The notes beneath the pieces were generated by a model. It saw only the letters and a list, made by a program, of their open reading frames with translations. It did not search any database and was not told where the DNA came from. A program made the position numbers and the translations under genes. Positions 1-33,044 of a stretch of DNA of 33,044 nucleotides are shown in pieces. The stretch spans positions 1 to 33,044 of the forward strand of contig JAKLKB010000068.1 in NCBI GenBank assembly GCA_023150835.1. Reading direction: 5' to 3'. The first letter of the stretch is position 1, and the number at the start of each line of letters is the position of its first letter. This stretch comes from Myxococcota bacterium. GTDB lineage: Bacteria; Myxococcota_C; UBA6777.

Positions 1-72
1 GCAGCGTCTGCATTTCGTGCATACAGCGTGCGTCATGAAAAAACAAAATCCCCGATGCTTCCGACTTTCGCT

Positions 73-160
73 CCCTCCCCTGTTCACGGGGGAGGGCGGG
101 GTGGGGGGCTTTCCTCCGCTTCACCTAACGCCTATGGGGTGAACCCCCACAAAATCAACT
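73..160. repeat. Palindromic repeats downstream of the tcdA-like gene
   Basis: CCCTCCCC-TGTTCACG-GGGGAGGG (73-96) is a perfect 8-bp stem related to 31206-31225, followed by TATGGGGTGAACCCCCACAAAA (about 133-155), which resembles the end of the 135-bp family. The first 190 bases otherwise show no gene; the C-rich start of the window may be the end of an unseen feature. Confidence 0.5.
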
Positions 161-190
161 AACAAGTCCAAAAAAACGGCATAACCTCGA

Positions 191-1072
191 TCAATCGGCA
201 GTTTCCGTCGGTGTGATCGTCTCGCCCAACAATCGGCGAACGGCGACACTCGCACACGCAAGACCAAAGGCTCCCGTCACAAAGCTGGCTGTTCCGTAGA
301 TCATCGCACGATTTTCGCAGGAGTGATGGTCATTTTTTCCCCCGGGACACACACAACGGAACCCCATCCCACCGTCATAATGCAGCTCTTGCGGCTCGCG
401 TACTGCTTCCGAAGAAAACACCGCTGTCACTCCAAACGGCCCTTTTTGCGGGAAATCGTACTTTTGCCGAAGGATCTTGCGCAGAGATTGAGCCAACGGA
501 TCGACCCGTGTATCGGCCAGATCGCCGATCTGGACCCGCGTGGGATCCATCCGCCCCGAAGCCCCCGTCGAAGACACCAGCGGGATCCCTCGTTGTACGC
601 ACTGCGCGATCAGATGGCACTTTGCCGTGATGTTGTCGATCGCATCCACCACCAAATCGACCGCATGACCGAACAGATCATCGGCATTGCTGGCCGAATA
701 AAACTGCTCGATCGCCACGATCTCAGCTTGCGGATTGATCAGCCGCAAGCGCTCCGCCAACACCGCCGCCTTGTAATGCCCGATCGTCCCCTTCATCGCT
801 TGCAGTTGCCGATTGCTGTTGGTGATACACACCCGATCAAAGTCCACAAGCACCACGCGACCGATCCCGCTGCGCACCAACGACTCCGCCGCAAACGAAC
901 CCACCCCACCCAAACCGATCACCATCACCGAAGCATCGAGCAATCGGCGCATCCCGCTGTCGCCCACCAACCGCCCCATGCGATCAAAACGGCGATGAAG
1001 CCGATATTCATCCTCGATCTCTTGCCCATCGCTCGGCAAAGAGAGCCTCTCTTCTTTGATGATCTCTGACAT
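191..1072 (-). CDS. tcdA: tRNA threonylcarbamoyladenosine dehydratase, TcdA/CsdL type (ThiF/MoeB/HesA E1-like)
   Basis: 293 residues. Known role of the family: ATP-dependent cyclisation of t6A37 to ct6A in ANN-decoding tRNAs, in the cytoplasm. Seen: an N-terminal segment RFDRMGRLVGDSG (28-40) typical of TcdA, the nucleotide-binding loop GLGGVGS (53-59), the TNSNRQ motif (84-89) of this subfamily and the VVDAIDN strand-loop (141-147). A Cys cluster near the C-terminus (C240, C242, C252, within RCVCPGGKNDHHSC) resembles a version I recall from some non-enterobacterial homologues and could bind metal. The ATG at 1072 has AGGA about 10 bases upstream, overlapping the end of the TatD-family gene, which stops only 10 bases before it. 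The two are therefore probably co-transcribed and translationally coupled. A general HesA/MoeB-like adenylyltransferase is the alternative, but the RxxRxxG...TNxNRQ combination favours TcdA. Confidence 0.9.
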   Translation of the reverse strand: MSEIIKEERLSLPSDGQEIEDEYRLHRRFDRMGRLVGDSGMRRLLDASVMVIGLGGVGSFAAESLVRSGIGRVVLVDFDRVCITNSNRQLQAMKGTIGHYKAAVLAERLRLINPQAEIVAIEQFYSASNADDLFGHAVDLVVDAIDNITAKCHLIAQCVQRGIPLVSSTGASGRMDPTRVQIGDLADTRVDPLAQSLRKILRQKYDFPQKGPFGVTAVFSSEAVREPQELHYDGGMGFRCVCPGGKNDHHSCENRAMIYGTASFVTGAFGLACASVAVRRLLGETITPTETAD

Positions 1073-1082
1073 CGATCTTGTC

Positions 1083-1898
1083 CTATCTCTCGGATTTACA
1101 CAACGAAAACAAGCGCTTCGTATTTTCCACTGTCTGCGCTTCTAGGTCTTGTAGCGTCACACCTCGCAAAAAGGCAAGCTCCGCAAGCACAAACCGCAGA
1201 TTCGCTGGCTCATTCCACACCATCTGCCCCACCAACGGCGCTGGTAACATATCGGGCGCATCCGTTTCACACAACAACCACTTCGCGTCAAGCATCTTCG
1301 CCGCATACCGCACCTTCCGCGCTTGCGGTTGCATCACCCCTCCCCCAAACGAGATCGACAACCCCAACGCCGTATAAGACTTCGCCACCTCAAAGCTTCC
1401 CGAAAAAGCATGCACCATCCCACCCGACGCAGGAATCCCATCACGGCGCAAGATCGACAAGATTTGTGCGTGTGCTTGAACCCCATGCAACACCACAGGC
1501 CAATCCAAGGCTCGTGCGATCGCCAACTGCTCCCGAAACGCCGACTCTTGCGCCACCCACGAGTCCTCCCCCACTCGCCGCGAATGATCCATCCCGATCT
1601 CTCCGACCCCCACCGCAATCCCCTCTTGCCTTCCCTGACGCAATGCCCCTTCCAACTGCCCGATCATCCGCCTCCACTCGCGCTCACCGCTCCGCGAAAC
1701 CACCCAAGGATGCACTCCGTACGTCACCACGATCCGTCCCCGCTCTCGCAATGCCAACGCCCGCTGACGCGCCCATCCCTCCGGCTCTACTCCCGCCACG
1801 ATCATCCCCTCCACTCCCGACAACCACGCCCGCTCCAACACTGCCTCCCGCGTCTCCTCGAACCTCCGATCGTCCACATGACAATGCGCGTCCCACAT
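1083..1898 (-). CDS. TatD-family metal-dependent hydrolase (deoxyribonuclease)
   Basis: 271 residues, the usual length of a TatD TIM-barrel enzyme. The metal ligands expected of the family are all visible: H5 and H7 in DAHCHVD, E100 in VGEIGMD, H138 in VVLHGV, H163 in MVHAFSG and D213 in CETDAPD. Family members are cytoplasmic 3'-5' exonucleases or DNA-repair-related hydrolases; which paralogue (TatD, YcfH, YjjV) cannot be decided from motifs alone. It is the first gene of a minus-strand pair with the tcdA-like gene. The start ATG at 1898 is preceded by AGGAGG-like purines (complement of cctcctttg, from 1903). Its upstream region is shared with the divergent kinase gene and holds a perfect 18-bp palindrome that may control both. 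Confidence 0.92.
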   Translation of the reverse strand: MWDAHCHVDDRRFEETREAVLERAWLSGVEGMIVAGVEPEGWARQRALALRERGRIVVTYGVHPWVVSRSGEREWRRMIGQLEGALRQGRQEGIAVGVGEIGMDHSRRVGEDSWVAQESAFREQLAIARALDWPVVLHGVQAHAQILSILRRDGIPASGGMVHAFSGSFEVAKSYTALGLSISFGGGVMQPQARKVRYAAKMLDAKWLLCETDAPDMLPAPLVGQMVWNEPANLRFVLAELAFLRGVTLQDLEAQTVENTKRLFSLCKSER

Positions 1899-1937
1899 CT
1901 CGACCTCCTTTGCTTTCTCTTGTTGACCACACGCAGC

Positions 1938-1955
1938 GTTTCACTATAGTGAAAC
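1938..1955. promoter_or_regulatory. Perfect 18-bp palindrome in a divergent promoter region, candidate operator
   Basis: GTTTCACTATAGTGAAAC reads identically on both strands with no spacer. It lies in the 102-bp gap between the divergent starts at 1898 (minus) and 2001 (plus), 40 bases from the first and 45 from the second. Length, symmetry and position fit a binding site for a dimeric repressor or activator. No regulator gene in this window can be assigned to it. Confidence 0.55.
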
Positions 1956-2000
1956 CTTGCTTTCTTTCTGAGGGGTCCCGCAACATCCAAGAGCCGAACC

Positions 2001-4829
2001 ATGCGTTCTGATAAGCCTATCCCGTCACCGCGCCCGCACGAGGAGTCGACCTTCCAACACGCTCCCATCGACCAACTCGACCACGCGCTTGACGAATCCT
2101 CCGAACACCGACACTTTCCCACCCAAGAACGCCATCCCCCTCGCGGAACCCCTGTCGGTCGATACATCCTGCTTGAACCCGTATCCAGCGGCTCCGTCGG
2201 CACCGTCTACACCGCCTACGATCCCGAACTCGATCGCAAACTCGCCGTCAAACTCCTGCGCGTCGACCTCCATCATTACCAAGACCCCGCCGAAGCCGAA
2301 GTCCGCATCCAACGCGAAGCCCGCTCCATGGCCCGCCTCTCTCACCCCAACGTCGTCCAAGTCTATGACACGGGCCGCTTTGGCACGCAACACTTTATCG
2401 CCATGGAGTTCGTCTCAGGAAACCCCCTCAAACAATGGATGCAACAACCCCACTCCCTCCAAGAGATCCTTCAAGCCCTCCTCCAAGCTGGACGTGGACT
2501 CCAAGCCGCCCATGAAGCCGGCCTGATCCACCGCGACTTCAAACCCGCAAATGTCCTCCAACGCGAAGACGGCACCTTTTGCGTCGTCGACTTTGGCCTC
2601 GCACGCGGCAGCCTCCGTCAACCCAACAACAACGAACTCTCCACCACACCCAGCGGAAACTACGACGAGATCCCCGACGACTACAAACTCCTCGATCTCG
2701 ATATCTCGCTCACCGAACCCGGGCAGATCATGGGAACCCCAGCCTACATGGCTCCCGAACAACTCAACGGACAAGAAAGCGACGAACGCACCGACCAGTT
2801 CGCCTTTTGCGTCTCCCTCTACGAAGCCCTCTACGGCGAACGCCCTTTCTTCGGACATTCCCTCGAAGCCCGCACCCAAGCCCACCTCCAAGTCCAACAG
2901 ATCCGCAGCATCAAAGGATTTTCTGTCCCCAAATGGCTGCGCTCTCTCCTCCAACGCGGTCTCGCACCCCAACGCGAAGACCGCTTCCCCACCATGCGCC
3001 TCCTCCTCGACGAGATCGAGTCCAGCCTCCGACGACAACGCGAACACGATCGCTGGCGATGGCTCGCCTTGATCTGGCTCTTTCTCTTTGCTGTCGGACT
3101 CTCTTGGCTCGCCTTCCTCTCCCCTTCCTCTCCCTGCCAACAAGCCCACTCCCACACCCAAAAACTCTGGAACCCCACCACCCAACACGAGATCCGCACC
3201 GCTTTCCTCCAAACTCGCCTACACTACGCGCTCCCCACATGGGAACGCGCACAACAAGCCCTCTCCTCCTACGAAGACGCTTGGCGCAACCAATACACCG
3301 AAGCCTGCCAAGCCACTCACCTCCACAAAGAACAACCCCTCGCCTCCCTCGCTCTTCGCACCCAATGCCTCCATGATCGACTCCAACAATTCTCCTCTCT
3401 CGTCAGTCTATTTCGTAAAGCCGACTCCAAGATCGTCGAAGGCGCCATCCGTAGTATCTACCAACTCGATCCCCTCGACGAATGCAAAGATCTCCTCGCC
3501 CTCAAACGCACCAAACACCCCCTCCAAGACCCCAAAAGCCAACAAACCCTCCAACACCTTCACAAAGAACTTTCTGTCGTCAAAGCCCTCCATGATACGG
3601 GAAAAAGCAACGAAGCCTACGAAACATTGCTCTCTATCATACAACAAAGTCGCTCGATCTCTTATCCTCCCCTTCAAGCCGATATCCTCTACCGAAAAGC
3701 CACCCTCTTACACTTCCAAGGCAAAAACCAAGACGCCTTTGACACCGCACAACAAGCCCTCTGGATCGCCCTCCGACTCAACGATATCCGCCTCCAAGTC
3801 CTCCTTTATCTCGAACTCCACAGCATCGCCCAAGATCTCGCACGCTACCCAGATGCCGAACGCTTCGGCATGTACGCCGAATCTCTCTTGCCCCTACTCA
3901 AAGAACCCGCACTCATGCAACTCCGACTCGACCGCACTCGCGGCGTCATGGCCTTTTATCGCGGACAATACCCCCAAGCCCTCCAGATGTTCTTGCGCGC
4001 CTACAAAGCCGCCAACCGCCACCTCAACCCCACCCACCCCCAACGCGGACACATCCTCAACGCCCTCGGCGCTGCCTACCGCAAAAACAACCAACCCGAA
4101 CGCGCCATCCACTTTTACCAACGCGCCATCCACCTCACCACCCAAGCCCAAGGCCCCGACCACCCCTTCATCTCCACCATCGAAAACAACCTCGCCAACA
4201 TCTTTATGCAAAAACAACAACACCACAAAGCCCTCCAACTCCAAAAAAACGCCCTCCGACGCATCGACGGCATCGTCCCCGAAAGCCACTCCCTCTTCCT
4301 TTATCTTCTCGGCAACATGGGCATGACCTACACCGATCTCAAACGATGGAAACCTGCCAAACGCATGGTCTTTCGCGCCCACCAACTCATCCAAAAACAC
4401 CACAGCAAAGAACACCCTCGCCTCGCTGCAAGCTACAACCAGATCGGCTACTTTTACCTCGCCCAACGCCGCTACAAACGCGCCCTCCCTGCCTACCAAC
4501 ACGCTTCCGATATCTACAAAAAACGCTTCCCCAAACAAGGCCACCCACAACTCGCCGAAGCCTTATACGGACTCGCCGAAAGCCTCTTCTTTTCCCACCA
4601 ACACGAAGCCGCCAAACTCTCCGCTCTCCACGCTGAAGAACTCTTCGCACGCTTCAATATCCACGACCACTACCGCGTACGCAATCTTTTCTTGCTCGCT
4701 CACATCCACCACAAAGATCGTACACTCCGACCTCTCGCACGCCCTTTCGCGGAAAAAGCTCGCTCTTTCTATCCACACCTCCCACAAAAAGAGATCATCC
4801 CTGCGTACCTTCGCAACGTACCCCATTAA
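2001..4829 (+). CDS. Membrane-anchored Ser/Thr protein kinase with C-terminal TPR sensor region
   Basis: 942 residues. Kinase domain about 54-345: degenerate glycine loop SSGSVGTVY (62-70, first Gly replaced by Ser), catalytic K84 in LAVKLL, E106, HRDFKPAN (177-184), DFG (197-199) and APE (251-253). An acidic Asn/Ser-rich insertion of about 35 residues sits between DFG and the GTPAYM segment (245-250). A single hydrophobic helix at about 354-373 follows the Arg-rich RQREHDRWRW stretch, so the kinase should be cytoplasmic and the C-terminus periplasmic. Residues about 535-915 are tandem TPR units of the kinesin-light-chain/TPR_12 kind (ALGAAYRKNNQPERAIHFYQ and repeats), probably for protein binding. 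It is the first gene of an operon with the LRR protein (36-bp gap) and the dehydrogenase. The first-Gly change is common in active bacterial kinases, so activity is still expected. Substrate unknown. Confidence 0.9.
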   Translation: MRSDKPIPSPRPHEESTFQHAPIDQLDHALDESSEHRHFPTQERHPPRGTPVGRYILLEPVSSGSVGTVYTAYDPELDRKLAVKLLRVDLHHYQDPAEAEVRIQREARSMARLSHPNVVQVYDTGRFGTQHFIAMEFVSGNPLKQWMQQPHSLQEILQALLQAGRGLQAAHEAGLIHRDFKPANVLQREDGTFCVVDFGLARGSLRQPNNNELSTTPSGNYDEIPDDYKLLDLDISLTEPGQIMGTPAYMAPEQLNGQESDERTDQFAFCVSLYEALYGERPFFGHSLEARTQAHLQVQQIRSIKGFSVPKWLRSLLQRGLAPQREDRFPTMRLLLDEIESSLRRQREHDRWRWLALIWLFLFAVGLSWLAFLSPSSPCQQAHSHTQKLWNPTTQHEIRTAFLQTRLHYALPTWERAQQALSSYEDAWRNQYTEACQATHLHKEQPLASLALRTQCLHDRLQQFSSLVSLFRKADSKIVEGAIRSIYQLDPLDECKDLLALKRTKHPLQDPKSQQTLQHLHKELSVVKALHDTGKSNEAYETLLSIIQQSRSISYPPLQADILYRKATLLHFQGKNQDAFDTAQQALWIALRLNDIRLQVLLYLELHSIAQDLARYPDAERFGMYAESLLPLLKEPALMQLRLDRTRGVMAFYRGQYPQALQMFLRAYKAANRHLNPTHPQRGHILNALGAAYRKNNQPERAIHFYQRAIHLTTQAQGPDHPFISTIENNLANIFMQKQQHHKALQLQKNALRRIDGIVPESHSLFLYLLGNMGMTYTDLKRWKPAKRMVFRAHQLIQKHHSKEHPRLAASYNQIGYFYLAQRRYKRALPAYQHASDIYKKRFPKQGHPQLAEALYGLAESLFFSHQHEAAKLSALHAEELFARFNIHDHYRVRNLFLLAHIHHKDRTLRPLARPFAEKARSFYPHLPQKEIIPAYLRNVPH

Positions 4830-4864
4830 CCCTTCTCTCTCAGACTTCTTTAAGGAGTGTTCTC

Positions 4865-6037
4865 TTGAATACGATTCAACCTCAAGACTTTTTCCCAATG
4901 CTGCGCCAGATCCTCAGCCAACCTCCTTCTCCAAATGCGTGGCGCTCTCTACGCCGGCTCTTTGCGCTTTGGGCGGCTGGAGACGAAAAAGAACTCGGAC
5001 TCCAATACACACGCAACCACCTCCAGACATGGGACAACGATCTGCGCGTCACTTTCAAGATCGATCCCACCGATCCCTTCTGGACGCTCGCTCGGACGCT
5101 CGATATCAGCTATACCACCGATGCTTACACCTTCCAAGAATCGAACCTTGACGCTCAATCCCTTACTCACCTCACAGGCTTACGTATTCGGATCGATTAT
5201 TGGAATCAACTCTCTGCCTCGATGAAGAAAAAATGGAGCCATCTTCGGTCTCTCTCGCTCACGCACTGCGCACAACACTCCCGTCTCTCCTTCCAAGGCA
5301 CTGATCTCCCTCATCTTCAACGCCTCTCCCTTTCCCATTGCGATAAGCTCGAACACATCGACGATATCGAGCCGATCGCCCATCTCCAATCCCTCCGCTG
5401 CCAACGCTTGCTTCTTCTTCAACAAGCCTCTTTTCTCGCTCATCTACCCCAACTGCGCTCTCTTCACCTCCACATCCTTCCCAGTCTCCAAAGCCTCCAG
5501 CCTTTTTCTTTGTTGCCGCACCTTCAACACCTTTTCCTCGGGGGCTTCCAGACCATCCACGATCTCGCTCCCCTCGCGGCCCTCACTCAACTTCGCTCGC
5601 TTTTCCTCAGCGATACCAAGTTCATCCGCAGCCTTGAACCCCTCGTCGGTCTCCAACAACTCCGATCCCTCGAACTTCGCGGTGGACAGCGGCTCTCCGA
5701 ACTCGACATCGATCAACACCTCCCACAACTCCAACAACTCACCGCCCGTTCCGTCCCCAACATCCAACAAAAAACCATCCACAACACAACGCTTCGCGCT
5801 CTTTATCTCAGCCATCTCTACAAACTCCAAGTTCTCTCGATCTTCGATGCCCCACAACTCCAACACCTCACCCTCAAACACGCCCCTGCTCTCACCCGTT
5901 TCGAGCTCCATCACCTCCCCACCGAACTCTCGCACTTGTCCATTATCAACTCTCGCGATGGGCGTCTCGATGTCCAATCCAACCGACACCAAGAAACTCA
6001 AGAACACCTCCAACGCATCGCACGCATCGGCCTTTAG
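4865..6037 (+). CDS. Leucine-rich-repeat protein of unknown function
   Basis: 390 residues, with TTG chosen as start because a strong AAGGAG (4852-4857) lies 7 bases upstream. After about 100 non-repeat residues the protein is a run of irregular LRR units of about 22-24 residues, for example LPHLQRLSLSHCDKLEHID, LPQLRSLHLHILPSLQSL, LTQLRSLFLSDTKFIRSL and LQQLRSLELRGGQRLSEL. No signal peptide or membrane helix is visible, so it should be cytoplasmic. LRR folds generally bind proteins. Being sandwiched between the TPR kinase and the zinc-ribbon dehydrogenase, in the same direction with gaps of 35 and 19 bases, suggests a scaffold or kinase partner; this is inference. The repeats are rich in His and Gln, an odd composition shared with the preceding kinase. 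Confidence 0.8.
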   Translation: MNTIQPQDFFPMLRQILSQPPSPNAWRSLRRLFALWAAGDEKELGLQYTRNHLQTWDNDLRVTFKIDPTDPFWTLARTLDISYTTDAYTFQESNLDAQSLTHLTGLRIRIDYWNQLSASMKKKWSHLRSLSLTHCAQHSRLSFQGTDLPHLQRLSLSHCDKLEHIDDIEPIAHLQSLRCQRLLLLQQASFLAHLPQLRSLHLHILPSLQSLQPFSLLPHLQHLFLGGFQTIHDLAPLAALTQLRSLFLSDTKFIRSLEPLVGLQQLRSLELRGGQRLSELDIDQHLPQLQQLTARSVPNIQQKTIHNTTLRALYLSHLYKLQVLSIFDAPQLQHLTLKHAPALTRFELHHLPTELSHLSIINSRDGRLDVQSNRHQETQEHLQRIARIGL

Positions 6038-6056
6038 CGCACTCTGGAGCCCCACC

Positions 6057-7775
6057 ATGAACGCATCGCCTCCGCCTGATCTCGCCCAACTCTTCGCCGC
6101 CCCCCTACCCCTCAAAGAACGAGAGATCATTAGCTGCCTCAAAACCCTTCGATCTTTCACGCAAGATCTCCCCACCCACCGACAACACCCGCGCTACCAC
6201 GCCGTCTTACAAGCTGCGAAGCGCTTCTTGTCTGCCGTTGAACGCGCAGAACAAAACCCCCGACCCACCGCCTCCATCTCGGAATCCTCTTCCGAATCAT
6301 CCCGTCCATCCGATCTGTCCATCCACTCCGCAGACTCCCTCCAAACCGAAGATGCTTTGCTCTCCGATCCCTCCATTTCCATCGCCTCCGATCCCGCCCT
6401 TCCCTCCGATTCCGCTCTCCCCTTCGATTCCGCCCTTCCCTCGTCTGGCCAGACGGCTACATTTCGCATCTTACAGCGCCGCCACTGCTACGCTTGCAAA
6501 CAAGCGATGCTCCATCGTCATCCCCGATACGACGCCTTCTGTGTGCCGTGTGGAGAGATCAACTGGAACAAACGCCACCAAAGCGCCGATCTATCGGGAA
6601 GATGCGCAATCGTCACAGGTGGGCGCAGCAAGATCGGCTATGCCACCAGCCTCAAACTCTTGCGTGCAGGCGCAAAAGTCCTGATCACCACGCGCTTTCC
6701 AAAACATGCAGTCGAGCGCTTCGCCAAAGAGCACGACTTTGCCTACTGGCGCGAGCGTTTGATCGTCCACGGGATCGATCTGCGATCCTTCCCTGCCATC
6801 GCCGCTTTTACACAAGAAGTCCCCCATCTTTTTAATCGCCTCGATATCCTGATCAACAACGCCGCGCAGACCATCCGACGCCCCCCACGCTACTACCATC
6901 CGCTGATCGCTGCCGAAACCACTCCCTTCTCTTCGCCCGATCTATCCGAGATATTGAGTCCGTCTTCTCGCCAACACTACGACCTCTGCCGCCATCTTCC
7001 GCCACCGTTTGCATCCCCTCCAACCACCGCCATTTCCTCCGCTGCACGAACCGACACACCTCCCGAAATCCAACCGTCACAAACGTCGATCACGCCGTGG
7101 CTTCCGCCCACAGGCATCGCTTCTCTCGGCGAGATCGCCCCTGCATGGCGACAACACGCCTCGTTTCTTTCGGGCGTTCCCTTTCTCCCCGAAGACCTTC
7201 TCACAAGCTCCCAAGACTTCCCGACCGATCAGATCAACCGCTACGGCGAACTCGCTGATATGCGCGATCTCACCAGTTGGGAGATGGAGATCGATCAAGT
7301 CCATCCCTTCGAGCTTTTCGAGGTCCACACCATCAACGCGATGGCTCCTTTTTTGCTCATGCGCGACCTCCGCCCGTTGATGCTTCAAACTCCCGATCCC
7401 ATGCGCTTTATCGTCAACGTCACCTCCACCGAAGGCCAGTTCAGCAGCCTCAAAGACCCCCTCCGCACCACCCAAAAAGGCCCCCGCCACCCACACACCA
7501 ACATGACCAAAGCCGCGCTCAATATGCTCACCCTCTCAGGCGCAAACACCGATGCCAAGGTCGGGATCTTTCGTACTGCCGTCGATCCCGGGTGGGCCTC
7601 CATCGAAAATGGCCGTTCCATCCGCGAACAATGGTTTGCCCTCGGCATCGACTCACCACTGACCATCGAAGACGCCGCCGCCCGACTCTGTGATCCGATC
7701 TTCTCTCCGCTTCTCCACCAAACTCCCCCTCCCTACGGGGTCTTACTCAAAGATTTCCGCATCGTCCATTGGTGA
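6057..7775 (+). CDS. Short-chain dehydrogenase (SDR) with N-terminal zinc ribbon and disordered Ser/Pro segment
   Basis: 572 residues from the ATG at 6057 (GGAG about 10 bases upstream, 19-base gap after the LRR gene); the frame is open further upstream but that part overlaps the LRR gene. Order: helical N-terminus (1-65), low-complexity Ser/Asp/Pro stretch with imperfect repeats SDPALPSDSALPFDSALPS (about 70-130), C144-x2-C147 and C162-x2-C165 zinc ribbon, then a Rossmann SDR domain: IVTGGRSKIGYA (185-196), TTRFP, NNAAQ (267-271), S457 in NVTSTEG and K485. The usual catalytic Tyr of YxxxK is replaced: HTNMTK has T481 at that place. A family of SDRs with the same DLxGRxAIxTGxRxKIGY and NNAAQTxRRPP signatures and ribbon exists in bacteria and eukaryotes from memory, so the Tyr loss may be a family trait. 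Substrate unknown; the role may not be classical SDR redox chemistry. Confidence 0.85.
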   Translation: MNASPPPDLAQLFAAPLPLKEREIISCLKTLRSFTQDLPTHRQHPRYHAVLQAAKRFLSAVERAEQNPRPTASISESSSESSRPSDLSIHSADSLQTEDALLSDPSISIASDPALPSDSALPFDSALPSSGQTATFRILQRRHCYACKQAMLHRHPRYDAFCVPCGEINWNKRHQSADLSGRCAIVTGGRSKIGYATSLKLLRAGAKVLITTRFPKHAVERFAKEHDFAYWRERLIVHGIDLRSFPAIAAFTQEVPHLFNRLDILINNAAQTIRRPPRYYHPLIAAETTPFSSPDLSEILSPSSRQHYDLCRHLPPPFASPPTTAISSAARTDTPPEIQPSQTSITPWLPPTGIASLGEIAPAWRQHASFLSGVPFLPEDLLTSSQDFPTDQINRYGELADMRDLTSWEMEIDQVHPFELFEVHTINAMAPFLLMRDLRPLMLQTPDPMRFIVNVTSTEGQFSSLKDPLRTTQKGPRHPHTNMTKAALNMLTLSGANTDAKVGIFRTAVDPGWASIENGRSIREQWFALGIDSPLTIEDAAARLCDPIFSPLLHQTPPPYGVLLKDFRIVHW

Positions 7776-7783
7776 GAGGAGTG

Positions 7784-7897
7784 ATACGATATCCGCTCAT
7801 CGTGTGATCGTAAAACGTAGGGGCAGACAGGTGTGGCTGCCCGATAGCAGGGCATCTACGCACGATCCTTCGATCACACATCTTGCGGATCTCGTAT
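7784..7897 (+). mobile_element. MITE-like element, copy 1 (114 bp, imperfect terminal inverted repeats)
   Basis: The left end ATACGATATCCGC and the reverse complement of the right end ATACGAGATCCGC match at 12 of 13 positions, and each is followed 4-5 bases inward by GTGTGATCG. The interior holds GTAGGGGCAGACAGGTGTGG. The element at 21724-21834 is clearly homologous over its full length but in the opposite orientation. It contains no coding capacity and lies between the convergent ends of the dehydrogenase and zinc-ribbon kinase genes. No clear target-site duplication is seen. Confidence 0.65.
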
Positions 7898-7906
7898 GAC
7901 TCGTTG

Positions 7907-8043
7907 CCAAAAAAGCCGTGTTCGTGAGCATTCAAGCGACAGGGTCGCTGTCTTGAGATATCTGTGGTCTCTTCGTTGATATGGGGTCAAGGGGCGGCAG
8001 TCTATGGCGGGGTATGGGGTAACACCCCACAAAACCCCATCGA
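7907..8043 (+). repeat. Dispersed hairpin repeat (about 135 bp family), copy A
   Basis: Starts with AAAAAAGCCGTGTTCG, continues through GATATGGGGTCAAGGGG and ends in the hairpin TGGGGT-AAC-ACCCCA followed by CAAAACC. The same layout recurs at 28337-28475, 30882-31015 (reverse) and 32928-33044. It fills the rest of the 305-bp gap between the dehydrogenase and kinase genes, adjacent to MITE-like copy 1. Confidence 0.7.
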
Positions 8044-8080
8044 ACGGCCTAAGTCCACTGGCGATCGAGCCATTGCATGG

Positions 8081-11047
8081 TCAAAACAGATCTTCGATCA
8101 TCTTGGCGGTGTGTGTGGCATCTTGGGCCGCATCCCAGAAAAATTGCTGCATCACAAAACCTGTTTTCTTGAGCTGGATCGTCACCCGTTTTCCTTGGGG
8201 CAGACGCAAGGTCAAAGGCGTTTTTCCTCTCGACTTTTTGTCGACAAAGACACGGACGCCCGCAGGCTGTGTGGTGATCCGAAGCGTTGCGAACGCAACA
8301 ACGGGCCTCTCCACAGGAGCGGGTTGAGGAGAAGGTTCACGTCTTGCTACGGGTTCTTCGCGCCTTGCTGCGGGTTCTTCGCGTCTTGCTGCGGGTTCTT
8401 CGGATCGTTCAGCAGGGGCACGATGCTGCGGCCCTTTTCGTTTGGCTCGAACAGGGCGTTTGTGGATCTTGTGATATTTGGGGGGGCTGCGTCGTGGACT
8501 CTGTGCTGCGGGTTCGTCTTCTTCGTCCTCTTTTTCGTCTTGTTTGGTTTCGGAGGTTTTATCAGACGGAGAAGTCGGATCTTGGGGGAGGTCTTTGATG
8601 CGAGACGGAGGAGAAAGAGGTCGTGCGTCTGGATTCTCTGTACCCGCATCGGAAGAGGCGGTAGGAAGGGTGGAGTCGACAGCCTTCGGAGCAATCGACG
8701 AAGGTGTTCGCGATCGGGTAGGTGAGGTCGGAGCTCCCCCATCCAAGGGAGACACAGAAGGTTTCGGATGCTGCGGTGCCTTCGCATCTTGTCTTGTGGT
8801 CGGGTCCGATCGGGGAAGATCTTTTTTGGCGGATGATTGGGTATCTTGTGCTGGTTGCCCACGCAATCGCGCCAGTCGACCGAGCAGGCTTTCTCCTTGG
8901 TAAGCGAGCCACAGATGCAACAACAGCACCGTCGCCACAACCCCCGACAGAAAGATCACCACGACGCCCACCCAAGATATCCCGCTTGCTTTTGACGAGG
9001 CGGTTTGTGCGTCATGTGGAATGGCAGCGATATCTTGCAACGAAGGCGAAGATGGATGGATCGAACGCACAGGAACGGCCTTTCGCTCACGCAGCTTTTC
9101 GGCGGTATCCATCGGAGCGTGCAAGGGCTTGGAGGCGTTGCGGAGTTCTTCTTGCCATGCGAGGGGATCGGCTTCGAGGTCGACTTGGGCCAACAGCACA
9201 TCGCTCGAAGAGTGCCGATCTTGCGGATCATTCGCGGATTGCGGAGCTTTGAGACGCGGATCTTCGGGCGACGAAGAGTCTTGCAGGCGGCTGTTTTCTT
9301 CGCGCAAGTAAGCGGGGATCGCCAAAGGCTCCATGACATAAGTCGGGACTTCTTCTTCATCAAGAAACGCATCGCTCGGGGCTTCGAGAGAGGTCAACAA
9401 GTTTTGTAGCGCAGGATCACGCAACTGGATCTTGTTGCGTTCTTTTGAAGAAAGAGCCGCCGCGAGTTGCTCGCTAGAGGGAAGGGGGATCTCACGAGGA
9501 GCAGCGATAGGCGGGAAAAGGATCGCATCACTCGAACTCGGCGGACGCAGCGAATCTCCCGAAGGCGTCCCAAGAGAGTCGGAAGATGCGGCGTGTTGTA
9601 GCTGTTCGGAGGACGAAGTACCTTTGTGCGAAGCGTCGCGAAGCGGCGTAGGGACGGGCGTAAACAAAGCCTCTTCTGCGTGTTCGTGAGGACCGGCTTT
9701 GTTGGCTTGAAGACGTGCGGTCTCACCTGCGCTGGGGTGGGTTTGGCGTTTGAGCGTATGTGTACCCTCAAACGCCGCTCCCATCGCCACCAAGCCCCCA
9801 GATGACTTCTCTCTTTTTCCTTGCAAGGATGCGGGACGAGCGGGCGACGGCAAAGGCGGGTGCATCGCAAAAGCTGACGGGGCCACCTGTGCGCCAAACG
9901 CCGAAGAGCCGATCGGCACAAGCGCAGGGTGGGCAGCAAGCATCACCCCACCCGTCGAGGCACCTGTCGGAGCGGCTTGGCTCTCCACAAAGGACATATC
10001 GCCTTGAAATGCGCTGTCTTCGAAGTCTTCGGACTCTGACGTATGCGCAAATACCGCACTGTGAACGGTCCCTTCCATCGCACGTTTGATCGCCTCAAGA
10101 AATCCCGTCACAGAGTCAAAACGATCTTCGGGTCGTTTCTCGATCGCGGTCATCACGGCTTGTTCGAGCGCAGAAGGAAACGGATGATCCGGCCAGATAT
10201 CCGAAAAGGGCGGAGGCATCGCAGAGATGTGCCGTCGAATCAGCTCAGGCATCGTCGGTGGATCCGCAGGATCGAGAAACGGCGATTGCCCCACCAACAG
10301 CTCGTACAAAATAATCCCAAGCGAATACAGATCGGCTCGTGCGTCGACGTCCTTGTTTCGGCACTGTTCGGGAGACATATACGCAGGCGTTCCCACAGGA
10401 GACTGCGTCAGTTGAAGCGAACGATCCCAATCGACGGGCTTTGCAACACCAAAGTCGAAGATCTTCACGAAGTACGGGTCATCTTTGCGTTGGATCAAAA
10501 AGACGTTAGACGGCTTGAGATCACGGTGGATAATCCCCTTGCGATGGGCCACTTCCATCGCTTCGCAGATCTGGCGAAAAACGTGCAACGCCAGATCGAC
10601 CCCCGGCACATCATCCAGTTCAAGTAAGAAATCTTCGAGTGTGATACCTTGTAGGTACTCCATCACATAGAAGTATCCGAGCTTTGGCTCTTCGCCAAAG
10701 TCATCATATACCCGCACAATGTGCTCATTTTCACGAGAAACGCTGGAAGTGGTTTGTACTTCTCGGCGAAAACGCTTCTCCATCCCGGGTTGCTTGAGTG
10801 CTTCGGACTTGATCACCTTGATCACACGCTCGCGATCCACATCCAACCAGATATGTTCCGCAAGATAAACCTTGCCAAAGCCACCCTCTCCAAGTTGCCG
10901 CAACAACCGATATTTCCGCGCCACCAGCGACAAAGGGAACTGACAGCGCGGACAAAAGGTAAACTCACCCGACTCCAATAGCTCACGCACTTGGGAGGTG
11001 TCAGAACCACAACTTGGGCAATTGGAATGATACAGTTCGCGAGACAT
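8081..11047 (-). CDS. Ser/Thr protein kinase with N-terminal zinc ribbon, one membrane helix and C-terminal PEGA domain
   Basis: 988 residues from the ATG at 11047, chosen because GGAAAG lies just upstream; a TTG at 11071 would add 8 residues. Domains: zinc ribbon C10-x2-C13 / C32-x2-C35; kinase about 46-320 with GEGGFGKV (53-60), K77, HRDLKPSN (174-181), DFG (198-200) and SPE (225-227); a long Ser/Pro/Ala-rich probably disordered linker (about 330-685); a membrane helix at about 690-713; a second Pro/Ser-rich linker ending in tandem EEPAARR repeats; and a PEGA domain at about 917-985 (ITTQPAGVRVFVDKKSRGKTP region). PEGA domains are surface or periplasmic beta modules, so the kinase likely faces the cytoplasm and senses envelope cues. 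A -35/-10-like promoter lies upstream at 11121-11149, so it may be transcribed separately from the HEAT-repeat gene. Ligand and substrates unknown. Confidence 0.92.
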   Translation of the reverse strand: MSRELYHSNCPSCGSDTSQVRELLESGEFTFCPRCQFPLSLVARKYRLLRQLGEGGFGKVYLAEHIWLDVDRERVIKVIKSEALKQPGMEKRFRREVQTTSSVSRENEHIVRVYDDFGEEPKLGYFYVMEYLQGITLEDFLLELDDVPGVDLALHVFRQICEAMEVAHRKGIIHRDLKPSNVFLIQRKDDPYFVKIFDFGVAKPVDWDRSLQLTQSPVGTPAYMSPEQCRNKDVDARADLYSLGIILYELLVGQSPFLDPADPPTMPELIRRHISAMPPPFSDIWPDHPFPSALEQAVMTAIEKRPEDRFDSVTGFLEAIKRAMEGTVHSAVFAHTSESEDFEDSAFQGDMSFVESQAAPTGASTGGVMLAAHPALVPIGSSAFGAQVAPSAFAMHPPLPSPARPASLQGKREKSSGGLVAMGAAFEGTHTLKRQTHPSAGETARLQANKAGPHEHAEEALFTPVPTPLRDASHKGTSSSEQLQHAASSDSLGTPSGDSLRPPSSSDAILFPPIAAPREIPLPSSEQLAAALSSKERNKIQLRDPALQNLLTSLEAPSDAFLDEEEVPTYVMEPLAIPAYLREENSRLQDSSSPEDPRLKAPQSANDPQDRHSSSDVLLAQVDLEADPLAWQEELRNASKPLHAPMDTAEKLRERKAVPVRSIHPSSPSLQDIAAIPHDAQTASSKASGISWVGVVVIFLSGVVATVLLLHLWLAYQGESLLGRLARLRGQPAQDTQSSAKKDLPRSDPTTRQDAKAPQHPKPSVSPLDGGAPTSPTRSRTPSSIAPKAVDSTLPTASSDAGTENPDARPLSPPSRIKDLPQDPTSPSDKTSETKQDEKEDEEDEPAAQSPRRSPPKYHKIHKRPVRAKRKGPQHRAPAERSEEPAARREEPAARREEPVARREPSPQPAPVERPVVAFATLRITTQPAGVRVFVDKKSRGKTPLTLRLPQGKRVTIQLKKTGFVMQQFFWDAAQDATHTAKMIEDLF

Positions 11048-11120
11048 CGTCTTTCCGAGCGTTCGCAACAACGCGATGGTTTACGATCGTGTGACAAAAC
11101 ACCCAATCCAAAAGAAACCC

Positions 11121-11149
11121 ACTCTAGAAGACACCATCCCTACCGTCAA
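11121..11149 (-). promoter_or_regulatory. Candidate sigma-70-type promoter for the zinc-ribbon kinase
   Basis: Reading the minus strand, TTGACG (11149-11144) is followed after exactly 17 bases by TAGAGT (11126-11121), giving 5/6 and 4/6 matches to the consensus hexamers. It lies in the 121-bp gap between the HEAT-repeat gene and the kinase start at 11047, leaving a leader of about 65 bases. Confidence 0.45.
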
Positions 11150-11168
11150 GAGGACGCATCCTTCCGCC

Positions 11169-12347
11169 TCAACAGAACAAGATATCTTCAAGCTGCGTGC
11201 GAAACGACGCAAACGACGAAGCATCGAGCGATTGCAACAGCGCATACAAACGCTCCCGCAACGGCCCCTCTTCGACTGCCAAAGCCCGTCGCAACGCCTC
11301 TTTCGCCTCTGTTGCCAACACACCCAACCGCGCCAACGCCTCGATCGCGTTCAAACGCACCCAATCCGAAGGATCGCACAACGCTTCCAACAACGGCCCC
11401 AACACAGCAGGCGTCCCGATCTCTCCCAACGCTTGCACGCGAAGCTGACGCACGTTTTCACTCGGAAATCCCTCACACCGCAACAGCGCAGGCAAACAAG
11501 CTTCCCCCAACACACGCGCTCGCGCTGGCACCCACACCGCGATATCCGACGCTGCGGCCCAATCCACCCATTGCTCGCCACCCCAATACACCTTTGCCCA
11601 ATCCTGCGCTCCTTGCGCCTCTTCATGCAACGTCAACACACACAACATCACCGCTGGGATATCTTCGCTTGGATCTTGGGACAACAGCCCAAACACCCGA
11701 CCCAACGCAGCCTCCGTCCCGCCAAAAAATTCTTCGTTCAGCATCGACCACAGATCCTCGATGATGCCGCCAAATGCCTCCGACAACCACGCCAGATGCG
11801 CCCCCAGATCCCGCGCTCCACTTTCTTTCGTATAGCCCCAAAACAACGTCTCCAACGACCAACGCAAAAACACCCTGCGTTCCCTCGCCAACAATCGATC
11901 CAGAATTCGCCCCGCTCTCAACCAACGCCATGCCCCTGATTCGTACCGACGCTCTAACAAAAAAGACCCCAATAACGAACGCACCGATCCCCAAGGCGTC
12001 CAAGGCTTTTCTTCGACAAAACGCACACGCGGCTCCAACAAGATCGCCCCCCTGCCTCGTGTTCTCCGACGTTCATACGCATGTAGCTGGATCTGCGAAG
12101 CATCAGGAACCCCCGTCTCACCCCGCCAATACGCCCTGCGCAAGATCACATACCAATATGCAGCCAAAGAGTCTCGAACGGGCAAAGCCCCCGTCGGTTC
12201 GTCTTCATCGTACGGGCAGAACTCCCCAAACGGCAGCGAAAAATACGGTCGCCCTTTCTCAAGCCAGCACCCAACCTCCGTATCTTCGGCCAAAACCTCA
12301 TGAAAACAAGCCCACACACCCGCATACTCGCCCATCCGTTTGTCCAT
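11169..12347 (-). CDS. HEAT-repeat-containing protein of unknown function
   Basis: 392 residues from the ATG at 12347, with GAGGAA on the minus strand 5-7 bases upstream; an in-frame GTG at 12350 is too close to that site. The C-terminal third shows HEAT/PBS-lyase-like helical repeats, e.g. LRVQALGEIGTPAVLGPLL and VRLNAIEALARLGVLATEA, followed by a shorter third unit. The N-terminal 250 residues are Trp- and Arg-rich and match nothing I recognise. No signal peptide or membrane segment is seen, so it is likely cytoplasmic. HEAT folds usually mediate protein binding. It precedes the PEGA kinase on the same strand (121-bp gap) and could be its partner, but the kinase seems to have its own promoter. 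Function not assigned. Confidence 0.8.
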   Translation of the reverse strand: MDKRMGEYAGVWACFHEVLAEDTEVGCWLEKGRPYFSLPFGEFCPYDEDEPTGALPVRDSLAAYWYVILRRAYWRGETGVPDASQIQLHAYERRRTRGRGAILLEPRVRFVEEKPWTPWGSVRSLLGSFLLERRYESGAWRWLRAGRILDRLLARERRVFLRWSLETLFWGYTKESGARDLGAHLAWLSEAFGGIIEDLWSMLNEEFFGGTEAALGRVFGLLSQDPSEDIPAVMLCVLTLHEEAQGAQDWAKVYWGGEQWVDWAAASDIAVWVPARARVLGEACLPALLRCEGFPSENVRQLRVQALGEIGTPAVLGPLLEALCDPSDWVRLNAIEALARLGVLATEAKEALRRALAVEEGPLRERLYALLQSLDASSFASFRTQLEDILFC

Positions 12348-12404
12348 CACACTTCCTCACTTTCTTTTTTCATCCACCCCCGCAACGTACAGACCCTCCC
12401 GATA

Positions 12405-12570
12405 GTTCGCGCCTCGCTGTTCTGCTGCTTGCACAAAGTCGAAGCATGTCGTCCCGCAACATGCCGCACAAGCCACCGCAGTTCGCTCCTCGCTGTTCTG
12501 TTGCTTGTGCGGCATCCGAGCCTGTCGTCCCGCAACGCACCACCCCAGCCACCGCAGTCCGCCCCTCGCC
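12405..12570. repeat. 76-bp tandem repeat, about 2.2 copies
   Basis: A 27-base block beginning GTTCGCGCCTCGCTGTTCTG at 12405 recurs at 12481 with two changes, and its first part again at 12557, all spaced 76 bases apart. Within each unit GTCGTCCCGCAAC and GCCACCGCA are also repeated. 76 is not a multiple of three, so it is unlikely to be coding. It is in the 458-bp gap between the divergent HEAT-repeat and epimerase genes. Confidence 0.7.
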
Positions 12571-12694
12571 CGCCTACCCTTGGCCTCTGGCTTGCGCCCA
12601 CAAGATGCACTACAACATCTCCCTCTCTTCGAGGACTTTGCCTACAAAATTGCTCCGCACACTTGAGAACCTACCTGACGACGACAACATTCCT

Positions 12695-12791
12695 GTCTCT
12701 TCGATGGCCTTGCCTACCCCACAAAGGTGGGTCATGTTCGCGGTGGGTTTCCCTACGAGTCTCTTCGATGGCCTTGCCTACCCCACAAAGG
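12695..12791 (+). repeat. Two identical 33-bp direct repeats immediately upstream of the epimerase
   Basis: 12695-12727 and 12759-12791 carry the same 33 bases (centre CTTCGATGGCCTTGCCTACC, ending CCCCACAAAGG), offset by 64 bases. A third, decayed copy (CTCTTCGAGGACTTTGCCTAC) lies near 12634. The second copy runs directly into the ribosome binding site of the gene at 12806, so the repeats are in its leader or promoter and may be protein- or RNA-binding sites. Confidence 0.65.
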
Positions 12792-12805
12792 AAAAGGAGT
12801 TCCAA

Positions 12806-13879
12806 ATGCCCGCACCTTCGGATATCCGCGTCTGTGTCACAGGAGCCGCCGGCTTTATCGGCACACACATCGTCCATCTGTCGCTACAGCGGGGTTATCG
12901 TGTTCGTGGCACCGTACGCGACGCAAACAACGCCAAAAAGATCCAGCACCTACGCGAAATCGCCCAAAAAACCCAAGGCGATCTCGAACTCGTTAGTGCC
13001 GATATCCAAGACGCCGATTCTCTGCTCCAAGCTGTGCGCGGATGCACTTGGGTTTGCCATGTCGCCTCGGCGGTTCAACTCCAAGCCAAAGACCCCCAAA
13101 AACAGATCGTTGATGTCGCTGTCCAAGGCACCCAAAACATCCTTCACGCCGTCACACAAGCCAAAGATGTCAAACGCCTGATCATCACCTCTTCTGTCGC
13201 TGCGATCTACAGCGATCTCCCCAAACCCCAACACCGATACACCGAAGCCGACTGGAACGAAACCGCCACCCTTCAAAGCAATCCCTACGCACTTTCCAAG
13301 ACACTCGCGGAAAAAGCCGCTTGGGATCAATGGAAAAAACTCCCAGAAAAAGACCGCTTTGATCTCATCACGATCTGCCCTGCCCTTGTATGGGGGCCTG
13401 TGTACACACAAGACCACCTCCGCACAAGCCCTGTCGTCCTCTTTGATGTCCTGCGCGGAAAATTCCCCGCCATCCCCAACTTTTCATGGGGCATCGTCGA
13501 TGTCCGTGACGTGGCCGACGCACATCTGCGCGCACTCGAATCCCCCCAAGCTTCCGGACGATACCTTTGCAGCCACCAATCTATCTGGCTGCACGAAGCC
13601 ATCGCCCAACTCAAACCCCATTTTCCCCACGTCCGCTTCCCTTCCCGCCGCCTCCCCGACTTTCTGATGTACCTCGTCGCCCTCTTTGACAAGCGCCTCT
13701 CTTTCTCCTTCCTGCGCCGAAACCTCAGCATCCAAACACTCTTCGACAACACCCGCATCCAACGCGATCTCGACCTCCACTTCCGCCCCCTCGACACCAC
13801 CCTCCGCGAGATGTGCCAATCCTTCTTTGATCGCGGCTTCCTATCCAAAGACCTCAAGCGAAATCCGAGAGATGTGTGA
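12806..13879 (+). CDS. NAD(P)-dependent epimerase/dehydratase, dihydroflavonol-4-reductase-like (extended SDR)
   Basis: 357 residues. The frame is open much further upstream but the ATG at 12806 has AAGGAG 6 bases before it and begins the Rossmann fold at once. Seen: TGAAGFIG (12-19) for NAD(P) binding, CHVASAV (84-90), ITSSVAAIY with S130, and Y161-x3-K165 in NPYALSK, all standard for extended SDRs of the DFR/3-beta-HSD group, which reduce ketones or oxidise sterol and sugar hydroxyls. WGIVDVRDVADAHLRAL at about 226-242 is the family's substrate-side motif. Length and order are normal, with no signal peptide. A hydrophobic stretch near FLMYLVALFD (about 285) is short. It stands alone on the plus strand, with unusual repeats upstream and a 9-bp tandem array directly downstream. 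Substrate not deducible. Confidence 0.88.
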   Translation: MPAPSDIRVCVTGAAGFIGTHIVHLSLQRGYRVRGTVRDANNAKKIQHLREIAQKTQGDLELVSADIQDADSLLQAVRGCTWVCHVASAVQLQAKDPQKQIVDVAVQGTQNILHAVTQAKDVKRLIITSSVAAIYSDLPKPQHRYTEADWNETATLQSNPYALSKTLAEKAAWDQWKKLPEKDRFDLITICPALVWGPVYTQDHLRTSPVVLFDVLRGKFPAIPNFSWGIVDVRDVADAHLRALESPQASGRYLCSHQSIWLHEAIAQLKPHFPHVRFPSRRLPDFLMYLVALFDKRLSFSFLRRNLSIQTLFDNTRIQRDLDLHFRPLDTTLREMCQSFFDRGFLSKDLKRNPRDV

Positions 13880-13888
13880 GCGAAGACC

Positions 13889-14120
13889 CGCCTCTTCCGC
13901 CTCTTCCGCCCCTTCCGCCCCTTCCGCCTCTTCCGCCTCTTCCGCCCCTTCCGCCCCTTCCGCCTCTTCCGCCTCTTCCGCCTCTTCCGCCTCTTCCGCC
14001 TCTTCCGCCTCTTCCGCCCCTTCCGCCTCTTCCTCCTCTTCCGCCTCTTCCGCCTCTTCCGCCTCTTCCGCCCCTTCCTCCCCTTCCGCCCCTTCCGCCC
14101 CTTCCTCCCTCTCCGCCCCT
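13889..14120. repeat. Imperfect 9-bp tandem array (about 26 units)
   Basis: Units of CTCTTCCGC / CCCTTCCGC repeat from just after the epimerase stop. All six frames read as low-complexity peptides (SASSASS, PPLPPLPPL, GGRGGR, EEAEEA), because the period is a multiple of three; none has a convincing start, binding site or non-repetitive body. Array length could vary between strains. Confidence 0.8.
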
Positions 14121-14130
14121 TCTTTTTCTG

Positions 14131-14185
14131 CCTTCTTTCCGTGCCTTCCGTGTTTTCCGTGGACTCTTCTTTTTGTACGTTTCCA
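14131..14185. repeat. Dispersed CCGTGCCTTCCGTG / CCGTGGACTCTTC motif, copy 1
   Basis: TTTCCGTGCCTTCCGTG, then TTTTCCGTGGACTCTTCTTT, matches segments at 22970-23005 and 25562-25685. On the minus strand each would read VHGKHGRHGKK-like peptides, but no real gene is evident. The rest of the 624-bp gap to the receptor contains the promoter and CRP-like site listed separately, and a 250-bp pyrimidine-rich leader in which I see no known riboswitch. Confidence 0.5.
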
Positions 14186-14196
14186 AATTTTAAGCG

Positions 14197-14225
14197 TTGA
14201 CAAACGAAAAGTGTTCTGTTTCACT
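14197..14225 (+). promoter_or_regulatory. Candidate promoter for the TonB-dependent receptor
   Basis: A perfect -35 hexamer TTGACA (14197-14202) is followed after 17 bases by TTCACT (14220-14225), a weak -10. The predicted transcript would begin near 14232 and carry a leader of about 270 bases. A CRP-like palindrome overlaps the predicted start. Confidence 0.35.
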
Positions 14226-14229
14226 CAAA

Positions 14230-14245
14230 CGTGATCTACGTCACC
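14230..14245. promoter_or_regulatory. CRP/FNR-family-like palindrome upstream of the TonB-dependent receptor
   Basis: cGTGATCTACGTCACc: GTGA and TCAC half-sites separated by six bases, as in the TGTGA-N6-TCACA consensus of CRP. It is nearly the same as the site at 17482-17497 upstream of the next gene, which raises the chance that both are real. Confidence 0.45.
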
Positions 14246-14503
14246 AAACCAATGCCCCGAGGTGGCCTTGATGTCACACATTCGCATCCCGCAGAAGCCC
14301 CCCCCACCGCCCTCTTCACTCCGTGTCCTCGCGTCTTGCGCCAACGCGACGCTCCACGATCCGCATCCGCCATATCCTCGCAACAGCGGCCTCTTCCACC
14401 TTGTGTCACTTTTTTTGAGAAATCGTTTTTTCCGTTCGGACATCCACGCACAAAAGAAGCCTTTTTCCGAGCCAAGTCGCCTCTCTTTTGCAACGGAGCA
14501 TCC

Positions 14504-17389
14504 ATGATGTCATCTCAACCAACCTTGCTTTTCTCTCGCAAAAGCTCGGCTCCACCGCCTTATTTGGCCGCAACTTCGCTCTTTTCTTTCTTGATCTTCT
14601 CGGTTTTCCTTTGCCTGCCGCTGCAAGCCCAAACCCCTCCCCCCAAAAAAGACCCCAAAACAGCCACCCCAACGCTCAAGGTGATCCACACACCCCTCAC
14701 CACAACCCTCGTCGGAAGCAGCCTCACCATCCGCCTCCAGATCCCCGACAACGAAGAGATCGACGAAGTGTACCTGTACTTTCGGCGCGCTGGCGAAACG
14801 GCTTTCCGCAACCAACGTATGACTCTGCGCGGGGGAGACACGTACAACGCCACCCTACAAAAGTTCCAAGTCGTCCAACCCGCCATCGAGTATTACGTTT
14901 CCGCCATCGACGTAAACAAAAAAACCCTCTTTCTGTTTGCCAACCCCAAAGCCCCTCACAGCGTCCGTGTGGTGACGCGCTTGAGCGCCGAAGATCGCGC
15001 AAAGGCCGAAAAAGCCGACGAAGACAAATCCACTCTCGACGAAGACCCCGACTCTTCCGCAACCGTTATCTCGGCGGCACGCCGCGAACAAAGCATCCAA
15101 AGCGCGCCCGGTATCATCACCGTTATCACCGAAAGCGAGATCCGCGATGGGGGTTGGCGCGATCTGCGCGAACTACTCCGATACTCCGCAGGAATCGACA
15201 TCAACGACGACGGACACAGCCCAGACATCGGTGTACGTGGTATCAACCCCAACCAAGCCTACGGCGACAAGATGATCATGCTCGTCGACGGCCATAACAT
15301 GGCGTGGCGCCAGTTCAACCGAAACCTCGTCAACCCCTCGTGGGTCAGCATCGACAACATCAAACGCATCGAGATCATCCGTGGTCCCGGGTCGGCTCTC
15401 TGGGGTGCAAACGCCCTCAGCGGCGTCATCAACATCATCACCAAAACCAACACCGACCTCAAAGGCTACAACGCCACTGCAGGACTCAACCCCCTCACCC
15501 AAAGCTATTTCCTCCGACTCCAAGGCGGCCAAGAACTCTTTGGCGGTATCACCTTTCGCGCCGCTTTCTCCCTCGACCAACTCCGCAACAACAGCACCAG
15601 CCTCTCTCCAATCTACGAGTTCCAAAAACTCAACAACTTCCGCTATTTCCCATCCAACATGGACGCCTACTCCCAAAACTTCTACGGGCAACTTTCATGG
15701 CGCGGCTTCAACCTGCGCTTTATGCAAAGCCGCTACGCCCCAAACGCTGTCTTTTCCGGTCAAAACTTGCTCTCCAACTCCAGCGTCCTCGGCAACAACG
15801 ACACCTTGCTGTCCACCGACCGCTACATCGTCCGCCTCTCTTGGACCGCTCTGCTCGGTGCATGGGGAACCTTCTCCTTGTGGGGAGCCTACGACAACTA
15901 CGGCTACAACAACGACGCCCGCCAAGGCGTCAACTCCCTCAGCAAGTTCGACTCCAGCGCAAGATTGCGCGGAAACTCCCCCAACTTCGGCGTCTATGAA
16001 AAAGAACAAGGCGGACAAGACCTCCGCTTCCAACGCTACTACCCCGCTTGCTCCGAGATCGACCGCGAAAGCGATACCCCCTGCATCAAGATCGCCACAG
16101 GAAATCGCGGTGAGCAGGTCTGTAGCGTCGTCGCCAACCCACGCCAAGAAGCCAGCCAAGGACAACAACTCCCATACTCTCCCTTCCTACCGAAAGAATG
16201 CCGCAACATCTACACAACAGGCCGATACAACACCCCCATCCGTGCCGCAGACAACCGCCTCGAAACAGGCGCACTCCTCAACGCCCAGATCGGCAACAAC
16301 TTCTCCCTCACCACCGGCATCGAGTTCGAATACCTCAACATGGCCGGCTTCTACTTCCCCGAATTCGAGTCCTACACCAAACCACCCAACTACATCAACA
16401 TCCACTTCAGCGGATACATCCAACTCCAATACAACCTTCTCAACTACGTCGAATTTACCGCCGGCGGGCGCTTTGACTACGACACCCAGTACAACTTTGT
16501 CGCCACCCCCCGCGCCAGCATCGTCGTAACACCCGGCGCAGGTACCTACATCAAACTCCTCTACGGTAACGCCTTCAAAGCCCCCTCCATCCAAGACCGC
16601 TTCCTCTTTATCGACCGCAACGCCATCCTGTTCGGAAACCCCGATCTACGGCCCGAATCCGTCCATACCCTAGAACTGCAACTCGGCTGGTATCGCCGTG
16701 GCTTGATGGCCGTCAGCCTCAACGGATACGTCTCCTTCTTCAATGACCTGATCAGCCCCGTCGTCCGCGACCGCTTCGATCCTTTCCTCGGTGAAACCCG
16801 TTGGAAAGAGCAAGTCGGTGGCGAACAAACTCTCCCCTCTCGCACCACCAACTTTGTCCAAAAAAACAACGCCGAACAGATCACCACCTACGGCGGCGAA
16901 TTCGAACTCCGACTCTTCCCTACCCGTAGACTCAATATCCTCGCAAGCTTCGGACTTTTCCTCGGCCAAGACAGCCAAGGAAAAGCCCTCCAATACGCCT
17001 CCACTTGGAAAGGCGCTCTCCAAGCCTCTTATCTCCTCCGCCTCGGTGACATCGGACTCTTGTTCTCCGCTGGTACCGTCATCACCAGCGGAAAATCCGT
17101 CCCCCGACAAGCCTTTGCCCTCGCTGACTCCCTACTCCCCGCCCAAGACGCCGCCAGCACACAAACCCTCCCCGTCCCCAGCTGGACCGCTGAAACCGAC
17201 CCCAGCACCGAAACCCCCCTCTACGTCAACACCTACGCCACCATCCAACTCCTCCGCTTACTCAAAAATATCGACCTCGGCGTCCGCCTCAGCAACTTCA
17301 TCAACCGCGACAACTACGATGCCGGAACCGTCCTCCTCTATCCACAACAACGCCTCGAACTCTACACTTGGCTGCGTGTCCGCATCTGA
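14504..17389 (+). CDS. TonB-dependent outer-membrane receptor with an N-terminal Ig-like extension
   Basis: 961 residues from the ATG at 14504 (ATG at 14507 is equally possible; GGAG at 14495-14498). A Sec signal peptide ends in LCLPLQA (cleavage after about residue 42). Residues about 55-160 form an extra beta-rich domain (DEVYLYFRRAG, AIEYYVSAID) of the kind seen before the plug in some deltaproteobacterial receptors. The plug is at about 185-315: SAPGIITVITESEI, LRYSAGIDI, DIGVRGI, LVDGHN and RGPGSALWGANALSGVINII. The rest is the beta-barrel, ending in an amphipathic strand LELYTWLRVRI. An extracellular-loop-like segment near 515-570 has four Cys, possibly disulfides. Such receptors import siderophores, cobalamin, glycans or other large solutes with TonB-ExbBD energy; the ligand cannot be read here. 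The solute-binding lipoprotein downstream shares a similar upstream site. Confidence 0.93.
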   Translation: MMSSQPTLLFSRKSSAPPPYLAATSLFSFLIFSVFLCLPLQAQTPPPKKDPKTATPTLKVIHTPLTTTLVGSSLTIRLQIPDNEEIDEVYLYFRRAGETAFRNQRMTLRGGDTYNATLQKFQVVQPAIEYYVSAIDVNKKTLFLFANPKAPHSVRVVTRLSAEDRAKAEKADEDKSTLDEDPDSSATVISAARREQSIQSAPGIITVITESEIRDGGWRDLRELLRYSAGIDINDDGHSPDIGVRGINPNQAYGDKMIMLVDGHNMAWRQFNRNLVNPSWVSIDNIKRIEIIRGPGSALWGANALSGVINIITKTNTDLKGYNATAGLNPLTQSYFLRLQGGQELFGGITFRAAFSLDQLRNNSTSLSPIYEFQKLNNFRYFPSNMDAYSQNFYGQLSWRGFNLRFMQSRYAPNAVFSGQNLLSNSSVLGNNDTLLSTDRYIVRLSWTALLGAWGTFSLWGAYDNYGYNNDARQGVNSLSKFDSSARLRGNSPNFGVYEKEQGGQDLRFQRYYPACSEIDRESDTPCIKIATGNRGEQVCSVVANPRQEASQGQQLPYSPFLPKECRNIYTTGRYNTPIRAADNRLETGALLNAQIGNNFSLTTGIEFEYLNMAGFYFPEFESYTKPPNYINIHFSGYIQLQYNLLNYVEFTAGGRFDYDTQYNFVATPRASIVVTPGAGTYIKLLYGNAFKAPSIQDRFLFIDRNAILFGNPDLRPESVHTLELQLGWYRRGLMAVSLNGYVSFFNDLISPVVRDRFDPFLGETRWKEQVGGEQTLPSRTTNFVQKNNAEQITTYGGEFELRLFPTRRLNILASFGLFLGQDSQGKALQYASTWKGALQASYLLRLGDIGLLFSAGTVITSGKSVPRQAFALADSLLPAQDAASTQTLPVPSWTAETDPSTETPLYVNTYATIQLLRLLKNIDLGVRLSNFINRDNYDAGTVLLYPQQRLELYTWLRVRI

Positions 17390-17432
17390 TCCCCTCACCA
17401 AACAACCCCCCACCGATCACCACCCCACCGAT

Positions 17433-17453
17433 CACCCTTGCCACACAAGGGTG
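17433..17453. terminator. Stem-loop after the receptor gene
   Basis: CACCCTTG-CCACA-CAAGGGTG is a perfect 8-bp stem with a 5-base loop, 44 bases past the receptor stop. On the plus strand it is followed by a run of A, not T, so it is not a textbook intrinsic terminator for the receptor; it may instead stabilise the 3' end of the message. Confidence 0.4.
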
Positions 17454-17481
17454 AAAAAAAAGAATTCAATTATCTTCAAAA

Positions 17482-17497
17482 AGTGATATACATCACA
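17482..17497. promoter_or_regulatory. CRP/FNR-family-like palindrome upstream of the solute-binding lipoprotein
   Basis: AGTGATATACATCACA: AGTGA-N6-TCACA, one base from the TGTGA-N6-TCACA consensus. A weak -10-like TAAGAT lies at 17526-17531, which would put the site about 48 bases upstream of transcription start, a plausible activator position. The core GTGATNTACNTCAC is shared with 14230-14245. Confidence 0.5.
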
Positions 17498-17616
17498 ATG
17501 AAACGCGACAATCCACCTGCGATTGTAAGATCGTTAAAGATCGCGTTGTCGTCTACGACCAGACAAGGGATCTGTCAGCCTCGCAAAGGTATGCAACGGC
17601 TCGAGACGAAACAATT

Positions 17617-17633
17617 GTGGGGTGATGCCCCAC
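17617..17633. repeat. Short hairpin of the dispersed repeat family
   Basis: GTGGGGT-GAT-GCCCCAC is a 7-bp stem (one G-T wobble) with a 3-base loop, matching the terminal hairpin of the 135-bp family but without its other parts. It is about 27 bases before the start codon of the lipoprotein gene, so it would be in the message leader and could affect translation. Confidence 0.5.
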
Positions 17634-17660
17634 GCCGACACAAGAAAGGTTTCAGCCATC

Positions 17661-19031
17661 ATGTCCAAAGCATCTTTGCGTGTGAGTTTCTTTCTGTTGT
17701 TTGCCCTCTTGTGGGTGTTTTCCGCCGCCTGCACCACCCCTGTCGATCCGCCCAAAAAACAAGACAAGTTTATCTATGTCAAAGGACTCTTCGATCTGAC
17801 CGGCGGAACCGCCGATGTCGGTATCTCCTACAGCAAAGGCGTCCTCGACTCCATCGAAGAAATCAACGAAAAAGGCGGCATCGATGGCTACAAGATCGCC
17901 ATCGATTGGAAAGACTACAGCTACGTCGCCAACAAAGCCGTCGAGTTCTACGAAGAGTGGAAAAAGAACGGATGGCTCAACGATCCACAAAAACCCGAAT
18001 CCAAGGCCGTAAGCATCTTCGGGTGGGGCACCGCTGACTCCATCATCCTCAGCCCCAAAGTCGCTGAAGACAAAATCCCCTATATCTCCGCTTCCTACGC
18101 AGGAAGCATCGGCTCCCCCGTCCCCGTCCAAAAAGAAATCGACCTCCCCAACGGCACCAAACACTTTGTCGAAACCAAAGGCGCCCCCTACAACTTCTTC
18201 GCCGGAACCGACTACTCCACCTCCATCCGACTCGCCATGCAATTCATCAAAAACAGCGGCGGAAAGAAGATCGTCTTCATCTACTGCAACGCCGGATACT
18301 GCAAAGATCCCATCCCCGCCGGAAAAACCTACGCCAAAGAGATCGGTCTTGATATCGTAGGCGATATCGAAGTCAACCTCGACTTCACACGCGAACAAGC
18401 CAGCGACGCCATCAAAGCCGGACTCGAAAAATTCCAAGTCACCGAAGCCGACAACCTCTGGGCATGGTACGGAAATACCGCCAAAACCGCCGTCTTTTCC
18501 GCCCAAGGCTTCGCCAAACATGCCCCCTCCAACGCTCGCGGTATCTCCAACGTCTGGGGCTTTGACGAAAGCGTCACCAAACGCTGCAAAGATGGTTGGG
18601 ATGGCACGGGTGAACCTTGTGTCGAAAAATTCTTTGGCATCATGCCTTTCGCCGCCTTTGGCGACCTCAACTACCCCGAAATGAAAGAAGTCGTCATCCA
18701 ACACAAGAAATACCGCGAAAAAGCCAAAGAAGCCACCACCCTCTACGCCGATGTCCGCTATGTCCAAGGCTACAGCAGCTTTTTGATCTGGCGCCGCATC
18801 GTCGAAAAACTCCTCAAAGACAAAAAAGAAATCACCGGAACCAACATCAAAGAAGCCTTTGAAACCTACGGCACCCTCTCCACCGGCGGACTCACCCTCA
18901 ACCTCCAATTCTCCTCCGACGATCACCGCCCTAGCTCTGGCGCTCTCGTTTACGCCGTCGGCTCCGATGGTAAACTCTCTTACAAAAAAGAAGTCAGCGC
19001 CTCGCTTAAACCCGAATGGAAGGGTTGGTAA
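17661..19031 (+). CDS. Periplasmic solute-binding lipoprotein, branched-chain amino acid (LivJ)-like ABC type
   Basis: 456 residues from the ATG at 17661; an upstream in-frame GTG at 17622 would add 13 residues and spoil the signal sequence. Signal MSKASLRVSFFLLFALLWVF ends in SAAC (C24), a lipobox with an atypical Ser at -3. The mature part starts IYVKGLFDLTGGTADVGIS and continues with INEKGGIDGYKIAIDW, the classic type I periplasmic-binding fold of LivJ/amide-binding proteins (solute entering the cleft after GlxxLTG). Later motifs include a tentative FAGTDYSTSIR, and VRYVQGYSSFLIWRRIVEKL near the C-terminus. Two Cys close together (YCNAGYC, about 213-217) and two more near RCKDGWDGTGEPC could be disulfides. 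No LivHMGF partners are in the window, so it is an orphan binding protein or a sensor. Its ligand is unknown. Confidence 0.88.
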   Translation: MSKASLRVSFFLLFALLWVFSAACTTPVDPPKKQDKFIYVKGLFDLTGGTADVGISYSKGVLDSIEEINEKGGIDGYKIAIDWKDYSYVANKAVEFYEEWKKNGWLNDPQKPESKAVSIFGWGTADSIILSPKVAEDKIPYISASYAGSIGSPVPVQKEIDLPNGTKHFVETKGAPYNFFAGTDYSTSIRLAMQFIKNSGGKKIVFIYCNAGYCKDPIPAGKTYAKEIGLDIVGDIEVNLDFTREQASDAIKAGLEKFQVTEADNLWAWYGNTAKTAVFSAQGFAKHAPSNARGISNVWGFDESVTKRCKDGWDGTGEPCVEKFFGIMPFAAFGDLNYPEMKEVVIQHKKYREKAKEATTLYADVRYVQGYSSFLIWRRIVEKLLKDKKEITGTNIKEAFETYGTLSTGGLTLNLQFSSDDHRPSSGALVYAVGSDGKLSYKKEVSASLKPEWKGW

Positions 19032-19111
19032 GCAAAAGCGCGTGCATTCGTCTTGAGATCGCACCGCCAAACAAAAAAACATTGCCTTGACGCCTGCTTT
19101 CTCGCAAAATA

Positions 19112-19134
19112 GGGGCATCCTTTCGGGATGTCCC
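19112..19134 (+). terminator. Probable intrinsic terminator of the lipoprotein gene
   Basis: GGGCATCC-TTTCG-GGATGTCCC forms a GC-rich stem of about 8 pairs with a single-base bulge, 81 bases after the stop, followed by TTTCTCCCT. The T-tract is short, so termination may be partial and read-through into the kinase at 19208 is possible. Confidence 0.5.
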
Positions 19135-19207
19135 TTTCTCCCTCGCAACTTGGATTCGGCTGGAGAATGGCACTCCGACCTTCGACACGATCTGTGGAGA
19201 GTTGTTT

Positions 19208-21724
19208 ATGAACAATCCAACGAAAGAGGAACAAAGCTCTGGCGTTTTATTTGGCAACTACCAAGTCATCGCCAAACTTGCAACCGGCGGGATGGCTGAG
19301 TTGTTCCTCGCCAAACAACGGGGTCTTGCAGGGATCAGCAAGACCGTTGTCATCAAATGCGTCCTCCCGCACCTCGCCTCCAGCGACGACTTCGTCCAGA
19401 TGTTTCTCGATGAAGCTCGCGTTGCCACCCATCTCCAACACCCCAACATCGTTCAAATCTTCGAAGTCGGCCAAGTCCGCAACGTCTACTACATCGCCAT
19501 GGAATACATCCGTGGCCTCGACCTCAAACGCATCCGAAAACAAGTCTACAGCATCAAAGAATTCCAACAAGATCCTCCCTTTAACCTCTTCGCTGGCATC
19601 ATCTCCCAAGCCGCCGCAGGACTCCACTACGCCCACTGCGCCACCGACGAAATGGGCAGCCCCCTCGGCATCATCCACCGCGACGTCAGCCCCAACAACC
19701 TCCTGATCTCCTTCAACGGCGTCGTCAAGATCGTCGACTTCGGTGTCGCCAAAGCCGCCACCCAAGAACACCGCACCCGCGCTGGTATGCTCAAAGGACG
19801 ACTCAGCTATATGTCCCCCGAGCAGATCTCTGGACAGCCCGTCAAACCTTCGTCCGATATCTTCTCCCTCGGGATCGTCCTCTACGAGATGGCCACCAAC
19901 CGACGCCTCTTCAAACGCGAAAACGAAGCCGAAACCGTCCAAGCCGTCCTCAAATCTCCCATCGCTCCCCCCGAAAAATACTACCCCTCCATCCCCCCCG
20001 AGTTCAGCCGCATCATCATGAAGTGCATGGAACGCGACGAAAGCAAACGCTACCAAGCCGCCGAAGAACTCCGCCTTGATCTTGAACACTACATGCACTC
20101 CACCGAACATTACAGCCCTCACAAGATCTCCGAGTTTCTCGACCGGCACTTCAGCGACGACAAAAAACAATCTTCCACAGGTGTCCTCGCCAACCCCTTT
20201 AACCAAGCCGACCTCCAATACCTCGCCTACCGTACAGGCCAGTTCGGCAACGCTCCCACCGGCAGCCATCCCAGCCACCCCGGTGCCCTCGATCGCAACA
20301 ACACCTCCGCAAGCTTCTCCGATGTCGGGGCCGATTCTTCCTTTGGCTACTTTACCCGCGATGAATCCGGCGTCAAAGGCGTCGTCTTCGATCCACCTAC
20401 CAAAAGCCGCACCTTTCTCTGGGTCTTCCTCTTGCTCTTCGTTGGCCTCGGAGCCGGCCTTGCCGTCGCCCAATGGGAACAGATCAACCGCTGGCTTTCC
20501 AATGCACCCCCTCCCCAACCACCCGCCCCTCGCGTCGATATCGCAAAACGCAAAAAACTACAGGCCGAACACCAAGCCAAGATCAACGACTTCCTCGTCA
20601 ACCGAGCCTTTCAAAAGGCCCGCGCTTATCTCGCTGATCTCCAAAACTCTCCCGATGCTGCTCTCCTTGGCTCTTGGCTCAAAGACACCCAACAAAGCGT
20701 CGAACTCGAATCCAGCCTCGCCAGTGTCGAACTCTTTTACGGACAAAAAAATTACGATGACGCCTTGGCTTTGCTCAAACGCCTCTTGATGGACTACTCC
20801 GGCAGCGACCAAGTCCGCGAATGGTACCAAAAAGTTCAAAAAGCCAAAGAAAACGCAGGCAAAGAACCCGTCGCAACCAAACCTCCCGAAACTCGCGACG
20901 ATCCCGAAGAATCCTCCTCTAGCAAACGCCGCAAACGATGGCGACGACGCCCTCCACCAAAACGCCGAAAAACCAAACCCACCAAAGTCGCCAACGTCGA
21001 ACCCGCCGAAGTCACTCCGCCCGTTCGCCCCGATCCACCCGCAACCGAGGAAAAAGGCACCGTCTTCGTCAATTCCACACCCGCTGGCCGCGTCGAACTC
21101 GATGGCCGCCTGATCGGTTATACCCCCATCAACGGCCAAAAGATCAAAGTCGGTACCTATCGCCTCACCGTCCGACGACCCGGATATCTCACCAGCTCCC
21201 GCTCCATCACCGTCACCACCTCCTCACCCGTCGAACTCAACATCCCTCTCGAAGCCATCGAAGTCCCTCGCGCTGCTCCCCCTCGCACCGAACCTCGCAC
21301 CGAACCTCGCACCGAACCCGACCCCCGCCCTGCACCCTCTTCCGATGAACCCAAAGCCAAGATGGACTTCTCCAATATCCAACTCCCTCGACAAAAAACC
21401 ATCCGACTCCTCATCACCGACCCTCGCGGACTCGTCGCCAACCAATACACCGACGAACACGCCGACCTCTGCAAACAGATCGAAGACGAAGCCGCCCGGG
21501 TCCTTGGACCCTCCTTCTCCGTCAAAGGCGTCACCCTCGCTTGGCAAAAGTTCGTCCGACAACAAGCCACCGAACAAACCACCCAAAGTATGCGCTTTTA
21601 CCCCCGCGCTGCCGCCTTCGTCATCTACAACAACCTCACTCGTGGACGCGACCGCAGCCGTGTCGCACAACTCCTCGTCCTCTACCAACGCAAAAATCGC
21701 TTCCGCCAATACGCCAACAAATAA
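19208..21724 (+). CDS. Membrane-anchored Ser/Thr protein kinase with PEGA domain
   Basis: 838 residues from the ATG at 19208 (GGAG at 19196-19199, 8-base spacing); a TTG at 19202 is less well placed. Kinase about 17-290: loop LATGGMAEL (24-32), K50 in VVIKCV, E69, HRDVSPNN (157-164), DFG (177-179) and SPE (203-205). The HRDxS rather than HRDxK loop occurs in many myxobacterial kinases. Membrane helix at about 400-420 (LWVFLLLFVGLGAGLAVA). Then a helical, TPR-like segment (about 450-540), a very basic KRRKRWRRRPPPKRRK stretch (about 573-588), a PEGA domain (about 616-682: VFVNSTPAGRVELDGRLIGY region), PRTE triplet repeats and a conserved-looking C-terminal domain of about 125 residues. It follows the solute-binding lipoprotein by 176 bases and could sense or control uptake; that link is inference. 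The stop codon overlaps the first base of MITE-like copy 2. Confidence 0.92.
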   Translation: MNNPTKEEQSSGVLFGNYQVIAKLATGGMAELFLAKQRGLAGISKTVVIKCVLPHLASSDDFVQMFLDEARVATHLQHPNIVQIFEVGQVRNVYYIAMEYIRGLDLKRIRKQVYSIKEFQQDPPFNLFAGIISQAAAGLHYAHCATDEMGSPLGIIHRDVSPNNLLISFNGVVKIVDFGVAKAATQEHRTRAGMLKGRLSYMSPEQISGQPVKPSSDIFSLGIVLYEMATNRRLFKRENEAETVQAVLKSPIAPPEKYYPSIPPEFSRIIMKCMERDESKRYQAAEELRLDLEHYMHSTEHYSPHKISEFLDRHFSDDKKQSSTGVLANPFNQADLQYLAYRTGQFGNAPTGSHPSHPGALDRNNTSASFSDVGADSSFGYFTRDESGVKGVVFDPPTKSRTFLWVFLLLFVGLGAGLAVAQWEQINRWLSNAPPPQPPAPRVDIAKRKKLQAEHQAKINDFLVNRAFQKARAYLADLQNSPDAALLGSWLKDTQQSVELESSLASVELFYGQKNYDDALALLKRLLMDYSGSDQVREWYQKVQKAKENAGKEPVATKPPETRDDPEESSSSKRRKRWRRRPPPKRRKTKPTKVANVEPAEVTPPVRPDPPATEEKGTVFVNSTPAGRVELDGRLIGYTPINGQKIKVGTYRLTVRRPGYLTSSRSITVTTSSPVELNIPLEAIEVPRAAPPRTEPRTEPRTEPDPRPAPSSDEPKAKMDFSNIQLPRQKTIRLLITDPRGLVANQYTDEHADLCKQIEDEAARVLGPSFSVKGVTLAWQKFVRQQATEQTTQSMRFYPRAAAFVIYNNLTRGRDRSRVAQLLVLYQRKNRFRQYANK

Positions 21725-21834
21725 TACGATATCCGAGTGATGTGTTCCCGTAAGATAGTGTGTAGACGCCCTATTGTTGGGCCACACCTGTCTGCCCCTA
21801 CGTTTTCCGATCACACGCCCTGCGGATCTCGTAT
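21724..21834 (-). mobile_element. MITE-like element, copy 2 (111 bp, inverted relative to copy 1)
   Basis: Ends ATACGATATCCG and CGGATCTCGTAT are imperfect inverted repeats (one difference in 12). Read on the minus strand the interior GTGTGATCGGAAAACGTAGG continues as in copy 1 and includes GGGGCAGACAGGTGTGGC exactly. It begins on the last base of the kinase stop codon and lies in the gap between two convergent genes, like copy 1. Confidence 0.65.
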
Positions 21835-21858
21835 AACCCCGTCCCTTCGCCCTCTCCA

Positions 21859-21970
21859 CACACCTCCTCATCTCCCCGTCCCTCCGCACACCTCCTCATC
21901 TCCCCGTCCCTCCGCACACCTCCTCATCTCCCCGTCCCTTCGCACACCTCCTCATCTCCCCGTCCCTTCG
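21859..21970. repeat. 28-bp tandem repeat, 4 copies
   Basis: Four head-to-tail units starting CACACCTCCTCATCTCCCCG at 21859, 21887, 21915 and 21943; units 1-2 end TCCCTCCG and 3-4 end TCCCTTCG. A partial unit flanks each side. It sits just beyond the 3' end of the minus-strand transporter gene. 28 is not a multiple of three, so it is not coding. Confidence 0.85.
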
Positions 21971-22000
21971 CACTCTCCGCACACCTCCATATCCCTCGAC

Positions 22001-22942
22001 CTACCGACCATACCACCACGACACCCCCAAGATCACCGTCGGCGTGTACACCAAACCCACCCACAAACTCAACGACCAGATCCGCGCCATATACCCCGCA
22101 TCAAGGCCCTCTTGTACGGCGTACGCCAACACCGTCGACGCCACAGGGGCCGTCCCCGCCAACAAGATCACCGTCGCCATCATCTCTTCGGGCTGCCACC
22201 AAAACACCCACACACCCGCCCCCAACAACCCTCCCAAAAAACGCACACCCAATACCCCCAACATCTCTCGCGCTTCTTGCCCGTCCTTCCACTTCCCCCC
22301 TCGGATCGTCAACAATCCTCCCATCGCCAACAAACTCAACGGCGTCGTCAAACTGCTCAAGATACCCACACCGTCCCACAACACTCGCGGTATCCGCACT
22401 TCCAACACGCGCACCCACAACGCCAACAACAACACCCAAAACAACGGAAAACGCCCCAGCTTCGAACCGATCGCTCTCCACGACATCCGCCGCGTCCCCC
22501 CATAATACACCGACAGCACATACACCAACGACGCCGACAACAAGATATTCGCAAAGTCCAACAAGATCAGCCCCGATAACGCTTTCTCCCCATACATCGA
22601 CAACACAAACGGGTACACAAACGTCCCCAAGTTCATCACCATCGGAGCCGTCACCAACACTCCCCGACGCTGCGACGGCTCCACTCCTCGACTCCACCAC
22701 CACGACAACAACCCACCACCACACACGATCCACACCGCACCCATCGGCAAGATCCACACCCGCCCATCCAATCGCGCCCCCTGCAACGAACGAAAGATCG
22801 TCGCTGGCAACGCCACAAACACCACCATCTGCAACAAAAAGCTGCTCCGCTCGTAGGTCAAAAAACCACTACGGCGCAACAACCCGCCCAATCCCACCAA
22901 CAACCACAACGGCAACAACCGCTCATACAATACCACCCACAC
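22001..22942 (-). CDS. Auxin efflux carrier (AEC) family transporter
   Basis: 313 residues from a GTG at 22942, preceded on the minus strand by GAAGGGG with 7-base spacing. The open frame extends further but the upstream part is Cys/Gly-rich repeat-derived sequence (HGRHGKKAGK) unlike the family, and 313 is the usual AEC length. About ten hydrophobic helices are visible, with the family's central polar region MNLGTFVYPFVLSMYGEKA and the C-terminal TAPVASTVLAYAVQEGLDAG, both hallmarks of the membrane-transport (AEC) fold. Bacterial members export or import dicarboxylates (MdcF, MleP-like) or other organic acids; substrate unknown. It is an inner-membrane protein transcribed alone, divergent from the glutamine synthetase. 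The start is inferred; confidence in the family is higher than in the exact start. Confidence 0.8.
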   Translation of the reverse strand: MWVVLYERLLPLWLLVGLGGLLRRSGFLTYERSSFLLQMVVFVALPATIFRSLQGARLDGRVWILPMGAVWIVCGGGLLSWWWSRGVEPSQRRGVLVTAPMVMNLGTFVYPFVLSMYGEKALSGLILLDFANILLSASLVYVLSVYYGGTRRMSWRAIGSKLGRFPLFWVLLLALWVRVLEVRIPRVLWDGVGILSSLTTPLSLLAMGGLLTIRGGKWKDGQEAREMLGVLGVRFLGGLLGAGVWVFWWQPEEMMATVILLAGTAPVASTVLAYAVQEGLDAGYMARIWSLSLWVGLVYTPTVILGVSWWYGR

Positions 22943-22969
22943 AAATCGGCCCCTTCCCTTTCCTGCTTT

Positions 22970-23005
22970 CTTTCCGTGCCTTCCGTGGACTCTTTCTTTA
23001 TGTAC
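22970..23005. repeat. Dispersed CCGTGCCTTCCGTGGACTCTT motif, copy 2
   Basis: TTTCTTTCCGTGCCTTCCGTGGACTCTTTC repeats the motif found at 14131-14185 and 25562-25685. It lies just upstream of the AEC transporter start. The remaining part of this 364-bp gap before the glutamine synthetase shows only a possible promoter (23197-23226) and a C-rich stretch. Confidence 0.5.
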
Positions 23006-23196
23006 GCTCCGCAAACACCAACATACTTCGATCCGCAGTCTTTGCCTTGTTTCGATCCATCCGCGCTCTTTGTCCTCGAAACCTCTCACCCCGCCCGCAT
23101 CCATCGCAAAAAAGCACCCACAACGCAAGCCCCCCCATCCTCCGCACCCACAACACCACTGAACCCCTCCCTTTCCACCTCGTCCAAAGATTGTTC

Positions 23197-23226
23197 TTGA
23201 AAAACCGAATCCTTTTCGTGTACAAA
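23197..23226 (+). promoter_or_regulatory. Weak candidate promoter for the glutamine synthetase
   Basis: TTGAAA (23197-23202), then 18 bases, then TACAAA (23221-23226), about 80 bases before the start. No sigma-54 (TGGC-N-TGC) site is seen, although nitrogen genes often have one. Confidence 0.3.
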
Positions 23227-23306
23227 ACGCTCCCATCACAACGGATCCCCTTTTCACCCCAACCCGCGTACATGATCCAAAACGCGGACAATCCAAGGAG
23301 ATTGTG

Positions 23307-25481
23307 ATGACTTTCGGCAACCATGCCCGCCTTCAAGCGATCAACACCGTCGCTCGACAAACCATCCCTCCCACCCAAGTCAACGCCAAAGGCACCGCCC
23401 CCGAAAACCTTTTCAACGCCAACGTCTTCCATCAAAAAGAGATGGAAAAGCTCCTCCCCAAGGACATCTACCGCTCACTCAAACGCACCATTGAGCGCGG
23501 CGAACAGTTAGACCCTTCCACCGCTGACGCCGTCGCTGCCGCCATGAAAACATGGGCTCTCGCTCGCGGGGCCACCCATTACACTCATGTCTTTTATCCG
23601 CTCACGGGCCTCAGCGCCGAAAAACACGACTCTTTCCTTACCCCCAACTACGAAGGCGGAGCCATCACCGAATTCAGCGGCGCACAACTCATCCAAGGCG
23701 AACCCGATGGTTCGAGCTTTCCCACAGGCGGCATCCGCCAAACCTTCGAAGCTCGCGGATACACCGCTTGGGACGTCACCAGCCCCGCCTACCTCCTCGA
23801 AACCCCCAACGGCTCGACTCTTTGCATCCCCACCGCCTTTGTCTCGTGGACAGGTGAAGCCCTCGACGGAAAAACCCCGCTGCTGCGCTCCATCCAAGCC
23901 CTCAACCAACAAGCCCAACGCGTCCTCAAACTGTTTGGCGATCAAACCGAAAAAATGGTCGTCGCCACCGCTGGCGCTGAACAAGAATACTTCTTGATCG
24001 ACAACCACTTCTATCATCAACGCCCTGACCTCTTTACGGCGGGACGCTCGCTGTTTGGGGCCAAACCCCCCAAAGGCCAAGAGATGGAAGACCACTACTT
24101 CGGGGCCATCAGCGAACGCGTCCTCCACTTTATGCTCGATGCTGAACACGAACTCCTCAAACTCGGTGTACCCGTCAAAACCCGACACAACGAAGTCGCC
24201 CCCGGACAATACGAGATCGCCCCCGTCTACGAAAACGCCAACGTCGCCGCTGATCACCAACAACTCACACTCACCACACTCAAACGCGTCGCCACCCGCC
24301 ATGGCCTCGCCTGCCTCACACACGAAAAACCCTTCGCTGGCGTCAACGGCTCCGGAAAACACGTCAACTTTTCCCTCGGCAACGCCCAAGTCGGAAACCT
24401 CCTCGAACCCGGCGACAATCCACACCTCAATGTCCGCTTTCTCGTCTTTTGCTCCGCTGTCATCCGCGCCGTCAGCAAACACGCCCGACTCCTGCGCGCC
24501 GTCGTCGCAAGCGCCGGAAACGACCACCGCCTCGGCGCAAACGAAGCTCCTCCCGCCATTATCTCTATCTTCCTCGGCGAACAACTCACCGAGATCTTCG
24601 AGCAGATCAAAACAGGAAAAACCGCCAGCAGCAAAAAAGGCGGTACCCTCGGCCTTGGCGTCGATACCCTCCCCCGTCTTCCCAAACATTCAGGCGATCG
24701 CAACCGCACCAGCCCCTTTGCCTTCACGGGAAACAAGTTTGAATTCCGCGCCGTCGGGGCCAACCAGTCCATCGCTATGCCCATCACCGTCCTCAATACC
24801 ATCCTCGCCGAATCCCTCGACCATATCGCTTCCCGCCTCGAATCCGCCAACGGCGAACTCGAACCCCAAATCACCCAACTCATCCGCGAGATCTACACCG
24901 AACACGAGAGCATCGTCTTCAATGGCGACGGCTACTCCGAAGCTTGGCACAAAGAAGCTGCCGAAAAACGCGGCCTACCTAACCTCAAAACCGCTGTCGA
25001 TGCTCTGCCCGCTTACAAAGATCCCGCAAGCATCGCTCTCTTTGAAAAGTACAACATCCTCTCCCCTCGCGAACTCGAAAGCCGCGCCCACGTCTTCATC
25101 GAACAATACAACCGCACCCTCCTCGTCGAATCACGCCTCATGCTCGAGATGGGACGCACCCAGATCCTCCCCGCTGCTTACCGCTTCCAAAACCAGATCG
25201 CTCAAACCTGCTTCTCTCTCAAACAACTCAACAAACCCGCACCCGAACAACTCCTCGACAAAGCCGTCGAACACACCGACAAACTCTACGCCGGACTCGA
25301 ACACCTCGGCCTTCTCCTCCAACACCACCACGAAGATCCCCTCCAAGAAGCCCGCTTCCTCTGCGACAAAGTCGTCCCTCAAATGACCCTCGTCCGACAA
25401 CACGCCGACTCCCTCGAATCCATCGTCGCCGACGACCTCTGGCCTCTCCCCACTTACCAAGAAATGCTCTTCCTCAAATAA
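23307..25481 (+). CDS. glnN: Glutamine synthetase type III (GSIII)
   Basis: 724 residues, the GSIII length (GSI is about 450-470). Start ATG at 23307 with AAGGAG at 23295-23300, 6 bases before; the GTG at 23304 is too close. Reaction: ATP-dependent amidation of glutamate to glutamine, cytoplasmic. Seen: N-terminal GSIII-specific segment [19 protein letters not shown] (34-52), [17 protein letters not shown] (94-110), [13 protein letters not shown] (139-151), metal site GAEQEYF (223-229), [14 protein letters not shown] (294-307), [12 protein letters not shown] (345-356, ammonia/ATP site loop), and [19 protein letters not shown] (about 468-486). All belong to the GSIII/GlnN family known from Bacteroides, cyanobacteria and deltaproteobacteria. 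GSIII is a dodecamer and is not regulated by adenylylation in the way GSI is. No paralogue is visible here, and no regulatory gene (GlnB) is adjacent. Confidence 0.95.
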
Positions 25482-25561
25482 CCGCTGTCACCTCCTCCTC
25501 GATCGGTGTTTGTGGGGTTTCACCTCCCCTGTTCACGGTCTTTGGCTCTTACAGGGGGACA

Positions 25562-25685
25562 ACTTTCCGTACTTTCCGTACTTTCCGTACTTTCCGTACT
25601 TTCCGTGCTTTCCGTACTTTCCGTGCTTTCCGTGCTTTGCGAAGCGCGCAACTCCCGTTGGTCGTTGTCCGTGGACTCTTCTTTT
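25562..25685. repeat. 9-bp (ACTTTCCGT) tandem array, about 9 copies, with adjacent CCGTGGACTCTTC
   Basis: ACTTTCCGT / GCTTTCCGT units run from 25562 to about 25642, followed at 25670 by the CCGTGGACTCTTCTTT tail also seen at 14131 and 22970. On the minus strand this reads as KHGKYGKHGKY, on the plus as FPYFPYF or VLSVLSV, with no non-repetitive domain or start site, so coding is not supported. Confidence 0.6.
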
Positions 25686-25742
25686 CGATATCCTCTGCGT
25701 GATGCCCGCGTTTTGTACCCATGTAAGAGCGGCCATCTGTGG

Positions 25743-25792
25743 CTTAACAAGGCGCGTATGGGGTTTCACCCCGCACCCCACAAAACCGTCAC
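25743..25792. repeat. Dispersed repeat fragment CTTAACAAGGCGCGTATGGGG with hairpin
   Basis: CTTAACAAGGCGCGTATGGGG is shared exactly with 31278-31298. Here it continues into GGGGT-TTC-ACCCC and CACCCCACAAAACC, the tail of the 135-bp family. Confidence 0.55.
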
Positions 25793-25837
25793 ATCGCACG
25801 AGTTCCTAAGGTTTCCCCCCCGCCTCGACTGTTCCCC

Positions 25838-26182
25838 CTTCTGGAAACCTGAACGCCTTCGAGCGCCCTCCGCAACCTCTTCTGGAAACCTGAACGCCTT
25901 CGAGCGCCCTCCGCAACCTCTTCTGGAAACCTGAACGCTGCCAAAAAGTCCCGCAAGGCTTTACTAGAAACTTTTTTGGAACAATGCTGCTTCGATTTTG
26001 TGCTTCTGCAAACCAGAACGGCACAATCGCCTTTTTTTTTGCCGTTCAACGAACCTGAACGCCTTTGGGCGCTCCCCCCGACCTCTTCTGGAAACCTGAA
26101 CGCCTTTGGGCGCTCCCCCCGACCTCTTCTGGAAACCTGAACGCCTTCGTGCGCTCCCCCCGACCTCTTCTGGAAACCTGAG
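25838..26182. repeat. 41-bp minisatellite, about 8.4 units (two degenerate)
   Basis: Core CTTCTGGAAACCTGAACGCC begins at 25838, 25879, 25920, 26085, 26126 and 26167 (last truncated), exactly 41 bases apart within each block. Between the two blocks the units at about 25961, 26003 and 26044 are degenerate (e.g. CTTCTGCAAACCAGAACG near 26003), in phase apart from one or two extra bases. Whole units repeat, including what would be spacers, so it is not a CRISPR. The period is not divisible by three, so it is not coding. It fills much of the 732-bp gap downstream of glnN, ending at the stop of the minus-strand gene. Confidence 0.85.
26016..26047. other. 8-bp inverted repeat with a long T-run inside the loop
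   Basis: GAACGGCA (26016-26023) and TGCCGTTC (26040-26047) are perfect complements around a 16-base loop ending in nine or more T. It lies in the degenerate part of the 41-bp array. A terminator normally has the T-run after the stem, so function is unclear. Confidence 0.45.
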
Positions 26183-26213
26183 ATGGGATGGGAAATAGGC
26201 GAAGTATACGAGG

Positions 26214-28199
26214 CTAACGTTGTGGAGGTGCCACAGGCTGCGACGGGGGAATCTCCATCCCGCGACTCGGGGCTGTGGAGGGTTCTTCTTTTGGGTCTGT
26301 TGGTGCGGGCGATGCCGCGCCTGCCGGCTTCATCTGCAAGTAGCTATCGAAGTCGCTATTGCTGTTGATCGGGCGCATACGACCCCACATCCAAGCGTAT
26401 TGCATCGGAAACATCGCCGTCAACACCGCTTGCATCCCCTGTAACCTCGGTGCATAACGTCGCGCCAACACTGCCATCTTCTCGATATCCAAATACCCCA
26501 CCCCGTTGTTCGCGGGGCTTTGCTTGAGCGCTTGCGCAAAATGCGCAGCCTGCAACACAGAAGCCGCCTTGTTTTCTGTCGTATCGAGGATCGCTCGCAA
26601 CATCGGAAGCGTCGCCCCTCTCTCGGGTTCCACCGTCAACACCGCAAAACGCCCCACCCGCATCAGCGCGATATCCAATGGAAACCCACTTGGTCCCGAC
26701 ACTTGCGCTCGGTACACCACACCGCTCGGCGTCGTAAAACTCGATAGCTTCGCTCGCGGATTCGCCCCCAACGTCTGAACTCCACGCGCCCACCACCGAC
26801 CCATCTTCTCGTCAAAGCTCGCTCCATCCGCGATCTCCAGATACAACGCCCCTTGCAACATCTTTTGGCCTTGCGCAGACAACGTAAACGCCACTTCTTC
26901 ACCCAAGATGCCTCGCCACTTGGCCAGCGGGATATTCATCGGCATCGGACCCATCGCCTTAAGCATCTCGTCGAAGAAATCGACATACACTCGCACAAAA
27001 TTCCCGCTCAACAACGCAAACACATCTTTCGGGATCGATGAATACACCCGCATCGCCGACACCAACGGCAACGTCTTGATCGCACGAATCAACGGAAGCT
27101 GATCGCCTCCTTTGATCTCCATCTTCATCCCCGCGCTGTAGCGATCCCCTTGCACTTTCCCAATCAACCACGCATCCCCGTAAACTCCGATGTATTTCTT
27201 CGAGTACTCCTGAAACTTATCCAAGTACTCCATGAAAGGCATCCCCTGAAGCTGCTTCATCTGTTGTTGCTGCTGCTTCATCGCATCCTTCGTGAACTCC
27301 TGATAATTCAGATACATCTGAAATCGCGTCTGGGCATCTTGGTTCTGCACAAAAGCGTCATGCTTCGGGTGTTTCGCTTGGGTCGAAAATCGATCCAAGG
27401 CCGCTCGCAAACTCTCTGGCCGCGACGCCAACACCACATAACCTGCCTTGTGGATCGCCACCCCAAGCTTGTCCATGCGCATCACATACGCCTCTTTGTA
27501 AGGCGTCAACGGCGGAGCCTGTAGATTTTTTTGCATCCACACCTGCGGGTTGTCGAGATCTCCGCACGTCACCGTATCCCCTTGGATCACAAATGCACGC
27601 ATCTCCCGACACGCCCCTCGCTTGCGCATCATCCCACTCGTAAACAACTCGCCCATATCCTTGGGCATCCGACCATAACGCGACTGGTACAACTGCACCG
27701 CTTGCCGCGCATCCGCACAGATCCGCTGACATGTCTGGTACTCTTGCATCGCAAAATAATTCGGCAACACCTGCTTCACCAACGCCAACACCCGATCCGT
27801 ATTCTGCAACGGCAACACCGCGATCATATCGGGGATTCCTTTGGCCGAGTACAAGTCGCTAAAATACACTGTCGCGCTCGGACGCGCCGGCAAGCCCAAC
27901 GCCGCAAAGGTCTCGTTCCAATCCTGCGGAATCGACGGCAATCGTAGCATCTGCGCCATCTGCATCCGCCCCATCCCCAACACCCCTCGCGCTGTCGCCT
28001 CCATTCCATAACGGCCCGAAAGCGCCATCAGATCGTCCAAAGAAGCCTGCACATCGTTGAAATGGAAGATCATCGACCCCTTGCTGTCAAAAAACCGCAG
28101 CGCTGTATACGGTTGGGCTTGGACTCCCCATGCACTCAACCACAACCACGCTCCCAGCAACGCCACCAATCCCCGCATCATCCGTCTTTTTCGTTGCAT
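26214..28199 (-). CDS. Exported DUF3352-like protein of unknown function
   Basis: 661 residues from the ATG at 28199, where AAAAGGAG lies 5 bases upstream on the minus strand; the frame extends 25 codons further but without a binding site. Signal peptide MQRKRRMMRGLVALLGAWLW ends in VQA (cleavage before Q29), so it is periplasmic or outer-membrane associated. The body has the long alternating pattern of DUF3352-type proteins known from myxobacteria and cyanobacteria (FSDLYSAKGIPDMIAVLPLQ, VVLASRPESLRAALDR), but I am not certain of the family. An inserted segment at about 155-215 has four Cys (C157, C161, C197, C212) around QAVQLYQSRYGRMPKDMGEL, resembling the secreted type-IV-pilin-like C-terminal pattern. 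A Gln-rich patch MKQQQQQMKQLQ and a Pro-rich tail follow. No neighbour suggests a pathway. Confidence 0.7.
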   Translation of the reverse strand: MQRKRRMMRGLVALLGAWLWLSAWGVQAQPYTALRFFDSKGSMIFHFNDVQASLDDLMALSGRYGMEATARGVLGMGRMQMAQMLRLPSIPQDWNETFAALGLPARPSATVYFSDLYSAKGIPDMIAVLPLQNTDRVLALVKQVLPNYFAMQEYQTCQRICADARQAVQLYQSRYGRMPKDMGELFTSGMMRKRGACREMRAFVIQGDTVTCGDLDNPQVWMQKNLQAPPLTPYKEAYVMRMDKLGVAIHKAGYVVLASRPESLRAALDRFSTQAKHPKHDAFVQNQDAQTRFQMYLNYQEFTKDAMKQQQQQMKQLQGMPFMEYLDKFQEYSKKYIGVYGDAWLIGKVQGDRYSAGMKMEIKGGDQLPLIRAIKTLPLVSAMRVYSSIPKDVFALLSGNFVRVYVDFFDEMLKAMGPMPMNIPLAKWRGILGEEVAFTLSAQGQKMLQGALYLEIADGASFDEKMGRWWARGVQTLGANPRAKLSSFTTPSGVVYRAQVSGPSGFPLDIALMRVGRFAVLTVEPERGATLPMLRAILDTTENKAASVLQAAHFAQALKQSPANNGVGYLDIEKMAVLARRYAPRLQGMQAVLTAMFPMQYAWMWGRMRPINSNSDFDSYLQMKPAGAASPAPTDPKEEPSTAPSRGMEIPPSQPVAPPQR

Positions 28200-28252
28200 T
28201 GTTTCTCCTTTTACAACGCAGCCCAAACTCTGTAGGCCGCCATCCAACGCTC

Positions 28253-28283
28253 GACACTCAACAACCTTCAACACTCAACAACC
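28253..28283. repeat. 17-bp direct repeat (two copies)
   Basis: ACACTCAACAACC occurs at 28254-28266 and 28271-28283, 17 bases apart, 55-85 bases upstream of the exported-protein start. It could be a regulatory site pair in that promoter region. Confidence 0.4.
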
Positions 28284-28336
28284 GTGAACGACTCGGCAAC
28301 CGCGCAAGTCCTCTCCGTATCAAAGCGACGCCGCTG

Positions 28337-28475
28337 GCCCAAAAACCGTGTTCGCACCCGCCCAAGCGAGAGCATTGCCTGTTTGAAAAACGCTCGATCT
28401 CTTCGCCGATACGGGGTCAAGGGTGCCGCGACCTATGGCGGGGCGTGGGGTGGAACCCCACAAAGCCGAACAGAC
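28337..28475 (+). repeat. Dispersed hairpin repeat (about 135 bp family), copy B
   Basis: Contains CCGTGTTCGCACCCG, TTTGAAAAACGCTC, CGCCGATACGGGGTCAAGGG and the end hairpin GTGGGGT-GGA-ACCCCAC followed by CAAAGCCGAA. Best match is copy C at 30882-31015 in the opposite orientation. It occupies the middle of the 458-bp gap upstream of the exported-protein gene. Confidence 0.75.
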
Positions 28476-28481
28476 GGCAGC

Positions 28482-28640
28482 ATACGATATCCAGAAGATG
28501 TGTGCGCCATGTCGAGGCGATCCGCCGATATCCAAAAGATGTGTGCGCCATGTCGAGGCGATCCGCTGTAATTGCCCTGTTCTTGGTCTGCCACAAGGGG
28601 CAGCCCCTACGTTTTACCATCACACCACAGACGGACTTCG
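28482..28640 (+). mobile_element. Decayed MITE-like copy with a 41-bp tandem duplication
   Basis: Begins with the same terminal sequence ATACGATATCC as copies 1 and 2 and holds GGGGCAGCCCCTACGTTTTACC plus ATCACACC like copy 2. Between them 41 bases (starting GATATCCAGAAGATGTGTGC) are duplicated at 28486-28526 and 28527-28567, with two differences. The right terminal repeat is not clear, so it is a degraded or rearranged member. Confidence 0.45.
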
Positions 28641-28657
28641 TCTCAACGCTCTTCGTC

Positions 28658-30697
28658 TTATAACTCTGCCGCCAACAAGGTTCCTTGTTGAATTGCGCGT
28701 TTGGCATCTAATTCTGCCGCCACATCCGCACCACCGATCAAGCGTACCTCTTTTCCTGCCGCTTGCAAGGGGGCCAACAACGCACGCTGCGGCTCTTGTC
28801 CTGCGCACAAGATCACATGATCTACCGCCAGTACTTGAGCCTTTCCCTTCACGCTCAGATGCAGCCCCTGATCGTCGATCTTTTCGTACACACAGTCCGA
28901 CAGCATCGTCACTTGCTTGTTGCGCAACGTCGTCCGATGAATCCATCCCGTCGTCTTACCCAAGCGCTCCCCCAACTTCCCGCCTGATCGCTGGCACAAA
29001 TAGATCTGCCGCGCAGGGGCCGACACCACCGCCTCTTTCAACGCCCCCGGGCGCGAATGGCTCATATCCACGCCCCATTCATCCATATACGCCGCGATAT
29101 CTTGCGACGTCGGCGTCTCTTCTTTCCGATGCGTCAAATACTCCGCCACATCAAACCCGATCCCGCCCGCTCCAACAATCGCCACCTTCTCCCCCACAGG
29201 CCGATGCCCTTGCAAGACATCCACATAAGACAGCACTTTTGGATGATCTACCCCTTGGATACGGACTTCGCGTGGGACCACGCCCGTTGCCAACACGATC
29301 ACCTCGTACTCTCCGCTCTGCAAAAATGCCGCGCTCACCCGCTCTCCCAAACGCACTTCCACACCCGTCAAGCGCAACTGCGTTTGAAAATACCGCAACG
29401 TCTCCGAAAACTCCTCTTTGCCCGGGATCTGCCGCGCCATCAAAAACTGCCCACCGATCTGTTCTCCCGCCTCAAACAACGTCACCTTGTGACCGCGCTT
29501 CGCCGCTGTCGTCGCACACGCCAATCCCGCTGGACCCGCACCTACCACCGCGATCCGACGCGCCCTTGTCGTCGCCTTGATCGTGATCTCTGTCTCATAA
29601 CACGCCAGCGGATTCACCAAACAACTGCATCGCTTGTTTTGAAAGATGTGATCCAAACAAGCCTGATTGCACGCGATGCACGTATTGATCTCTTCTTCTC
29701 GACCTTCTCTTGCCTTTTTTACCCAATCAGGATCCGCCAAAAACGGCCTTGCCATCGAGATCAGATCCGCATCTCCCGCCGCCAACACCGACTCCGCAAC
29801 CTCTGGCATATTGATCCGATTCGAGGCCACCAGCGGAATCGACACCTCGCCCCGCAACTTCCGCGTCACCCATGTAAACGCCGCTCGCGGAACCATCGTC
29901 GCGATCGTCGGCACTCGCGCCTCATGCCAACCGATCCCCGTGTTGAGGATCGACGCCCCCGCTTCTTCGATCGCTTTCCCCAACGTGACGACTTCCTGCC
30001 ATGTGCTACCATCTGGAACCAGATCCAACATCGACAACCGATAAATAATCAAAAACTCCCGTCCCACCGCCTCTCGAATCTGTCGCACGATCTCCACAGG
30101 AAAACGCATCCGCTTCTCGTACTCTCCACCCCATTCATCGCCGCGTTTGTTCGTATGTTGTGCAAGAAACTGGTTGATCAAATAACCTTCCGATCCCATC
30201 ACCTCCACACCATCATAACCCGCTTCTTTCGCTCGCACCGCACAGTTCACAAAGTCCCCTATCGTCCGCCTCACTCCACCATTCGACAATGCTCTCGGGC
30301 GAAACGGACTGATCGGCGCCTTGATCGCACTCGGTGCCACCGCCAACGGCGAATAACTGTACCGACCCGCATGCAAGATCTGCATACAGATCACTCCTCC
30401 CTCCCGATGCACCGCGTCTGTCACATAACGATGCTTCCGCACCTCCCACCCATTCGACAACCGCGCCGCAAACGGCTTCACCCATCCCGCAAAGTTCGGG
30501 GCCACCCCTCCCGTCACGATCAACCCCGCTTCCCCCGCTGCTCTCGCCGCAAAATACTCCCCCAACTTCTTCAAACCAAACCACTCTTCTTCCAAACCCA
30601 CGTGCATCGAACCCATCATCGCCCGATTCTTCAACGTCACATGACCCACTTCCAACGGGGCCAACAAATGCGGGTACTTCGCGTTTCCTCCAACCAT
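28658..30697 (-). CDS. fadH: NADPH-dependent 2,4-dienoyl-CoA reductase, FadH type
   Basis: 679 residues, close to the 672 of E. coli FadH. The ATG at 30697 is chosen because AAGGAG lies 6 bases upstream and the protein then starts YPHLLAPLEVGHVTLKNR as FadH does; the open frame upstream is repeat-derived. Role: reduces 2,4-dienoyl-CoA esters in beta-oxidation of unsaturated fatty acids, using FMN, FAD and one 4Fe-4S cluster. Seen: old-yellow-enzyme barrel with GSMHVGLEE (29-37), Y172 (in GSEGYLINQF) and H258 (in GIGWHEARVPT), matching the catalytic Tyr166 and His252 of E. coli; cluster ligands C340, C343, C347 and C359 in CIACNQACLDHIFQNKRCSC; FAD motif VGAGPAGLACATTA and NAD(P) motif VGAGGIGFDVAEYL. 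It stands alone on the minus strand; beta-oxidation genes are not adjacent. Confidence 0.95.
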   Translation of the reverse strand: MVGGNAKYPHLLAPLEVGHVTLKNRAMMGSMHVGLEEEWFGLKKLGEYFAARAAGEAGLIVTGGVAPNFAGWVKPFAARLSNGWEVRKHRYVTDAVHREGGVICMQILHAGRYSYSPLAVAPSAIKAPISPFRPRALSNGGVRRTIGDFVNCAVRAKEAGYDGVEVMGSEGYLINQFLAQHTNKRGDEWGGEYEKRMRFPVEIVRQIREAVGREFLIIYRLSMLDLVPDGSTWQEVVTLGKAIEEAGASILNTGIGWHEARVPTIATMVPRAAFTWVTRKLRGEVSIPLVASNRINMPEVAESVLAAGDADLISMARPFLADPDWVKKAREGREEEINTCIACNQACLDHIFQNKRCSCLVNPLACYETEITIKATTRARRIAVVGAGPAGLACATTAAKRGHKVTLFEAGEQIGGQFLMARQIPGKEEFSETLRYFQTQLRLTGVEVRLGERVSAAFLQSGEYEVIVLATGVVPREVRIQGVDHPKVLSYVDVLQGHRPVGEKVAIVGAGGIGFDVAEYLTHRKEETPTSQDIAAYMDEWGVDMSHSRPGALKEAVVSAPARQIYLCQRSGGKLGERLGKTTGWIHRTTLRNKQVTMLSDCVYEKIDDQGLHLSVKGKAQVLAVDHVILCAGQEPQRALLAPLQAAGKEVRLIGGADVAAELDAKRAIQQGTLLAAEL

Positions 30698-30881
30698 CCT
30701 TCGCTCCTTCGCTTCGCTTCCTTCGGTGAACCTTGGCTCATCGTTGTACCCAAACGCCCCTCCCCCGACAAGGCCCCTTCTCCACACCACCACAAGCCAT
30801 CCGCTTCTTTTCGGGTTTAGGCCGCGTGTTGTGGGTTTTGTTTTTGGCCGCTCTTTGCGTTTGTTTTGGCTGCTCTTTCGG

Positions 30882-31015
30882 CTTTGTGGGGTGCCACCCC
30901 ACGCCCCGCAAGGGAACTTCGTCCCCTTGACCCCGTATCGGCGAACAAAGCATCCTTTTTCAAGCCAACAACACCATCGATTGGACGGGTGCGAACACGC
31001 CTTTTCAAACCCATC
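30882..31015 (-). repeat. Dispersed hairpin repeat (about 135 bp family), copy C
   Basis: Read on the minus strand: GTGTTCGCACCCG, then CGCCGATACGGGGTCAAGGG, an arm pair AAGGGGAC-GAA-GTTCCCTT, GCGGGGC, and the hairpin GTGGGGT-GGC-ACCCCAC. It lies in the 721-bp gap between fadH and the last gene. That gap also holds the palindromic C/G element at 31206 and a MITE-like end at 31332-31347, with the remaining sequence C-rich and unassigned. Confidence 0.7.
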
Positions 31016-31205
31016 GCCACGCCTCTCTGACCTCCACGAACACCCCTCCTCAAAAAAACAGGTGCAAAGCTCCAAGACTTTGTGTAGAGTCCAATCATTC
31101 ATCCACCCAAGCCCCCCTCCACTTCAACGAAGCCCATACATACGTCCACGACCAAACACCTCTCCGAACTCTTTGCACGAAAACTCGTCTTTGCCTGCTC
31201 CAACT

Positions 31206-31225
31206 TCCCCCCGTTCACGGGGGGA
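31206..31225. repeat. Palindromic TCCCCCC-GTTCAC-GGGGGGA element
   Basis: A perfect 7-bp stem around GTTCAC, followed by a purine tract ATTGAGGGGGGG. The same design, CCCTCCCC-TGTTCACG-GGGGAGGG with a following G-rich tract, is at 73-96, and a half-copy CTCCCCTGTTCACGG at 25524-25538. It is a dispersed palindrome of unknown function. Confidence 0.6.
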
Positions 31226-31277
31226 TTGAGGGGGGGAGAAAAAAAAAGGCGATCAAGACCGACTCTACGAGGTTTCC

Positions 31278-31347
31278 ACCTTAACAAGGCGCGTATGGGG
31301 GCAGCCCCTACATCGTTCGTGTACACAAGGGGCGGATTTCGTATCAC
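31278..31347. repeat. Dispersed repeat with MITE-like end
   Basis: Starts CTTAACAAGGCGCGTATGGGG (shared with 25743), continues with GGGGCAGCCCCTAC, and ends GGCGGATTTCGTATCAC, whose reverse complement GTGATACGAAATCCGCC matches the left end and flank of MITE-like copy 1. It looks like a composite or recombined copy, about 70 bases upstream of the last gene. Confidence 0.5.
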
Positions 31348-31418
31348 CTCTTCCCTTGTGCAACCTCATCGGCTAGAACGAAAAAGACACTTTTTCCAAA
31401 CCGTAGAGGAAAACGATC

Positions 31419-32813
31419 ATGGCTATCACACGCCCCACCCATCCTGCGATCCCACAGACAACCTCGACAACTTCGACAACCTCTGCTGCCCCGAGACCGA
31501 CAGGCTCCACAGCCCCAGCGTCCCCGACGACGGCACATCCAACCACGACGCCCCCAACTACGGCAGCAGCGCTCCCTGCGGCCCAAGATCAATTTTCTCC
31601 AGAGCTTGGTTCGAGTTTTGTTCACCAGCTTCTTGGGTTAGATCGAGACGCAGACGGACGGATCAGCCGCCAAGAGTTTGCCACAGGCCAACCCACCCTT
31701 GAACGCATCAGCCAAGACGGGCGCCCCCAAAATCGCGCCGAACAAAGCGTATTTCGCGCCATGATGGACGCTTATCGGAGTACCCCAAGCCAGCCCACAC
31801 CGACGAGTCCATCACCCACGACTCCAAGTACTCCCGTATCTCCGTCCCTGACAAGCCCCAACGCCTCCGCAACCAACGAAAACGACCCCTTGCTCTCTTA
31901 CAGCATCCAAGATGGACGCCTAGTCGCGCTCGCTCCTCATGCGGGGACATCGATCCCACCGCTATTTTCGACGCCTCATCTCGATGCAAACCAAGGGGGG
32001 CTGCCCTCCACCTTACTGGCGACTCCTACAGCCCGCGTCATACACGGCGATGACCCGGGAGATTTCTACTGCGAACACATGTTCTTTGGCGCACAGATGG
32101 CGGCTTCTGCACCCGAAAGCAGCATCCAAACCAACGCCCAAGGCGAAAAGCTTGTGGGCTTCTTGCACGTTCCTTCGGATGCTTGGACGCAACAAGCCTC
32201 CTCCGCAGGTTACACCCAAGAACAACGTCACGCAGGAACCCGCCAAGTGATCGGTGCTGCGTTGCGCGGATACGCCGACCAGATCGCCGCGCAACAAACA
32301 GACGGGTCGATCCGTATGATGTTAACGGGTTATGACCAGTTCATGTCTGTTCGCAACAACCCAACGGGCGACTTTGTCTCTCATCGCGAAAACCTTGATG
32401 CGAGTATGCGCGCTGCGTTTGGCGATCGGTTGCTTACCCCCCAAGGCTCGCCCGTATCGATCGAGCCGCCCCCTTCCACCGACACGCACTCCTACCGCTA
32501 CACGATCCGAGGCGAAGACGGAACCCCCCGCGAGATCGAGCTTACAGCGTCTCGCTTTCCTGTGGACGATACCACGATCAATCCGCAGTCTTCGACTTCG
32601 ATCCAACGATCCATTTCCCGATATGCCCCCCACGCCGTGATCTCGATGGGTGTCGCAGGCTCGGGTTCCTACAAGGCCGAACACCGCGCCGATAGCGGCG
32701 GCCTGTTGCGCACCTCAGACAGCGCACAACACAACGAATCCGCCACCGACACCCTCCGCCTGCGTGATAACTTCTCCCTCGCACGCGCCATCCACGCCGG
32801 ACAACGACCCTAA
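31419..32813 (+). CDS. EF-hand protein with a putative circularly permuted pyroglutamyl-peptidase (C15) domain
   Basis: 464 residues; GAGGA at 31406-31410, 8-base spacing to the ATG. Residues 1-55 are Thr/Pro/Ser-rich, probably disordered; no signal peptide is seen. An EF-hand loop DRDADGRISRQE (75-86) has the canonical Ca2+ ligand pattern. After a Pro/Thr linker comes a domain whose parts match pyroglutamyl peptidase I in swapped order: PPLFSTP...GGLPSTLL (180-200), the Cys motif PGDFYCEH with C218, and GFLHVP with H250, followed by MLTGYDQF and NNPTG (302-317; normally the N-terminus), FPVDDT, and PHAVISMGVAGSGSYKAEHRA (404-424) with E421. All three catalytic residues (C, H, E) are thus present. 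Known enzymes remove N-terminal pyroglutamate from peptides. Activity here is inferred. It stands alone on the plus strand. Confidence 0.75.
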   Translation: MAITRPTHPAIPQTTSTTSTTSAAPRPTGSTAPASPTTAHPTTTPPTTAAALPAAQDQFSPELGSSFVHQLLGLDRDADGRISRQEFATGQPTLERISQDGRPQNRAEQSVFRAMMDAYRSTPSQPTPTSPSPTTPSTPVSPSLTSPNASATNENDPLLSYSIQDGRLVALAPHAGTSIPPLFSTPHLDANQGGLPSTLLATPTARVIHGDDPGDFYCEHMFFGAQMAASAPESSIQTNAQGEKLVGFLHVPSDAWTQQASSAGYTQEQRHAGTRQVIGAALRGYADQIAAQQTDGSIRMMLTGYDQFMSVRNNPTGDFVSHRENLDASMRAAFGDRLLTPQGSPVSIEPPPSTDTHSYRYTIRGEDGTPREIELTASRFPVDDTTINPQSSTSIQRSISRYAPHAVISMGVAGSGSYKAEHRADSGGLLRTSDSAQHNESATDTLRLRDNFSLARAIHAGQRP

Positions 32814-32927
32814 CTCCTCGCCCCACCGAAGCCAACGCCCCCGACGCACCTCGACCAACACGCGAAACATGCCTCGCACCCGCCCGAGCCACCCGCCCCC
32901 AAACTCGAAAACACCTCACAACAAAAA

Positions 32928-33044
32928 AGCCGTGTTCGTAGCACTTCAAGCGACACAGATGTTGGTTTGAAAAACGCTGTTGGCCCCGTCCATACGGGGT
33001 CAAGGGAGCCGCGCTCCCTGCGGGGCGTGGGGCAGCGCCCCATA
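32928..33044 (+). repeat. Dispersed hairpin repeat (about 135 bp family), copy D, cut by the window end
   Basis: AAAAAAGCCGTGTTCGTAGC, TTTGAAAAACGCTG, CATACGGGGTCAAGGGAGCC, then two hairpins AGGGAGC-CGC-GCTCCCT and TGGGGC-AGC-GCCCCA. Same order as copies A-C but different arm sequences with pairing kept. Confidence 0.7.

What the first reader, a model, noticed from the sequence alone, without database searches (positions are those of the whole stretch)
31419..32813. Circularly permuted pyroglutamyl peptidase fused to an EF-hand
In ordinary C15 peptidases the order is TGFEPF...NP (N-terminus), G-Q-A-G...E, then S-x-x-A-G-x-Y/F-x-C-N, then GF-I-H-V-P. Here the Cys block (PGDFYCEH, C218) and the GFLHVP block (H250) come first, and MLTGYDQF...NNPTG and GVAGSGSYKAEHRA (E421) come after, so the chain appears cut between the Glu and Cys motifs and rejoined. 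Segments around each motif also align (FSTP...GLPS before the Cys; PHAVISMG before the Glu), and the Cys-His-Glu triad is intact, with a one-residue deletion before the Glu. A preceding EF-hand loop suggests Ca2+ control. I know of no described permuted member of this family.
Basis: partly seen in the sequence, partly recalled or inferred. Interest (0 to 1): 0.88.

Follow-up and report, generated by a model that had tools for sequence, protein, structure and literature searches.

The report
Circularly permuted pyroglutamyl-peptidase homologue
This bacterial gene encodes a relative of the enzyme that clips pyroglutamate from the ends of peptides, but with the two parts of its chain joined in swapped order; at least 20 bacterial proteins share the same rearrangement, so it is a real and, as far as could be searched, undescribed branch of this enzyme group.

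Summary
The 464-aa ORF at 31419-32813 carries the Cys, then His, then the N-terminal and Glu motifs of peptidase family C15, in rotated order. A 20-member profile against 14 ordinary C15 sequences gives two out-of-order hits in native order (scores 65.5 and 63.9) and one full-length hit when the order is restored (115.9, E 6e-17); 100 column shuffles reach at most 18.8. The same profile picks C15 crystal structures as its 20 best PDB hits, as out-of-order segments. Homologues in 19 other loci, the named ones mostly Myxococcota, have the same order and form one clade (SH-aLRT 99). C218, H250 and E421 are invariant in 20/20 permuted and 36/36 ordinary sequences. AlphaFold models the domain confidently (pLDDT 89.8, pTM 0.90), with secondary structure in the order expected of a rotated C15. 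Most likely a thiol exopeptidase of C15 type; substrate unproven, because the Asn after the catalytic Cys is Glu or Ala and the PDN loop is lost. The single EF-hand loop is real as a motif but not conserved, so Ca2+ control is unsupported.

The parts
31419..32813 (+). ORF of the permuted C15-like protein, 464 aa
31419..31586 (+). Pro/Thr/Ser/Ala-rich, predicted disordered N-terminus (residues 1-56), no hydrophobic signal-like stretch
31641..31676 (+). Single EF-hand-like loop DRDADGRISRQE (residues 75-86)
   Evidence: PF13202 E 0.026, below cut-off; absent from nearly all homologues
32001..32810 (+). Permuted C15 domain (residues 195-464)
32058..32084 (+). Cys motif GDFYCEHMF (residues 214-222; catalytic C218 at 32070-32072), equals C15 AG-x-[FY]-x-C-N-H
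32157..32174 (+). His motif GFLHVP (residues 247-252; H250 at 32166-32168)
32217..32294 (+). Long helix (residues 267-292), equivalent to the C-terminal helix of ordinary C15
   Evidence: alignment reaches C15 profile position 203
32295..32309 (+). Short linker joining the ancestral C-terminus to the ancestral N-terminus (residues 293-297)
   Evidence: rotation plateau 256-300
32310..32369 (+). Ancestral N-terminal strand and TG[YF]xxF...NPTG motif (residues 298-317)
32388..32528 (+). Insert with a beta hairpin between helix 1 and strand 2 (about residues 324-370); shorter or absent in distant members
32628..32690 (+). Glu motif PHAVISMGVAGSGSYKAEHRA (residues 404-424; E421 at 32679-32681)
32769..32801 (+). 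C-terminal helix NFSLARAIHAG (residues 451-461), inferred equivalent of the C15 helix LPIKEIVKGVK that precedes the Cys strand; new C-terminus follows

Best explanation
A natural circular permutant of the pyroglutamyl-peptidase I (C15, clan CF) fold. In one ancestor the C-terminal helix was joined by a short linker to the N-terminal strand, and new ends opened between the helix that precedes the Cys strand and that strand (the usual route is tandem duplication followed by trimming; that route is inferred, not seen). The domain is predicted to refold into the same alpha/beta/alpha arrangement, placing C218 (nucleophile), H250 (base) and E421 (orienting acid) as in ordinary C15. It then acts as a thiol omega-peptidase that removes a cyclised or similar N-terminal residue. 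Shown: homology, rotated order, single clade, invariance of the triad. Inferred: fold identity, catalysis and substrate class. The loss of the Asn after the Cys and of the PDN loop suggests an altered substrate pocket.
For: Profile comparison: two out-of-order hits in native order, one full-length hit after restoring order, shuffles far below. Rotation scan peaks only when the cut falls in residues 256-300. HMMER with the permuted profile: 20 best PDB hits are all C15 enzymes, best 1iu8 E 2.1e-8, in three out-of-order segments. NCBIfam pyroglutamyl-peptidase I models match all 12 members of A2, best 8.9e-11; Pfam C15 matches 6 of 12, best 1.7e-7. Triad invariant in 20/20 and N314 in 20/20. Model pLDDT 89.8, pTM 0.90. 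One clade on the tree, SH-aLRT 99.
Against: Asn after Cys is Glu (17/20) or Ala (3/20) instead of Asn (36/36 in ordinary C15); Asp of the PDN loop lost (19/20); Arg after Glu lost. No direct superposition could be made: order-dependent searches with Foldseek and VIA-align did not list C15. No activity data. The tree is a quick search on restored-order alignments.
Confidence: 0.82

Rival explanations
1. Permuted C15 fold with the same catalytic chemistry but a different substrate (for example another lactam or isopeptide N-terminal group) rather than pyroglutamate. This is a sub-case of the best explanation, so its confidence overlaps with it.
For: C+1 Asn changed to Glu/Ala and PDN loop lost. 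In two related genomes (L005, L006) the gene sits directly upstream of a cyanophycin-synthetase-like gene, a possible isopeptide link. The window genome also keeps an ordinary C15, so plain redundancy is unlikely.
Against: Aromatic positions aligned with F9/F12 of ordinary C15 and N18 are kept. The cyanophycin neighbourhood was not seen in the other loci examined. The genomes of L003-L007 show no ordinary C15 above cut-off, where this protein could replace it.
Confidence: 0.4
2. A catalytically dead or binding-only derivative of C15.
For: Universally conserved Asn next to the Cys is lost.
Against: Cys, His and Glu are all invariant across 20 divergent members (24-52% identity to the window domain).
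Confidence: 0.1
3. Chance motif resemblance, or an assembly or frame artefact.
For: The window protein alone scores weakly (no Pfam C15 hit).
Against: The same order is found in 19 other loci with open frames, and profile scores lie far above shuffles.
Confidence: 0.01
4. EF-hand-regulated (Ca2+-controlled) peptidase.
For: Textbook 12-residue loop at residues 75-86.
Against: Single loop, below Pfam cut-off, predicted disordered, absent from nearly all homologues.
Confidence: 0.07

Closest known systems
Peptidase family C15, pyroglutamyl-peptidase I (clan CF; 1AUG, 1A2Z, 1IU8, PF01470)
   Same: Homologous sequence segments, same Cys-His-Glu residues, conserved NP and TG[FY] motifs, predicted same secondary-structure elements
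   Different: Order of the two halves rotated; Asn after Cys replaced by Glu/Ala; PDN loop lost; insert after helix 1 in most members; disordered P/T-rich N-terminus in many
Canonical-order, about 410-aa C15-like proteins in the phylum of G060 (L070-L088)
   Same: Divergent C15 with VTGYGAFMGITDNPS and ILSMGV segments reminiscent of the permuted group
   Different: Ordinary order, keep C-N, and fall with the other ordinary sequences rather than inside the permuted clade
Circularly permuted NlpC/P60 (LRAT-like, YaeF/YiiX-like) papain-fold enzymes (PMC3142127)
   Same: Precedent for a natural circular permutation in a cysteine peptidase superfamily
   Different: Unrelated fold and clan

Membership tests
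Peptidase C15 / clan CF (MEROPS) | Catalytic set Glu, Cys, His present | tested here: met
   C218, H250 and E421 align with the C15 triad and are invariant, 20/20; triad as described in PMC12445089
Peptidase C15 / clan CF (MEROPS) | Order along the chain Glu - Cys - His | tested here: not met
   Order here is Cys, His, Glu
Peptidase C15 / clan CF (MEROPS) | Significant sequence homology to C15 members | tested here: met
Peptidase C15 / clan CF (MEROPS) | Passes the curated cut-off of PF01470 or NF009676 as a single domain | tested here: not met
   No PF01470 hit for P0001; NF009676 19.7 bits against cut-off 199
Peptidase C15 / clan CF (MEROPS) | Asn directly after the catalytic Cys | tested here: not met
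   Glu 17/20, Ala 3/20 against Asn 36/36
Peptidase C15 / clan CF (MEROPS) | C15 alpha/beta/alpha fold | tested here: inconclusive
   Confident model with secondary-structure order of a rotated C15; order-dependent searches cannot show it
Peptidase C15 / clan CF (MEROPS) | Release of N-terminal pyroglutamate | not testable with these tools
   Needs an enzyme assay
EF-hand proteins | Match above Pfam cut-off, normally paired loops | tested here: not met
   PF13202 14.5 bits against 25.9, PF00036 12 against 25.4, one loop only

The most novel reading that the evidence does not exclude
A monophyletic, naturally circularly permuted sister family of C15 in clan CF, spread over a Myxococcota-centred set of bacteria, with a reshaped pocket (C-N changed to C-E/A, PDN loop lost) and therefore a new substrate specificity.
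Probability: 0.4. Interest if true: 0.72.

Novelty: new variant of a known kind. Interest (0 to 1): 0.58.

Why it matters
Clan CF is described as holding the single family C15 (PMC12445089). A conserved circular permutant with the catalytic residues intact suggests that this fold tolerates new ends at a precise loop, gives a natural test of how permutation affects folding and specificity, and marks a group that order-based annotation misses (no Pfam C15 hit for the window protein).

Tried and rejected
Order-dependent structure searches (Foldseek PDB and VIA-align on both models) listed tyrosine phosphatases, kinesins and other low-scoring folds, and MTAN (a phosphorylase-like fold) over the C-terminal half; no C15 in the rows shown, as expected for a rotated chain, so not informative. 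The single-sequence PDB search found only weak EF-hand and USP8 noise. Plasmid, phage and viral collections gave no homologue. A search over 386 relatives found only the window's own copy. No conserved operon: neighbours differ between loci. The toxin/eCIS lead from PMC3482391 found no support in the neighbours scanned. Whether the sister genome G001 lacks the gene at this locus is unresolved: its contig ends beside the flavin oxidoreductase. Two Pfam scans of N-terminal extensions failed on coordinates and were replaced by a motif scan.

Full report
Observation. The ORF at 31419-32813 (+) translates to 464 aa (P0001). Residues 195-464 hold the C15 motifs in the order Cys (GDFYCEH, C218), His (GFLHVP, H250), N-terminal (MLTGYDQF..NNPTG), Glu (PHAVISMGVAGSGSYKAEHRA, E421). 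Single-sequence searches are weak: only sub-threshold EF-hand models in Pfam, and the NCBIfam pyroglutamyl-peptidase I model at E 0.00068 in two stretches, the better mapping residues 214-282 to profile 139-201.

Relatives. Five loci were found in genome contigs (L003-L007), more in the phylum of G063 (8 of 377 genomes with a match) and in the phylum of G060 (10 of 195 genomes; one of these, L047, is an ordinary-order protein). The named hosts are assigned to Myxococcota/Myxococcia, except L003, titled only 'bacterium'. The window's own phylum has five held genomes, and only the window's genome has it. A draw of 386 relatives, mostly distant, gave no further one; none was found in plasmids, phages or viral contigs. 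The neighbouring flavin oxidoreductase is 93% identical in the same-genus genome G001, so the contig belongs to this lineage.

Test of permutation. With 12 members (A2) against 14 ordinary C15 sequences, hhalign in native order gives query 12-73 to template 125-168 (E 3.5e-8) and query 119-238 to template 2-79 (E 1.1e-7); after restoring the order, a single hit spans template 2-168 (E 1e-15). Rotating the alignment at every sixth column, the score is maximal only when the cut falls in residues 256-300, the linker region. With 20 members (A3): native 65.5 and 63.9, restored 115.9 over template 2-203, E 6.1e-17; 100 column shuffles reach at most 18.8 (whole) and 21.8 or 17.9 (halves), reversed 14.9. 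The A3 profile against PDB sequences gives C15 enzymes as the 20 best hits, with segments 112-136 to 2-26, 203-236 to 47-80 and 14-75 to 121-174 of 1iu8. NCBIfam PRK13197 matches 12 of 12 members; Pfam Peptidase_C15 matches 6 of 12. A plain HMM of the ordinary sequences shows the same three out-of-order segments on P0001, but scores it little better after restoration; the gain comes from the profile-profile comparison.

Anatomy. The domain model (pLDDT 89.8, pTM 0.90) has, in order: strand at 206-210, helix starting at C218 (217-230), strand 246-252, long helix 267-292, strand 298-305, helices 315-321 and 323-337, hairpin 355-380, helix 395-402, strand 406-413, short strands, helix 453-461. 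From general knowledge of C15, this is the ordinary order rotated. The alignment places the new ends between the helix LPIKEIVKGVK and the strand AEIS of ordinary C15; the matching helix here is the C-terminal NFSLARAIHAG (inferred). Coordinates of the model are not available here, so the distance between C218, H250 and E421 was not measured.

Conservation. C218, H250, E421, N314, G304 and G411 are invariant in 20/20 permuted sequences; C, H, E, N and the Gly at 411 also in 36/36 ordinary ones. Differences: the residue after the Cys is Glu 17 / Ala 3 instead of Asn 36/36; the Asp of the PDN loop is missing in 19/20; the Arg after the Glu (11/12 in classic C15) is lost in the window protein and most others. 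On a tree of restored permuted plus ordinary sequences, the permuted set is one side of a branch with SH-aLRT 99 and one change (quick search, restored order), which fits a single origin.

EF-hand and N-terminus. The loop at residues 75-86 is perfect in letters but single, below cut-off, in a region of pLDDT 30-40, and absent from 13 of 15 full permuted proteins examined; the other carrier, L053, has a dockerin-like loop in an unrelated N-terminal region. The N-termini are 49-75% P/T/S/A/Q/G in most members.

Mechanism. Best reading: a thiol omega-peptidase of C15 type built on a rotated chain. C218 attacks the carbonyl of an N-terminal cyclised residue, H250 acts as base, E421 orients His. 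Triad identity is shown by conservation; chemistry and substrate are inferred. The pocket changes leave the substrate open. The window genome also has an ordinary C15 at C19, whereas the genomes of L003-L007 show none above cut-off.

Known literature. No paper in the held library describes a permuted C15; subscription papers and preprints are not covered. PMC12445089 describes clan CF as one family, C15, with a Glu, Cys, His triad. Permuted cysteine peptidases of another fold are known (PMC3142127).

Verdict. Permutation about 0.97 certain; working C15-like enzyme about 0.8; pyroglutamate as substrate about 0.5; Ca2+ control about 0.07.

Noticed in passing
window 28341-28470, 30877-31005, 32922-33044; L098: About 130-nt dispersed intergenic repeat (REP/MITE-like) in both orientations, also in the same-genus contig L098; one copy lies at the window's end and may explain the contig break.
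   Followed up: partly
window 13834-14175, 21854-21993, 25559-25646, 25794-26222: Tandem arrays with units of 9, 28, 9 and 41 nt in stretches between the larger genes.
   Followed up: no
L005:282-5997, L006:5788-11421: Permuted C15 gene directly upstream of a cyanophycin-synthetase-like gene and a Mur-ligase-like gene in two closely related genomes.
   Followed up: partly
L053:5434-8361 (-): 976-aa protein with a permuted C15 domain behind a long uncharacterised region holding GHSERG...ATCFG (possibly caspase-like, unproven) and a DRDGDGRADIFD loop.
   Followed up: partly
L070-L088: Group of mostly 400-500-aa canonical-order divergent C15-like proteins with a long N-terminal extension in the phylum of G060, E-values far weaker than ordinary C15.
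   Followed up: partly
L023/L027 (G118:C11:831046-831664): An ordinary C15 split over two frames, possibly a frameshift or a pseudogene.
   Followed up: no
L001 (G000:C19:3169-3750): The window's genome also has an ordinary C15 gene.
   Followed up: yes
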